The position numbers and the translations under genes are program-made. Below are positions 1 through 64,000 of a DNA stretch of 64,000 bases, in pieces. The stretch covers positions 62,001 through 126,000 of the forward strand of contig JASAON010001634.1 in the NCBI GenBank assembly GCA_030849065.1, read 5' to 3'. The notes under the pieces were generated by a model that saw nothing but the letters and a program-made list of their open reading frames with translations, had not been told where the DNA came from and searched no databases. Within the stretch, counting starts at the first letter, position 1. Each line of letters begins with the position of its first letter. Source of the stretch: Jaenimonas drosophilae. Taxonomy: Eukaryota > Euglenozoa > Kinetoplastea > Trypanosomatida > Trypanosomatidae.

Positions 1-2735
1 GCGATGGAGAGCGGACTGGAGAGGATGGTAGAGACGGACAAGTGATTCAGCACACCGCAATCTGAGCCATCGGGGCTGTGCACCATGCAAATGAAGCCGT
101 ACGCCTCACTCGGGTACCGGCGCACCTCACTGGACCTCATGTCGGCGATGGTCTTTCCTCGATGGATGCATCGAAGCTGTTCGAAGAATCGGTAGAAGTT
201 CAGATGCTCAGCCATCACCTGCCATCCAGAGGTTTGGGGGCAGTAGAAGTCCTCCTCACGGTCAAGCTTCAGGTTGCCAATGTTGATGAGCTGCCAAAGC
301 GGCGCTAAGAAGTTGGTGCTCGCTGCTCCACGATTTACATACGCCAAGGCCTCTCGAAGCTGGCGTAGGGACTCATCCGCATCGTTGAGGGCGGCGGTCG
401 GGAGCTGCAGCACCGACTGAAACAGACTGCCAGTGCAGTGGCGGGCTAAGTTGTAGGTAAGCGGCCGAAGAAAGCGTCGCAAGCACACCTCAAAGCCACC
501 CATCAACACCTGAGACACGGTGAAGAGCTCCTGATAGGCCGGAACATCATTACCAGCGTGTTCAGCCTTGCCATCAATGAAAAGGTAGAGCTGGCGGGCG
601 ATGGCGATCAAGGCCACAAACTTTCGCTGGAGCTCGTCGAGAAGCTCCTGTGGGAGCCACGCGAGGACCTCATCGGGGGTGGCGTTGGGGCTCAAGTCAG
701 GCGTGGGCACCTCCGCGTTGAGGTGCGAGAGGAGATGACGACGAAGCATGAAGAGTCCGTACCACGCATCGTGCTGGCAACGTGTGGTTTGTGAAAACTG
801 CGGGAGGAAATGGAAAGCGCTGGAGCTACGGTGGTAGTCGCAGTACATCCGACCAATGATGGAGAGGTAGTCTAGGAAGGACGTGAGGTGCGAATAGGGC
901 TTCTTCTGGTGGTGCTGTAGCAACGCCTCCACACGAGCGAGGTGGTTGCTACCGTTGGGCATACTCACCGACAACAGCTTCACCAACTCCATGCTGGATG
1001 CGCTGTGGGTGCTCGTGGCAAAGAGGAGGAGTGGCATAGGAATATGCCAGACCACCTTGCGTGCGAAGCTGAAAATGATGTCGCCAATGGTCGTATAGTA
1101 GAAGTAGTTCTGCACCGTGATGCCACTGGGTCGTTTGCAACGAATGACAACCGCCTTGGAGGAGAAGTGTGGGCCTTGGGTCTGGAACTTGTCGCGCTCA
1201 ATGTTGATGGCCACGTTGCACCGCTGCATCATCAATGCACGCAAGATACGCTCATGGCCGTTCATGATGAAGTAGCCGCCCACCTCCTTCTGCTCCTCCA
1301 GACCCCTGAAGTGGTCCATGCGGGTGTGAACGCCACGTAGGGAGCAGCGAGATCCACGAACCATTTCTGGAAACTCTGACCACGACACCCAAATTTGTGC
1401 GCTGCTGGGAACGAGGTAGGACATGCGTTCGTAGTCCAGTACCGGCACCTGATGCTGGCGCATCAAGGTGAAGAAGTCTGGCATCGTGTGGTTCACCAGA
1501 AGCGAGTTGCATGCATCGCGACGGAGGTCCTGACCTCCACGGTGGGCGATGAAGTGAAATCCCAAACGAATGTGGCATGGTTGGGAGTACGTCTCGCAGT
1601 ACCGGCGGTCGTATTGAGGAGTGGAGAAAGGGAGACACGCGTGCACAGCACGATCATGGGCGGTTTGGACCTCTGCAATGATTTGCGACTCACGAAGCTG
1701 CTTCGAGCGAATGAGGTCCTCCAGCGAGAAGGTTGTGGTCTTGGCCTTGTCAAAGGTTTCCTTCTCCGCCGTCTCCCAATCAGCTTTGAGCCGCTCCACC
1801 TGGCTCAGACAGCTCTGAAGACGATCCTTCATCAAGTGAAACTCGCGCTTCTGCACCTCATAGTTGGTCTCCATGGAGGGAGTGGCTGGTGTGCTCGCGT
1901 GTAGAACGTCCTCTGCCATCTTCAGCCGCTTCTGGAGCTTAGTGAGGTGTGTCGCGGCATGCTCCAGGACCATGCGTGCACTTCGGCCTGGGCGTACACC
2001 AATCGAGACATCCAGCAGAACGGGAGACACCAAGCCGTAGGGCTCCGCCTCCTTTCCCTCCCCAACGAGGCCGGAAAAGAAGGAGCCCTCGTGCTTCATC
2101 TCGGTGATGAAGGCACCAAGTCGCTCGTCCGCAAATGAGTCAAACTCATCCACGTGAAATGCCACCATATCACTGAGTAGCTCCGTGTTTACACGACTGG
2201 GAAATGAGCCCGTAGGGTGTGAGAGCAGCTCATTCAGCTCCGTCAGCTCCCCCATGGCTTCCTGAAGATGGTGCAGCTTCAACCCATCGTACACAGCCAA
2301 AGCACGACCTGTGTCCTTGGAGGTATCTTGCAGTACTTTTTCTGCATCCGACTGAAGAGACTGCACAGTTTTCAGCATGCGCTGCAGCTGCTTCGGTGAC
2401 TGCTTCTTCGCAGGAACGCTCACGGTGCTGTGGCTTGCCTGAGGATCGTGCAGCATGCCAGGAACAGCTTGGCGGAGTCGCTCAAAGAACTCCTCCGTGT
2501 GGTCGCCTCCTGCCTGATCCAACCGAGCCATGTGCAGTTCCCTCTCGCACACGTACTGAAGCCGGCACACTGCATTACGCACCAGCTGCAGGCGCTCAAA
2601 GGCCTCCATCTTGGCAGGTGGGAGGCTTGGTTCATGGACTGCCCCGCCCATACGCTGCCGACGGCTGCTTTGTGAAGATGAAGTCTCCCCACATGAAGAA
2701 GAGTAGCTCCGCAGCGAGGACTTGGATGAGTGCAT
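1..2735 (-). CDS. RPA2: RNA polymerase I second-largest subunit, N-terminal part (3' end outside window)
   Basis: An open minus-strand frame runs from ATG 2735 off the left edge (911 codons, no stop). From about residue 470 it matches the Rpb2/RPA135 family: FPEMVRGSRCSLRG, then GGYFIMNGHERIL near residue 485, GWQVMAEHLNFYRF, IHRGKTIADMRSSEVRR, and VHSPDGSDCGVLNH near residue 900. The family-typical GGYF motif lies some 300 residues later than in yeast RPA135. That agrees with the N-terminal extension reported for the trypanosome RNA polymerase I subunit. The catalytic C-terminal half lies outside the window. The pairing of IHRG with the VHSPDG motif favours Pol I over Pol II or III, but this is judged by eye. 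The next in-frame stop upstream is at 2778-2780; ATGs at 2651 and 2609 are alternative starts. The product acts in the nucleolus on rRNA genes and, in some trypanosomes, on surface-protein genes. Confidence 0.88.
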   Translation of the reverse strand, partial: MHSSKSSLRSYSSSCGETSSSQSSRRQRMGGAVHEPSLPPAKMEAFERLQLVRNAVCRLQYVCERELHMARLDQAGGDHTEEFFERLRQAVPGMLHDPQASHSTVSVPAKKQSPKQLQRMLKTVQSLQSDAEKVLQDTSKDTGRALAVYDGLKLHHLQEAMGELTELNELLSHPTGSFPSRVNTELLSDMVAFHVDEFDSFADERLGAFITEMKHEGSFFSGLVGEGKEAEPYGLVSPVLLDVSIGVRPGRSARMVLEHAATHLTKLQKRLKMAEDVLHASTPATPSMETNYEVQKREFHLMKDRLQSCLSQVERLKADWETAEKETFDKAKTTTFSLEDLIRSKQLRESQIIAEVQTAHDRAVHACLPFSTPQYDRRYCETYSQPCHIRLGFHFIAHRGGQDLRRDACNSLLVNHTMPDFFTLMRQHQVPVLDYERMSYLVPSSAQIWVSWSEFPEMVRGSRCSLRGVHTRMDHFRGLEEQKEVGGYFIMNGHERILRALMMQRCNVAINIERDKFQTQGPHFSSKAVVIRCKRPSGITVQNYFYYTTIGDIIFSFARKVVWHIPMPLLLFATSTHSASSMELVKLLSVSMPNGSNHLARVEALLQHHQKKPYSHLTSFLDYLSIIGRMYCDYHRSSSAFHFLPQFSQTTRCQHDAWYGLFMLRRHLLSHLNAEVPTPDLSPNATPDEVLAWLPQELLDELQRKFVALIAIARQLYLFIDGKAEHAGNDVPAYQELFTVSQVLMGGFEVCLRRFLRPLTYNLARHCTGSLFQSVLQLPTAALNDADESLRQLREALAYVNRGAASTNFLAPLWQLINIGNLKLDREEDFYCPQTSGWQVMAEHLNFYRFFEQLRCIHRGKTIADMRSSEVRRYPSEAYGFICMVHSPDGSDCGVLNHLSVSTILSSPLSI

Positions 2736-3147
2736 TGCTGAGCAGTAATCAACCAGTGTATTCGCAACCTGCGAACTTCACCTTAGACGGGCTTGTTAGG
2801 GTTGAAGCGGGTGGCAATGGGCAAAGAGTCGTTGGACTCGCTGCCGAGCTAAAGCGTCACGGAAGAAGTGTGTCGGACGGCTACACTCCTCCGCAAAGGC
2901 TAACAATTGCTGTGAAGCACAACACGAGTAAGAAGAAGGAGAAGGGCGGAGGCATTCATGCATTACGAGAAGGACTGACAAATGAGGAATAGAGAGGGGA
3001 TGTTGCACGAGCACCAAGTGGAAGACGCAGATCTCTTTCCTCACTGTGAAGAGGTGCGAGTTGGGCACCGTTACGAGGGCCACTTGCATTCAACAGGCGA
3101 GCTTGGCTACACAATGGAAGCTGCAGCCATATAGCTGGATGGAGGTC
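2736..3147. other. Intergenic: RPA2 leader and 3' end of the PPR-like gene
   Basis: Purine-rich on the plus strand near 2930-2950, which reads as a polypyrimidine tract on the transcribed strand and would serve SL addition for RPA2. A 97-codon minus frame at 2796-3089 has no recognisable features and overlaps this tract, so I do not call it. Confidence 0.6.
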
Positions 3148-4053
3148 TCACATGGGGATGGCATTGAAGTAAGCCAGGAAGATGATTGTGCAAGTTGCGG
3201 TAAATGCCATGTTGATCACCACCCAGTTGTAGCGCATGAAGACGGCGTTGAGGTACATCAGCCGGGGCACGTCAATGAAGATGAACTTTCCCAGTCGGCC
3301 ACCTTCCACGCGGTACATGAACTGGAGAAGTTCCACCTGCCGCTTGGCGTCCTCACGCTGACGAATGTGGCGAAACAGTGGTGCGTAGGTGACGAAGGTG
3401 CGTCGAATGCGCTTCCGTCGCATCTCCTCAATCACCTCCATCGCCCTATCGCATTCATCATCCAGGCAGTGAACTCGCACCATCTGATTGGCCAACTCAC
3501 GCTGCACAATCACTGGTTGAGCGACCGAGCAGTCCATCAGTTCCTCATACAACTGCCTCGCTTCAATTGGCGTCATCTTCCCCCGCTCCACGTCGTAGCT
3601 CACAAGACTAAACAGCGGAACGAGATGATGAGCCGCAAGGTTGGATAGGATGTGCTGGTGTTCACGAAGGCCGCTCTCCGAGAACCAGAGCTGATAAATG
3701 GAAGGGCGTACCTCCCTATTGAGGAGATGCTTTTCAAGAAAGTCTTCGGCATTGCGTATGCCCAGAGCAAGCTGTGATAGGGTGACAGATATCTGATTCT
3801 CCACCCGCTGAAGGGCCAAGGCGTTCTCGAGCTGCACAATGTAGTCCATCCGGTTGTACGGAACAGGAGGAAGCTTGGCGGTGATGCCAATGGCTCGCAT
3901 GGGAGTCTCCGCATGCATGCCCTGAAGGTGGTCATAGCAAGCTCGGACCGCTGGCGTACCCCCAACTATCTTGGGTCCGACGGGGTAGCAACTCACCCCC
4001 ATCCAAGGTTCAATCTCCATCTTCCCGCGCCTGAGAAACCCATAACGTCGCAT
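3148..4053 (-). CDS. PPR-like protein with C-terminal membrane segment
   Basis: The product has 301 residues. Residues about 192-250 resemble pentatricopeptide helix pairs (DRAMEVIEEMRRKRIRRTF, then VTYAPLFRHIRQREDAK), and earlier helices at about 100-190 may be degenerate repeats. A hydrophobic segment at about 278-296 (NMAFTATCTIIFLAYF) ends the protein, so it is probably membrane anchored. The basic N-terminus (MRRYGFLRRGKM) would suit a mitochondrial presequence, and kinetoplastid PPR proteins are mostly mitochondrial RNA-binding or mitoribosomal. A start at residue 12 (position 4020) is possible. PPR assignment and location are inferences; the coding call is firm from codon use and array direction. 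Confidence 0.75.
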   Translation of the reverse strand: MRRYGFLRRGKMEIEPWMGVSCYPVGPKIVGGTPAVRACYDHLQGMHAETPMRAIGITAKLPPVPYNRMDYIVQLENALALQRVENQISVTLSQLALGIRNAEDFLEKHLLNREVRPSIYQLWFSESGLREHQHILSNLAAHHLVPLFSLVSYDVERGKMTPIEARQLYEELMDCSVAQPVIVQRELANQMVRVHCLDDECDRAMEVIEEMRRKRIRRTFVTYAPLFRHIRQREDAKRQVELLQFMYRVEGGRLGKFIFIDVPRLMYLNAVFMRYNWVVINMAFTATCTIIFLAYFNAIPM

Positions 4054-4249
4054 CCTGGCCTAAGCTACACTACACGGCGGAACGGCCTAGTCTGCACCCT
4101 TTCAAAGATTGAGACAGATACAGAAACATGTTGGGTAAGTTACACGTCAGATTCCTCGAGAGAGCTGCTCCCACAGTGCGTCTTTCTGAAGCCACAACAC
4201 AAGAAGAAAGTCTTTGGGTTTCCCTCAGTTTCACTGAGGCATCGAAGCA

Positions 4250-4762
4250 TCAACACGGTGCCACTTCCGCAGAGAGGATGTTATTCTCCAGCGATGTGTG
4301 CATCGCATCTACTTCGTCATAGAGCCTCACCATTTCTGCGCCAAGGCGTGAGCTGTCAGATGCAAGCTGGGCAATGTGCTGGTCCAGTTCCACTGCGGAG
4401 ACATCCAGGATGCGATCCAACTGGCCGCTGTGAAGAAATTCAGAGCTCGTCACTGGGTCCGCACCACCGAGAACGACGATGCGCTCCATCAGCATCGCTC
4501 GCTTCTGTTCCAGTTGGGCCACAAGGTGGGTGACTCGCTCGCTCTCCACCTTCTCCTCCCACTCCAAGCGCATTCGAAGGGTATCTGGGATGTCTTGTGA
4601 AGTCCTGTTGGTCGCACTGCTTCCATCTTGCTGCATCTGCTGAAGTTCCACGGGAAGCAAGCTTTGTGGTAGAGCATCCTCCACCGTGGACTGAAGCACC
4701 ATCTCCATGGCTTCCACCACCTCTAGCAGCGCTCGCTCAGCAGCCGCAACAAGTCCGGTCAT
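4250..4762 (-). CDS. Small coiled-coil protein, unknown function
   Basis: The product has 170 residues, largely helical and acidic, with heptad-like stretches at about 68-100 (LEWEEKVESERVTHLVAQLE) and 115-155. I see no catalytic motif, signal peptide or membrane segment. Size and helical composition resemble small subunits of kinetoplastid cytoskeletal or kinetochore complexes, but I cannot name one. The gene follows array direction and a 215-base spacer separates it from the next start. Confidence 0.72.
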   Translation of the reverse strand: MTGLVAAAERALLEVVEAMEMVLQSTVEDALPQSLLPVELQQMQQDGSSATNRTSQDIPDTLRMRLEWEEKVESERVTHLVAQLEQKRAMLMERIVVLGGADPVTSSEFLHSGQLDRILDVSAVELDQHIAQLASDSSRLGAEMVRLYDEVDAMHTSLENNILSAEVAPC

Positions 4763-4977
4763 GCTGCCTTGTGCGCCGCACGTGTGGAAAGAGAGGCTAC
4801 CGTACTGTACTCTATACTACCAAATTCGTCAAGAGAAAGAACAGAGATTTTTCTTCCATGGTACCGACAGTCATTCACAATCAGCCCAGATGAAAAGTAG
4901 CACAGGACTGTATTACACACACTTGTTCGGTTGGTGTAGGAAGTCACCAACCGAACACAGTCAGCGGTTGTAGCAGC

Positions 4978-6591
4978 TCACATGATGCAGCACCTCATCG
5001 AGTGCAGACGAAGCTCCTGCTTTGCCTTTCCCTCCAAGGAAGCAAGACGCTGAACCTCAGCCTCCACCTGTGCGTTGGCTGAATCGCAGCCGCGGCAACT
5101 TGGCAACCCAAATAGCAAAGTATCCCCATTGCGGAGGCCAGAGGGCTGTGAGAGACTAGCTCGCGAGCTCAACCATTGCGCACGTGGCATCTTCATGGAG
5201 AGGTTGAACAGCTCCATCTCAGAAATTGCCCCTCTCGATGCCCCACACCGACCACGAACCTCCTCCCGAACGCGGTCGAGCACCTTGCCCATTGACCACT
5301 CTCCGGCTACGGCTAAGCAAAATGGTTGTACTTCCTTCTCAAGGAGGCGGTCTTCAACCAAAATGGCCACCACTACTCGCGCGTGGGTGCCGGATGGCAA
5401 GGAAGCGACCCCAGCAGGAGATGTCTTTGCGTTGATGAGACTCAGTGAGGTCAACGGAGGCGGGGTACGAAAGGGCCATTCGTCCTCCACCTTGGCAGGC
5501 GGGCTGTCTGCAGGCAATGCACAAACGTCGGTCAGCGTTCCTTGAGCAGGAGCTGGTGGCACTTCCGCTGCCTCTCCACCTGAATAAATTGCCTCCGCCA
5601 CGTCACTCGTGGTTGTGTGCGCCTTTGGCTGCGTGCTGGCGAAGAGTCGCAGACGCGTCATGAGATGCAGTGCCCGACTCTCTCCCTTCCACTCGGAGGA
5701 TGGATCTTGAAGGCCACCAAAGAAGATGCGAATTGCTGCCTCGGTGGCGCTCCGATCAGGCTCCGCTAATCCGTCTGATGTTGCTTCACCAACAGCAATC
5801 ACCAACGCCATGGCCAATGGAAGAGCATCCTTCGCCATTGTGGAGAGCTGTTGCTGTTCGAGACGCACTGGTGGCTCCGAAGACATACGCGAGGAGGCAC
5901 CGTCCTCACAGCTTCCTGGCACCATGGCGTACACCGCGCTGCGACCAACCTTGGAGATGGAGCTTCCAGCATGCGCCACGAAGCGTTCTACCAGCTGGCC
6001 TAGAGACATGAGAGCCGCAACCTGTATCGAGCACAATGCCTCCACCTTGGCAGAAGTGTTGGAGGGGCCGTTTGCTGCTGGTATTGAGTGCAGCACCACC
6101 ACCATCAGCGCATCCTGTAGGCGGCCTTGATGGTTTGGTGGCGCAAGATACAACGGGTGGGATGTTGTGTAGCCCAAGCAGGCCTGACGCAAGGACGACA
6201 CACTGGTGATATTCTCCCCTCTGTACCTTTCTGACTTCCTCAATGACTTCTTAACCTCGTCCTGTGTGTGAAACGCCTCATGTGAGTGGAAACGGTGCGG
6301 TGGGCAGAACCAATGGCCACAATCTTCACACTTGAGAAGCGAAACTGACTTCAAGTGGCACTGAAAACAGTCCTGTAGTACTGGAGAAGAGGAGCTCTCT
6401 GGAATGGCAGACACAGCCTCAGCAGCGGCACACCACTCACCTTCGGCCTTCCCTGCAATGGGCGGAAGCCTATGAAGGCTGAAGTGTTGTTGGCAGAACC
6501 AACCTGAGCAGAGGGGGCAGCGAAGCGGAAGGAAGTCAAAGACGCCGCACTGGCCGCACGTCCTTCCCTTTCCTTCACATTCTAAACTCAT
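4978..6591 (-). CDS. AN1 zinc-finger protein, ZFAND1/Cuz1-like, with CaaX end
   Basis: The product has 537 residues. Two AN1-type zinc fingers occupy the N-terminus: finger 1 with C12, C15, C25, C28, C33 and H36; finger 2 with C75, C78, C88, C91, C96 and H99. The last ligands are less clear. A long variable middle follows, then a region at about 405-505 that looks like a ubiquitin-like domain (VVVAILVEDRLLEKEV, ending NGDTLLFGLPS). Two AN1 fingers plus a C-terminal ubiquitin-like domain is the layout of ZFAND1/Cuz1, which links Cdc48/p97 and the proteasome under arsenite and proteotoxic stress. The last four residues, CCIM, form a CaaX box that should be farnesylated, suggesting membrane attachment; this is not a usual ZFAND1 feature as far as I know. 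ZFAND1 identity is inferred from architecture. Confidence 0.8.
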   Translation of the reverse strand: MSLECEGKGRTCGQCGVFDFLPLRCPLCSGWFCQQHFSLHRLPPIAGKAEGEWCAAAEAVSAIPESSSSPVLQDCFQCHLKSVSLLKCEDCGHWFCPPHRFHSHEAFHTQDEVKKSLRKSERYRGENITSVSSLRQACLGYTTSHPLYLAPPNHQGRLQDALMVVVLHSIPAANGPSNTSAKVEALCSIQVAALMSLGQLVERFVAHAGSSISKVGRSAVYAMVPGSCEDGASSRMSSEPPVRLEQQQLSTMAKDALPLAMALVIAVGEATSDGLAEPDRSATEAAIRIFFGGLQDPSSEWKGESRALHLMTRLRLFASTQPKAHTTTSDVAEAIYSGGEAAEVPPAPAQGTLTDVCALPADSPPAKVEDEWPFRTPPPLTSLSLINAKTSPAGVASLPSGTHARVVVAILVEDRLLEKEVQPFCLAVAGEWSMGKVLDRVREEVRGRCGASRGAISEMELFNLSMKMPRAQWLSSRASLSQPSGLRNGDTLLFGLPSCRGCDSANAQVEAEVQRLASLEGKAKQELRLHSMRCCIM

Positions 6592-6941
6592 GAAACTCTA
6601 GATGTTGGCAATTCACGACCCGAACAGTGAGCTCTTGAGGGAGAGAACCTTTCTGACCTCCTCACACACGCTACAAATCAGAAGAGGAAGTGATGCATGA
6701 AGATTGAGCATTCCCACGAGCTTCCGTGACAGCCACAAATCAGTGGAGAAGAAAGGTGGGGAACTGAATGGCAACACAAACGTCATCCGCTACACCTAGA
6801 GCGCGCGCCTACTACAGCATACTGAACTGAATCCCATCGACTCTCCAATGCGAATGGCACCTGTGGAGGAAGGGGGGTAGCAGCGAGGAGCTACTCCTCA
6901 TGAACCCTCACTCACCTCTGACCACAGATGCAGCATCGCGC
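6592..6941. other. Intergenic spacer
   Basis: Holds the leader of the AN1 gene and the 3' UTR of the small membrane-protein gene. Plus-strand purine tracts such as gaagaggaag near 6677 would act as pyrimidine tracts on the transcribed strand. Nothing else seen. Confidence 0.6.
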
Positions 6942-7229
6942 CTAGTACCAACGCCACCGCTCCAGACGCTTGTACTTGTGGATGAACTCCTTTTCGTAGA
7001 CTTGAGCCGGGTAGTAGTGCTGCTCCTGGAAGTGCGAGTAGTGGGGCATGTACCCAGCATGGTAGAGGTACACCGCAATTGCCATGGGAGAGAAGCCTAG
7101 AAAGAAGAATGGGACGAAGGTATCACTCATCGTCCACTGATGCGGTGGATTGAACCAGCGACCAGAGAAGGGCGGCGCAAACAAATTGGATGTGGCATGG
7201 CCGCGGGCGATAGGCGAGCAGCGCAGCAT
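6942..7229 (-). CDS. Small single-pass membrane protein, probably mitochondrial
   Basis: The product has 95 residues. The N-terminus is short, basic and free of acidic residues (MLRCSPIARGHATSNLF), as in mitochondrial import signals. One hydrophobic stretch lies at about 37-60 (TFVPFFFLGFSPMAIAVYLY). The C-terminus is aromatic and charged (KYKRLERWRWY). Size and layout resemble accessory subunits of mitochondrial respiratory or ATP synthase complexes; I cannot assign a complex. No competing frame of similar quality occurs here. Confidence 0.7.
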   Translation of the reverse strand: MLRCSPIARGHATSNLFAPPFSGRWFNPPHQWTMSDTFVPFFFLGFSPMAIAVYLYHAGYMPHYSHFQEQHYYPAQVYEKEFIHKYKRLERWRWY

Positions 7230-8091
7230 TCTAAGAGGGTGAAGTGACTAAGTTCACTCCACCAGATTTGTCCTATGTAGAGTCCTAACAGGATGGTACA
7301 CGGGCAATAGTGGCAGGTTGTGATGAGGTCAGACACTCAAATAGCCGCGTTCAGTCCGTGGGCAACCTTCCTCCACCCGGAATGAAGAACAGGAAGGGAT
7401 GCACATGAGTCAGCGAGTGAATTGCCATCAACGGTGGTAGAAAAATCATTAACGGAGAGGAGAGATCCATCAGGTGGAGCACGGCTCCACTGCTGCAATC
7501 AGCAACATACGTTCCCCTCCTCCCCACTGTGTTTATGATTTGGTGGGGAAGAGGTCTAGGCGGATGTTGGGGTATGGCGATTCCGAGGTTCGTACCTTTC
7601 CTTGTATTGGCACGATAGCGTCACTCCGACTTGAATCAGAGCACACATACCAACACACACGAATGCGGTTCCAAAGGCAGGAGGACACCCATAAGCTCCA
7701 TGTAAGAGAAGTCTAGATGGAAAAAACAGGTTCCTCGCCCACCCTTCCTTCCTTGTATCCGCATGTACGTCCGTGCGTCACGCAATGAGATCTCGATACT
7801 CCACCCAACTTCCGCGATCCTACCAACACCGATGAGGCAGCATCGCTTGGCATCATCCGAAACATACGAAAGCAAACCTACAGAACCTAGAAAAATTGTC
7901 GTACAGCTCCCACTGGGTGGAAAGGGTTGTTAGATGAAGGGGAGAACACACAAGACAGCCTACCGTCATCGCATTGCTCCACAGCTTCCATTCACCCATG
8001 AAACGCATTGACACTCCACCAGTGAGGTGTGTGCTGCCGTCTTCGGACTATAGCAACAAGGACCCCAGTTAGCCCAGCAAACCGAATCTCG
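7230..8091. other. Intergenic spacer, 862 bases
   Basis: Leader of the 95-residue protein gene and 3' UTR of the epsin gene. An open minus frame at 7636-7875 lacks an ATG start and protein-like composition. No RNA gene or repeat recognised. Confidence 0.6.
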
Positions 8092-9636
8092 TTAGGGGCG
8101 CTTGCGCTGCTGCTGGGCAGTGAACTGCTCCATGGAAGCCCACATATCATTTGTTGGTGCCGTTGTCGGCTGAGCAGGCGGCGGAGCAGAAAACAGATCA
8201 CCCTGCGGGTAGCCCTGGCTTCCGTGTGCCGCTCCATTCGTCTGCGGTGCCCCCCATGGTGATGGGCCCGTCGGTGCCTGCCCCCACTGCTGAGGTGCGG
8301 GAGGCTGAGGAGCTGACTGCCACGCATCGTGCGCTGGAGGAGGCACAGCCGCAGGTTGCCCCCATGACTGAGGCGCAGGTGGTTGTGGAGCACTCTGCCA
8401 CGCACCGGGTGCCGGCGGTGCTGCTGCGGCTGGTTGCCCCCACGGTTGCTGCGCCGGCGGCTGAGGAGCTGTCTGCCACGCATCGTGCGGGGGAGGGGCA
8501 GTGGCCGCGGGCTGTCCCCATGACTGGGCCGGTGCCTGGTCCCAAGACGTTGGAGCTGCTTGTGCCGGCTGGCCCCACCCTTGCTGTGCTGGTGGAGCAC
8601 CTGGGTGGCCTCCCCACTGAGCTGAAGCAGGTGGCGCGGCAAAGGGATCCAAAGGCCCTTGAGACACTGGCTGCGCCTGCGGTGCAGGCGGGGCAGCGAA
8701 GAGGTCATCCAAGACGTTCTCTTTTGCTGCTGGGGCGGCGGGCTCTGGGGCTAGTGGGGCTGGGGTTGGAGTAGCACTGGAGGTAGCGCCGGGCTGATCG
8801 CTACGAAGAGAAGGGAGGGTTCCCCCGGTTCTACGCGCGCGGTCTTCTTCCTCTTCCTGGAGACGTCGAGCCAGCTCCTCATCTGCATCATTGGCCTGAG
8901 CTGCTACCCGCTGAGAGCGCTGCTTCTGGCGCATGTGCTTCGCCTCGAAGGCTTCGAAGGAGTCCACGGCTGAGCGCCCGCTTGCACGTTCCTCCTCATA
9001 CTGCAAGCGAAGAGCTACCTGACGGTCATACTTCTCCTGCTGCTCTTTTGTGCGGGGAGGGGATGGGAACCCACGGGAACCTCCGGAGGGGCTCTCACGG
9101 AATGTGTTGCGGTCCCCGTAGCCGGAACCAGAGTAGAGCCCGGTTGAAGTTACGCGGTTGCCGGCGCCCGCATCCCGGGCGAGCTTTGCCTTGGTCTGTG
9201 ATGCCTTCTCTCGCTCCTCACGAAGCAGCACTCCATCGTTCATTAAGTTGGACAAGTTTCTGGCGCGTTCACGGACAGACACACCATGATCTACCCCCTT
9301 AGAGTTGGTGTAGTAAAAGGATGTGGAGATCTCACGCAGGAGCGGCAGAATGGGAGTAATCTGCGGAAGGTAGGCGTTGGCGCAGTTGCGCACCAGATAG
9401 TCCAGCAGCAAGAGAGACTTGTAGCAAGGTCGCCAGGCATCGCCACGGTGCTTCAGCCGATGACGAATCTCATCCATGATTTCGCGCGCTCCACGTGGAA
9501 ACACACGGCATACTTCCTCCATCTGCTCGCCGGTAGGTCCCCACTTCTCCTCATTTGTGGCGTTGTGAACGAGCTCAACGTACTCAGATCCGAGTGCCTT
9601 CACCCGAGTCCATTCCTTGATTGAGTACAGACTCAT
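8092..9636 (-). CDS. Epsin-related ENTH-domain clathrin adaptor
   Basis: The product has 514 residues. Residues 1-135 form an ENTH domain (KALGSEYVELVHNATNEEKW, then LLLLDYLVRNCANAYLPQI), which binds phosphoinositides. Acidic helices at 203-218 and 250-267 (DEELARRLQEEEEDRARR) resemble ubiquitin-interacting motifs. The C-terminal half is Pro/Ala/Gln-rich and carries DLF, DPF and DLF short motifs near 311, 330 and 480, which in epsins bind clathrin or adaptor ears. A tandem repeat lies at 371-448. One epsin-type protein, EpsinR, supports clathrin endocytosis in African trypanosomes, and this is likely its counterpart acting at the flagellar-pocket membrane. ENTH assignment is firm; the trafficking role is by family. 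Confidence 0.9.
   Translation of the reverse strand: MSLYSIKEWTRVKALGSEYVELVHNATNEEKWGPTGEQMEEVCRVFPRGAREIMDEIRHRLKHRGDAWRPCYKSLLLLDYLVRNCANAYLPQITPILPLLREISTSFYYTNSKGVDHGVSVRERARNLSNLMNDGVLLREEREKASQTKAKLARDAGAGNRVTSTGLYSGSGYGDRNTFRESPSGGSRGFPSPPRTKEQQEKYDRQVALRLQYEEERASGRSAVDSFEAFEAKHMRQKQRSQRVAAQANDADEELARRLQEEEEDRARRTGGTLPSLRSDQPGATSSATPTPAPLAPEPAAPAAKENVLDDLFAAPPAPQAQPVSQGPLDPFAAPPASAQWGGHPGAPPAQQGWGQPAQAAPTSWDQAPAQSWGQPAATAPPPHDAWQTAPQPPAQQPWGQPAAAAPPAPGAWQSAPQPPAPQSWGQPAAVPPPAHDAWQSAPQPPAPQQWGQAPTGPSPWGAPQTNGAAHGSQGYPQGDLFSAPPPAQPTTAPTNDMWASMEQFTAQQQRKRP
8293..8526 (-). repeat. In-frame 78-bp tandem repeat in epsin tail, three units
   Basis: Three 26-residue units at residues 371-396, 397-422 and 423-448 share the pattern WGQPAA..PP..AWQ.APQPPA. 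A partial fourth unit starts at 449, and looser WGQPA copies occur from about 353. Such repeats vary in copy number between strains and may multiply weak adaptor contacts. Confidence 0.85.
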
Positions 9637-9976
9637 TGTGAAGACAACGGCTTGCCTTGGCTACGGAACTTTGTCGCACTGCGTTGACTAAGTCTGAAGA
9701 TTACAAAGGACAGCTGGGTCACAATGAAATCAATACAAGAGGCAACAAAAAAAACAAGATTGTTTGGCATAATTGATAGCGGGAGGAACCAAGGGCGAAG
9801 AATCTTCTAGCCTTGGGATACAGTAATTGTGCTTTCAATGTAAGGTCCATGAGGATTGGGAATGAAGATATTGGATGGGGCAGTGCAAAGTCAGGAAAAG
9901 GGGTGGAGAATACTTAGCAGCTAAGATGACAGATGCTGGTACCTTCCCTAAGTTGCCTGCATACCACCCGAACTGA

Positions 9977-10114
9977 TCATTTGGACACACGACATCCCTG
10001 TTGGACAGCTGATTGAGTGCTGCGCCAGTCGGAGCCTGTGTTTGCGTCGAGAGAGTGGAGATGAACAAGGGCACTGGTGTCAAGGGGGGTGTAGGCTGTG
10101 AAGTAGAGAGACAT
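9977..10114 (-). CDS. Candidate 45-residue gene
   Basis: This frame starts at ATG 10114 and ends in TGA (MSLYFTAYTPLDTSALV at the N-terminus). Codon use looks coding. About 35 bases upstream on the transcribed strand is a clean pyrimidine tract ending in AG (TATCCTCTTCTCCTAG). It lies in the 979-base spacer between the alpha-kinase and epsin genes. It may equally be an upstream frame in the epsin leader. I recognise no family. Confidence 0.3.
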   Translation of the reverse strand: MSLYFTAYTPLDTSALVHLHSLDANTGSDWRSTQSAVQQGCRVSK

Positions 10115-10331
10115 TAGCCGCTGGTGCTTCAAGGTGAACCCACCCTAGGAGAAGAGGATACCATCTTTTTGCGCGAAACGTCGAAGAGACTCACAAAGCA
10201 CAAGGCACATAAAGTGAAAACACCTTGCAATCACAGAAAAAACTGGAAGCGCAGCAAACAGAGGCCACCATCATGCACGCGCCAGCGTCCCTCGAGTGAC
10301 CGTGCTGCACTCATCTACTAACGGTACTGGG

Positions 10332-10535
10332 CTATTGCCCACTGGTTGAAGAAAATTGGCCCATTGGGCCGAGGATCATGTGGCACGGGTATGGGTGGAA
10401 AGGAACACAGTTCATATCCTTCATGAAGATTTGGGCTTGGCCATTAACAACAGTAGTGGCCATCAGGAAGGAGGATGAGCCTCTAAGACATGTACATTGT
10501 CCTTTGTCGTCGTGGCACACTATCTCTTCATACAT
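10332..10535 (-). CDS. Candidate 67-residue Cys-containing gene
   Basis: ATG 10535 opens 67 codons ending in TAG. The N-terminus is MYEEIVCHDDKGQCTCLRG, with Cys at 7, 14 and 16 and again at about 43 and 51. Directly upstream on the transcribed strand is a strong pyrimidine tract and CAG only two bases from the ATG, the usual look of an SL acceptor. The alpha-kinase stop lies only 80 bases upstream, so that gene would have a very short 3' UTR. No family recognised. Confidence 0.45.
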   Translation of the reverse strand: MYEEIVCHDDKGQCTCLRGSSSFLMATTVVNGQAQIFMKDMNCVPFHPYPCHMILGPMGQFSSTSGQ

Positions 10536-10615
10536 AGCTGCGGGAAGAAGAATGGGGAGATCCTCGACAATGCATCGAAATCACATCTCCTCTCAAATCA
10601 TAAAACAAAAAACAG

Positions 10616-13600
10616 CTACTTCCGTTGAACGTTGCGGCGCGCGCACGCTTGCTCTTCAACGGCAGAAAAGGCTGGGACAGAGTGCTGCTGAGCAATCCGC
10701 GATATAGACCCCCTTCCATTGCTGGTTGCCAGCGCTGCATTAGTAGGTGGGCGAGGCATCATCATGGATGCATTTCCATTCCCCCCAACCCCACTCATTC
10801 GAGGGGTGCTTGCTTCCGAGCTACCGTAGCTCACACTGACTTGAGACGATCCTCTCTGATAGCGCTGCAGCTGCGGGCTATTACTGGAAAAGATGATTGG
10901 CATTGCATGGGGAGTGGGTATGGAGAGAACTGGGCTCATCGTGTTGCCCACGCTTCCATCTGTGGATAGAGCGTTATTGCTTCCGTAGCTGTGCATCACT
11001 CGAGCCGGGGATGATGATAAATGCGGCTGCTCACCAAACATACCACCTCCAGTTGCCTGGGTCGAAAAGTAATTGACTTGATCCTTCCACACCGCGTGAA
11101 AGCGCTGCAGGAAGCGCGATGCAGGTTCCACATGAGACGAGCCCGAAGCCGTAAAAAACGGCTGATTCAGCTTTGGTGTGCCAATGACCGGAGACTGGGC
11201 GCGGAGGGAAGGAAATGGAGAGGTAGAAGTGGGAGGGACGACGTGGTGTGGCCGCGAGTCCAGGACCTCTGTTCGGCTGCCATTGTAGGGCGGTATCGTG
11301 CTTGAGGACGAGTTTCCGGAGGTGTGGTGATAAATTTTGGGTGGAAGTTTCTCCATCTCAATCTGGGCTGTGCCCTTCAGTGCCCTCATTGGTTTCGCGG
11401 CATCGGTGGTGGAGCGGCTGAACTCCCGGTCCCCGCCTAAGGGTGGGAGGCCAAGCGCCCGGCACACAGGGTTGCACTTGTGGCTACGCATGAAACGGCG
11501 CATGCCTTTGAATCCAAGGTTGCCACGACCGTATCCTTCTCCATCTGGGGAGAGGATCTGGGGGTCCGTGTATATATCCTCGACGCCTTGGATATCAACA
11601 ATCATGAGATCTCGATGGCTGTAGTGATACGTAAAATGAGAGAACGCCTGGGGAGTCCATCGAGCATTGGGGGGAACGTAGCCAGAGTTATTGTTGTATT
11701 TTTGAAAGGTTCCATCCAGTTTGGGCTCCATCGCTAGAATGAGCGGGGGTTGGCGATTTGGGAGCACTAGAACTGCCGCAGGAACGAACTTTACGTTTTT
11801 GGGAGGTTTTTGACTGTTGTACAGGCGAGCCCAGTGGCCTGCGATACTGTGCATACTGACATCGTCAAAGTACTGCTCATCCTCCACCGATGCCTTGAGG
11901 TAGCGCTTCGCAACCACGGAACAGCTCAGTCGGGTAAGGTCAATCATATGATACGAAGCACGCATGTTTCCCTTTGAGAATGCGGAAGGGGATAGCACCA
12001 CGTTTGTTTCTACACGACCCCACAACCCCTCCGTGATGTTCCACTCATGAATGATGGCGTACTCTGCATATGGGGCAAGTAAGTGCTGATGGGAAATGCG
12101 GAATGCCACATCTGTGAAGGCCAATGCAGGCGGTGGGATGGAGCATCCCTCCTTCAGAGGAATCGCCTCGTCCATGAGAACCGATTCCCCACTGCTGCTA
12201 GTCGAGCTCGAATACGTCTCGCTGCCCGAAGCTGTGAAGCTCGATCGGGAGAATCCAGAGCGTGAGCTCGACCCTGACCGACTCCCTTGCGGAAGCCCCA
12301 CCGAATTGCTTCGGCTGCGTGACCCACTAGTGCTGTCCGATGGACAAGATGGAAAACCGGGGCTCCGTTCAATGGATGTCGGTGAGTTGACACTACGTGA
12401 CCCTTCACAAGAGCTGCAACACGATATCTGCGAGCCAGAACGTCGTCGTCCCACAGATCTCCCCTGGGTTTGCCCTGGGAAAGGGCCATTGCTGTGACCT
12501 GCACTGCGCCTCAGCTCGGCAACGGCCGCGGCTGCGGAGCCAGCCACAACCCGTCCACTGACCTGGCGTGCGGAAAGGGTGGACGCCTGAGGCGAGTTGC
12601 TTGTCGAAGACCCATATGAGCCGGCGTCCCTGCGAGAGGAAGAATCGGGTGGATCCTGTTGACGGACCGAAGTTTGCCCTCTGGCAGATGATGCGGACTC
12701 ACTCGGTAGACGGCGTGAAGAGTAGGAAACGCTGTGATGGCAGTCTTCCTTGAGAGAAGGGTCACTGCCCACCTCTTCAGTCTCTTTAGCCTTTCGCGGT
12801 CCACCCACACCGCTTTCGCATGTTCGTTGGGAGGGAGGAGCACTGTCCGATACCGCAGCTCGGGTTTGTTCATTGGAAATCTCTTCCTCCTGTTCATCGC
12901 AGTCGTTGGGGTTGTCCCCTGCGCTTGATTCTAATCCAAAGGCGCGATTACGGAACGGCTGGCTACCACTCACGGGGGAATCAATGTGGGGAGATACGGG
13001 GGGCACAGGAGACGGGATACTGTTTGCACGCCTCACTCCTCCGTCCACCAGAGTGACCAGTGGAGGAGTTGATGCGGCATGCACACGCCCTGTATGCGAA
13101 CGGAGGCCCTCCACAAACTTGGAAGGCTGGCGCTTCAGCTCGCCCGTCTTGGACGCATGTGTGTCGCTTGCATTCTCTGGGTCCTCCATCACCGTGGTCG
13201 AGCCAAGATGATGTGGCGGCGCAACCTCCCCAATTGATACTTTTTGTGCTGCAGCGAGCGCCGCCTCTCTTCTGAGGCGCTTCCGCCTGCGCTTCTCCTT
13301 TTTTCGTCTTCGGGCTACTCGCTCAGCTGTACTGAGGTCCTTCTTTTTCGGTCGCTTGAGTTTCAGCTTGGCCTCACGGGGGGGTGGGGACACCTCCACT
13401 TCTTCCTCCCGCGCGGTTGTCTGCGCGCCTCGAAGACAAGAACGACTAGCAGGATTTCCGCTCTGTGTTCCCACAACGGGCTCAAGAGTAATGTTGCTGC
13501 TACTACTCGCCACCAGAGGGTACTCCGGGGCACTGCGACTAGGAGATGGCAAATGATCTAGCAGTCCCATCTTAGGAACAAACTCAGGACTACTGCATTG

Positions 13601-14491
13601 TGGAGCAACTAGCCCCTCTGTTTCACGCGATGATTGATAATTTTGTCGTTTTTCCTGGAACACCTCTACAATCACACTTTGGTTTTTATCTGCGTTTGTG
13701 GGCTCCGGTGATGGTGAAGGAGAGGTGTCGAGAGGTGGCTCCGTCCGTCGAGACTCGTCACTTTTATCATCGTCATCAACGTTCCGAGGCAGTGGCTCAG
13801 CAAGGGACTCCTCTGCAACTCGGCCATCCTGCTGTTCACGACGGTGCAAACGCCGCTCGCGGGTTGAAGGTGGTTGCCCAATATACAATGCTGTGTCACT
13901 AATAGACTTGACCGATTGATCTCGGTCTAGGAAAGTACTAAAGGCCGAGCTTGAGCCAGAGATGTGGAGTAGCTCTTCATTGATGGAGTTGTGCAGTTGG
14001 GATAAGTCCATAGCATTACTCAACCGCTGAGCCGAGAGACGTCGGCTACTGCTAACTAGGGAGAGACCATCACCCTCCTCTACAGCATCCACTCCAACGG
14101 AGGAACCTTGCTGCGAATTAAGATGGTCACGAAGAACAGCAGCATCTAGCATATCGTCCTGGTGTGTGTCATATGGTCGAAAGTGTGGTACAGTACCCGA
14201 AAGAGTGGAGGTTAAACTAATTCTCAGGCGCGGCTGCGAAGCCACGGTACGCGCCAGGGCACACAGTTGGTCGTCCGCCACCAAACTTCGTGCATGCGGT
14301 CGTTGAGCAGATCCCGTTCGTTGTTGTGCAGGAATTCGGTCCTTAGCTGTGAATTCTCCGATGGAAGTACTACGAATCTGATCGCCCTGTCCTCTCTCTG
14401 AATGGGGATGCGCGTCGCGGGAGCTAGCAGAGTTGGGAAGATCCGTGTGGTGACCGTTGCGTTGCAATGCTACATGTTCATTGCTTGGCAT
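10616..14491 (-). CDS. Alpha-kinase (MHCK/eEF2 kinase type) with long disordered N-terminus
   Basis: The product has about 1291 residues from ATG 14491. Residues 1-780 are low-complexity: Ser/Arg-rich stretches and a Lys/Arg block (KLKLKRPKKKDLS, RRRKKEKRRRKRLRRE) that could be a nuclear or nucleolar signal. Residues about 785-1020 match the alpha-kinase fold: an atypical N-lobe, FSHFTYHYSHRDLMIVDIQG, DIYTDPQI, the glycine loop GYGRGNLG, and a Cys pair in HKCNPVCRALGLPPLGG expected to bind zinc. A Ser-rich tail follows. Alpha-kinases lack sequence similarity to ordinary kinases and phosphorylate threonines in helices; substrate here is unknown. Out-of-frame ATGs lie 5 and 11 bases upstream, so start choice or a small upstream frame needs attention. 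Confidence 0.88.
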   Translation of the reverse strand: MPSNEHVALQRNGHHTDLPNSASSRDAHPHSERGQGDQIRSTSIGEFTAKDRIPAQQRTGSAQRPHARSLVADDQLCALARTVASQPRLRISLTSTLSGTVPHFRPYDTHQDDMLDAAVLRDHLNSQQGSSVGVDAVEEGDGLSLVSSSRRLSAQRLSNAMDLSQLHNSINEELLHISGSSSAFSTFLDRDQSVKSISDTALYIGQPPSTRERRLHRREQQDGRVAEESLAEPLPRNVDDDDKSDESRRTEPPLDTSPSPSPEPTNADKNQSVIVEVFQEKRQNYQSSRETEGLVAPQCSSPEFVPKMGLLDHLPSPSRSAPEYPLVASSSSNITLEPVVGTQSGNPASRSCLRGAQTTAREEEVEVSPPPREAKLKLKRPKKKDLSTAERVARRRKKEKRRRKRLRREAALAAAQKVSIGEVAPPHHLGSTTVMEDPENASDTHASKTGELKRQPSKFVEGLRSHTGRVHAASTPPLVTLVDGGVRRANSIPSPVPPVSPHIDSPVSGSQPFRNRAFGLESSAGDNPNDCDEQEEEISNEQTRAAVSDSAPPSQRTCESGVGGPRKAKETEEVGSDPSLKEDCHHSVSYSSRRLPSESASSARGQTSVRQQDPPDSSSRRDAGSYGSSTSNSPQASTLSARQVSGRVVAGSAAAAVAELRRSAGHSNGPFPGQTQGRSVGRRRSGSQISCCSSCEGSRSVNSPTSIERSPGFPSCPSDSTSGSRSRSNSVGLPQGSRSGSSSRSGFSRSSFTASGSETYSSSTSSSGESVLMDEAIPLKEGCSIPPPALAFTDVAFRISHQHLLAPYAEYAIIHEWNITEGLWGRVETNVVLSPSAFSKGNMRASYHMIDLTRLSCSVVAKRYLKASVEDEQYFDDVSMHSIAGHWARLYNSQKPPKNVKFVPAAVLVLPNRQPPLILAMEPKLDGTFQKYNNNSGYVPPNARWTPQAFSHFTYHYSHRDLMIVDIQGVEDIYTDPQILSPDGEGYGRGNLGFKGMRRFMRSHKCNPVCRALGLPPLGGDREFSRSTTDAAKPMRALKGTAQIEMEKLPPKIYHHTSGNSSSSTIPPYNGSRTEVLDSRPHHVVPPTSTSPFPSLRAQSPVIGTPKLNQPFFTASGSSHVEPASRFLQRFHAVWKDQVNYFSTQATGGGMFGEQPHLSSSPARVMHSYGSNNALSTDGSVGNTMSPVLSIPTPHAMPIIFSSNSPQLQRYQRGSSQVSVSYGSSEASTPRMSGVGGNGNASMMMPRPPTNAALATSNGRGSISRIAQQHSVPAFSAVEEQACARRNVQRK

Positions 14492-15206
14492 TTCATACTC
14501 ATCCAAATCACGGACGGACTAGAGAGCGTTGAGAAATTGACCAAGATTATATGCAGCAGTCTCAACGCTGAAAAGCAAATGTATCCCGGTCACCGGCAAC
14601 AATAGCAAACAATGGAATAGGGGAGGTCACAGGGAGTGCGCGGTTGCCGTGGTCAACTGGCAATCAAAAAGAGCTTCTGCCAGAGGAAAAAATGGAAGCA
14701 AGGGCCAAAATTGGCAAACTGTGCAATAAAGATAATGGAAAAGTGTGGAAGAAGTGAAGAGAGAGTGGTTCCTGTGAAGGAACCTGCAGCGGGAAAAAAA
14801 ACCTTTCAATTGATTGGGGGAGATGCCTCTATGTGGACCGAAATAAAGGTGAAAGTTTGGAGGTGATCCTAAACTTTCCACGATGCTCCCTCGTTCAGTG
14901 TCCTCCCTCCAGCCTCCGGGGTGTTGATGGGCGGAGGACAGCAGAGAGAACGAGAGAGAATACTCGGCGCACAGACAAACTTTCCGACGCTACGAGAAAG
15001 AGACGATGAAGGGTGAGAACAAAAAAAGTGCGTATGTGGTGAGTCATAGTTGAATTGATTGAACCTCTCCATCTCCAGCGTAACGTAATGACAAAATGGT
15101 GATGTGCGTGTGGCCCAAGCAGAAGTTATGCCCAGCCCGTTGGCGTTGCGCTCAGCACGCCCAGTAATACGTCTCCTTTAACACCCAGATGATAGCATCG
15201 CTGCCG
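14492..15206. other. Intergenic spacer, 715 bases
   Basis: Leader of the alpha-kinase gene and 3' UTR of the chaperonin-like gene. Plus-strand purine tracts near 14750-14770 and 14945-14965 read as pyrimidine tracts on the transcribed strand. No further gene seen. Confidence 0.6.
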
Positions 15207-17753
15207 CTACTCGATGGTGGGATGGAGAAAGAGTTCAGCTCCTCTGGGTTCCCCCTTCGTATCAAATCCGCTTCCCTCCTGTACGGGTGTCCGTCTGCCA
15301 ACAATCACAGTTCTACACAGCTGATCCAAACACTTCCCAATAATAACGTACGCGTCACGAGCAGAAAAATACGGTTCGCACAGTTTTCCTATGGAGGTCT
15401 GAAACGACTCTGACTCTGGATGTTGAATACACTGTTCTTGCATGCGACTAGTGCATTCCTCCCAAGCACTCTCTGGCGAACTGTCACACTGGTGTTGAGT
15501 CGCCAATATCTGAAAGTGCCAAATTGCGGTCTCCAAAGCCTTCCCAATGCGTGAAAAAAACAACGCGCGAGTACGTTGGTACCGTTTTCGAAGCTCTACA
15601 ATTTCTTCCGCTGGGCCCTGGGACTCGTCTGGAGTGTCCTCTTCGTTCATACCACAAAGTTGATCATATTTTGCACTTCGAAGTGCGTTTACGAGAGCCA
15701 GCTCAACGGTCCCATCTCCAGGAACAACAGAACCCATCGGTCCAGGTAGAACGACACGATGCGTGACATACCGTTGAGCCTCGCGAAATGTGTACAGGGC
15801 AAGCTGTTGCGAAGCAGGTGTCGCTCCACCAAGAAGGACACTCATCGTCACAGTTGGGTACAATGGAATGCCCGATTCATCGATGATATCTGAAAGGGTA
15901 GAACCTCTCCCGTCGGTGCCCATGGAAGAAATGGATGCATCACTATCGTCACTGTCGCTACCGTCAAGCATGGAATTCACCTGTCCATCTCCGTCCGCTT
16001 CGGGAATCTGGGCTACCAGAACCACTATCCGAGTTAGGCGCTCATGAAGATCTGCGCCATTAGTAGAAGGGTAGCGGTATGTTACTTCATCTAGAGCGTA
16101 CAATCGTGTTGACGCCTGTCTGCGTACAGCTCGGAGTGACGAAAGACATGTTCGTCCACAGTTCGGCATCGTGGCGAAGGCCAGAACCAGCTGACTCATG
16201 GCCCATTCACCGATTGATCCCACGACGACAACCTGTCGGGCAGAAGACCCCCATTCCTCGATCTGGCGCATTGCCGTCTTATCAATGTGATTTGTCACAG
16301 CGATAATAACAATACCCGATTGTGCTTCATTGTTCAGCCAGACATTTAATGAGGCGAGCGTCAGTCGTTCCACATCAACCCGTTCAGCGTCTGCGGGGGG
16401 GAGATCCTGAAACAGCAACAGCACCTCCACCATGCGAAACGACTCGATAGGGACGATGGCCACGGACAATCCATCGTCCACTGAAGTGCGGCTAATATAC
16501 GTCGATAGTTCCACTTGTGAGAGAAATAGTCGTGCTTCATCTTGAGGTGGCGATAGCAATACTGTCCCAGTGGTGAGTGCACGCTCTGCCGTTTCCCCAG
16601 GAGCTCCGCCTCCTCCTGAAACTGCAGTTGCAGCGATTGACAGCCCTGGTGACACTACCGTAGTGTTTGAAGGGCGAAGTTGGTGATACAGATGCTTACT
16701 TCCTTCCTTCACAGGAATCCAACAGCCACTATGGCAAATGGACTCTGCATCCCATCCCAATGCACCCAGATGCCAACACGTTGGTATCACCTGTACTGCT
16801 TCATGAACCAAAGCAAATGCATGAAGTAGTTCAGTGTTGAACCAATGAACATGTCGTCGAGACTCGTTTGTGCGAGAACACAATCCATGATTATCAAGGG
16901 TATCCAACACTGAGTAGCACTCCGCGAGATATCGCTTGACTAAAAACATTAATGGGGCGTTTGATGATGCAGTCGCAGCGACAGCCAACAAGGCACCTCC
17001 TTCGGGAGAGAAGGGTATGTATCCAAATTGGCGAGTCAAATGGGAACGGAGGGTATCAAAATCAATTGCCCCCGCCAGTTCTCCAATTACCTCAGAAATG
17101 GGGCGAGCAGCGTCGCTAAAGCGGTCAAGAATGGGGTCAACACAGCTCAAGAAAAACTGCTCGAATAGATCTGGCTCAACAGTGAGAGGGTCTAAGTCCT
17201 CCCCTTCCACGCCAAAGCACGCATCAAATGCATCCCTTGCGTTCCATGGAAGTTTGTACGCTTCATTTGTTCGCATGTCTTCACGAATATGTTCAGAAAT
17301 GGCTTCCCACCGGCGGTTATGAAGCGGAGAATTTGCAACTGCCTCCACATTTGTCCACGCCACTCTCAAAGTGTCTCTCCCCCAGACTTCTTCCGTAGTC
17401 TCCGCAAAAGTGCTAAAAACGCTGGCAATTACCCAAGCGATAAAAGCGCAGCGAGTTCCTGCAAACCCTTCGCCCCCCTTTCCTCCGGTGCGGAGGCCGT
17501 GCTGTTGAAGGTACTGTGACAGTGTGCGGGCCAACAGCAATAGTGATTCCTGCTCCTCCATAGAAACAGCAAGCTCTTCTACGCAGAGCGGCAAGTTCTC
17601 GAGCAGCTTTTGAGCACTATAAGCGTACTCATAACTCCGATCTCGGCTGGGGAGCGCGGAGGGAGAAATTTTACACATTGCACATGGTAGAGGGCGCGGT
17701 TGACGTGCATAGCATTCTAAGAGTTTGAGAAGATGTGCTGCAGCGCCGCTCAT
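15207..17753 (-). CDS. Divergent chaperonin-like protein (BBS-chaperonin or CCT relative)
   Basis: The product has about 848 residues. Near residue 690 it has the group II chaperonin signature: a strand and GGATPASQQLALYTFREAQ, then VVLPGPMGSVVPGDGTVELAL, matching the family pattern of GG(T/A)...E.ER..HDA...V.GGGA.E. An apical-type region precedes it: VEVLLLFQDLPPADAERVD, SGIVIIAVTNHID and ARQVVVVGSIGEWAM. A catalytic-type GDGTT motif is not visible in the N-terminus and the chain is longer than CCT subunits, which suits the BBS6/10/12-type chaperonins that help assemble the BBSome. That subtype is inference. Start 17753 follows a strong tract ending in GGAG on the transcribed strand; an ATG at 17819 is in frame but lies before this tract. 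Confidence 0.6.
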   Translation of the reverse strand: MSGAAAHLLKLLECYARQPRPLPCAMCKISPSALPSRDRSYEYAYSAQKLLENLPLCVEELAVSMEEQESLLLLARTLSQYLQQHGLRTGGKGGEGFAGTRCAFIAWVIASVFSTFAETTEEVWGRDTLRVAWTNVEAVANSPLHNRRWEAISEHIREDMRTNEAYKLPWNARDAFDACFGVEGEDLDPLTVEPDLFEQFFLSCVDPILDRFSDAARPISEVIGELAGAIDFDTLRSHLTRQFGYIPFSPEGGALLAVAATASSNAPLMFLVKRYLAECYSVLDTLDNHGLCSRTNESRRHVHWFNTELLHAFALVHEAVQVIPTCWHLGALGWDAESICHSGCWIPVKEGSKHLYHQLRPSNTTVVSPGLSIAATAVSGGGGAPGETAERALTTGTVLLSPPQDEARLFLSQVELSTYISRTSVDDGLSVAIVPIESFRMVEVLLLFQDLPPADAERVDVERLTLASLNVWLNNEAQSGIVIIAVTNHIDKTAMRQIEEWGSSARQVVVVGSIGEWAMSQLVLAFATMPNCGRTCLSSLRAVRRQASTRLYALDEVTYRYPSTNGADLHERLTRIVVLVAQIPEADGDGQVNSMLDGSDSDDSDASISSMGTDGRGSTLSDIIDESGIPLYPTVTMSVLLGGATPASQQLALYTFREAQRYVTHRVVLPGPMGSVVPGDGTVELALVNALRSAKYDQLCGMNEEDTPDESQGPAEEIVELRKRYQRTRALFFSRIGKALETAIWHFQILATQHQCDSSPESAWEECTSRMQEQCIQHPESESFQTSIGKLCEPYFSARDAYVIIGKCLDQLCRTVIVGRRTPVQEGSGFDTKGEPRGAELFLHPTIE

Positions 17754-17895
17754 TATCTCCAAGGAAAGGAAGCAATGAGAAGGGGGTTGCACCCGAATGA
17801 TGAGAATCTTTACACGCATTCTCAAATGTCATCACCAGCCGCGGAGAATCCGACCAACTAGCACAGGGTCACGCACAAGAAAAAAAAACAGATGG

Positions 17896-18957
17896 TCACA
17901 AACCTCCGTGTGGATACTCCAACCCTGCAATACCAAAATGTATCGTATTGAAAACCAGATTACTTGGGGCGCTTACGTTGAGAGCTGTAAATGCTGGTGT
18001 TTGTTCAGCACAAGGGAAATAGCTCCCTCCCCTTGACCCATCACGCCTCTCGCGGCATTTGGCGCGCTGTGAAGTTGGCTCGGACACCCCTACTGAAAGT
18101 TGTTCGTTCATATTGTGACTTTCATCCCCAGAATTGTGTTTTTGCGTGCTGGATGGCATGACGCTGTCCAATCCCAAGCAACTTCGCTGCTCAAGCTGGC
18201 GAGAAAACTCTTTAGCGTTTTGTGAGAGGCACACATCTAGCGCTGTGGGGAACGAGAAGAACTTTCGCTGGGCGATAGATACAGATGACGCACTCACTCT
18301 ATGAATCATTGCATTATTTAACTGCCGAGAAGCTTGCGATACTGTCCACGGCAGAACCTTGTGCTTCATTGACGGGACTGCTGATAGTAGCGTATCTCGG
18401 CGACAAAGAAGCTCCAGTAATTTTGTTTTTGCTGCGATTCGAGGATCACTGGTGGAATCCTGGGGAATGACAACCATTGCCGGTGAATCAAAAGAAGATA
18501 CTGCTCGGCCAACTGTTTTTAAATTACTTTCGTGGTGCGTCTTCTTTGCAGCTCGTATCCGCCTTCCACTTCGTCCGTGAAGATGGCGCCCAACATACAT
18601 TAATGTCTGCACATTTAGATGAGGAGCCTTTTTAGCAATGCTGAGAGATAGTAAACGAATGAGGCTCTGCTCTGTGAGCTCCTCGATCTCCTGCGCATTA
18701 GCAGCGGAACTTCCTGGATTCTTTATCTCATAAATTGCATCTTCGATCTCAGTCAACAATGACGCTGCATTTTTAAAAAAATCATGTAGGTTGAGGTTGA
18801 ACTTTTGGTATTCGGGGCTTCCTTTGTCCACGACGGATGCACCCTCTAGAATACTGTTGAACAAACTTGAGATTGTTTGTATCTTCATATCGTGAGCATT
18901 TCGTAGGGCTGCAACAAGCAGTTTTGCGTTTTCTTCATTCGGGCTTAGCATTGCCAT
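17896..18957 (-). CDS. Unknown protein, 353 residues
   Basis: The N-terminal 130 residues look folded and helical (NAKLLVAALRNAHDMKIQTI, LLTEIEDAIYEIKN, SLIRLLSLSIAKKAPHLN). The rest is polar and probably disordered. There is no membrane segment or catalytic motif that I recognise. Coding sequence here is more AT-rich than in genes farther from the strand switch. The start is the first of two close ATGs, 18957 and 18951. Confidence 0.75.
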   Translation of the reverse strand: MAMLSPNEENAKLLVAALRNAHDMKIQTISSLFNSILEGASVVDKGSPEYQKFNLNLHDFFKNAASLLTEIEDAIYEIKNPGSSAANAQEIEELTEQSLIRLLSLSIAKKAPHLNVQTLMYVGRHLHGRSGRRIRAAKKTHHESNLKTVGRAVSSFDSPAMVVIPQDSTSDPRIAAKTKLLELLCRRDTLLSAVPSMKHKVLPWTVSQASRQLNNAMIHRVSASSVSIAQRKFFSFPTALDVCLSQNAKEFSRQLEQRSCLGLDSVMPSSTQKHNSGDESHNMNEQLSVGVSEPTSQRAKCRERRDGSRGGSYFPCAEQTPAFTALNVSAPSNLVFNTIHFGIAGLEYPHGGL

Positions 18958-19362
18958 CCAAGCGCTAGTATAGGGGAAAAGGGTCAGTGGTAAGAAAAGG
19001 AGTGCAAAAGGACAAGTGAATTGATTAGCCTACCGCAAGGTAGAATGAAATGAAACACTTAGCAGATGCTAAATAGTGAAGGACTACCCGCCAAAGTTAT
19101 TACAGAAAGAAAGTACTCTCTATGGCTGCAATAGCCCAGTAACTTCACAGCGCTCCAGCTCCAACAAATACGGATATATCTCCATAAGGGAATCTCTATC
19201 ATCGTCACAAAACAATGCAAGTGATACCCATGGAAGTGGATAAAGACAGCGTCAATGATATCTCATCAAAATTTGAGTGAAGGCAGCTCATCGTGGACAT
19301 TCCGAGCAGTAAGTTCATATTTGATGCAGCCACCAACAAATTGAGCCATTGAGGAATTCCTC
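18958..19362. other. Intergenic spacer
   Basis: Leader of the 353-residue protein gene and 3' UTR of the thioredoxin gene. AT-rich; no gene or repeat recognised. Confidence 0.6.
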
Positions 19363-19833
19363 TCATGGCCTTCTTGCATTCCTCAATTCCGCAACGAGTT
19401 CCGACTTCTCAACTAGTCCAGACGACGAAATGTGTAAACTCTTCATTAAAGCCAGGAGATCTTTTGGTTTCATTTTCTCCAATTCCTCATCTTGGGGAAT
19501 TGGTGGTGGCGGGAGCACTTCGTTGTTTCTAATGATAGATTCAATGGCATTAACATCAGCACCTTCAAATTTTTCTACGATGGTACCATCCTTGAAAAAC
19601 ATGAACGTTGGCATGCATCGCACTGGATACTCTCTCATAATTTCGGAGCACTTATCAACATCCACTTTACAGAAGTTGACGTGTGGCTTCTTGACAGCAA
19701 GTTGATCAAGGTATGGTGCTATAGTTTTGCATGGGCCGCACCAGACTGCAAAAAAATCGACTACTGTGAGCTTTGGTCCAGACACAAGCCCACGAAGATC
19801 TGACAATGAAGAAACAAAACGAACGCCGCTCAT
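19363..19833 (-). CDS. Thioredoxin with C-terminal SAP-like domain
   Basis: The product has 156 residues. Residues 1-105 form a classical thioredoxin fold with active site WCGPC at 31-35 and the cis-proline in CMPTF at 75. The motif is that of thioredoxin, not the WCPPC of tryparedoxin. After a Pro-rich linker (VLPPPPIPQDEELEK), residues 121-153 form a helix pair, MKPKDLLALMKSLHISSSGL then VEKSELVAELRN. This has the pattern of SAP or ARMET-type C-terminal domains (LK.LL...G....G..EK.ELV). No signal peptide is seen, so the protein should be cytosolic or nuclear. A thioredoxin with this appendix could target disulfide reduction to a nucleic acid or protein partner; that is inference. Confidence 0.9.
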   Translation of the reverse strand: MSGVRFVSSLSDLRGLVSGPKLTVVDFFAVWCGPCKTIAPYLDQLAVKKPHVNFCKVDVDKCSEIMREYPVRCMPTFMFFKDGTIVEKFEGADVNAIESIIRNNEVLPPPPIPQDEELEKMKPKDLLALMKSLHISSSGLVEKSELVAELRNARRP

Positions 19834-20064
19834 GGTTGATTCCTATAGTCGAAATTAGAGGGTAAGAAGCAGCAGCTGTCTTCGCAGAAGCTCGGGCTGA
19901 CTCCCGTCAATCCATCAGGTAAATAAATAATAAGCGAGGTGTTATTTGGTACAGGATTCCATTGTCTACCTCAAGGCAGGACGCAAATCGCTTTCATCGG
20001 GCATACGCTAAAAGTGCACCCCCTTCTTTGTATACTATAGCACCCTCTTTGAGCTTCTCCGGAA

Positions 20065-20733
20065 TCAATTTCGCACAGGAGAATAGCTTGGGGATGCGCA
20101 TGCAGGAACAAAGTCACGGCTTACTCGAAGAACATTCCTCGCTGGTGGCTCATAGCTGATAGGATGGGATTTCGGAGGCTTGAACTCCAGCCTCTTCCGT
20201 TCTTCAATTTGGCTCCTCCTGTTGTTTTCTGGGGGATCAAAGGTGTATTCTGATCCATCACCAAAAAATAGATTGTGATACGTACCACGAGCATTCGTTT
20301 GACTCGCGCGCTTTTTCCTGAAATCAAATGGAAGTGGTAATGGAACACTTGGATCGACGAATGCACGCTGCTCCTGTGAGAAGTCAATCTTATTATCCAG
20401 CGTGCTGTGGCACTCGCATTTTGAAACAGCCACTCCATAGCTCTCCGAATTGGTGGCAGTTTGCGTCTTTAGCGAGTCAAAAATGTAGTCTGGGATGGGA
20501 GAGAACATGTTGTCTTCTTCACTTTGCAACTTCTCCAGAAGTTCTGAGTTTCGTCTTGAAACCTCGTCCAATACTCCCAGTGAGCTCAAACAACGAATAG
20601 CCACTGCGCGTGAATCACCAATTCTCATCACTTCACTGCGATATGCAGATGGGTCTACTGAAACAGAATCAGTGTTCTCGGCGCAAGCCACTTCCTGTGG
20701 AACATCGTCCTCAAAGTGGTCATCAGTCGACAT
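20065..20733 (-). CDS. Unknown protein, 222 residues
   Basis: Polar, with an acidic N-terminus (MSTDDHFEDDVPQE), a helical stretch at about 45-75 (VLDEVSRRNSELLEKLQSEE) and a basic, Pro-rich C-terminus. No membrane segment, no recognised motif. It is the second gene from the strand switch. Confidence 0.7.
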   Translation of the reverse strand: MSTDDHFEDDVPQEVACAENTDSVSVDPSAYRSEVMRIGDSRAVAIRCLSSLGVLDEVSRRNSELLEKLQSEEDNMFSPIPDYIFDSLKTQTATNSESYGVAVSKCECHSTLDNKIDFSQEQRAFVDPSVPLPLPFDFRKKRASQTNARGTYHNLFFGDGSEYTFDPPENNRRSQIEERKRLEFKPPKSHPISYEPPARNVLRVSRDFVPACASPSYSPVRN

Positions 20734-20871
20734 TATTAGAGCCGTATTCTATTCAACAAAGAAGAAACAAACACGAACGGAGAGAACATTAATTGACACA
20801 AAGTGGTGGCACAACGAAATTTGCTCCATCAGCCCAAATTAGCTGAAAACAGAAGGGTGTGTTTTTACCAG

Positions 20872-21210
20872 CTAGTCCAAGCGCACTAATTTGTTGTTTA
20901 GAGGGCCAAGGATGCGTTCTTGGAAAAAGGCTTGCAGATGCGTACCACTAACTTGAAGCTGAACACAATCACCTGATGGCGTCTGGCCAATTGAACGGAG
21001 GCACCGATTTGGCTCTCTGCTCGGAGTATGCCTCTTCGCATCCTGGCGACTGGATGCGACTCTTGACTCAATCAGTGAAGCATCATTTTCTGAAACTGAT
21101 TTTCCTCTCGATTGTGTATTAGGAGCATTCATTTCATCTAACAGTTTCTCGATGTTTTCCACTTCTTCACTCCGGAAGCGCAAGTTTGCGGTGGGAGGGC
21201 GGGAATACAT
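20872..21210 (-). CDS. Unknown protein, 112 residues; first gene of left array
   Basis: Starts at ATG 21210, directly beside the strand-switch region. Acidic helix at about 14-28 (SEEVENIEKLLDEMNAP), then a polar middle and a more regular C-terminus (VQLQVSGTHLQAFFQERI). The C-terminus could fold as a small domain. No family recognised. Size is modest, so the call rests on codon use, array direction and regular spacing to the next gene. Confidence 0.6.
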   Translation of the reverse strand: MYSRPPTANLRFRSEEVENIEKLLDEMNAPNTQSRGKSVSENDASLIESRVASSRQDAKRHTPSREPNRCLRSIGQTPSGDCVQLQVSGTHLQAFFQERILGPLNNKLVRLD

Positions 21211-21333
21211 CAGTGTCCTGCAGAATGACGAAACCTATGTGAGAAAACCTCATGTAGCCATATGCGAAATCAAAAAACAGGATGCAAACAATCCAACCAT
21301 TAGCCCAGCAGTTGCGATCCAGCGTCGACCCCG

Positions 21334-24295
21334 CCCCCCCCCCCCGGCGACCCCGCCGTTCCAAAATAGCCACCCGCGCCGCAAGAAGATACGCACACCA
21401 CACGAGGAACCCCGATTTTTACAACTTCAATTTCCGCGGGAATAGCGGAACCACAACCACAGAAACCCCAGCACCAATTCACGCGCATGAGGAAAATTTG
21501 CGATTGGGGGGGGGGGGGCGGAAGATTTTGGGGGAGGATTTCGGAAGGCACATTCACAGGCACCGGCAACCGCGCAAGCCACCAAATCGGAACCCCTCTT
21601 CCTGGCCGGGGGCCCCTCCCCGGCGGGCCCCTGCGGGGGAGGGGAGATGCGCCACAGAAAACCCTGAAAATGAACCAGCTTCACCCCGCCAGGAACCGCA
21701 GCGCAACCCTGCGAAACAGCGGCCAAAAGCCGAACCGTAAAAACGTGACCGCTTGGTTTTCGAAGCTCTTGGAACACCCCGAGGCCAACGGCGCATTGGC
21801 GAGCAGGCTCGGCTTTGGGGGGGGGTGGGGGGGGGGCGAAGCCCACTCCTTTACAGCGGAAGGCAAGATATCTTCCCAACGCCTTCGGGAAAGCGCCCCC
21901 TTGAAAACAACCAATTTTCCGGAGGCTTGGGCCAACCCCGCCCCCCCAAATAATGCCGAGCGGGATTGCCTGCGGGCGACATGGATGGCGTTAAAGGTGT
22001 TCACACGCCACGTTAACCATTTACCGCAACATCTCAAACCGCCATTCAGCCAGCGCAAATATTGAGTTGGCTTTCACCAAAAGCACACCTGCGAAGCGTG
22101 GGGAAGTTTCGCATTTTGGTTGGATTTGGTGGCCGTGGCTTCCTCATATTGGCTGGCCATTTTGGCGGGGCCGGCCCCCCCCCAAAAAAAAGGAGATAGT
22201 GAAAGATCCACGCACCATCTATTAACGATTAACTGGAAGTTACTTTCTACTCATAATGCGCATTTTCCCTCTGGCCATTCCCCCCCCCTCCCCGCGCGCC
22301 AGCAACCGAAAAAAAAACTGCCCATTCCTCGCGTTGAGCCGCGCCACGCCACAGCGCGCCGGTCTCTGAACCCGGCGTTTGGCGCAGGAAGAGCCCCGCT
22401 CGCAGAGGAGGCGGGGGGCCCCACCGGGCATTTTCCAACGCAGAGGGGGGGGGCACCCGTGAAATGTCAAATTTTGGAGCGCGCCTTGTGAAAACCTCGG
22501 CCGGAGACCATCGCCGGTTATAGTCATCGCTGGGTTTCGGCTTCTTGGCGCAATTTGCCGATACGCATTTTCGATTTGCGGCAAATGATGGTTCGTAAAG
22601 TTCTTGTTTTGCCGACCCTTTGCATTGCGCGCGCCGCCAAGCAAACGCGTATGAAAAGAAGGATGTCGGCGTGGGGTGGAACTTGAGGCCGGGGCGATTT
22701 GGGCGATTTTTCCCGCCCCACCGGTCTTCGGCGCGGGGGGGGGGGGAGAATTCCTGCGGGCGGGGGAACTGGCTGGTTACCTCCGGAGAGGTGGCGCGCA
22801 AAAAATGTTCCCCCCGCCGCACAACCGAAGGCAGAAGCAAGGAATCTCAAGAGACAAAAAATGCGAAGCTTGTCCGGTGGAAATAGCTTGCCCATCGGTG
22901 AACCACAGCCGCGTGATCCCCCCTGTGGGAAAATGGCGGTATTCGGGACCGCCTGGAATGGATATCTTCATTTGGCCATTAATGGTGCCTGTGGAAGAGT
23001 GCTGATCCATTTGTGCCATTGATAAGAACTGTTGCGCCGCATAAGTGCGTTGCGGCGGTTTCGCGGAAGCCCTGGGATGGATAATGCGTTTTCGCCAATC
23101 CGTTGCCTTGCCAGCGATCCCCGTTCGGAAGTGGCCTGTTATGTCTATTGATGTGCGGCCTGGGCGTTTGCGGCGTGGTTTCTCTGGTTTCGATTCGGGA
23201 TCCGTTGTGGCGCTTGTTGGGGCTGGGGTTGCTTGAGGGGGCCTGGTTTTCTCTCCATCCTATGTGGTTCGCGGGGGGGGGGGGGCGGCGCCGAATGGAA
23301 ATTTCATCTCGCAAATGTATCACCTTCTTGTTTCCGGCGCTCTGTTGGTTGAAGGGGGGGGGGGTATTCTTTACGAGTCGTGCTCACCTTTGCTGGCGGG
23401 GGCATTTCCATTTTTGGGTATTTTGCCGCTTGTTTCTTTTTTTTCCCGCGGTGGTGGGCGGGTTCCGCGCTTCCCCGCGGGGAATTCTGTTCCCGGGGCT
23501 GGGCATCGGGGGGGGGGGGATGTCCGCTGTTGTTGTTTCATTTTCCCTATCATGGCCTCACCCCCGGGGCCTATTTGCGCGACTCAGTTTCATCGCTTGG
23601 CCTTGGGGCATTTCGGCTGGTTGCATCCCCCATTCCCGTCGGGGGCTTTGGAAAAAGTAGGGGGCTGCTGTTCTGCCGCCGCCCGTTTGGCTGCGGGGGG
23701 GGGGCTTCCTTCTTTTCCGCGGGGGAATGTCATTCTGTTGCGGCGCTGTCTTCGGGAATGTTTGCTCATGATTTTGGCCTTGGATCCGGCGTTTGTTTTA
23801 AATTGGCGGGGGCCTGGCGGGCGGTGGCTTGTTTGCGGCCGGCTTTCCTGTGATGGCTTGGTCTTTCCTTTCTTTTTTTTTTTTTGGGGGGGGGGGGGTT
23901 GCCCGGTATTTCGGCGCGCATCTCGGGGGATGTTGTGGGTGAAATGCGTTTTCGCCTTCTCCTTTTAGGGCTTCCATTTCTCGTTTGCCCCTTGGTCTAT
24001 TTTGCGGTCGTGCTCGCTCCGTGTTCAGTGAGCTGGTTCGGGAACCTCGTTCTCGGTTTGTTTTTGACCGTTTCTTTTACCGGACTTTTTTTTGGTGCGT
24101 GGGGGGGGGGCGTGTTTTTTTTTTTTTTTTTTTTTTTTTTGGCAGCCCCCCNNNNNNNNNNNNNNNNNNNNNNNNNNNNNNNNNNNNNNNNNNNNNNNNN
24201 NNNNNNNNNNNNNNNNNNNNNNNNNNNNNNNNNNNNNNNNNNNNNNNNNNNNNNCCCCCGCCTCCCCCCCCGCCCGGTGGCCCGGGGGGGGGGGG
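21334..24295. promoter_or_regulatory. Cluster of fifteen 9-13-base G or C runs
   Basis: Runs on the plus strand: C at 21334, 22175 and 22280; G at 21506, 21817, 21827, 22445, 22735, 23273, 23354, 23508, 23695, 23886, 24101 and 24284. Right of 22440 every run is G, that is G on the rightward sense strand. T runs of 13, 26 and 12 bases follow at 23873, 24115 and 24298. G tracts of about this length were reported at transcription start regions of T. brucei. The alternative is poor sequence beside the gap. Confidence 0.7.
24152..24254. other. Assembly gap (N)
   Basis: 103 unresolved bases inside the strand-switch region, flanked on the left by a 26-base T run and seven C, and on the right by C-rich sequence. 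True length unknown. Confidence 0.99.
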
Positions 24296-25157
24296 CGTTT
24301 TTTTTTTTTATGTGTGTTCTTGGTGCCCTCCCGCGCTTTTCCATTCCCCTTTCTTTGTATTTGCCGTCCCGAATAGATCCGTTTCGTGATTTTTTTTGGC
24401 GCCTTGTTGTCACGCAGTGGAAAAATATCCTCGCCAACTGTTGCCAGATGGCTGGTGCCTAGTGGGATGGGATTATTTTTCAACTATGGGGCGGTTCGTT
24501 TTGCCAAGCGTGCGTCTTTCTTTCTGTATTGGCATCACCACGTGTGTTCCTGTGCAGTTTTGCGCGGTGTGCTAAACCTCGTGTCTCGCTTTTCCACGGA
24601 TTTGGGACTTTTATGGAGGTGCTATTGTTGCACCGTGCTTGTGTTCGCTGTGTGAAGTCATCCTTGACTTTAGCCTCGAAGTTCTGTGAATCATGGCAGT
24701 TGCTGTTTTTTGATTGCGGCTGAGGTTGAATTGTTGTTTTGCAGGAGATAGTGACTCTGCTCATGAAGGCAGTAAAATACGGCGAAAGCCAAATTATATT
24801 CACCTTGAACGGGTTACTCCTGCTCAAATTATTCGCCAACAATAATATCGCCACCAGTGGCACTTCAACGAATAGCTGCCCGCAAAAATAGAACAAGAAC
24901 AAATAGTTTCAATATGTGATTTTACTCGCGCAGAATAGCATGTCAAGACTCCACTAATTAGTTTCTCGTTAATGATAGGAACGAATAAAATTCCTGTAGA
25001 GAGCTTCCAGTTTCCATATATATCTTCTTGAACCGAATATGCGATTCTTATTTTAATGATCGATTTTCTCTTTGTGATGCAAAATGTTGCTCTGCTTCTG
25101 ACTGATCTGATGAGGTTTCACATTTTTTCTCTTAATTATTCTCTCTCTTAAATAAAC

Positions 25158-25172
25158 TCTTTCTCTTTTTAG
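25158..25172 (+). promoter_or_regulatory. Probable SL acceptor for eIF5A copy 1
   Basis: CTCTTTCTCTTTTTAG ends 10 bases before the ATG, a textbook trans-splice acceptor. It is the first strong acceptor rightward of the strand switch. Confidence 0.75.
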
Positions 25173-25182
25173 CTGAGCTACA

Positions 25183-25680
25183 ATGTCTGACGAAGATCAC
25201 GATTTCCAGCAGGGTGGTGGCGATAATGCCTCCAAGACCTACCCCGTTGCTGCCGGCGCTTTGAAGAAGGGTGGCCACATCTGCATCAATGGACGTCCAT
25301 GCAAGGTTATTGATCTGTCTGTGTCTAAGACCGGCAAGCACGGCCACGCTAAGGTGAGCATTGTTGCTACTGATATCTTCACTGGCAACCGTCTTGAGGA
25401 TCAGGCTCCTTCTACTCACAATGTTGAGGCTCCGTTCGTGAAGACCTTCACTTACAGCGTCCTCGATATTCAGCCCAATGAGGATCCTTCCCTTCCCTCT
25501 CACCTTTCCCTCATGAACGATGAGGGCGAGAGCCGTGAGGATTTGGATATGCCTCCGGATGCGTCTCTGGCTTCCCAGATTAAGGAGCAGTTTGAGGCGG
25601 GTAAGGACGTGCTCGTCATTGTTGCTTCTGCCATGGGCATTGAGCAGATTCTCAGCTTCAAGAACGCTGCCGAGAAGTAA
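25183..25680 (+). CDS. eIF5A: Translation factor eIF5A, copy 1
   Basis: The product has 165 residues and matches trypanosomatid eIF5A over its whole length. The hypusine loop is [10 protein letters not shown] at 49-58, so K52 is the residue modified by deoxyhypusine synthase and hydroxylase. The KOW-like N-domain is followed by the OB-fold C-domain ([19 protein letters not shown]). eIF5A helps the ribosome through proline runs and termination. It is the first gene of the right array and has an identical twin at 26317. Its 5' and 3' flanks differ from the twin's, so the two mRNAs could be regulated differently. Confidence 0.97.
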
Positions 25681-26316
25681 ACACCTTTTACTGGTTGGTT
25701 AGTTCTTTAATTCTTCATTTCATCTTATAATCAGAATTATTTCCATGATGTTGTTCAGCCATTTGTGGTTATGGTTATGCAATTGGATATTGAGTGATAT
25801 CATTTATTTAATTCTCTCCAACTTTTCCTTCCTTAGGTGCGCTTTTAGATAATTTAGTTGAACGGAAATTCACTTAGCGATTTTGGGTAAATACCCCTTT
25901 TTTCACTCTTCTTGAAATTTAGAAAAAAAACGTTACTATTATTATTAGTTATATTATAGTTGAAAGAATAGATACTGCTGAGAACTTTCTTTAATTATGA
26001 GATCATGCTCTTGGCAGTTTATTTTTATTTATTTTTATTTTTGATTAGCGATAGCTATGGTAGGAAATTCTATTTTTTCGTCTGGAGGTGGGAATAGCGT
26101 GCTACAGATGGTAGCCCGCACGTTTTGGCCATATTTTCTCTATTCCTGATTTACTATTGGTACACTTATTCTTAATATGGATGGTGCACATTGTATTTGG
26201 GTGGTGTGTTCTTCAGAATGATCTTTGTCATATTCTGCACTGTGTTCTTTCAACCCGTTTTCTTTTATCATGTTCTGTTAGTATTTTTTCAAACGTTCTA
26301 CAGTTTTTCAGTGTCA
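25681..26316. other. Spacer between eIF5A copies
   Basis: AT-rich spacer with ATTTATTTTT-type stretches near 26020-26040 that resemble AU-rich 3' UTR elements. CAG at 26301-26303 and TCAG at 26308-26311, after T runs, are likely acceptors for copy 2. No gene. Confidence 0.65.
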
Positions 26317-26814
26317 ATGTCTGACGAAGATCACGATTTCCAGCAGGGTGGTGGCGATAATGCCTCCAAGACCTACCCCGTTGCTGCCGGCGCTTTGAAG
26401 AAGGGTGGCCACATCTGCATCAATGGACGTCCATGCAAGGTTATTGATCTGTCTGTGTCTAAGACCGGCAAGCACGGCCACGCTAAGGTGAGCATTGTTG
26501 CTACTGATATCTTCACTGGCAACCGTCTTGAGGATCAGGCTCCTTCTACTCACAATGTTGAGGCTCCGTTCGTGAAGACCTTCACTTACAGCGTCCTCGA
26601 TATTCAGCCCAATGAGGATCCTTCCCTTCCCTCTCACCTTTCCCTCATGAACGATGAGGGCGAGAGCCGTGAGGATTTGGATATGCCTCCGGATGCGTCT
26701 CTGGCTTCCCAGATTAAGGAGCAGTTTGAGGCGGGTAAGGACGTGCTCGTCATTGTTGCTTCTGCCATGGGCATTGAGCAGATTCTCAGCTTCAAGAACG
26801 CTGCCGAGAAGTAG
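26317..26814 (+). CDS. eIF5A: Translation factor eIF5A, copy 2
   Basis: Same 165-residue protein as copy 1, with the hypusine lysine at K52, encoded by the same nucleotides at every position except the last base of the stop (TAG). An in-frame ATG-less extension upstream is open but precedes the likely SL acceptor, so 26317 is the start. Full synonymous identity with unrelated flanks suggests recent duplication or gene conversion limited to the coding block. Confidence 0.96.
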
Positions 26815-27067
26815 TGTGACGACACACAATATAAGCTCATTTTGGTATGATAAGGAACAACACTTAATAATGTTTTTTTTTTATGATGCCATGTCAACGT
26901 TCGATGTTCCTATCGACGTTATCTATGGTATATCTTTTATATAATTTTGAAGCAAGTTGTTTCTTTCTCCAACGTTCAGCCTTTTTTTTCTGAAAGGAAG
27001 AATTTTGATTGGAAGTGTTTTACCATACTGATGAACGCATAAAAAAAATCGTGAATTGCCTTGAAAG

Positions 27068-30000
27068 ATGACGAATCTCGCAAAGCACGTCAACTTGACA
27101 GTCAACGACAAGCTATCGTGGTCTGTAGCTACGTCTCATGCTCATATTTATGAAATGATAGTGCACATTTCTCCTACCTCCCGGGCAAGATGCAGAAAAT
27201 GCTCCCAATTCATTAATCAAGGAGAGCTGCGCTGTGGAGTTCCCATCAAACATAGTGCTGGGGATAATGGGTGGATCTCTGCGTGGCAACATTTATCCTG
27301 CACGCGAGTAGAAGCCGAGCACTTAGATGATGATGTGGAATCATACTGCAAGGATTTTTTGTTCGGCTTTTTGAAGCTTTCGGACGAAAACAAAAAAGAG
27401 GTTGGCGCTCAATTGTTTTCAATGGATACACCAGAACATCTTGTCGCTCTAAATCCGGATGATTTAGTGAAGCGTGGGAGGCTTCCAGAAGCAGATCCTC
27501 CTACTGCAGTGCTTCGACCGCTTCTTCCGTACCAAAAAGAGGGACTTCGCTGGATGGTTGCTCAGGAAAACACTGAAATGAAGGGGGGCATCTTGGCCGA
27601 TGAAATGGGGATGGGAAAGACAATTCAGATGATTTCGTTAATGGTCGCACATCGAGTTCCGGGGCCAACACTTGTTGTGTGCCCTGTAAGCTCGATGCTT
27701 CAGTGGGAAAGCGAAATAAAAGAGCACATTAAGGCGAATACCCTCTCCGTTCAGGTTGTGTACAAGACGTCAAAAGTTACCCAGGAGGACATGGAGCGTG
27801 CGGATGTTGTATTGACAACATATCCGATGCTGGAGCAGGCATGGCGTCAGCTGATTAACAAAATCAAAGTCCGTTGTCCGTACTGCAGTTTACTTTTTAT
27901 TCCGAGACAACTGAGGGTTCACAACAAGTACTTCTGTGGACCGAAATCCCGAAGAACTGCAAAGCAGTCGAAAAGGACAAAGGGAAAACAATCAGGATTG
28001 CAAAATCGTAAAGTCCAATCCGAGACAACTATCAGAAAAGGCCTCAAAACTCTTCACGTTGATGTTGGTGACGCCGATGCCCCTGCGGACTCCAATGTGG
28101 ATACTGGCAACGAGGGAGCTGACTCACGTGTTCAATTACAAGGTGATCAGGAGCGCAAGCCAAGAGGTGTCGTGGGTCCAATCGGAATGTATCAGGAACT
28201 CATGGAAGAGGCAGGAAGAACAGTTAGAAGTCGGTGGGATCGATCTCGCAAGGCGGAGGACTCTGACACCAGCAGCGACTCTGACTCAGAAAGTTATCAG
28301 GACGAGGAGTTAACGTCGTCAGGCACTTCATCTGGCGAGGAGACTGCAAGTGAGACTGAGGAGCCACCTGCTACCGATCTTGGAAAAATGACTGCCTTTT
28401 GCTGTCCCGAGTGCAATTTTCAGTTACTACGTTACCCATTTTGCCCAAAGACAGGTCAGCATCATGTATTATCGCCAGAGATGCAAGATATGGTAGAGAC
28501 TGATACTGGGGGCGATGATGTAGATCTCAGTGCTTCACCTTTTCATTGCATTCGATGGTCGCGTATCATATTGGATGAAGCTCATCGAATAAAAGGAAGG
28601 ACAACGAGTACCGCTCGGTCTGCCTTTGCTCTAGAAGCTGAGTATCGTTGGTGTCTTACTGGCACGCCGCTGCAAAATAGAGTCGGTGACGTGTACAGTC
28701 TTCTTCGTTTCCTTCGTCTCAAGCCACATAGCCGGTATTATTGCACTGCTGATGGCTGCAGCTGCTCCTCCCTTTCTCATCCATTCTCAGGAACTTCACT
28801 GCGTCAATGCGTTTTCTGCGGACATGGACCTCTGCAGCATTTTGCGTACTTCAATCGCCACATTCTCAATCCAATTACCAGGTATGGTTATATTGGGGAT
28901 GGACGTCGCGGAATGATGATGCTGACAAATGATGTGTTTGCGAAAGCAATGCTTCGTCGAACCAAAGTAGAGCGAGCAGCGGATTTGCACTTACCAGAGT
29001 TGAGAATTGATGTTCGGAAGATTGAGCTCACAGTGGAGGAGCGCAGCTTCTATGAATCACTCTACAAGAAAAGCACGTCGGAGTTTGACACCTTTGTTCA
29101 AAAAGGTACTGTGCTGCACAATTACGCCCACATTTTCCAATTACTCAGTCGCCTGCGGCAAGCTTTGGACCATCCGCTATTGGTTGTCAAGGGGATGGAT
29201 GCATGCCCAGTGGTGAATGATAACGGCACATGTGGAATCTGTGGAGAAGGCGTTGCTGGCGACAGTGTTCAGCGGGTTGACCCGTGCCGTCATGTCTTCC
29301 ATCGTTTCTGTCTCGGGCAGTTCTTGGAAAGCGCTCCGAATGAGCAATATCAATGCCCCACCTGCTTCGTACGGATAAATGTTGATTTGCGTCAGGTTCG
29401 TAGTGATTGGGGAGATGATTGCGAATCCTTCAACGCTGCGCTCCCACCTGAGCTGGAGGATGAGGTTGATTTTGCCGAAAGCGAAGTTGATGAGCGAACT
29501 TCATCGGCGGCAGCAGAAAGTCCCAACTCTCCCCGCGAAATTCAGCGAAAGAACGGGCCATCAAAACCAAAAGGTATTCTTGCTCGCTTGGACCCAACGA
29601 AGCCACTCCACGGCACGAAGTTGGACTCAATGGCCACATACGTTGAATCTCTCCCTTCTGAAGAGAAGGTCATCATTTTTTCTCAGTTTGGCGATATGCT
29701 AGACTTGTGTAGCTACTGGCTCCAACGGCGATTCGTCAAAGCCGTGAAACTCTGTGGATCTTTGACTCTCGCACAACGTCAGTCGGTGCTCCAAGCTTTT
29801 CTTCATGACCCAAACGTTCGGGTAATCCTGATATCACTAAAAGCTGGTGGTGAGGGCCTGAACCTACAATGCGCAAACCATGTGATTCTCATGGATCCCT
29901 GGTGGAATCCAGCGGTGGAAATGCAAGCGATTCAGCGAGCTCACCGCATTGGCCAAACAAGGCCCGTCACTGCGATACGATTTGTCACTGAGCATACAGT

Positions 30001-30124
30001 TGAGGAGCGTATGGTGGACCTTCAGGATAAGAAGATGCTTGTATTCGAGGGAACGATCGATGGAAAACACTCTTCACTCCATCAATTAACAGCGGAAGAT
30101 TTGCGATTTCTGTTCACCCGGTAG
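27068..30124 (+). CDS. RAD16/RAD5-type SNF2 ATPase with RING and PARP-type zinc fingers
   Basis: The product has 1018 residues. Residues 38-80 resemble a PARP-type DNA-nick zinc finger (RARCRKCSQFINQGELRCG, then AWQHLSC). The SNF2 N-lobe has Walker A DEMGMGKT at 178-185 and DEAH at 503-506. Between them lie a Cys/His pair (CPYCSLLFIPRQLRVHNKYFC spans 270-290) and an acidic disordered insert at about 395-435. A RAD16-like Cys/His segment lies at 559-597. A RING finger sits at 722-766 (CGICGEG, CRHVFHRFC, CPTC). The helicase C lobe ends with GGEGLNLQ, DPWWNPAVEMQAIQRAHRIG. RING inside the SNF2 fold is the RAD16/RAD5/HLTF layout, combining a DNA translocase with a ubiquitin ligase. Yeast RAD16 acts in global nucleotide-excision repair; the zinc-binding segment before the YFN motif favours RAD16. 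The PARP-type finger is an addition to that layout. Confidence 0.93.
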   Translation: MTNLAKHVNLTVNDKLSWSVATSHAHIYEMIVHISPTSRARCRKCSQFINQGELRCGVPIKHSAGDNGWISAWQHLSCTRVEAEHLDDDVESYCKDFLFGFLKLSDENKKEVGAQLFSMDTPEHLVALNPDDLVKRGRLPEADPPTAVLRPLLPYQKEGLRWMVAQENTEMKGGILADEMGMGKTIQMISLMVAHRVPGPTLVVCPVSSMLQWESEIKEHIKANTLSVQVVYKTSKVTQEDMERADVVLTTYPMLEQAWRQLINKIKVRCPYCSLLFIPRQLRVHNKYFCGPKSRRTAKQSKRTKGKQSGLQNRKVQSETTIRKGLKTLHVDVGDADAPADSNVDTGNEGADSRVQLQGDQERKPRGVVGPIGMYQELMEEAGRTVRSRWDRSRKAEDSDTSSDSDSESYQDEELTSSGTSSGEETASETEEPPATDLGKMTAFCCPECNFQLLRYPFCPKTGQHHVLSPEMQDMVETDTGGDDVDLSASPFHCIRWSRIILDEAHRIKGRTTSTARSAFALEAEYRWCLTGTPLQNRVGDVYSLLRFLRLKPHSRYYCTADGCSCSSLSHPFSGTSLRQCVFCGHGPLQHFAYFNRHILNPITRYGYIGDGRRGMMMLTNDVFAKAMLRRTKVERAADLHLPELRIDVRKIELTVEERSFYESLYKKSTSEFDTFVQKGTVLHNYAHIFQLLSRLRQALDHPLLVVKGMDACPVVNDNGTCGICGEGVAGDSVQRVDPCRHVFHRFCLGQFLESAPNEQYQCPTCFVRINVDLRQVRSDWGDDCESFNAALPPELEDEVDFAESEVDERTSSAAAESPNSPREIQRKNGPSKPKGILARLDPTKPLHGTKLDSMATYVESLPSEEKVIIFSQFGDMLDLCSYWLQRRFVKAVKLCGSLTLAQRQSVLQAFLHDPNVRVILISLKAGGEGLNLQCANHVILMDPWWNPAVEMQAIQRAHRIGQTRPVTAIRFVTEHTVEERMVDLQDKKMLVFEGTIDGKHSSLHQLTAEDLRFLFTR

Positions 30125-30555
30125 GTAAAGGAAGTTCCTGTAACAGGCGTTGAGCAGCAGTGCTGGTGTGGCGTGCGAATGTGTCATGAACATGCCATTT
30201 GGTTTCGTTTGCATTGGGCCTGCTGGTGGAGGTTTTACTATCCATCATTTCGCCAAAGATAATCACTGAATTTGATCGCTGGGCAAGCTTGCTCTGGGTA
30301 GTTCCTGTGGATTTGTTTTCTGAATCGTCTCTCCTTCATTTCTGTTTTTGCTCTTTAGCGCCTTCTTGAAAGGTTTTTTTTTCTGGTCTCTACAACTCAC
30401 TCTTTCCTTCGATCGTCCGGCTTGACAACTTTTGGAAAGATACAGAATATCCACTATCGCACTATCAAGCTTTTGCAGTCACTGCGGTTTCCTTGCGTAT
30501 CTCTCTACTCACTCTTCGGATAGTGACTTCTTGCGTATAGCAGAGAGAAGTGAAG
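30125..30555. other. Intergenic spacer with PP2C leader
   Basis: Several pyrimidine tracts, including TCATTTCTGTTTTTGCTCTTTAG ending near 30358 and another at 30376-30420. There is no ATG from about 30199 to the PP2C start at 30556, consistent with a leader of up to about 200 bases or more. Confidence 0.6.
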
Positions 30556-31788
30556 ATGGGAATCCCTCTACCGAAGCCTGTGCTCACGCAGATCCAGGAG
30601 CGCCACGGCAATGAGATTTTTCGCTGTGGCTCTAGCTGTGTGAACGGCTACCGCGAAAGCATGGAGGATGCGCACCTGACTTACCTCAAGCCTACCTGGG
30701 GATTCTTTGGCGTCTTTGATGGCCACGTCAACGAACATTGTTCGCAATATTTGGAAGGTGCGTGGCGAAGCGCCTTGGATGTCGAGCAAATCCCCATGAC
30801 TGATGATCGGATGATAGAGCTGGCTCTCAAAATCGATCAAGATTGGATGGATTCCCAACGCGAGGGTGGTAGCACTGGCACATTCTTCGTAGCGATGAAG
30901 GATGGTAACAAGGTTAAGCTACAGGTTGGAAACGTTGGAGACTCTCGTGTTATCGCTTGCATCAACGGAAAGTGCACCCCAATGACTGAGGATCACAAAC
31001 CAACCATCGATGGCGAGCGCCAGCGAATCGAAGAATGTGGTGGCCGTGTGGAGAACAACCGAGTAGATGGTAGTTTGGCCGTCAGCCGAGCGTTCGGCGA
31101 CCGCGACTACAAGATGAATGATGGTGGCCAGCGAGAGCAGAAGGTGATCGCCGTAGCCGATGTTACCCACACCGAATTGACCTTTGGTGCAAAGGACTTT
31201 GCCATTCTCTGCTGCGATGGTGTCTTCGAGGGTGAGTTTTCCAACGAGCAGGTGATTGCATTCATTCAAGAGCAGCTCAAAGAGAGCAATGACCTTGCGG
31301 AGATTTCCGGCCGCGTTTGCGCAGAGGCCATTGAACGCGGAAGCCGTGACAATATCAGTTGTGTGATTGTCCAGTTCTGCAACGGCAGTGACTACGCCAA
31401 GGGGAACCATCTCCGCCTAGTACCAGGTCCTTTTAGTGTACCAACTAACAGCGTTTTCCGAAAAGTGTACGAGATGATGGCTAAGAAGGGTGGCAAGACC
31501 GTTGGTGAAGTTCTAGAAGAGCGTTACGATCAACTCAAGGCACTTCCTGAGCACACTCCAGAGGAACTGGAAGAGCTCACTGCCTTCCGTGACGGCCCCG
31601 ATGCTACCGCTACGGGCGAGAACCGTACCAAGTGGTTTACTGAGTTTTTCAAGAGCCTGAGCGATGGTAGGGAGGGACAAAGCCAGATGGAGCGCATGCA
31701 GTTTCTTCAAGAGCAAATTGGAGTGCCGCTTCCGTTCTTGCTGTCGCTCATGAACCAATCTGGAGATGGGGGGGCTGGCGAGCAGTAA
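30556..31788 (+). CDS. PP2C-type protein phosphatase
   Basis: The product has 410 residues from ATG 30556, close to Leishmania PP2C. PP2C metal-binding motifs are present: RESMEDAH at 33-40, FDGH at 54-57, VGDSRVIA, DGSLAVSRAFGD, LCCDGVFE and GSRDNISCVIV. FDGH is followed by VN rather than the common GG. The N-terminus MGIPLPKP allows N-myristoylation, reported for trypanosomatid PP2C, so membrane attachment is likely. The C-terminal 110 residues (after GNHLRLVPGP) form the helical extension found in kinetoplastid PP2Cs. It removes phosphate from Ser/Thr using two metal ions; substrates are unknown. Confidence 0.95.
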   Translation: MGIPLPKPVLTQIQERHGNEIFRCGSSCVNGYRESMEDAHLTYLKPTWGFFGVFDGHVNEHCSQYLEGAWRSALDVEQIPMTDDRMIELALKIDQDWMDSQREGGSTGTFFVAMKDGNKVKLQVGNVGDSRVIACINGKCTPMTEDHKPTIDGERQRIEECGGRVENNRVDGSLAVSRAFGDRDYKMNDGGQREQKVIAVADVTHTELTFGAKDFAILCCDGVFEGEFSNEQVIAFIQEQLKESNDLAEISGRVCAEAIERGSRDNISCVIVQFCNGSDYAKGNHLRLVPGPFSVPTNSVFRKVYEMMAKKGGKTVGEVLEERYDQLKALPEHTPEELEELTAFRDGPDATATGENRTKWFTEFFKSLSDGREGQSQMERMQFLQEQIGVPLPFLLSLMNQSGDGGAGEQ

Positions 31789-33515
31789 ACGGCTCCATCA
31801 ACGCAACGGTGCGCAGTTGAGCTGCTCAAAGACGAAGTAGAAACACACTGCGAATTGATGGCATGATGCCAAACATTCCCAGCCCAGACAAGCCGCTCAG
31901 GAGCGGAGCCACAACAGACACAACGGACCGCAGAAACCTGTTGTCTGATCGAGGGTATTGCCAACCCCCTTTCAGCTATTGGGGAGTTGATTTGCCTCAC
32001 TTCTCCTGAAAGCTGGCACCAGAGTGGGGGGAGGGAGATATTATCGTCTTCCTGGAACTCTGATTGGGGAGATGAGTGCAAACTCCAGTAGAATCACCGG
32101 CACACATTTTGGTTTTGCTTATCTTGCTTGCTTGCTGGCAATGCGGCAGTACCGAAACCCTGGTGAGCATGATGCCTATGCTCTCCCACCATCGGGGAGA
32201 ATTAGGGGAAAGCTACCTCAATCTGCTGTTTCTCTCTAGCTTCAGGCGGAGAAATCGCAGAAAGGACAGCAACTGTGCACGGAAGTGTGCATTGAGCCTT
32301 TTCTCATAGGGCTGCGAGGGGTATAGAGAGGCACCGTGATGCTGCGAAATCAGATTGGTGAGCCACTAAAGTGAGTTTCCCCGTGAAAACATGTATGTAG
32401 GGGGGCTCACACCGACGTGAATTGCGGTCTTTGGGCAACTAGTTTTGCTTCAGAGGCCGTTACACCTTGTTGAGGCATATCAGTAATGCAAGTCATGGCT
32501 TTGCAGATGTGTCGATATCCGTGGCCCAGTCCCCGGTGTCACCCACCGTCAAACACCAATTACGTCGGAAGCCGAAGGGCTTTCTGCACCCGTATTAATT
32601 TCAAAGGCGACTTCTCATTTTTCTTGAGGACATACGATCAATCAGAGGAGCGTTCTCTGCCTAACCCGTAACTCATATGAAGCACGATACTCCTGTGAAG
32701 AACAGCCCTCCAGTGTCTGTAAGAGGGCTACTTGGGTGGGTTTTCGTTCGTGAATGCCGATGATGCGGCCCCCTTTCGCACTTCCACAGATCCCGCGTGC
32801 TAAGGCCAGTGGTGATACTGTGGCGGGAGTTTTACTGGTGTGGACACTGCTCTTCGCTTTCGCTTTGCGGTGCTTGACGCAGCTCACCGCCCTTCCGCGA
32901 GGAGTGAAGAGAGCCGTTCTCCATAGCCGAGTGCCTTTGATGCCCTATTTGAGACGCTAGAGCATGGGCGGGAGAAACGGCGAGACTTCACTCCACTTTC
33001 CCACTTCTTCCCCCTATTCCCTCGAATAGCGAAAGAAGTTGACTGGCGGGCAGATGCTCCGTTTGGTAGGTGGTTTTTAATACCTGGAATATTTTTCTTC
33101 CGATTTCGCTTTTCCCATTTTTTCCTCTATCTTGGATGGCCTCGTCCATTCCTTCGAATGCACACACCAAAAAACAGAATACCATGTATTGCCCTGATGC
33201 TTGCATATGCGACCGGCTCGTGTATACCAACGTAAGCAGACGGGCAAGGCGAAAGCTCGGCTCTCGCTATTCTGTTAACTAACTAAGTTCTGACTGTCTG
33301 TTTCTTCATGTGCGAGAGGTGCTGCACGCGCGAGCGACTGTATTTCGGAACTTCGATGTCCACCACCAACTGTCACGTGCCAAATACAACTAAGCAAGTT
33401 GTTCTTTTTTGTGGTCTCTTGATTAGTGTAGGTAGATAAATGACGGTTATAGGTGAAACAGTATTAGACCTAATTACCACTCGGTCTGAGCCAGGCTTGG
33501 TTCGACAAACCGCAC
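31789..33515. other. Long intergenic region, 1727 bases
   Basis: Contains one candidate small gene (32754-32960). Otherwise stops are frequent and ATGs common on the sense strand, unlike the interval before the cyclin. A pyrimidine tract and TAG near 33400-33431 probably serve the Skp1-like gene. Confidence 0.55.
32754..32960 (+). CDS. Candidate 68-residue single-pass membrane protein
   Basis: ATG 32754 opens 68 codons with coding-like codon use. N-terminus MPMMRPPFALPQIPRAKAS, one hydrophobic segment at about 23-39 (VAGVLLVWTLLFAFALR), basic tail. The layout suits a small mitochondrial membrane protein. The nearest pyrimidine tract (CTTCTCATTTTTCTTGAG, near 32610) is over 100 bases upstream. 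No family recognised. Confidence 0.45.
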   Translation: MPMMRPPFALPQIPRAKASGDTVAGVLLVWTLLFAFALRCLTQLTALPRGVKRAVLHSRVPLMPYLRR

Positions 33516-34460
33516 ATGATGCCAACATGTAGTTTTCACCAGATGAAGCGCCTCAGTTCACTGCCGGATTCTACCCGCAACAATACAGAAGTCCAGGAAA
33601 TAAGTCACTCATTAACTACAGTGTATATTGCCGTTGGTGGTTCTGACGGTCAACCGACTGCGTATTATGAGTCTCCGATTTATATTCTACAGGCTGGATC
33701 AAGTACAATGGCTAATATGATTGCTGAGCAGTTGGCTGAGCGAGTGGAGACTGGGGTAGGTGCTCTGGATGGCGACGGTGGGCCTGACAAGTCTTCTGCA
33801 GGTGTGATTGTCCAGCTCACCATGATATCACCTGACGTGTTTGAGACAGTGGCGCTGTACTTGGAACACTTCTATGGAGTCCCATGCGATGATACCGTGG
33901 AGGCGGGGTTGTTTTCAGGCGGTGATATCGTTCCCTCACGCACCTCGCAAGTACCACCTTTTTTTTTGCCGCCGCTCAATCTGAACGACCTTTACACTCT
34001 CAGCACATGGGAGAGATCTTTTGTCTTGGGGCACATTCTCCGAGTAGAGGAGCTTCTCTCACTTCTTCCTCAGGCAAAGCAGTGCCAAACATGGGCTGTG
34101 GAGTGTACTCAGAAGTTGCTTCACTCTGCCGACGGGGCCTGGGTAGATCTCTTTGGCGGCGTGTCAATTACGAGTACTGGTGACGATCTGCTGAGTCTGG
34201 ACATCACAGCACGGCAGAAGGCCGTAACCACAGTAATAAAGATTCTCGAGGCGTCGACTCAACTCGGAATGCCTTCGTTACAGGCGTTGTGCACGGCTGT
34301 CATTGCCAATATGCTCCACGACATGTCAGAAGCTGATGTGAACCTCCTTCTGTCACCGTCAACCGATGGCCAGCAGATACCGGTAATGAGCGACCAGAGG
34401 CGGCGCGCATTACTGGAGAAGTATCCGTGGATCTATCCGTCAATTCCTGAGGAGAAGTAG
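33516..34460 (+). CDS. Skp1/BTB-fold-like protein
   Basis: The product has 314 residues. After about 30 residues it shows the BTB/POZ order of Skp1 and elongin C: TVYIAVGG strand, YILQAGSSTMANMI helix, VFETVALYLEHF, then a long loop. A Skp1-type C-terminal helix set follows: LGMPSLQALCTAVIANMLHD, MSEADVN, and ALLEKYPWI at the end, like Skp1 helices that hold the F-box. Length exceeds Skp1 (about 160 residues) because of inserts. It may act as a ubiquitin-ligase adaptor; no F-box partner is adjacent. The fold assignment is by pattern only. Confidence 0.65.
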   Translation: MMPTCSFHQMKRLSSLPDSTRNNTEVQEISHSLTTVYIAVGGSDGQPTAYYESPIYILQAGSSTMANMIAEQLAERVETGVGALDGDGGPDKSSAGVIVQLTMISPDVFETVALYLEHFYGVPCDDTVEAGLFSGGDIVPSRTSQVPPFFLPPLNLNDLYTLSTWERSFVLGHILRVEELLSLLPQAKQCQTWAVECTQKLLHSADGAWVDLFGGVSITSTGDDLLSLDITARQKAVTTVIKILEASTQLGMPSLQALCTAVIANMLHDMSEADVNLLLSPSTDGQQIPVMSDQRRRALLEKYPWIYPSIPEEK

Positions 34461-34626
34461 CTATTCTTCATGATGAATGTTATCGGGCCATCTCATCAAC
34501 GATGGGTGAATCGGTGGCTGCTTCTTCAGCACTGCTACAGAGTTTGCTAACACATCCATACCCATCAACTATAAATTGGACTTCATTTGCTTTGGTCATT
34601 TGAGCATATGTGCGGTCACGCTCCAC

Positions 34627-34649
34627 TTTTGTTTTGTTTCTCCTATTAG
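34627..34649 (+). promoter_or_regulatory. Probable SL acceptor for DNL zinc-finger gene
   Basis: A T-rich tract ends in CTCCTATTAG at 34649, 20 bases before ATG 34669. It lies downstream of the open extension and fixes the start. Confidence 0.75.
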
Positions 34650-34668
34650 GGAAGTATTTGGAACAGTT

Positions 34669-35307
34669 ATGCTGGTGCGTCGGTGTGCCTCTAACAGCTT
34701 TCGCTGCCTTCCGTGTGCATCCCGCCGGCACATCACACTCCCTCGACTTCTGCACGATGGCTCTTCGTTGTTAACCTCGAAGAGATGGTGCTTCTCACAT
34801 CTTCCTGGTAGTGCTAACAATCCGCCACCAGCCACTTCTTCACCTGCGACAACTCTGGAAGAAGGAAGTTCGAAGACAACACCTGCTGTGGGGGGTGACG
34901 AGCTTGTGAAGAAACTACGAAGCCTTTCCCATGAAGATCAAGAGCTTATCATGAACGCGCTTCGCAACACCGCTACATCATCATCGGAGGCAGTCGAGCA
35001 GCCTAATTTGGAAGATCAGAGCGCTACCAAGCCGATGATGGGCGGCCATGGTATTGGTATCAAAGACGGCGACATGATGGCTGCTTTCACATGTGGACGT
35101 TGTGAGCACCGCATGGTGAAGCGGTTCAGCAAGCATGCCTACACAAAAGGCATTGTGATTGTTCAGTGTGAAGCCTGTCAGGTGAAGCATCTCTTAGCCG
35201 ATAACCTTGGATGGATCGAGGACGAGGCAAGAAACATTGAGGATATTTTGAGAGAAAAGGGCGAACGTTTTACCAGGGTAGGTGATGGAGACTACCAAGC
35301 CGAGTAA
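34669..35307 (+). CDS. DNL zinc-finger protein, mitochondrial Hsp70 escort (HEP1/ZIM17)
   Basis: The product has 212 residues. The N-terminus (MLVRRCASNSFRCLPCASRR) is a typical mitochondrial presequence. Residues about 130-175 form the DNL zinc ribbon: FTCGRCEHRMVKRFSKHAY, then IVIVQCEACQVKHLLADNLG, with two CxxC pairs and the DNL motif. This family (HEP1, ZIM17, Tim15) keeps mitochondrial Hsp70 soluble and aids protein import and Fe-S biogenesis. A Ser/Thr/Pro-rich linker joins presequence and finger. Confidence 0.92.
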   Translation: MLVRRCASNSFRCLPCASRRHITLPRLLHDGSSLLTSKRWCFSHLPGSANNPPPATSSPATTLEEGSSKTTPAVGGDELVKKLRSLSHEDQELIMNALRNTATSSSEAVEQPNLEDQSATKPMMGGHGIGIKDGDMMAAFTCGRCEHRMVKRFSKHAYTKGIVIVQCEACQVKHLLADNLGWIEDEARNIEDILREKGERFTRVGDGDYQAE

Positions 35308-35331
35308 GGTCGATTTGCATATTGACTTATG

Positions 35332-37457
35332 CGTGTTTCTGCACGTGACGATTAGTTACTACTCTTGGTACCACGCCTATACGCGTGAGTTAGCTTCCGT
35401 GAGTGTTGTACTTTTTTTTTTCTTGCTCCTGTGTTTCTGTCTCTTCTAGCAAAAGCAGCTCAACATATCACTGACCGGAAGTGGTCTTTTTCCATTTTCG
35501 CGTCGTTGAATTGCCGTAGACTGGAAGAATTTGGGGTTCCTGAAACACTAAGTAGGAATACCTGTACTCACAAAACGGAGGAGTGCTGTCAAGTATCTGA
35601 ATCCCCTCACACCTCAGCTCTATTGCTTGGTTTGCCTGGCTGCCGTCACAGGAATAGCAAGGAAATTAAACTGACGCTGAAGTCATCGTTGTTTCCTCCA
35701 TTTCAAGACAAGTGGTTAGCGTAGTGTGTATAGCATTGAGACTCAGATTCAGATTCTGCTCTGTTGTTCTGTTCTTCCTCTAATTCATTTGGAGGGTCTG
35801 TGTAGTTGGTGTTACTTCCCTGGAGGATTACTGGCGGATTGCTTGCCCTGTGTGGTTCATTCGATTCAACGAAGGATCTCACACGGCTAACACTGCCACA
35901 GAGGGTGGTGCTTCCTCGTTCTGTAGCCGTATCTGCTGTGAAGGACAGCAATTCTTTTGGGCCATTTGAGTTTCTGTTGTTTGTTGTGTGTTAAGGCTCC
36001 CTGCTTACCGTATACCCGGGAACAAGCCTTGGGCACTTCTTATACAGCCGGCTCCCCCAAATATCAACGGTGGACGGTATCGAGTGCGCCGTGAGATTCA
36101 CGCGCCATCCGCACTGTCTTTCTCCCCACGTTAAACAAAGAGCTCGATCCGCTCGCCATTGGCAGCACGCAAGTCCTGATTGCTTCTATCTTTTCTTTCG
36201 GGGTTCCTGCACCCGGTGTATACGCTGACTCACTCTCCGCGGTAGTACTCCCTGCTCTCCACAACCACCGTCAGCCGTTCACGAGTACATTGTGTGTCTG
36301 CTGATTCAGCACCCGCTGAAATTTCAGTCTCCGCTTCCAATCTTTGTCGAGGGGATTTCCCACAGAATTGAAGCGTTCTGGCCAACGCTATCCAGTTGAG
36401 CCTGTGTTTTCCCCAACGAAGAACGCATTCGCACGAACATACCTGTACCATCTTCCTTGTGTCAAGGGCGTGAACTTCAGTGACGCTTAGGAAGCTGAGT
36501 GCCTGACTGGAAGAGTGAGCAACGAAAGAAAAGGGGTTGGAAGAAGTGCACATTCAATTAAAGCTGATCGGCCAAGAGTCCTGCTCTTTTTGTGACCGTT
36601 TGCTGCGGCTCGTCTGGGGTGAAGTCAAAACCGAGTAGTAGTGAGGCGAACGTGTCGACAAGGAGAACACACTGTGCGCACACAATATTTCCTTCTACAC
36701 CCTATTTTTACTGGTCGAGCTGTGCACGACAGACGGTGTCACAATTCCTTCTCCCTTTGGACGCATACTGAAGTCGCATTCTACTTGATCTGGCCTCGCT
36801 GCTTGTGGCTGACCAGAACAGGATTGAATTGGCCCTTGATCTTCCACACTAAGCATAATAAAGAAGCAAGGCTCACATTCGTGCTTGGTGATCTCATCCA
36901 ATCCCAATTTGCGTGAATATCGGTAGTTCCTCCCAGCGTTTCGCTCTTTCTTTCCTCGCAATTCAGATCCAATTCCCAGAATACACTCATCCAGTGTAAT
37001 TCCCCTTCCTTTTCAGTTTTCTGGCGCGAGGAAAGGACCAACCCCGCTTCTCAGGGGATTTTTTCTTTCACTTTCCTTCTGCCTCAAAGGGAAACAAAAA
37101 TTGATTCTTCGGAGACGGGAAGATCGCAACTGGCATTTTTCGAGGTAAGCGGAGTTCAAAGAAGAAACGTTGTTACAACTGCATTTGCTTCACGACGACC
37201 GAAACCAGAATACTCAATCCGGTACCTTCGGTCATAGGGAGCATTGGCTGTTGTTGTTTCTCTTGTTCGTTGCGCTGCCCAGAACCCCCTTTCACAATTT
37301 TCTTTGCGGGTGGCGCCCCAATACTGCATTGTTCTGCTTCCCAATCTTTCACCTTTCACCACTTTCACCAACCATTTTCGTTTGGCGAGCCCAGCTGTCT
37401 TTTTGGTTGAGTTTGGTGTTTACGTAAGCTTTCCTCTCCCCCCTTTCTCCATTATCC
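35332..37457 (+). promoter_or_regulatory. AUG-free 2.1-kb region upstream of cyclin; presumed giant 5' leader
   Basis: I read every line and boundary: no ATG occurs on the plus strand between 35329 and the cyclin ATG at 37458. Equal base frequencies would predict about 33 in 2126 bases. The reverse complement, CAT, occurs over twenty times, so the absence is strand-specific. A strong SL acceptor lies at 35411-35449, near the left end. No coding frame with an ATG is therefore possible here. Other tract-AG acceptors occur inside, for example CCTTCCTTTTCAG near 37016, so shorter leaders may also form. Confidence 0.8.
35411..35449 (+). promoter_or_regulatory. Strong SL acceptor at head of AUG-free leader
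   Basis: A 37-base pyrimidine-rich tract ends TCTCTTCTAG at 35449. It is the best-looking acceptor in the interval, and the ATG-free zone begins just upstream of it. The first ATG downstream is 37458. Confidence 0.65.
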
Positions 37458-39161
37458 ATGGCTCTGCAGGGCAGTACGTCTATGAGAGCGTCTTCTGCCA
37501 TTGTTCGTGAGTGCAACCAGGTTGAGAGGAATTCCATTAATGTTGGACACTCCTGCACTGGGCAAAAGGAGACGCAGGTGGAGAACCACCCAAGCTGCGA
37601 TTCCTCCCACTTGGGACTCTCTGAAGGACCAACAACCAATGCCGACGGACGCGACTCAAATACGCGTAGCTCGTCTCTCACGGAACGAACCTCAGATGTA
37701 GGAGGCTCGAGAAGGGGCAACTCTCCAGTTGTTTTTCAACGACCCATGAGCGCGAGGGATGCCACAGGCCACAGAAACAGGACGACGGCAAAAGGAGATG
37801 ATTCGATCCGACCCAACTACTTTTACTGGCAACAAGAAGCACTTATCGGGCTCTTCGATGTGGAGGACACAACCACGCAGGTGGATTTAGGGTGGCGCTC
37901 ATGGATCGCTGCCTGTGATGAAGGCATTTCTCGTGCTCTGATTGTTAATTCCATCGATGACATTGTGCAGCACGTGATGGGAAGTCGCAGTGCATATTTT
38001 GCAGCAGTTGCCTACATTGACAAATTTGTGGCAGCTACTCCCTCTCCTACGCAAAACTTTGTCGAGTACCAGAAGAAGTGCGCCGAACATGAGGCAAGTC
38101 GGCGACGTGTGATGAGCCGGTACATGCCTGTGCTGGGTCGAACCACCATGCCTAACCCACTAACTGGACCACCGACCTGCTGGGATGAACCCTCAGAAGA
38201 GAGCGCAGCTCGTGGAGATAATGATGCGAGCCGCGATGTATCTGCATCTATGCTTAGCGCTTTCTTGATGCAAGTGATTGTTTGCTGCTGCATGCTCGCC
38301 TGCAAGAACGAAGACTGCTACTCTGTAGGGTCATCCCGTTTGATTAGCTGCATCAGCAAAGAAAACCGCTTGACTGAGGAGCAGTTTGGACGTTTGCAGA
38401 TCCACATTCTGGAAACACTGCACTTTGACCTACACTCCGTGACGCTACACCAGCTGTGCGACACGCTCATGAACCTCGTCGCTGGCGATCAAATCCGAGA
38501 TGAGAGAGAGGCCCGCCGAAGGGTTGAGATCCTCACCACATTGCATCCATCGCCGAGTGAGCAGCAGCAAGTGCAGGTTGAGCGCCGCCTGGAGCGGGCC
38601 TATTGGAGTATTCGTTCTCTTCGCCGCTATCCAGGACAGGGGCAGCTCACCGTGACCCAGCAGATGGTGAGCCAGTTGGAGCGATTCTGCGTCCTTTCAC
38701 AGTGGCTATGCGACATTGTGATTCGTGGCCGGCGACAAGACACCACGGGAATATCGGAGTTAGAGTACACTTCCTCTCCTCTTCCAGTCTTGGCCGTTGC
38801 AGTGGCTGCCGTGGCTGCCGATGTACTCCAGATGGTGCTCCCCACACCGTTGTTTGAACTACTACCGTCGAGCTACCAAGAGAGGATGCGTGCTGTGGGG
38901 CTCGAGCCCAGCGAAGAATCAAATTTTGGAAGTGACTTCCCCTTAATCGTTGGCGACGATTGCTATGCTCTACTTTCTTCGCTAAGAGATGCACTGCGGT
39001 CTTCCACTAGCGGTGTTTCACATGCCACTCGAGAAGCGTTCTCAGAAGTATCAATGGAGAAGGCCATTGATGAAGTTAATGCTGGATACGTGTGGAGCTG
39101 GTCCAAAAAATGCGATGACATTTTGTTGCAGCGCTATCGTCCAGCGTTTGCGAAAAAGTAG
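37458..39161 (+). CDS. Cyclin-domain protein
   Basis: The product has 567 residues. An N-terminal polar region of about 115 residues precedes a cyclin box at about 150-345: AAVAYIDKFVAA, an insert, MQVIVCCCMLACKNEDCY, then RLQIHILETLHFDLHSVTLH (the helix pair that contacts a CDK). A second cyclin fold may cover 395-480 (FCVLSQWLCDIVIRG, LAVAVAAVAADVLQM). This is the layout of mitotic-type two-fold cyclins; I cannot tell which trypanosomatid CYC it is. ATG 37458 is the first AUG in more than 2 kb, supporting this start. A pyrimidine tract just before it with no AG until codon 4 would otherwise suggest ATG 37482. The unusual leader implies translational control, an inference. Confidence 0.82.
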   Translation: MALQGSTSMRASSAIVRECNQVERNSINVGHSCTGQKETQVENHPSCDSSHLGLSEGPTTNADGRDSNTRSSSLTERTSDVGGSRRGNSPVVFQRPMSARDATGHRNRTTAKGDDSIRPNYFYWQQEALIGLFDVEDTTTQVDLGWRSWIAACDEGISRALIVNSIDDIVQHVMGSRSAYFAAVAYIDKFVAATPSPTQNFVEYQKKCAEHEASRRRVMSRYMPVLGRTTMPNPLTGPPTCWDEPSEESAARGDNDASRDVSASMLSAFLMQVIVCCCMLACKNEDCYSVGSSRLISCISKENRLTEEQFGRLQIHILETLHFDLHSVTLHQLCDTLMNLVAGDQIRDEREARRRVEILTTLHPSPSEQQQVQVERRLERAYWSIRSLRRYPGQGQLTVTQQMVSQLERFCVLSQWLCDIVIRGRRQDTTGISELEYTSSPLPVLAVAVAAVAADVLQMVLPTPLFELLPSSYQERMRAVGLEPSEESNFGSDFPLIVGDDCYALLSSLRDALRSSTSGVSHATREAFSEVSMEKAIDEVNAGYVWSWSKKCDDILLQRYRPAFAKK

Positions 39162-39849
39162 AAGCCTGATCTTTCGCTGCTTTCCGGGAGTGTAGATGCT
39201 GGAGACAGCTGTCTTTTTGCAATGGCTGGTGAAGTGCAGCCATGACTTTTTCTTTGTTCCCAACTGAGTTTTCTTTATTTCGTTGTTTGTTGTATCGCTC
39301 ACACTGATTACGCGGATCTCCAATGTCTCACAAACCGGAACCAATTTTTTTTTTCACCAATAAATGATGAGCGTTGTCAATGGAAGTGGTGCTTTGTGGA
39401 GGATAGAATAGACATTTGTGTCTGGCGCGTTTTCTCCCATGTTGCATGACTCAAACACTGTGAACTCGAGTCAACTACTATGTATCTCAGCTGCGTCTTG
39501 CGCTAGTCGAATGAAGAGCATGCGATTTCCCATGTCGCATTTTTTCGACCTATGTTGCTGTTTTCGATTTTTTGTTTATGCTGCGTCATTTCTCTGCGTC
39601 TTCATTTTCGCTGATTTTTCACACCAACGTGTTCCACCACGCTACCTGCCGATTCAACCCTCATTCGCGTCGCGATGAACACAGACAGATGCCTAATTAC
39701 GAGTGCCAAGGGGGCATTGCCATTGGCTGTGACAACACTTGCCAAGTCAGTTGTGACCGAAAATAGTTGTTTTGCTCTTGGGGTGGATACCCCCTTATTT
39801 TGCTGTTTTCCCAGGCCTTTTATAACTTCTTGTTTTCAAGTGGTGATGC

Positions 39850-40086
39850 ATGCATCCCAGCAATTTTGGTGATGTGTCTCATCACAGATGTGCGGAAATT
39901 GGTAGGCCTCCGACAATTTGTAGTGCGTGCGATTGCAAGATTCGCTACGACCAGTCGATTGGGGGACTACGGAAGAACAAGGTGGCTTCAGAGAATGGTA
40001 CATGTGGGGGGGGTGGAGATGCTTCTCTTCAGTGTTGCAGGGTGGAACATCCACTCGCAGATGATAATATCTTCACATGGCGTTGA
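39850..40086 (+). CDS. Candidate 78-residue Cys-rich protein
   Basis: ATG 39850 opens 78 codons to TGA. The protein has Cys at 14, 24, 27, 29, 52, 62 and 63, with a CSACDCK core suggesting metal binding. Two tract-AG acceptors (near 39814 and 39840) lie just upstream. An out-of-frame ATG four bases earlier opens only eight codons. No family recognised; overlapping open frames weaken the call. Confidence 0.4.
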   Translation: MHPSNFGDVSHHRCAEIGRPPTICSACDCKIRYDQSIGGLRKNKVASENGTCGGGGDASLQCCRVEHPLADDNIFTWR

Positions 40087-40908
40087 CTTCGCTTCCAAAA
40101 ATTCCGTTGACATTTCCTGTGGCGAAGTGTCGTGAAAAAGCAGGAAGTAACCGAATGGAACAGCTGGTTTCAATCAACCTAGGGATTCGGGTTGAAGGGA
40201 GGAGGGCATGCAATCTCTTGTCAACATCTCTCTCGGTGCTTTGTGCTTCCAAGAGATGTATGCGTCACGAGAGAACATGCCTCGGTCACATAGCTGCGCT
40301 TGCAGTCTATCTCCCCCAAGTGAAGCAATAGCATCCCCCCCAAAAGTTATTTGTTGCGTTTTATGTTTGCGGATTGTGTTGTCTTCGTTTCCTTTTTGTT
40401 TGTTTGATTCGTCTTTTTTTGGTTTTGCATGGCTCATCCCCCATATAGCCCCGCACGAGAGTCTATCGATCTGAGGAACGCGTTCCCGGCGTCATTGATT
40501 TAGTGCATCCACTGGCTCATGTGGTTGGAGGGCGAGCTTCCGGTTTTTTTTGATTGTTGTCAGACGCGGTATATATCTACAAGGCGGTCGAAGAAAGTGC
40601 TCCAAAAAGTGGGTGGGAGAGGGGCTGAGTCATCCAGGACACCACTTTGATGAATGCAGCGCATGCGGGCTCATAATCCTGCAATTGCTTGTGACAGCCC
40701 GATAGTTTTGTGATGCTAGTTGTGCACAAAGTCTCCAAGGTGATAACCAATGACGGCTGGCGCGGGTGATTGGCTTTAACAGGAATCATTATGCTGACGT
40801 GCTGGATTTGTAGTTCATAAAGTAGCAACTCCCATGTACCCTCTCGCCATCCTCGTCTTTCTAACTTTGCTCACTTAATCGTGCGATTCCACTTGTCCGT
40901 TGCTATCA

Positions 40909-41127
40909 ATGGATGACTTTCGGTGCATTCGTTGTCGATGTGAATCACCTTCAGAGTCATTACTCCCCTCCCGTCTTCCCGATGAACACCATCGAGCTAT
41001 GAGCTCGCTATATCCTCAAGGTGTGTTGAACTGTTTGCTGCGATGCTGTAGGCCAAGTGGCTTTTCTTTGTTGTTTTCAGTCCACTGTGTGCTGATGTAT
41101 TGTTCGGGAGGGGAAGTTCTAGTGTGA
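40909..41127 (+). CDS. Candidate 72-residue Cys-rich frame
   Basis: Starts MDDFRCIRCRCESPSES after a pyrimidine-rich stretch at 40845-40900. A second tract ending TTGTTGTTTTCAG lies inside the frame at about 41068-41083 and looks like an SL acceptor. The frame may therefore be UTR. Weak call. Confidence 0.22.
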   Translation: MDDFRCIRCRCESPSESLLPSRLPDEHHRAMSSLYPQGVLNCLLRCCRPSGFSLLFSVHCVLMYCSGGEVLV

Positions 41128-41556
41128 ATGTTGCGAGAACAGCTGGTTGATGTAAGAGATTGACTGCCGTCTGGATGGTTGGATTACAGGTTCAATGGCT
41201 ATGCATGCCGTAGTTCCGTTCGCTTGGAGTGAATAGGAATGCCCATCCCTAAATGCTTTGAAATTTTACGGCCGTCTTATATTTGTTGTAATTTTTCTGA
41301 CGTCTGAAGACTTCGAAAGTTGCGCCACTGTTGTAGTGAGCACCCACAGCTCCAATCATCACGCCTTTGGTGATGGGAGTCTACCATTAATAACTTTGTG
41401 CTGATTCTTTTTTTTTTTTGTTTCTTGTGCGTGCACATCAGATACCACTACATTCACCTTGGCCACTTGTCGTGAATTTCACACATTGGCTCCATCAAGA
41501 CATAGTCACATCAAGGTTTTTTCCCTTATCCGACCATAATCAAAGCAGCTAAGGAG

Positions 41557-41940
41557 ATGGCTGCCATGGGAAAGAAGGATGACGCCCCAATTGACGTAAC
41601 GTGGGAGGACCAGCAACGCATTTGCACTTTTTCCAGACTTCACCGTCGCATTCAGCACCTTCTGAAGCGTCAGGCGATGCTCAACGATGACGTGGAGAAG
41701 TTGGAAGATGCCAGCACCGAAGCCATGATTTGCGATGATGTGAAGTATGTCTTTGGAGAGGCGTTTGTCGACTTGGAATCTGGCCGCGCCGTGGATTTCC
41801 TTGAGGAGGACAAGGAACGCGTTGAAGAGGAGAAGGCCGAGGTGGCTGCGGAGCTCAAGGAGCTGGACAACGCACTGAGTGGCCTGAAGGCACAACTCTA
41901 CGCGAAGTTTGGCTCCCAGATTTATCTTGAGGACAAGTAA
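41557..41940 (+). CDS. PFD4: Prefoldin subunit 4
   Basis: The product has 127 residues and aligns along the whole length of eukaryotic prefoldin 4: VTWEDQQRICTFSRLHRRI, KLEDASTEAMICDD, VFGEAFVDLESG, and the conserved end LKAQLYAKFGSQIYLE. It is a beta-type prefoldin with two helices of a coiled coil around a short hairpin. Prefoldin is a hexamer that hands unfolded actin and tubulin to the CCT chaperonin. Another chaperonin relative lies in the left array, but the two are not linked by position. Confidence 0.95.
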   Translation: MAAMGKKDDAPIDVTWEDQQRICTFSRLHRRIQHLLKRQAMLNDDVEKLEDASTEAMICDDVKYVFGEAFVDLESGRAVDFLEEDKERVEEEKAEVAAELKELDNALSGLKAQLYAKFGSQIYLEDK

Positions 41941-42045
41941 GCATCGTCGAGCCGAACCTCTTGACTTGACCGCTAGATACTCTGTGGTGCATCCTTCTTC
42001 GCGGAATCTTGGTGTCTGTGTCAGTCACTCTCGCTTCCCTGTAGG

Positions 42046-42395
42046 ATGCAGAGAGAGAAGCAGCGGGAAACGATTGGCATTGAACCAGATCAGAACCCTG
42101 TGAGCGCCGCTCGGGAGGTGCGCCGCCAGTCTTGTCGTAAAGTAAGTCAACTCGCTTCACGGATGGGTAGGCCTGCACTGTGGACGCTGCTAGATGGTGT
42201 TGAGGTTTGGTATATGAACAGAATCCTCAAAAGCTTCTCAAACTTTCCTTGTTTTTTTTGTGATCAATTGTTAGCACTCATTGCTAGGGGCCTGTGATCT
42301 ATCAAGGAACGGTTGCTGGCGGTGTGACGTCGTCGATCCTCGTGGTAGAAGACGATCAGTATCCTGGCCGTGACAACCTCGCATCGCTGGATTGA
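42046..42395 (+). CDS. Candidate two-exon small gene with possible cis-intron 42142-42287
   Basis: Just after a clean SL acceptor (CTCTCGCTTCCCTGTAG, AG at 42043-42044), ATG 42046 opens MQREKQRETIGIEPDQNPV and runs 32 codons to AAA at 42141. GTAAGT begins at 42142. At 42250-42287 is a tract ending in TTAG and then CTAG. Directly after the second AG, 42288-42392 reads GPVIYQGTVAGGVTSSILVV and ends acidic, YPGRDNLASLD, then TGA. This second part is in another frame, has no ATG and is preceded by an in-frame TAG, so it needs splicing or a frameshift to be translated. Joined, it would give 67 residues. Unspliced, the first frame stays open to 42297 (83 residues). Cis-introns are extremely rare in trypanosomatids. 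No family recognised. Confidence 0.35.
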
Positions 42396-42589
42396 GCATT
42401 ATTGTCATTGCCATTGATTATTCCGAGCTGCTTGCGACTCGCTAACTCACGAAAGGGGCTGCTCCGTACCTCTGTCCATCGTGTGACCGTCTTGAGTTAC
42501 TGCGACGGTGCTTGCGCGGCTTTGTTTTCTCGTTTATTGTCGTGTGCGGTGACGTTCTGTTTCCCTTCCCTCGCTCTGATTCGCTAACC

Positions 42590-45373
42590 ATGCAGCAGTG
42601 TGACAAGCCCGGCGGCCCCATGCATGAGGTCATTCGGCGTACTCTAGACGAACTTAATGTCCACAACTATTATGGCGTTATAACCATAGTCTCACAGGCC
42701 CTGGCGGGATGTGAACGAGTTTCCAATGATGGGCGTCCCCTACCGCGACCATCCCAGCTAGGCGACCAGCGAAGCGCAGTCGGCGTCGGCGTTCGTGCCG
42801 CACGTATTGTGCCTACAGATGCTGGAGCTGCGGGCACTCAGTCAGCAAATAGTACATCCGTGGTAGGAAAGCCTGTCGTGGTCGCACGCGGGATTTCGGC
42901 AGCCTCGCTTTCAACTTCCACCAACTTGAACAGCACAACCAGTGCAACCGCCTCCACCACCCAGAATAGCAATCTAACAACTCCCCCCAAAGCCGCCATA
43001 GCAGGGCCGTCCGCTGGGGCAGGTGGGGTAGGTACCGAAGAAACCCGTCATGTGTTCAACCAAACACAAATCTTACGATTGCTTCTACTACGTGCGGAGG
43101 CCTTCTCCAACACGAAGCAACATGAGAAGGCATTGCAGGATGCCATTGAAGCGGTTGAGGTGTCTCAGCGGCAGTCAGCTGAAGCCTATTTTACTGTGGG
43201 AAGGGAGCAGCGCAAGCTCTTTCGAATTCCTGAGTCGGTTGCCGCATTTGATATCGCTCAGGCGCTTCTTCGATCGATAGGAACTGCTTCCTCCACGCAG
43301 GTCGTGAGCGACGATGGTAGTTTGGCTGAGCGTCCCAGCGATGCTGAGTTCTTTGCTGCGCGCGGCTTCACGGTGGATGACGTGAGGCGTCTTGGAGTGA
43401 CAAGACGGGAGTTTGAGTACCAGGAGTCGCAATCACGCATGATCGGTTCTGGGGAAGCAGACACCCCTCCTACCTCAAGCAGTGCGACCCCTGTTGCTGG
43501 GGGTTCCCGAGCGACATTTGGAGCAACACCTAGCTCGACTCCCGTCATGAATCACCTGGATCCCATGGCGTTTTCTACGGACAAACAGGAGATATCTCTG
43601 CCCAGCGTCAACAGCACGCCGCGAAACCAACCAACGAATGTGCTCGCTGTGACTGACGGTGATGCAGCTGATGCTGGGGATGAAGGCGCCGACCCCCCTC
43701 AAGGCCGTTGTGGAATGTCTCTGGCTGAACTTAGTATGTGGCGGCGGCTAGCAAGAGAGTCTCGAGCCTTGGCTTCTATGCGTGTTTCGCGAACTGTTCC
43801 CTCTTCTGTATTGGAAACAGCAATGACATTGCTCGATAGACGCGTCTCTGCAGTGCGTGGAGCGCTCACCATTGCGGTAGAAAACTGCACCAGTAGGCCA
43901 CTGCGACTGGTTGGTTGTCTCGCACCGAGTGCCATGTATATTGGTGGATTCTACTTCCCCGATCTTGTGACACATAGCAGCTGTGGCGTTGGGCTAATAC
44001 AACCAAAGGGGTGGAGCGGTTACTCCGGAGTGGTTTGCTACGAGGTCGATGATGCCGTCTGTTGCATGTGCTACTTCGACTGCCCACTACTGAGCGGGCT
44101 AAAGTGTGGTGTTCGGTTCGTGGGATTACGGAGTGCCGCCCTTCGAAAGGCATTTACTCTGGAGACTGGCTGCCACGTGCCATCAGGTGGAATCGCACAA
44201 GATCAGGCAATCACTCCCCCCAATCCACCTCTACGCTCCCCAAATTGTGGAGAAGAAGCCAATATCACAGTATCGGCAGACACACTTGCTGCAGCTGTAA
44301 AGGCTGTGAAGACGCAACCTCCTGGAGCCTGGAGTACGTCACACACAGTAGCCATTAAGGGAAAGAGCCGAACGGTGAAAGTGGCGTGCCGGATGGTGGA
44401 GGGTAGCCGCTCCATCAACTTTACCGTCATGGAGGCGGTGCCTATCCGTCTCCGTAGCGTTGAGCTCTTAACTGCTCTGGAGTACGGAGGTGCACCAGTG
44501 CTGAAGAAGCTGAGCGCGGTGAACCGCCGATACCGGCAGCTGGTGAATAACTTACCCCCACCTCTGTTTTTTAGCACCGGAGCGGCGCGGCGCGCATACC
44601 CCGATTATTGCATTCCGGCAGATCTGACCAGCTCCCCGTTTACTATCCGCGATCGTGAGCCAGTCACCTGGAAGATTTGCTTCGAGTCGCGCATTGTGGA
44701 TCAAGAGGAGCTTGTGGTTGTTGACGAGACAGATCCGTCGCACACAATTCTCGCCATCACCTGTGACACCCAGTCGTGGGTCACGGGCACTATTTCCTAT
44801 GGCGACAAGCGCAGCCCACTCCTCTCTATTAAGGAGAGCTGGAATCCCTTCAACAAGTCAGTCTTTGTGAACGCGGCATCCGGTCGTACCTTTGCTCGCT
44901 GTAACAACACCCAAGGAGTCTTCTCATTTCATGTGGGCAACGACACTAGTGGAAAGTTGACGGAGGAGCCTCACTTCACCGTCCAGCGACGAGCAAATCC
45001 GGCTGGGCGTGACCTGCCCAAAGGACGACTCTTTCAGGGCTCAGAAATTCCTGTTGCCACTCCTGGTGCTGTGCTGCCTCCAGCGCCCTCTGCTCCCCCT
45101 AGTCATGCCAACAACCTGACCCCCTTGGCAGCAAGAGCAGAGCACTACACTGTGTGGAGGCCGCACAAGGAATCTGGTGGAAACCTTGTCAGCAGCGGTA
45201 ATCCCCCCGCGCGGACGAATAGCGGATCTGACATTGCGGCAGAACTCAAGTGCTACGTTCTCGCCAATGCACAAACGAAGGTAAAGAATATTTGCCTTGT
45301 CGAGATGAAAATTTTCCCGGGGGCGGATGCGCTGCTTGTTGCCGCGTTGGCATTCTGCATTCATCGATGGTAA
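42590..45373 (+). CDS. TPR protein with beta-sandwich middle and tubby/LURP-like C-terminus
   Basis: The product has 927 residues. A TPR-like helix set lies at about 155-225 (LLLRAEAFSNTKQHEKALQD, AYFTVGREQRKLFRIPES), interrupted by low-complexity segments. Residues about 405-520 form a strand-rich domain (ALTIAVENCTSRPLRLVG, GWSGYSGVVCYEVDDAVCC). Its strand order and motifs resemble the actinoporin/cytolysin fold; that is a weak inference. The last 300 residues resemble tubby/LURP/scramblase-type barrels (ILAITCDTQSWVTGTISYG, VKNICLVEMKIFPGADALL, and a final hydrophobic helix AALAFCIHRW). Such barrels bind membrane phosphoinositides. There is no signal peptide. The first AG after the tract before ATG 42590 falls inside codon 2, so ATG 42620 is an alternative start. 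Confidence 0.8.
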   Translation: MQQCDKPGGPMHEVIRRTLDELNVHNYYGVITIVSQALAGCERVSNDGRPLPRPSQLGDQRSAVGVGVRAARIVPTDAGAAGTQSANSTSVVGKPVVVARGISAASLSTSTNLNSTTSATASTTQNSNLTTPPKAAIAGPSAGAGGVGTEETRHVFNQTQILRLLLLRAEAFSNTKQHEKALQDAIEAVEVSQRQSAEAYFTVGREQRKLFRIPESVAAFDIAQALLRSIGTASSTQVVSDDGSLAERPSDAEFFAARGFTVDDVRRLGVTRREFEYQESQSRMIGSGEADTPPTSSSATPVAGGSRATFGATPSSTPVMNHLDPMAFSTDKQEISLPSVNSTPRNQPTNVLAVTDGDAADAGDEGADPPQGRCGMSLAELSMWRRLARESRALASMRVSRTVPSSVLETAMTLLDRRVSAVRGALTIAVENCTSRPLRLVGCLAPSAMYIGGFYFPDLVTHSSCGVGLIQPKGWSGYSGVVCYEVDDAVCCMCYFDCPLLSGLKCGVRFVGLRSAALRKAFTLETGCHVPSGGIAQDQAITPPNPPLRSPNCGEEANITVSADTLAAAVKAVKTQPPGAWSTSHTVAIKGKSRTVKVACRMVEGSRSINFTVMEAVPIRLRSVELLTALEYGGAPVLKKLSAVNRRYRQLVNNLPPPLFFSTGAARRAYPDYCIPADLTSSPFTIRDREPVTWKICFESRIVDQEELVVVDETDPSHTILAITCDTQSWVTGTISYGDKRSPLLSIKESWNPFNKSVFVNAASGRTFARCNNTQGVFSFHVGNDTSGKLTEEPHFTVQRRANPAGRDLPKGRLFQGSEIPVATPGAVLPPAPSAPPSHANNLTPLAARAEHYTVWRPHKESGGNLVSSGNPPARTNSGSDIAAELKCYVLANAQTKVKNICLVEMKIFPGADALLVAALAFCIHRW

Positions 45374-45731
45374 CTGCTGCAATCATATCAATTACTCCAC
45401 AGAGATTTCCCTGGTATTATTGGTTGTGCTCTGTGGGTCCAGCCAATGGATGGAAGTGAGAGAATGGTGTCACAGCTTTGGTGTGTGCTACTCAGGGCAC
45501 AGCATCAAATCCTGTTAGTCCAGGTTTTCGAAACCAACTGTGTTGCGTTGATGGGCATCAACACCTTCCGCGCCTTTGCGGTCGAGATTTTCAATGACAT
45601 GGATGAACTGCATACCGTAGTTGCGCTATCCTCTTGAACAGAGCAAATGTGTCACAGACCTCGGTCTCCGTGTTCTCTCTCTCTCTCTATAGTAGTACCA
45701 AGAGTACTGACCAACAACATTAGACTGCCAG
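45374..45731 (+). promoter_or_regulatory. Spacer with CT-repeat SL acceptor for PH-like gene
   Basis: A (TC)n tract at 45673-45688 followed by TATAG gives an acceptor at 45691-45692, 40 bases before ATG 45732. The remaining spacer is 3' UTR of the TPR gene; nothing else seen. Confidence 0.7.
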
Positions 45732-47300
45732 ATGGCGTTCTGTGCTTTTCCGAGCGAGCAGTCCACGGTACCCAAGTTCCAAAACAGGGCATCCACGGAG
45801 AAGCGTCGATATGCTCCAGTATTTCTTTGTGAAGGATGGGCTGAGAAGGCATCAACGGGTCGTAGCTTTTTCCATCGAGATGAATGGCAACGCCGCTATG
45901 TCTTCGTGACTCCGGCAGGACTTGGATACACAAGTGTCAACCCACGGGAGAGGTCGTCCTATCTCGCTGACCGACACCTCCCCAAGTCAGCCGCCACAAC
46001 TTTCATTCCTTTCTGCCATCGTCGTCACACAGGTGAAATAGTTCTGAACAGTGTTTACTATATTCGAGACGTCTCTGCGCTGCAGCACCCTCAGGTGCCC
46101 AGTACACCATCATCTTCTGCACGCTCAGCGCTGGGGTCTACCAGAAGTTCTCTCCGACGAAGCAGTGCTACCATGACAACGTGTTGCCATTTGGAGCGTC
46201 AAAGCACCAAAACCACATTAAGTCCGTCAGGCTCGCTGGATATCAACTCGCCACTACCCTCCGCAGATGTGGCGTTACACAGCGAGGAGACTGTGAAGCT
46301 CTACTACTATACTGGCGTATCTTTTGTGGAGGGCGGAAAACGTAATCTCCTCGTGCTTCGTACCACTGACGCTTCCTTCTACTCCGTGCTGGTGCAGTGC
46401 CTTCCGTTGTTCCTTCATCAAGGTTGCACATCAAATGGAGGGGTGCCAATTGCGCATCCGCTGGAGCGTCGCTCGGTGGATGAGCTTAGCCACCAACCGT
46501 GGCTGAAGAACCGTGAGGTTCCCTTTCGGAGCCCTTTTCTGCTCTTCAAAGATCCTGACATCTGCACTTCGTCTGAGGGGGTAACTCTGCATGAGGCGTG
46601 CCTTTCGTGGGATGAGGGGGAACAAGATCGTGTAGTTCGGCCGACGATGCAAAAGCTGCGACATTTGCGCGAGTTCAAATTGCGACGTGCGGGTGCAGCG
46701 AAGTGCCGGGCACATGGAGATCGATTATCATGCGCGACGCACTCTGATGCTAGCTTGCGTAGTCGGACCAACTGCACCACCACTTCGGCCATTACAAATG
46801 GTGAGACGACTTGTGCCGCGCAGAGCGAAAGCTCTGCGAGTGCGCAGGATGTGAGAGCCCTGTCCAGCAGTGTAAAGATAGTGACCGTGAGGAGTGGGGC
46901 GGAGGCCCAGCCTAACCCGCTCCACAGACATGCCTCCGACGCCCCGCCTTCAGCACGCAGGGTACATGGAACAGGGAGAGAAGCGGCTGTTCTCCGGACC
47001 TACGCAGCGCAGGCGCGCGAACCTATCCAGCCCCTGAATGGGCCACTGGCAGCAGGGCGTTCTCACTATGACCTTATCTCCGACCTGAATGCGCACATTG
47101 AGTCATGCGGCTTTGTGGATGAAAACTGCAGTGCAAGCTTTAGCCACAGCAACTGCAGTGATGCGCAAATGTCTGGTGAGAACAGCAGTTTTTCTGATAT
47201 TTCGACTCATCGAATCAACGGCTATCTTGCAAAGGAGCCAGGATCCCGGCTTACGAAGAGTGCTTCCGGTAGGCGCGCAATCAAAGAAAGCGGAGAGTGA
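45732..47300 (+). CDS. PH-like domain protein
   Basis: The product has 522 residues. At 33-70 is a PH-type start (CEGWAEKAS, then EWQRRYVFVTPAGLGYTS), with strand continuation at about 95-115 (GEIVLNSVYYIRDVS). After a Ser-rich insert come further strands and a closing helix at about 195-235 (VKLYYYTG, RNLLVLRTTDASFYSVLVQC). This reads as a split PH domain. The remainder is polar and disordered. It may bind phosphoinositides or a small GTPase, but key basic residues cannot be judged by eye. Confidence 0.7.
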   Translation: MAFCAFPSEQSTVPKFQNRASTEKRRYAPVFLCEGWAEKASTGRSFFHRDEWQRRYVFVTPAGLGYTSVNPRERSSYLADRHLPKSAATTFIPFCHRRHTGEIVLNSVYYIRDVSALQHPQVPSTPSSSARSALGSTRSSLRRSSATMTTCCHLERQSTKTTLSPSGSLDINSPLPSADVALHSEETVKLYYYTGVSFVEGGKRNLLVLRTTDASFYSVLVQCLPLFLHQGCTSNGGVPIAHPLERRSVDELSHQPWLKNREVPFRSPFLLFKDPDICTSSEGVTLHEACLSWDEGEQDRVVRPTMQKLRHLREFKLRRAGAAKCRAHGDRLSCATHSDASLRSRTNCTTTSAITNGETTCAAQSESSASAQDVRALSSSVKIVTVRSGAEAQPNPLHRHASDAPPSARRVHGTGREAAVLRTYAAQAREPIQPLNGPLAAGRSHYDLISDLNAHIESCGFVDENCSASFSHSNCSDAQMSGENSSFSDISTHRINGYLAKEPGSRLTKSASGRRAIKESGE

Positions 47301-48414
47301 GTTGTGATTTGTCGACTCCTTCTCAAATCTGAGCCATGCAGCTCTCTTACTTGTGGGCGTTCCTGATGTAAGTGCCCGCCCGTGCTCTCGTGACGTTTGC
47401 TCCCTTTCACCAGATACTCAGCTCAACTATGTCGCGTTTCCTTGGGCAAATACGTCTTTTCCTTCATCGCCACGGAAGAAGAGATCTGTAGTGATGCGCG
47501 TTGCCTTCATCATATCCAATGGAAGCAATTTCTTTTCTTGTTTACTGTTGGTGGAGTCATATATTCGTTTTGTTCGTTTGCTCAGCAATAATGTGTGCTT
47601 CACTTCTTGATGGTAACGAGACCGTAGCTGGGGATCACTACGGTGCGTTCTCACACTACAACATGAACTGAAGTGCGGCGAACGGTGGTAGCGGAAATTT
47701 CCAGAGAGCCATGTGATTACTTGCTCTTTCCTCCGTCCTCTGCCCCAGGCATTGCGAGGCACACATTTTTTTTTTATGCACTGCTGTTTCTTCTTGATTC
47801 GTACACCCTCTCTTCTATGCTTCTGTGATTTTGCCAGCACAAAAACCAGGCACTCAGTTGTTTGTGGAAGAGCTTTTCTAATCCGGCGCAGCTTGTGCGT
47901 TTGTTGGGATAGTACTGTTTGTGTTTCGTTCTTCCTTTCTTCCTTTCCTTTGTGTTGTGAACCGGGTGACATGGTGACGACTTTTGCAGCTCGCGAGATG
48001 CTCCTCCATCTGTGCGTCAGCACCTCACCCTTTCCAGCTTCCCCATCAACATCAACATTTCTTTGCTTGACTTAATAGGGTTTGCTCAGCTGCCGCTCCC
48101 CCCTTCTCGCTTGTTGGACGCTCTCTCCTGAGTGATTGCCAGCTTGTGCATGATCCCCTATTTTTCAACCCCTTCCCATTTTCATACATCTGAGCCAACC
48201 GTCTGGGTACGAAGGCGTGGAGTTTACGTGGGGATTATACCGACATCTACAAATCTCTCTCTCCCGTTGCGTACATGTGGGACCTTACCTCGCTGTACTG
48301 TTACTCCTCTACCATTGCTGAGCTCGAATGATTTTCTTTCCCCCTTTCGTCTACGTGTTTTGTACAGGCCCCAATACTGGCAAGCCAAGTGGACGCTATT
48401 TAGCTCATTCAACC
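47301..48414. other. Intergenic region, 1114 bases
   Basis: Pyrimidine-rich throughout on the plus strand; ATGs are common. Frames open here without ATG or with short leader-like ATGs are not called. The last part holds the acceptor described at 48330-48367. Confidence 0.6.
48330..48367 (+). promoter_or_regulatory. SL acceptor that sets the start of the RhoGAP-like gene
   Basis: TTTTCTTTCCCCCTTTCGTC followed by GTTTTGTACAG places the acceptor at 48366-48367. This lies after an in-frame ATG at 48328, so that ATG is outside the mRNA and the start becomes 48415. Confidence 0.75.
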
Positions 48415-51400
48415 ATGGGGGCTACATGCACCTCTGCTGGCCATACATTTCCGCTTGCTATTTGCGGGAATGACTCACCCTCGCGGAAGGAGGCGAAGAG
48501 GTCCAAGCTCCTCCCTGCCTACTTTGGTGTGCCCCTGCGTGACCTTGTAAGATATGAACGTACTTATCTTGGAATTGTCTCACCAAAGGACCTTGCTCAC
48601 TTCCCCCCACTGATGGACGAGAAACCCTCATCGAAGGCCTCTATGCCGGAAGAGGATGCAAATCGCGATCTCGCACTTGTAGAGAGCCAAGTGGCCGTGG
48701 CGCGCGGCCTCACCCTCAGCGTACACCGCATCACCCCTCCTCCTCCGGATAAGGTGAAGGCTTCTGGTGAGCAGAATCAAGTGTTTTGCGAGGGTGCGGT
48801 CGACTACGTCCCCCTTTTTCTTCAGGCTGTGGCGTTTTGGTGGGGGAGTGAGGCCAACGCAACAAACAACACGCAAAGCACGACTGCCCCTCTCCAGGCG
48901 GCCGTGCCTAACGTAGTGATGGATCGTAGCGCGCTGGCGACACGACCAGAGATGTGGGCGGCATTGGTGGAAACGCATGTCAATTCACTTGTTCCTGGTA
49001 ACAAGTACAAGAAACAGCTACGGAAGGCCTCAGCCGGGGCACGTAAGTCTTCTGAGTCGAAGGTTAAGCGCTGGTTCGGATCGGCCTTCAAGCAACGTGG
49101 TGAGCGACCTCGCATGGATTTTCTCAAGCTAAAAATTGAGCGAGATGAGTATCGACGACAGCACCAAGTGCCAAGCGCAACGATGCCCGTGGACCCGCTG
49201 CCTGCCGAGGAAGCGCTCCGAACACTCACTGGTGCACGTCTCTTTGAGGAGACGATGACGCTCTTTTATCCTCCCGTTACTCGGGGAGAAGGCATTCCAC
49301 CCCCGTGTGCGCTGCGTTTGCTGCGAGTCTACTTACAGCGACTTCCAGAGCCTCTCGTCCCCCTCAGCTGCACAAACCTTCTTGAAACGTACTTGGGAAC
49401 TGTCGGCTACCTCAACTCTGAGGATGACACTGACGTCGAGGATGGGGCACCGCACCAGAAACCGGACTCTACCGGGGTGATGCTCACGGTGGATGAAATC
49501 CTTCGTTCAAACTTTGCACACATTAGGCCGACAGCCTACTGCACGATGGTTTTTCTCCTCCGCTTGCTGCGATCACACCGTCTTACGTTGACAGACTCCG
49601 ATATGGTGCCTGTGTTGGTGGATTCCATTCGAAGTCAGAAGTCGCCACGGGTCATCCAATACCTCCTTAGCCACCACATTCACGAGCTTCAGCTAGATGC
49701 GGTGGTGACAGAGGATCGATCAGTGCAGGAGGCGTGGAGCGAGGTGAGTGAGACGATTCCTCTGGATGTCCCAATATCAGCAGAGGTTACTCGAGAGGCG
49801 GAGGCTGACGCGGGGTCTGGGACTTCGGGGAAGGAAGTTCGCGAAGGTGATGATGATGATGCAGTCGTTTCAGCAGCCAGGGCAGTGCCAGCCGAGGAAA
49901 CCGCAAGTGCAGGTGGCGAGAAGGCGGACTTACAAGCCCTACCAGCTCGCCGGCGAAGGCGACGCACTCGGCAACCAGGGCACACTGGCGAAGGCACCTC
50001 AAATGCAGAGGAGAGCAGCATTCTTCCTGATAATAGTCAGAGCTCTGCAGCTGCAGATGAAGCACCTGTTGCCAACTCAACTGCTCCCTTGGCTCCAGAG
50101 GTACTACCCGAGGCGATTGAGGAGCGTGTAGCAACAGCTACAGTGGTGGAGGTGGCGGAGTCTAAACCCAAGCCAGTGGCCAACGTGGAGGCTGATGAAA
50201 AGGAGCGGACAGATTGCAAGGTGAGCATGCCTCAATCTCCGGACACGAGGCTGACAATGGAATCCGATGATGCTTCATCGTGCTCTTCGGCCTTCCCATG
50301 TGCACCACAACTGGCAGCCACCGCTGTGGCCAAGCGTGACGAGGCCACTAAGTGTCCAACAAAGTCGATCCTGCGTATGCAACCACCCTCGGATGATGAT
50401 ACTACCACCGACGACCTGAGCGAAGCTGACAACGCGGCTGCTGAAACCTGTGTGACAGCCACCACGCAGGCCGGTACGCAAAGTTCCCTCCCAACTCTGT
50501 TGGACGGCACCGCGCTGTCACCTCCACGGCATTCCGACGGAGTGAACACCACAATGCCACCAGCAAGTTCGGTGGGGGAGAGCGGCCTGAATCTACCCAC
50601 GTCAACCCCAGCGAGCCCCGAGCCCGAGAAACTTTTGAGTGAAAAATCCTCCCCGCAGCTTCCCCCTGCTCCAGTTCTGCTTCCTCCAGCGATGTCAACC
50701 CCCCCTCCCCCACCCCTGGAGGTGCCTGCCGTTCCGAGCTCAGCCCCTGAGTTGCCCAGCCACTCACTTTCCGTGGAAGAGGAGGAGGATCTTGTGGGAG
50801 TGGGCCATGCAATCAGTCACCACACCGGCAAGTCGCTCCCATCTCCCTATAAGGAAGTGAAGGGCCTTGCCCAACGTCGCCCCTCATTTGCTGGCAGTGC
50901 AAGCCAGACGGACACCGTCAACATTGCCGACATCTCGCCCGTGAAGAGGAACAACAGTTCCATTCTCCCACCAAGTCAAATGGAAGAGGAAGAGGAGTTC
51001 CAGGGCTTCAAGCTTCATAGCCACAGCACCAGCCAAAACACCCCACTTCCTACACGTGCCCCACACAGCAGTGGAAGCAATCCCGTAACAGGCGCAAGCG
51101 CCACACCAAGCTCACCATCCAGCGGCAGCTTTCATCCAATCTCCACCGACGCCCCCACAGCGGCAATCACTGGGCCCCTCGCCATCCCTGTTGCCTTGGC
51201 CACCCAACCAATGCCCGTCGTGGCTTCGGATGCTCAAAAAGGAGTGGTACTGCCAGCTCCCACGCCACATCCACTAGTCAATACCGATTCAGTACATCCT
51301 GCTGGCGTGCGGCTGACGCCAACCAAGCTCGACAACAACTTAAAGCTTTCCAGTCAAGGTTCACACTCGACGCCTGCCGAGACATCGGCTCCGAACCGCC

Positions 51401-52080
51401 TGCCGTTGTGGACGGATCGCAACGTGAGAGCGGTCCTACCATCGGTGGAGCCGCTGCGGGTACAAAAGGAGAATCGCTGCCTGGCAGCTCTACTGGAGGC
51501 GAAGCAACGGTTTATTGGCAACACTCCCCGGGGTCACCTTTCGCGTGCTTGTTTATCTCCCCCAAGGGCTGCCCAAACCGTGAGTACCAGTCCTGGCGCA
51601 ACGCCGCCAAAACAGTTGGTGGACGCAATGACCGAAATGGCCGACGAGGACGTCGAATTGCTCAAGTCCTCGTCAGCAAAGCCAACACGTGCCAGTGCTG
51701 TGGCCGCAGCAACTCAAACCGCTGACCAGAGTACTGCCGCCGCTCCTGCTGCTCAAGCGGTGATGCAGGCAGATCAAGGCACCGGCAAACTACAAGAGCT
51801 CACTGACGAACTACAACATATCCGAGCGCAAATGGAAAGACGAGAGCTGCAGCATAAGGAGGCTCAAATGGTTGTGCAGGAGGTAACTGCGCGGTGTGCA
51901 GAGCTGGAGCGGGAGCGCATCAGCAGCGAGCGGGATCGTCGGGTGGAAGCTGCCAAGCTGCGTGAGCTTCAGATGTTCGTTGATCAATGCAAAGGAGATC
52001 AGACAAAACTGCGTATGGAGCTGGCAAACGTCCAGACGCAGTCTGCTCTGCTTCGACAAGCGCTTGTGACTGTTCATTAA
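48415..52080 (+). CDS. RhoGAP-like protein with N-terminal dual-acylation motif
   Basis: The product has 1221 residues from ATG 48415. N-terminus MGATCTSAG has Gly2 and Cys5, the pattern for N-myristoylation plus palmitoylation, as in flagellar or plasma-membrane proteins of trypanosomatids. RhoGAP-type landmarks follow with large inserts: FGVPLRDLVRYERTYLG at about 37-53, VDYVPLFLQAVAFWWG at about 129-144, LRLLRVYLQRLPEPLVPL at about 300-317, and TMVFLLRLLRSHRLTLTDSD at about 377. I do not find the GIFR arginine-finger segment, so GTPase activation may be lost. A long Ser/Pro/Thr-rich middle follows, then a coiled coil at about 1125-1215. Trypanosomatids have few Rho-family GTPases; the partner is unknown. 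Confidence 0.75.
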   Translation: MGATCTSAGHTFPLAICGNDSPSRKEAKRSKLLPAYFGVPLRDLVRYERTYLGIVSPKDLAHFPPLMDEKPSSKASMPEEDANRDLALVESQVAVARGLTLSVHRITPPPPDKVKASGEQNQVFCEGAVDYVPLFLQAVAFWWGSEANATNNTQSTTAPLQAAVPNVVMDRSALATRPEMWAALVETHVNSLVPGNKYKKQLRKASAGARKSSESKVKRWFGSAFKQRGERPRMDFLKLKIERDEYRRQHQVPSATMPVDPLPAEEALRTLTGARLFEETMTLFYPPVTRGEGIPPPCALRLLRVYLQRLPEPLVPLSCTNLLETYLGTVGYLNSEDDTDVEDGAPHQKPDSTGVMLTVDEILRSNFAHIRPTAYCTMVFLLRLLRSHRLTLTDSDMVPVLVDSIRSQKSPRVIQYLLSHHIHELQLDAVVTEDRSVQEAWSEVSETIPLDVPISAEVTREAEADAGSGTSGKEVREGDDDDAVVSAARAVPAEETASAGGEKADLQALPARRRRRRTRQPGHTGEGTSNAEESSILPDNSQSSAAADEAPVANSTAPLAPEVLPEAIEERVATATVVEVAESKPKPVANVEADEKERTDCKVSMPQSPDTRLTMESDDASSCSSAFPCAPQLAATAVAKRDEATKCPTKSILRMQPPSDDDTTTDDLSEADNAAAETCVTATTQAGTQSSLPTLLDGTALSPPRHSDGVNTTMPPASSVGESGLNLPTSTPASPEPEKLLSEKSSPQLPPAPVLLPPAMSTPPPPPLEVPAVPSSAPELPSHSLSVEEEEDLVGVGHAISHHTGKSLPSPYKEVKGLAQRRPSFAGSASQTDTVNIADISPVKRNNSSILPPSQMEEEEEFQGFKLHSHSTSQNTPLPTRAPHSSGSNPVTGASATPSSPSSGSFHPISTDAPTAAITGPLAIPVALATQPMPVVASDAQKGVVLPAPTPHPLVNTDSVHPAGVRLTPTKLDNNLKLSSQGSHSTPAETSAPNRLPLWTDRNVRAVLPSVEPLRVQKENRCLAALLEAKQRFIGNTPRGHLSRACLSPPRAAQTVSTSPGATPPKQLVDAMTEMADEDVELLKSSSAKPTRASAVAAATQTADQSTAAAPAAQAVMQADQGTGKLQELTDELQHIRAQMERRELQHKEAQMVVQEVTARCAELERERISSERDRRVEAAKLRELQMFVDQCKGDQTKLRMELANVQTQSALLRQALVTVH

Positions 52081-52438
52081 GACGAGTGACCACGAACCTG
52101 TCGAGTGTTTCGTTGTTTACGTGCTCAATTCAGAATGGTTGTTTTGTATTTTTTTTTTTGACCAGCGCTTCCCACAGCACTGGTCTTTCACGTTCACTTC
52201 ACGTGCTTCTGCACGGACTTGCGATAGAGCATTTCCTCATAGAGCGAGCAAGACACTACTCCAACAACAATCCTCTCTATGCTGCATTACTTGCTCTCTA
52301 CACTTGATCATGCTACCGTACTGTCGTCTCCCTCTTGATGATTGTTTTTTTTTGTTTTGTTTGGAGGTGCTATCGTTTAAGTCATTAACCACCGATGCAG
52401 TGACTGGGCGTTGTGGAAAGCTGACAATACCATCGCCG
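52081..52438 (+). promoter_or_regulatory. Spacer with poly-T SL acceptor
   Basis: T-rich tract 52343-52362 with AG at 52365-52366 and again at 52380-52381. It lies after ATG 52310, supporting ATG 52439 for the next gene. Otherwise 3' UTR of the RhoGAP-like gene. Confidence 0.65.
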
Positions 52439-54061
52439 ATGCTAGATGATGATACGCGTAGCTTGCTGAAAGCGCCAAGCCAAGGGTGGAACCCAGCAAA
52501 CCTTCCACGCTCTACGGGTGATGACTATATCAAATTGTCAGAACTTCCTGCATCAACTCAGGACCGTGTGCTGACGGCCCTTGCCAACGCTCCAGGCGGC
52601 GCTTGGGTTGTGTCAACCCCGCCTGAAGCCACTTTGGAACGGCGATACCTTGTTGACTGGTATGCCACGGTGGATGAGGCAGCACGGTTGTTCGATGGTA
52701 CCGTCACAGCTTGCGCAGAGTCAATGGCACCACCGTTCACCACTGCAGGGTCTGCACGTACGGTTCAGTCCACTCTATCTGCCGGCATTCCATGGGATGC
52801 TGTTGTCCGCGGCGCGCAGCTTATTCCTCATTGGACCAACCGGGCTACTCGCTCCCCCTCTCCAGGTTCCATTTTTCCACGACGTCCCTCCGAGACACCC
52901 ACTAGTCGTCACATGGAGCACAGTCATCCCTATTGCCAGTCCTCAGGAGCTACCCCGAATTGCGTTGACCATCCACGGGGCTCTTCGGCGCTTAGCACCG
53001 CCACTCGTAATGATCAATGTAGGCTATTTTCCTCTCCTACGAGCACTACTGAGCACTGCGACGTACCCAGTTTGACCTCCAAGTGTAGTGCACATGAAAC
53101 GTCCTTGCCCCTTGCACACCAGAGGACACTTTCAGGGTGCCTCACAGAGAAATCAGACTACACCTCCTTTGGAGACAAGTATCTGCCGGTGATGCGTAGT
53201 CCGAAGTTCGTTCACAAGCTTGGCGAGAGACTCATGGCACAAACGTCGTCGCACATTTATTCTGCGAGTCACCAGCCAGGACGACTTTCTGTTCATCCAT
53301 CCACATACGCTTCACCTACGGTTGCTCACCTTGTGGCTCGTTTTCTTACGCATCGCTATGGCACACAACGCTGGCAGGAGGTTCTTTGCGACTTTGGCGC
53401 CGCTCTGCACCACTATGCTGCCGAATGTCCGTTTACCAGATTGCTTCGCAATCGTTTTGTGGATTCCTCCAGCGAATCTCTTCACCTGTTTCACCTGATG
53501 TGTGTGCTGCGTTCAGTATTTTTGGCTGGCAGCACGTTCACGGAGAAGAGGCTACGGCTAACCGTTGAGGAGCACGACAGCGTCTCCAAGTCGATGACTA
53601 CAAACACTTTCCACCACGTTGTAGATTGTGCGCAAGTTGCACCGCTTTTGACGGAGGCAATGACGAGGCCACCCTTCAATGTGTGCCTGCGCTATTGTTT
53701 ACGCCAGGTCACTCAGCACGAAGTCGGCCCCCTCCCATCCGCAATTCGAGCGGCTGTGTTAACAGCAGCGTCTAGTTGGAGTTGCCAGGAGGCTGAGCGA
53801 GGTCCGCATGGCGAGATGATGGTGGAGTTGTACGGTTTAGTGGAGTGCACTGCCCTGTCATGTGTGGAGGCGGTGAGGAACGATGCATCCAACGAGGTGC
53901 CTCCATCAGAACGGCCAAAAAATACTGACCGACTTGAAGCCAAACTGACTCGTGAGTGCTCCCCAACTCCGGAGACTCAGTCGACTCCGATTGAGTCTAC
54001 TCCACCAGCTATTCATGCAGATCCGCTCTTCGTGGGCTACCACCCGCTTCCCCGCCGCTGA
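52439..54061 (+). CDS. Unknown protein, about 540 residues
   Basis: Starts MLDDDTRSLLKAPSQGWNPA at 52439 given the acceptor just upstream. The first 270 residues are polar. From about residue 285 there is a more regular helical region (HLVARFLTHRYGTQRWQEVL, CPFTRLLRNRFVDSSSESLH, LFHLMCVLRSVFLAG), probably the folded core. No catalytic motif or membrane segment recognised. An open extension upstream to 52310 precedes the acceptor and is probably untranslated. Confidence 0.72.
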   Translation: MLDDDTRSLLKAPSQGWNPANLPRSTGDDYIKLSELPASTQDRVLTALANAPGGAWVVSTPPEATLERRYLVDWYATVDEAARLFDGTVTACAESMAPPFTTAGSARTVQSTLSAGIPWDAVVRGAQLIPHWTNRATRSPSPGSIFPRRPSETPTSRHMEHSHPYCQSSGATPNCVDHPRGSSALSTATRNDQCRLFSSPTSTTEHCDVPSLTSKCSAHETSLPLAHQRTLSGCLTEKSDYTSFGDKYLPVMRSPKFVHKLGERLMAQTSSHIYSASHQPGRLSVHPSTYASPTVAHLVARFLTHRYGTQRWQEVLCDFGAALHHYAAECPFTRLLRNRFVDSSSESLHLFHLMCVLRSVFLAGSTFTEKRLRLTVEEHDSVSKSMTTNTFHHVVDCAQVAPLLTEAMTRPPFNVCLRYCLRQVTQHEVGPLPSAIRAAVLTAASSWSCQEAERGPHGEMMVELYGLVECTALSCVEAVRNDASNEVPPSERPKNTDRLEAKLTRECSPTPETQSTPIESTPPAIHADPLFVGYHPLPRR

Positions 54062-54881
54062 TACTGATAGGTACTGAGCTGCTTCGTTCACCCTTGTCTT
54101 TTGCATCTTGACTGGCAGCTCCACATCCTCTTCACCTTCACTTCTTCCACAGCACCGTGATGCAGTGCACATTTTCCTTCATTGCACTTCTCGGTCCCCT
54201 ATGAACTACCTCTTCCCCACTGCTGAACCCCACCTCCCTGTTCAGCTACAGCTGTGTTGCATGATGATGCACTGAACAAGGCTTCCTTCCGAGACCTCGC
54301 GATTCCATCTAATTCAAGCAGCCATAAGGAGTAGGTGTCTGCGCATGTCTGGGCATGATGGACAGTTCAGGGGACCGAGGATGGTTCCTCACTGATTGGC
54401 CTTCATTTTCTCCTTCCTGTCAAATGCCACGACCATCGTTTCGGAGGGTGAGAGGGGGTGATGGCAGTGCGTAGAGATGTGGGGAACACCTGGTGGGGGT
54501 GAGAGTACCAACTCGAACCCCTTCCATTCGGCTCCCACAAACCTCTACTCTTTCATCATGTCATGTCACCGCCGATGCAATGTGTCCATCTTTTCGTACC
54601 CTAACCCTATTTATCAATGGCTCGAGCTCTTCAGGGCGGTTGGCAGATTCCCGGCATCTCACTTCTTCTCCATCACTTCCTACGTCATGCAACTCTGCAA
54701 TGCCGCTAATGGGCGTACCTGTTGCATTGGGGAAGTTGTATGACAGTTCCGCAAGCTTCGTGGGTGAAGTGGGGGAGGTGAGAGATTGTGTCACTCCGTC
54801 TTTTCGAGTGGCTGAACGAGGGACGCACTCGTGAGGGCCCACTCATGAGAGCTTCGTCGTCTGCTCCACATTTGATTTGAC
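54062..54881. other. Intergenic region, 820 bases
   Basis: 3' UTR of the preceding gene. A frame ending at 54834 (last residues RVAERGTHS) looks partly coding and stops 47 bases before the frameshifted gene. It may be a displaced N-terminal part of that gene. No strong acceptor seen. Confidence 0.45.
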
Positions 54882-55656
54882 ATGGAGGATTTTGAAGGCC
54901 GTCGGCTTGAGCGCAGCCATTTCGTTGTGATGGAGTGCTCGTCACCTACACGCATGCATCATCTAGATAGGCGCACACAGGTGCTTATGCCCCTCCGTGC
55001 TATGCGCTGTCTTCGTTCTTCCGCTCTAGTCGTGCGTGCTCTCTCTCTCTGCCCGTTGTCAGACAATCGCGCCAACCTTGCACGCATCTCAGTCTTTCAT
55101 GTACCGGCGGAGGCTTCAGTGGCCTCGTCACCTTTGAAAGATCCTGGGATCAGGAAGGCCGAGGGGGAGAGTGCACTTCAGTACTGGGGGGACCGAGTGG
55201 AGGTGGTACCTAGTACGGGTGCGCCTTGTGGTTGATGCTTGCGTTGAGGTGCCCATACACTGCCCACCGCTTCCTGTCTGGATGCTACGATGGAGTGAGA
55301 GGTCGCCACTGGATACCGTGCCCTGTTTAGACGAATGCCTGACAACGATGCTGATTATCTACGCCATCTTCTCGTGTGTTGCGCGAGCTAACAACCAGTC
55401 TACAAGTACGGCTTGCACTTGTTGCCCTCGTGATGCCCTTCTGTACTTCATGCGCGAGTTGTGTCGCGACACTCGCTGGGCTTTCTGGTTGGAACATTCA
55501 ACTGATCTCTTTGTGATTGGTGACGCTTCCTCTCCGCGACCAAAGACTCAGGTATCACCATTCTCATTAATTCTAAGTTTCGTTGCTTCGATCTTTTCCC
55601 CTCTCATCTTGACGTACGTAGGCAGGTTCGATTTAGGGCCTCCATCACCACCATGA
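54882..55656 (+). pseudogene. Frameshifted gene of unknown function upstream of BUD32
   Basis: ATG 54882 opens a coding-like frame (MEDFEGRRLERSHFVVMECS) that ends early at 55235. From about 55171 the next frame becomes coding-like (WYLVRVRLVVDACVEV, later RDALLYFMRELCRDTRWAF) and runs to 55656. The switch coincides with a run of six G near 55187; one G fewer would link the two frames. Codon use is good on both sides, so a single indel in a live gene, or a sequencing error, is likelier than old decay. The second frame runs through the SL acceptor of BUD32 and its TGA overlaps the BUD32 ATG, so its true end is uncertain. No family recognised. Confidence 0.5.
55578..55625 (+). promoter_or_regulatory. 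Probable SL acceptor for BUD32
   Basis: Pyrimidine-rich stretch 55578-55610 (including TCTTTTCCCCTCTCATCTT), then GTAG at 55621 and CAG at 55625, 28-32 bases before ATG 55653. Confidence 0.65.
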
Positions 55657-56411
55657 CTCCAGACTCGGAGCTCATCGCACAGTGCGCCGAGTCGAAAATT
55701 TACGCCCATGACTTCTTCGGGACTCCAGCGGTGTGCAAGCACCGCTTTGTAAAGGCATACCGCCATCCACAGATTGATCAGAAGCTGCGGGAACAGCGGA
55801 CGGTGAGAGAAGCGCGTGCACTGGTGCGTTGCCGCAAGCATGGCGTGCGTACACCAGTGGTGTTTGCCGTGGACTCTACCGAGTGCCGCATCATCATGGA
55901 ACGCATTCAAGGGGTTACAGTGAAGGCAGCCCTCGACCGCGTTGATAATTCCACAGCTGCAGATGGCAAGACCTCCCCTACAACTGTTCCGCCTCCGCTG
56001 GTTCGTACCCTTCTTGAGGGCATCGGGGAGGTTGTTGGGCTGATGCACAACGCCGATGTGATTCACGGTGATCTGACCACCTCAAACTTCATGTGGACGG
56101 ATCCTGCCACTTCCCATCCCGCAGGAGGCAGCAGCACCACAGAGTCGGAGACGGACGCGGCTCAGAGAGATGGGCTCGTTGTCATTGACTTTGGACTCGT
56201 CTCAGACAAAAACAGTCCAGAGGATCGAGCAGTGGATCTGTACGTCCTCGAGCGTGCAATTGTTTCTGCTCATCCCTTCATTGAGTCATACGCTTCCAAC
56301 ACCATTCTGAAGGGGTACCGACGTACCGCCAATGCGAAGAAGGCTGCATCAACACTGCAAAGACTGGATGTTGTGCGGGCTCGTGGAAGGAAGCGGAGCA
56401 TGATTGGCTAG
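55653..56411 (+). CDS. BUD32: BUD32/PRPK kinase of the KEOPS complex
   Basis: The product has 252 residues, close to the family's 230-260. The short atypical kinase has K34 (HRFVKAYRHPQID), E53 in the REARAL helix, catalytic loop HGDLTTSN at 138-145, DFG at 179-181 and the basic C-terminal tail RARGRKRSMIG that binds tRNA. An acidic Ser/Thr insert lies at about 151-172. BUD32 is the ATPase/kinase of KEOPS, which with Kae1 makes t6A at position 37 of ANN-decoding tRNAs. Motifs are all intact. Confidence 0.95.
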   Translation: MTPDSELIAQCAESKIYAHDFFGTPAVCKHRFVKAYRHPQIDQKLREQRTVREARALVRCRKHGVRTPVVFAVDSTECRIIMERIQGVTVKAALDRVDNSTAADGKTSPTTVPPPLVRTLLEGIGEVVGLMHNADVIHGDLTTSNFMWTDPATSHPAGGSSTTESETDAAQRDGLVVIDFGLVSDKNSPEDRAVDLYVLERAIVSAHPFIESYASNTILKGYRRTANAKKAASTLQRLDVVRARGRKRSMIG

Positions 56412-56548
56412 TCACACCATTGCCACGGTGGAAACTCCATTGAACGCGAACGAATGTGGTCACTCGAGTACATACTTGGTAGTTACTGAGTTAGATTGCT
56501 TGCTACGGCCAATGTTGTGCACGCCATTGAACATTTGCATTTCCTTGC

Positions 56549-56573
56549 ATTTCTTGTTTTTTTTTCCTCCTAG
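56549..56573 (+). promoter_or_regulatory. SL acceptor for inositol-3-phosphate synthase
   Basis: CATTTCTTG followed by TTTTTTTTCCTCCTAG, AG at 56572-56573, 67 bases before ATG 56640. Confidence 0.8.
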
Positions 56574-56639
56574 TATCCTGCCACCAATTCCATTCATCTC
56601 ATCCAGCCAACCCCCGCCTCAACTTCTTCGCCATCAGCC

Positions 56640-58214
56640 ATGCCCTCCGTACACGTCAAGAGCGACAAGGTCAAGTACACCGAAGAGCTCATTGAGAGCA
56701 ACTATGTCTACCACAGCACGAAGGTCTCCAAGGCCGCCAACGGCTCCATTGAGGTGGAGCCCGTCGATACCAAACTTCGCTTTCGTACTCAGCGCAAAGT
56801 TCCCCGCACCGGAATGATGCTCGTCGGATGGGGTGGCAACAACGGCACAACTGTGACCGCAGGTATTCTGGCCAACAAGCACGGCCTGTCGTGGCGTACA
56901 CGCAAGGGTGTGCAGCACGCCGATTACTTTGGCTCCATCACCCAGTCCAGCACCATCAACCTCGGCCTTACCAGTGACCTCAGCGAAGCTTTTGTTCCAC
57001 TGAAGGACTTGGTGCCGATGGTCTCCCCTAATGACCTTGCCGTTAGCGGCTGGGACTGCAGCGGGATGCGTCTGGGTGACGCCATGCGCCGTGCTGGTGT
57101 GCTTGACGTGCAGCTTCAGGACAACCTCTACGACCAACTTCAGCAGATGAAGCCCCTGCCCGCCCTTTTTGACATCGACTTCGTCGCTGGAAACCAAAAT
57201 GAGCGCGCTGACAACATCATCTCCACTGCTAACAAGTGGGACGCCGTCGAGAAGGTCCGCGCGGATATCCGCCAGTTCAAGAAGGAGAACGCACTGGACA
57301 AGGTGGTGATTCTTTGGACCGCAACGACGGAGCGGTTCAGCGAGTACGCCGAAGGTGTCCACGACACGGCAGAGAACCTCCTCGCCGCAGTGAAGCGCAA
57401 CGAGTCCGAGATTGCTCCTTCTGCGCTGTATGCGATGGCAGCCATCCTGGAGGGATGCAGCTACATCAACGGAGCTCCACAGAACACCCTGTGCCCAGGC
57501 CTGGTTGAGCTCGCCCGTGAGCACCGCGTCTACGTTGGCGGTGATGACTTCAAGAGCGGCCAGACGAAGATGAAGAGCGCCTTGGTGGAGTTCTTCGTTG
57601 GTGCTGGCATCAAGCCCCAGTGCATTGCCAGCTACAACCACCTTGGTAACAACGATGGCTACAACCTCTCTGCCCCTAAGCAGTTCCGCTCGAAGGAGAT
57701 CACCAAGAGCAACGTGGTGGATGACATGGTTGCTTCCAACAGCGTCCTCTTCCCCGAAGGTGCCAAGAAGCCAGACCACTGCATCGTGATCAAGTACCTC
57801 CCCTTTGTTGGTGACAGCAAGCGTGCGATGGATGAGTATACCTTCTCCATTTTCATGGGAGGCGAGCAGACAGTAGTCCTTCACAATACGTGCGAAGATT
57901 CCCTGCTTGCCGCCCCGCTGATCATTGACTTGGTTGTGCTGACTGAGCTGATGGAGCGCGTGCAAATCTCCGCCGACGGTGACGCGGATGACGAGAGCTC
58001 CTTCGAGCACATGGAGACGGTGCTCTCCATCTTGTCATATCTGCTCAAGGCCCCAGCGGTACCTGAGGGAACCCCAGTCGTGAACGCCCTCAGCCGCCAG
58101 AAGCAGGCGATCGAGAATGTGTTGCGCGCCATGGTGGGTCTTCCCGCGGACAACAATATGCTGCTCGAATGCCGACTTCCCGCCATGCACGAGGCCCATG
58201 TGAGCAGTTTCTAA
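56640..58214 (+). CDS. INO1: Inositol-3-phosphate synthase (INO1)
   Basis: The product has 524 residues, full length. NAD-binding motif GWGGNNGT at 63-70; catalytic-domain signatures include SYNHLGNNDGYNLSAP, the KSNVVDDMV segment, KYLPFVGDSKRAMDEY and FMGG. It converts glucose-6-phosphate to inositol-3-phosphate using bound NAD, the committed step of inositol synthesis in the cytosol. In trypanosomes this feeds phosphatidylinositol and GPI anchors and is essential in the T. brucei bloodstream form. Codons are strongly biased to G or C in the third position, more so than in neighbours, as expected of a highly expressed gene. Confidence 0.97.
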   Translation: MPSVHVKSDKVKYTEELIESNYVYHSTKVSKAANGSIEVEPVDTKLRFRTQRKVPRTGMMLVGWGGNNGTTVTAGILANKHGLSWRTRKGVQHADYFGSITQSSTINLGLTSDLSEAFVPLKDLVPMVSPNDLAVSGWDCSGMRLGDAMRRAGVLDVQLQDNLYDQLQQMKPLPALFDIDFVAGNQNERADNIISTANKWDAVEKVRADIRQFKKENALDKVVILWTATTERFSEYAEGVHDTAENLLAAVKRNESEIAPSALYAMAAILEGCSYINGAPQNTLCPGLVELAREHRVYVGGDDFKSGQTKMKSALVEFFVGAGIKPQCIASYNHLGNNDGYNLSAPKQFRSKEITKSNVVDDMVASNSVLFPEGAKKPDHCIVIKYLPFVGDSKRAMDEYTFSIFMGGEQTVVLHNTCEDSLLAAPLIIDLVVLTELMERVQISADGDADDESSFEHMETVLSILSYLLKAPAVPEGTPVVNALSRQKQAIENVLRAMVGLPADNNMLLECRLPAMHEAHVSSF

Positions 58215-59043
58215 ATGACTGTCCATTGCAATCAATTGATGGCTGCGCGCTATCAACCCCCCAACTCCTATAGGGATTATCTCCGGCTTCACCTGTTGCC
58301 CCCGCGTTTTGCTCCATGCAACACGTGCGTGTGAGCGAGGGAAGCCATTGGAGCCCCAATTGGGATGTGCGACCTTTTTTTTTTTGACTTTTGATTTCCC
58401 TTCTCTTTGAAAACAGTGGCGTCACTGATGCCACAGATGGACGACAGTGCACTTGCGAGTGCCACACTCTTCTCCCGTCGTCAGTGCGCCGCCCACTTTC
58501 TTACATCGTGTCATGCTAACTTCCTTTGGATTCCCTTCCTCGTTGCTGGAATGGATCTGACAGGGTGTGTGAGCAACTGTCCGTAGTCTTTTTGTTCTAC
58601 CAATGTCACCACAATACCGCTCCGGCGCAATGGTGTGCGACTGTGCGACCTTTTTTTTTTTTTTGGTGTCCCCCCATTGCAGCCTCCCTTCAGGATGGCC
58701 TACATGCGGACATCCCCGCTTCCTTCTTCGGTTTTTTTTTTCTGTCCCCTTCTCCCCGATTCATATTTATGAGTACTTCGTTCTTGTCTTTGCCCAATTT
58801 CCCTTCCTCCTCCCCCCATACATGTTTCACATGAAAGGCGGCTTCCTTTCTGTATCTGAACAACACTTCATTTCGTGCTTACTCTTTGACTCTAGGCAGT
58901 ACATTACCGTCACTGTAGCGCCATCAGAAGCGGCAGGGCCATCAGTACAGTATAGATCACAATAGAACTTACAATTCCATAGAGCAACACCGATCAAGAA
59001 GTACAGAAGTGCTCTCCGCGTGTTTGCAGGATAGCCCTTTAGC
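58215..59043. other. Intergenic region, 829 bases
   Basis: Pyrimidine tracts include a 14-base T run near 58655, a T run near 58735 and CTCTTTGACTCTAG ending near 58897. From about 58832 to the next start at 59044 there is no sense ATG, consistent with the last acceptor. No gene. Confidence 0.6.
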
Positions 59044-62000
59044 ATGCAATGGTCCAGCGGCCCGGTGAAGGTGGCGCGTAAGCCAACAACAACTCATCAA
59101 CGACGCAAGGTGATACCCCCGCTGCTTCCCTATCCTGACATGGAGAAGATTCATTCTTCACAAAGGGGAGTCTTTCTGCGAATGACTGCATCCCCACATT
59201 CCGCATCTCAGCCCGTGGAAGCGGTAGAGCTCTCTGAAGAGACATTGAGAGTTCTTCGCCAGCAGCGATCACTGTCGTTGTGCGGGCGTCAAATCCTGAG
59301 CATTCGTCACATTCGCCACTTGGAGTACATGATCAATTTGCAGTCCTTGAATATGCACATGAATCTACTTCGTCAAGTGGACGGACTCGCTACCCTCCGC
59401 CAGCTCGTTGAGCTCGATTTAAGTGCGAATGAGCTACAGACGCTGGGGGAAACCAACTGCTTTGATGGTCTCATCCAATTACGTCGCTTGAATTTGTCCA
59501 GCAACTTGCTGCGAACTATTCATGCCAACGTGTGGTTGCCGTTGACGTCGCTCGAATGGCTGTCTCTTGGCTTTAATCTCCTGGAAGACATTAGCGGACT
59601 GTGCACGCTACCGTCACAGCTTCAGTACGTGGATGTATGTGGGAATTGCCTTGACAACCTCGACCATGTGGAGAAAGCACTGGCGCCGCATCGCCAGAGT
59701 CTGCGAGAGTTGCGCATCTCCAACCCCCAATTAGCCGCCACGGGGATTTTCCCGTTCGTTGCGTCAAACGCCAACACCTCATCTGGCCTTCTACGTGAGA
59801 ATCCTTGCTGTGACTGGATCTCTCCCACTGGCGAGTCATGTGCGGAGCGTCTTCTCGCAGTTTTTGACCGCTTGACTGCGCTTAATGGAGTAGTTGTTGG
59901 CGTGGATGCCCTTGCAGAAGTCCTCTCTGCGGTAGAAGTTAGTGTTCCCATTCACTCACATGCCTCGATTCCCAGAGATGAGATCTCCGCCTCCGAATGG
60001 GTGCCTGCCGCAGCTGTTGCTGCTTCTCCAAAGCAACATTCTCCCGTAGCCGCGGCGGTCCGTCGACGGTCATCTGAAACCAAGGATCGACAGGGGAAGC
60101 ACAAGCACAGGGGCCGCACGCCCGGAGTGGACTGGAGTCGTTCCATTCAGCACGTGACACCAAGCCCGACATGTAGTCGGACAAGCAGTCGACTTCGCGT
60201 AGCTACCCCACCCAACACACTTGTGGGTGCAACACCAACTCGGCCGCCTTCGTCACGTGTTGATCGAGCAGCAGCAGCGCAAGCCGTGGTTCGAACACCA
60301 CTAGGGATTGACGCGTCCATTGGCTCTGCTACAGAGCGGGTGCCTGGGCGCAAAGTCTCCATTGCCGTGGGCACAGACGAACGCCCCGTGGGTCCCCTCT
60401 TTACCCCCAAGTGTGTTTCACGCAGAGTTAACACAGAGGTGTCTCTGATGGGTGCCGTGGATGTTGGGCAGAGCGCGACAAACAGCTCACGAGGAACGCC
60501 ACCGGAGGCTTCTGTTGTCTTGGCCGTGGAGGACTTGTCCAGTGTGGAGTCAGTAACCGATCACATCCAGCATCAGGAGGTTGAGATGCTTGAGCTTCGG
60601 GTAAAGCGCATGTCGGAGCAGCTTCTTCTTCGAATTGCCATGGAGGAGGATCTTCGCCGTACGCTTCAGCTGTCTCAACAGCGCAGCCAGAGTGACTTGG
60701 CGGCGCAGGAATCACGTGTGTATCAGCTCCAGACCCAGGTGATGGCATTGAAGGATGAGATGACGCGCAAAGCCCAGGAAGTTGCGATCATGAATCGCAA
60801 AAACAAAGCTGAGATGGAGTGGCAAGCACAACGACTGAGTGCTCAGCATGCGGCAGAGTTAGGGAAAAAGAATGCAGCCTTGGCGGAGATGAGCGCTGCA
60901 AATGATAAGATGGTTGCTTCCCATTCTCGCCGCTGCCAGGAGGTGCAGGATGAGGCAGCACAACTACGAGAGCGACAGACGGAGCTTCTGTCGCGAGTGA
61001 ATGCTGCCCTACTGGAAGTTGATGTCCAAAGTCGAGCAACGGCCCACGCAAACATGCGCACAAAAGCTGCCCAACATGCGCTGCAAGTGCAGCGACTCGA
61101 GTACGACGAGCTGCGCTCACGAAGCTGTTTGTGGCAGGAGAATCTTATTCCCATGCTGCACATGACAATTCATTTTTGGAAGTCTCGCTGGCTCTCTTCC
61201 AATAGGGAGCACCACAAGCAGCTGATCTCATGGCAACAAAATCAGCAGACATGGGAGGAGTACGCTGTTTCACAGCAGACACAGTACACCGATGCTATCC
61301 AGCACGCACAACAGGAAGCGGAGCGATGGTACTCTGCGCTGCAGGCGGTCCAAGCAGAGGCCCTTTTCAAGCAGCAAGTCGTCCATGCCGAAACTCAAAC
61401 TCGAGATGCTGAAGCGTCGGAAGACGATTCCACCGTGGCAGACCTCCGGCTAATGTGTGAGTGCTTAAAGAGCGAGGTCACACGGCTTCGTGAGTCCAGC
61501 ACTCTTGTGGAGGCGGCACATACACGATTGGCGGAGGAGAACACTCGACTTCTTGCACGAATTGAGGAGCGACGTGGCGATGAATGTACCAATCACGAGC
61601 GGGAGAATTTCCTGCGCACCATCCGCAATCTGGAGAAAGACATTCAGAACAAGGACAGCTCACTGGCAGAGCTGGAGGCAGAGGCCCATGCGAAGCTGGA
61701 CTCGAAACGCGAGCGTATTGCTGCTCTTGAAAACCAAGTGGAGGATCTTCTTTCGCGAGTGGAGAAGGCCACGGAGAGCAGCGTAAAATATCGAGACCAA
61801 CTGGATGCGCTGGAGCGCAGCAGCGCGCCGTCCCGTGATGAAGTGGCCCGCTGGAAGGGCCAGTATGAGCGTCTTTGCGAGGAGTACAAGAAGCAAGAGA
61901 GCCGAGTGATGATGCAGGAGGAGCAGCTAACGACGTTACGAAGTCGCGAATCGACTCTTCTTGGTGAGCGAACTACTCTTGTTTCTGCCTTGTCAAGAGC

Positions 62001-62208
62001 GCGGGACCAGCTGGTACAGGAACATGCTGCGCATGCATCCGTGCTCAGCCAGCATCAATGCTGCTCCGTTGCTTTGGCCAAGAAGGATGCGGATTTGGCC
62101 GAGCTCAAGCGCTCCTATGATGCGGCCCTCTCAACTAGCCGTGCCAAACACCGCGCCGCCCTTAGTGCACTATCGCAGCTTATGGAGGGAGATGAGGTGG
62201 CGACATAG
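59044..62208 (+). CDS. LRR and long coiled-coil protein
   Basis: The product has 1054 residues. Residues about 75-235 hold five or six SDS22-type leucine-rich repeats (LQSLNMHMNLLRQVDGLATL, LVELDLSANELQTLG, LRRLNLSSNLLRTI, LEWLSLGFNLLEDISGL, LQYVDVCGNCLDNLDHV). A disordered basic segment follows (about 300-430). From about 510 to the end it is an almost unbroken coiled coil (LELRVKRMSEQLLLRI onward). The layout matches centriolin/LRRCC1-type centrosomal and axonemal proteins, so a role at the basal body or flagellum is plausible by analogy only. Confidence 0.85.
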   Translation: MQWSSGPVKVARKPTTTHQRRKVIPPLLPYPDMEKIHSSQRGVFLRMTASPHSASQPVEAVELSEETLRVLRQQRSLSLCGRQILSIRHIRHLEYMINLQSLNMHMNLLRQVDGLATLRQLVELDLSANELQTLGETNCFDGLIQLRRLNLSSNLLRTIHANVWLPLTSLEWLSLGFNLLEDISGLCTLPSQLQYVDVCGNCLDNLDHVEKALAPHRQSLRELRISNPQLAATGIFPFVASNANTSSGLLRENPCCDWISPTGESCAERLLAVFDRLTALNGVVVGVDALAEVLSAVEVSVPIHSHASIPRDEISASEWVPAAAVAASPKQHSPVAAAVRRRSSETKDRQGKHKHRGRTPGVDWSRSIQHVTPSPTCSRTSSRLRVATPPNTLVGATPTRPPSSRVDRAAAAQAVVRTPLGIDASIGSATERVPGRKVSIAVGTDERPVGPLFTPKCVSRRVNTEVSLMGAVDVGQSATNSSRGTPPEASVVLAVEDLSSVESVTDHIQHQEVEMLELRVKRMSEQLLLRIAMEEDLRRTLQLSQQRSQSDLAAQESRVYQLQTQVMALKDEMTRKAQEVAIMNRKNKAEMEWQAQRLSAQHAAELGKKNAALAEMSAANDKMVASHSRRCQEVQDEAAQLRERQTELLSRVNAALLEVDVQSRATAHANMRTKAAQHALQVQRLEYDELRSRSCLWQENLIPMLHMTIHFWKSRWLSSNREHHKQLISWQQNQQTWEEYAVSQQTQYTDAIQHAQQEAERWYSALQAVQAEALFKQQVVHAETQTRDAEASEDDSTVADLRLMCECLKSEVTRLRESSTLVEAAHTRLAEENTRLLARIEERRGDECTNHERENFLRTIRNLEKDIQNKDSSLAELEAEAHAKLDSKRERIAALENQVEDLLSRVEKATESSVKYRDQLDALERSSAPSRDEVARWKGQYERLCEEYKKQESRVMMQEEQLTTLRSRESTLLGERTTLVSALSRARDQLVQEHAAHASVLSQHQCCSVALAKKDADLAELKRSYDAALSTSRAKHRAALSALSQLMEGDEVAT

Positions 62209-62370
62209 CTGCAGATTCTTCCTTCAGTGACCTGGATAGAGCACAAACATTTCACACAACCAAGTCGCTTCTTCTGCTACAGTTGGGGTGCTACAGGCAA
62301 CAACTCCAAACAGGATTGAATGGGTTTCCCTGCCGGCTACTGCTTCCTTCTTCCATGTGTCCTCAACGTT

Positions 62371-62408
62371 GTTGTTTTTGCTACCCTTTCATCTGCCTTT
62401 CAACAAAG
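62371..62408 (+). promoter_or_regulatory. SL acceptor that sets the uL23m start
   Basis: A pyrimidine-rich stretch at 62371-62402 (including CTACCCTTTCATCTGCCTTT) is followed by AG at 62407-62408, just before ATG 62419. An in-frame ATG at 62320 lies upstream of the tract and is probably not in the mRNA. Confidence 0.7.
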
Positions 62409-62418
62409 AAGTAGCACC

Positions 62419-63198
62419 ATGCGGCGACTAGGCACTCTAACCTCGAGGGCGGCGACGAGAGTGGAGGGCGGCCTTCTTCCCCTCTCTAGCTCCTCTACAC
62501 AGCCGTCGTTGCTTCGGCTGGGCCACTCGCCATCTTCCATTGCTGGGTCAGGGGCCCTGACCGTTGCCGTCCGTACGCGATTTTATCGCCCTTTAGTCAA
62601 CCAAGGTATCAACCTATGGCGCTTCCGCATGGGCCGCCTTCACAAGGGGTGGAATATGTGGGAGTACCAACACCGCCGCCCTGATCCTCGGCCCTACCCA
62701 GAACCCTCCGTCAACAACTACTTTGGGCGTTCACGTTTGTGGAACCCAATTGCAGGAAAAATTGGGCTGGTCAACCGAAAGTCAGAGGAGTGGAACTGGC
62801 CCCACCAACGTCCACCCCCAACCGGACTGCGCCAATCACCGGAGTACTTTCCATACTTCTTTGAGCGGTACTTCCCTGACGTTCAAGTTACGCTCATCCT
62901 CGATAGTGTTCTTAACAACGAGACAACACGACCAGTTTTCCACATTCCACAGGACATGTCCAAGCAGGAACTGGTTAACTACCTGAAGAACATGTATCAA
63001 ATTGACAACGTAGTTCGCGTATTTGTGCGCAATATGCGTGGCCGTCGATACAAAAACGAGGTGGGCCAGATCAAAACTCTGCCAGACTACAAGATTGCAG
63101 TGGTGGAGCTTGACACCCCCGTGAACGTGGACTTCAAGCAGATCAAGGGAACAGAAGACACTCCCGATAATCGTCCCCAGCAGCGATCGATCTCGTAA
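62419..63198 (+). CDS. Mitochondrial ribosomal protein uL23m
   Basis: The product has 259 residues from ATG 62419. N-terminus MRRLGTLTSRAATRVEGG is an Arg-rich import signal. The C-terminal 110 residues match ribosomal protein L23: VFHIPQDMSKQELVNYLKNM, IDNVVRVFVRN, then DYKIAVVELD. The middle is Trp/Pro-rich (KGWNMWEYQHRRPDPRPYPE), as in kinetoplastid mitoribosomal proteins that extend over reduced rRNA. It would sit at the exit tunnel of the mitoribosome large subunit. Confidence 0.88.
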   Translation: MRRLGTLTSRAATRVEGGLLPLSSSSTQPSLLRLGHSPSSIAGSGALTVAVRTRFYRPLVNQGINLWRFRMGRLHKGWNMWEYQHRRPDPRPYPEPSVNNYFGRSRLWNPIAGKIGLVNRKSEEWNWPHQRPPPTGLRQSPEYFPYFFERYFPDVQVTLILDSVLNNETTRPVFHIPQDMSKQELVNYLKNMYQIDNVVRVFVRNMRGRRYKNEVGQIKTLPDYKIAVVELDTPVNVDFKQIKGTEDTPDNRPQQRSIS

Positions 63199-63435
63199 AG
63201 TTTGGTGACAGGGAAAGGAGAGCCTACTCATGGCGGATTGCTTGCGCACTCTCCCCTCCCCGGACCGCCATCACTTCGTCTTCTTTCGCTAGCCGATTAA
63301 CACAACACTCAATACACACACTATGGAATCCAAGAGCTACGCTGCAGCTAGATTGATGACCTACATTTTCTCCTTCTCCTTTATTATTTGCCTTTGAAGT
63401 GACGGTTTTATCTATTGTGCTGTTGCTGATCAAAA

Positions 63436-64000
63436 TGACTTTCTGTTCTGCAACAACAATTCGGCTACCGATGCTGCTGTGCATTGGCACAGCTGTGGCA
63501 TCGTGCATGTGGTACCTGTCAGCTCATGCTCCAGCAGGACTGGCAGTGTCAGAATGCACCATGGAGTACTGGGTTACTTTGGTCTTTATGGCCATGAATG
63601 CTATTGCCTTTGTGCTCCTCCTCCGACCTGATCGTTCTGTGCGCATGGCTACAGGCTGTGCAGTGCTCGTCTCACTCTCAATCATGTACATCCTTCTCTA
63701 CTTTGCTGTACATTTGATGGAGGGCCTGGAGGCTGCTCGGCGCAACAGCATTCCCCAAGAATCTGTTGAAGGACAAGAGACCCTCACACTTCAAGGTGAG
63801 GACGGTGAGGGTGAGGGAACATGCACAGGGAATGCCGCGTCTCTGGACACGTATGCGGATTTGGCCAAGGTAGTGGGCATATCGCTTGTTGGCGTTACTC
63901 GGGACCTGGTGCAGCATTTTCTCTCTCTCGAAGGGATTATGCAGCTGATCCGGCCTCCGAGTAGCGATGGCTTCTTCGCCTCCGTGATATCGATACCCAT
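63436..64000 (+). CDS. Multi-pass membrane protein, N-terminal part (3' end outside window)
   Basis: ATG 63436 opens a frame with no stop before the window edge (188 codons). Three hydrophobic segments are visible at about 10-28 (RLPMLLCIGTAVASCMWYL), 45-64 (WVTLVFMAMNAIAFVLLL) and 72-93 (GCAVLVSLSIMYILLYFAV). An acidic loop follows (about 105-135), then an amphipathic stretch. A pyrimidine tract at 63364-63390 ending in GAAG precedes the start. No family recognised. Confidence 0.75.

Follow-up and report, generated by a model that had tools for sequence, protein, structure and literature searches.

The cyclin-like gene of the window (the whole 64-kb stretch of DNA that was analysed) is preceded on its sense strand by more than 2 kb without a single ATG, an absence that is far beyond chance. 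In our judgement the cyclin mRNA very probably carries a trans-spliced 5′ leader of ~2.0 kb, which runs between a candidate acceptor (35449) and the cyclin AUG and from which selection removes upstream AUGs (uAUGs). We favour this reading because the depletion is strand-specific, is limited to AUG, runs right up to the start codon and spans the 1.5 kb lying furthest upstream. The stretch and its flanking genes are:

34669..35307, + strand: zf-DNL protein (DNL zinc-finger), the upstream gene; 212-aa ORF, Pfam zf-DNL E 6.8e-29
35330..37457, + strand: ATG-free sense-strand stretch of 2128 nt, delimited by ATG counts and shuffles
37458..39161, + strand: cyclin-like protein; 567-aa ORF, Pfam Cyclin_N E 8.5e-07 at residues 271-325

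Absence of ATG upstream of the cyclin gene

A sequence-only reading of this DNA had reported no ATG between 35329 and the cyclin start, and direct counting agrees: after the sense-strand ATG at 35329 the next is found only at 37458, the cyclin start itself. This gap of 2129 compares with a second-longest of 413 on the + strand of the window. Base composition predicts 30.7 ATGs for the interval, dinucleotide-preserving shuffles 24.0 ± 3.9 (minimum 11 among 5000) and the local intergenic rate 39.3, the last being drawn from 12 other + strand spacers in the window (159 ATGs in 8618 bases, or 1 per 54). The ~33 given earlier, at equal base frequencies, sits within the 24-39 of these other estimates, all of them set against an observed count of zero. 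The Poisson chance of finding no ATG is 3.1e-11 (dinucleotide) or 8.9e-18 (local rate). As none of the 5000 shuffles fell below 11, the earlier statement that base composition alone does not explain the absence is upheld. Between 35449 and 37457 ATG is the sole trinucleotide with zero copies, the next rarest being CTA with 10.

Other long spacers had been described as containing many ATGs, and they do, with 29 in 31789-33515, 57 in 39162-41556 and 15 in 47301-48327. For the last of these the right end had been placed at 48414, which is not correct; the next ORF of at least 120 aa starts at 48328. The spacer that follows the cyclin gene (39162-42589) is long too and holds a small prefoldin-like ORF at 41557-41940. 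Elsewhere in the window, a run of 103 N (24152-24254) is either masked sequence or a gap in the assembly. Of all trinucleotides it is TAA that has the longest gap on the + strand (2288 bases, 458-2746); nearly all of this gap lies inside a 1600-aa minus-strand ORF and it probably reflects ordinary codon usage.

The deficit of sense-strand ATG exceeds what composition predicts and has no mirror in CAT. The latter, said earlier to occur more than twenty times, was counted 28 times in the ATG-free interval (29 including one copy that starts on the last base), near its dinucleotide expectation of 29.7 and under the 39.1 scaled from other spacers. Since CAT too falls below its scaled count, the local-rate expectation for ATG may be too high, and the more cautious estimate, from dinucleotides (24), is to be preferred. 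The nine near-cognate codons (CTG, GTG, TTG, ACG, AAG, AGG, ATA, ATC and ATT) total 333 copies against 284 scaled from other spacers; singly they vary (GTG 41 observed against 48.9 scaled, TTG 51 against 56.8, CTG 57 against 37.3), and as a group they are not depleted, which fits selection on AUG only. In Trypanosoma cruzi, only AUG-started upstream ORFs (uORFs) are reported to be associated with low translation efficiency (PMC7059621). This specificity, to AUG and to one strand, is most naturally explained by selection against initiating translation ahead of the cyclin.

Rarity within the genome

To place the gap in its genomic context we used a sample, not a census, of 250 kb on both strands, ~1.3% of the 18.8-Mb, 370-contig genome. 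At 2129 it exceeds every other gap in this sample, the next being 698. Across 87 same-strand spacers, the ATG-free run that adjoins the start codon measures 2126 here and then 695, 471, 453 and 447. The ORFs bounding these spacers are 150 aa or longer; they were read from the most upstream ATG, with smaller genes ignored, and single lengths may therefore be off. In the other sampled spacers ATG density is one per 125 nt within 100 nt of the start codon and one per 39-58 nt further upstream. Avoidance of ATG near starts is therefore general in this genome, in a zone of ~100 nt that equals an ordinary leader in size, and the cyclin gene stretches that zone about twentyfold.

The runner-up (L009; G000:C1, ~2387-3081, minus strand) has 695 ATG-free nt within a 787-nt spacer; the ORF that follows extends past the contig end (at least 795 aa) and has its best Pfam match with MT (dynein stalk) at 31.4 bits. 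A CT-rich tract with CACAG, spotted by eye as a candidate acceptor, stands ~46 nt inside the ATG-free run, and a leader starting past it would span ~650 nt. This suggests a second, smaller-scale ATG-free leader and would point to a general rule. ATG-free runs may thus serve as a finder of long leaders that needs nothing but sequence, as L009 suggests.

Candidate splice acceptors and the extent of the leader

The polypyrimidine tract plus AG expected of a trans-spliced leader is present upstream of the cyclin ORF, at 35449 and again at internal sites:

35411..35449, + strand: polypyrimidine tract plus AG matching the consensus, the likely distal spliced-leader acceptor that would start the long leader
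35450..37457, + strand: inferred 5′ leader of the cyclin mRNA, 2008 nt with the spliced leader excluded
36944..36966, + strand: internal candidate acceptor, tract score 19, AG ending at 36966; leader 491 nt
37000..37016, + strand: internal candidate acceptor, tract score 16, AG ending at 37016; leader 441 nt
37060..37089, + strand: internal candidate acceptor, tract score 22, AG ending at 37089; leader 368 nt
37429..37469, + strand: candidate acceptor reaching into the coding region, tract score 25, AG ending at 37469

At the distal site the longest T/C-rich tract with at most one purine is 20 nt, and the AG occupies 35448-35449. Two spliced-leader patterns gave no exact match in the contigs examined. 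The tract at 37429..37469 is the top-scoring one near the cyclin gene, although the tract itself stops just before the start codon; splicing at 37469 is predicted to leave a 12-nt leader before the in-frame AUG at 37482 and a protein 8 residues shorter. A purge of internal acceptors was considered and rejected: there are 0 in 35461-36910, yet ~60% of 200 shuffles have none there either.

Counted from 35449, the putative leader has 0 ATGs against 23.7-37.1 expected. Much of the weight falls on the segment 35449-36966 (1518 nt), which precedes the first strong internal acceptor and also holds 0 against 20.5-28.0 (Poisson chance 1.3e-9 and 6.9e-13). Because this 1.5 kb, exclusive to the long transcript, is likewise empty of ATG, a transcript from ~35449 should matter. 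Moreover, neither a short leader nor composition alone would suffice, given that the upstream 1.5 kb is ATG-empty and that the near-cognates as a group are undepleted. The sequence-only reading had a strong acceptor at 35449 marking the left end of the stretch. The acceptor-like sequence is indeed there; the fit is loose, however, as the ATG-free edge lies 120 nt before it. For the 119 nt that separate the last ATG from the site 0.5 to 2.2 ATGs would be expected, and the interval is hence uninformative.

The distal candidate lies 142 nt past the zf-DNL stop codon, and the median distance from poly(A) site to splice site in T. brucei is reported as 142 nt (PMC2936537). With the stop-to-acceptor distance equal to that median, the zf-DNL mRNA would be left almost without a 3′ UTR whenever 35449 is used, which by this analogy is the main tension in the long-leader reading. 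The tension is eased by short spacers, which this genome has in some number (147 nt at the 10th percentile, n=87; smallest 0, 54, 73 and 76 nt) and which make a processing site 142 nt past an upstream stop feasible, or by alternative acceptor use.

The cyclin-like gene and its relatives

The Cyclin_N match that identifies the cyclin box scores over the gathering threshold and covers profile positions 74-126 of 127 only. The profile search lists eight Cyclin_N places in the genome, of which the 37458 locus is the weakest. No PDB sequence relative of the protein was found, the single match being to an antibody at chance level, and no orthologue was found in the protein, genome-contig or viral-contig collections searched. 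We take the organism for a trypanosomatid on the strength of the window's uL23m, which scores 283-418 bits with five mitoribosome sequences of kinetoplastids and 26 or less with any other. Chains 7aih/7ane give 418 bits and 6hiv gives 379; we take these to be Leishmania and T. brucei mitoribosome chains, respectively.

The context of the cyclin start (TCC-ATG-G) has G at +4 and T at -3 and is not ideal; trypanosomatid start codons are reported usually to carry a purine at -3 (PMC7059621). The second Met of the ORF is codon 9, its AUG being the one at 37482. Taking the most upstream in-frame ATG as the start, five of the seven other cyclin loci have an ATG start, with the nearest upstream ATG 24-375 nt off, and two have no start. 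With upstream ATGs this close at those five loci, a long AUG-free leader is not typical of the cyclin genes in this genome.

Structure, coding potential and repeats

The predicted structure of the leader is ordinary (mean fold z -0.24 over 32 windows), which rules out an unusually unstructured leader. One local fold stood out as a weak lead:

36948..37037, + strand: possible hairpin, 12-bp stem, local fold z -4.25

The borders behind this z value were picked after the scan. The hairpin's 5′ arm falls within the polypyrimidine tract of the candidate acceptor at 36966. A stem equal or better arose in 5 of 60 shuffled leaders, and we therefore rejected the hairpin as a significant element. No match of the leader to Rfam was found at E up to 1. 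CATAGAA, reportedly the core of a cell-cycle octamer from work on Crithidia, is absent from it. Sense coding sequence was dismissed because the longest stop-free run, 106 codons, is equalled or exceeded in 218 of 300 shuffles. On the antisense strand no frame stays open beyond 107 codons, a figure taken without shuffle comparison, and coding there was likewise discarded. A search of the genome for a repeated or duplicated leader, with simple repeats skipped, matched its own locus only.

Explanations for the ATG-free stretch

We infer the transcript, the scanning and the selection from the counts, their specificity and the acceptor-like sequences set out above. Trans-splicing would add the spliced leader at 35449 or close to it, at least in a fraction of cyclin transcripts large enough to matter functionally. 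Small ribosomal subunits, loaded at the cap, would scan as far as the AUG at 37458. A uAUG on the way would capture them and lower cyclin output, and mutations creating one would be removed. Shorter cyclin mRNAs from the internal acceptors (36966-37089) may coexist with the long form.

An arrangement with a short leader as the norm is improbable. It would have the mature cyclin mRNA normally start at 36966-37089, with a leader of 368-491 nt, so that the 1.5 kb upstream is mostly zf-DNL 3′ UTR and its lack of ATG incidental. The clustering of three acceptor-like sites there, the reported shortness of kinetoplastid leaders as a rule (PMC6597758) and the normal 3′ UTR that the zf-DNL mRNA would gain all speak for it; a 3′ UTR, however, is not expected to shed ATG, and yet none of the 20.5-28.0 predicted for those 1518 nt is present. 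A possible arrangement, which would complement the purged leader and not replace it, is an alternative trans-splicing switch between 35449 and the internal acceptors. The same DNA would then serve now as cyclin leader, now as zf-DNL 3′ UTR, giving long and short cyclin isoforms in a ratio that varies with cell cycle or stage. A strong distal candidate with several internal acceptor-like sites, one of them past the first AUG, would suit such a switch, as would a hairpin over an internal tract, although that hairpin is unremarkable for a leader of this length; alternative trans-splicing is reported to be widespread in T. brucei (PMC2916883).

We regard it as very unlikely that the stretch belongs to a separate transcript, non-coding or with undetected coding sequence, that is unrelated to the cyclin. 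Such transcripts have precedent, in that, of 1,114 newly described T. brucei transcripts that are trans-spliced and polyadenylated, 103 are reported to lack an ORF of at least 25 aa, the six largest of these 103, at >1,000 nt, being without any coding potential (PMC2936537). Against this stand the Rfam result and the stop-free run so readily matched by shuffles, and it is not evident why a non-coding RNA should lack AUG all the way to the start of the next gene. A mutational or compositional quirk, or a signal in double-stranded DNA, can be given almost no credence. The TA-containing triplets TAT, TTA, CTA and TAA are scarce too against base composition; however, every one of the dinucleotide shuffles kept at least 11 ATGs, and the 28 copies of CAT, the other-strand form of ATG, make the deficit one-stranded, which excludes an effect of DNA composition.

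A single long leader purged of uAUGs, along which ribosomes would scan to the cyclin, thus stands as the best explanation, as the sequence-only reading had proposed. That reading went on to suggest a striking case of translational control, a step that is not warranted. The absence of uAUGs only removes a known brake and permits translation, and it is therefore no evidence of control; we raise translational control by the cyclin leader as a hypothesis. One rather doubtful form of it is a gate that depends on length, in which the 2-kb leader would make cyclin synthesis sensitive to initiation capacity, and hence to growth state, and the use of internal acceptors would remove the gate. Cell-cycle control could then be exerted through the choice of trans-splice site, without transcriptional control.

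Comparison with known systems

Trypanosomatid cells have no gene-by-gene transcriptional control. If the long leader is real, one may ask why it has been retained at this length by a cyclin-like gene, given that such control is missing. Moreover, a natural AUG-free leader of ~2 kb would offer a test of how far scanning subunits can travel in trypanosomatids.

The leader proposed here resembles trypanosomatid trans-spliced, uAUG-free 5′ UTRs in having an upstream spliced-leader acceptor (a candidate in this case) and a coding AUG that is the first AUG. Kinetoplastid 5′ UTRs are described as mostly <100 nt and rarely >250 nt, those >200 nt lowered reporter expression in T. brucei, and losses during scanning may rise with leader length (PMC6597758). 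Lower translation is reported to accompany AUG-started uORFs in both T. cruzi (PMC7059621) and T. brucei (PMC6597758). The reported median 5′ UTR is 130 nt including the spliced leader in T. brucei (PMC2936537) and 242 nt in L. mexicana (PMC4599935), against the ~2,000 AUG-free nt proposed here.

Comparable lengths are nevertheless on record. The 5′ UTRs of T. brucei are given as ranging to ~2,500 nt (PMC2936537), and spliced-leader trapping lists, depending on stage, 153-198 genes under ‘5′ UTR >2kb’ and 235-356 under ‘major 5′ UTR >2kb’ (PMC2916883). The accounts of these long leaders in the relevant parts of the two sources do not state whether they are AUG-free, whereas the cyclin leader would be so throughout. 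A search of titles and abstract openings in the open-licence literature yielded no AUG-free multi-kb trypanosomatid leader among the matches listed. Outside the group, long unstructured leaders engineered in yeast (PMC12415969) share with the cyclin leader a long path for scanning 40S subunits. Those leaders, as described there, are at most 500 nt and designed to be unstructured, whereas the cyclin leader would be a natural one of some four times that length, and its predicted structure is ordinary. Taken together, length alone is not new, as long trypanosomatid 5′ UTRs are known; it is the absence of AUG over the whole length that would make the cyclin leader an extreme variant.
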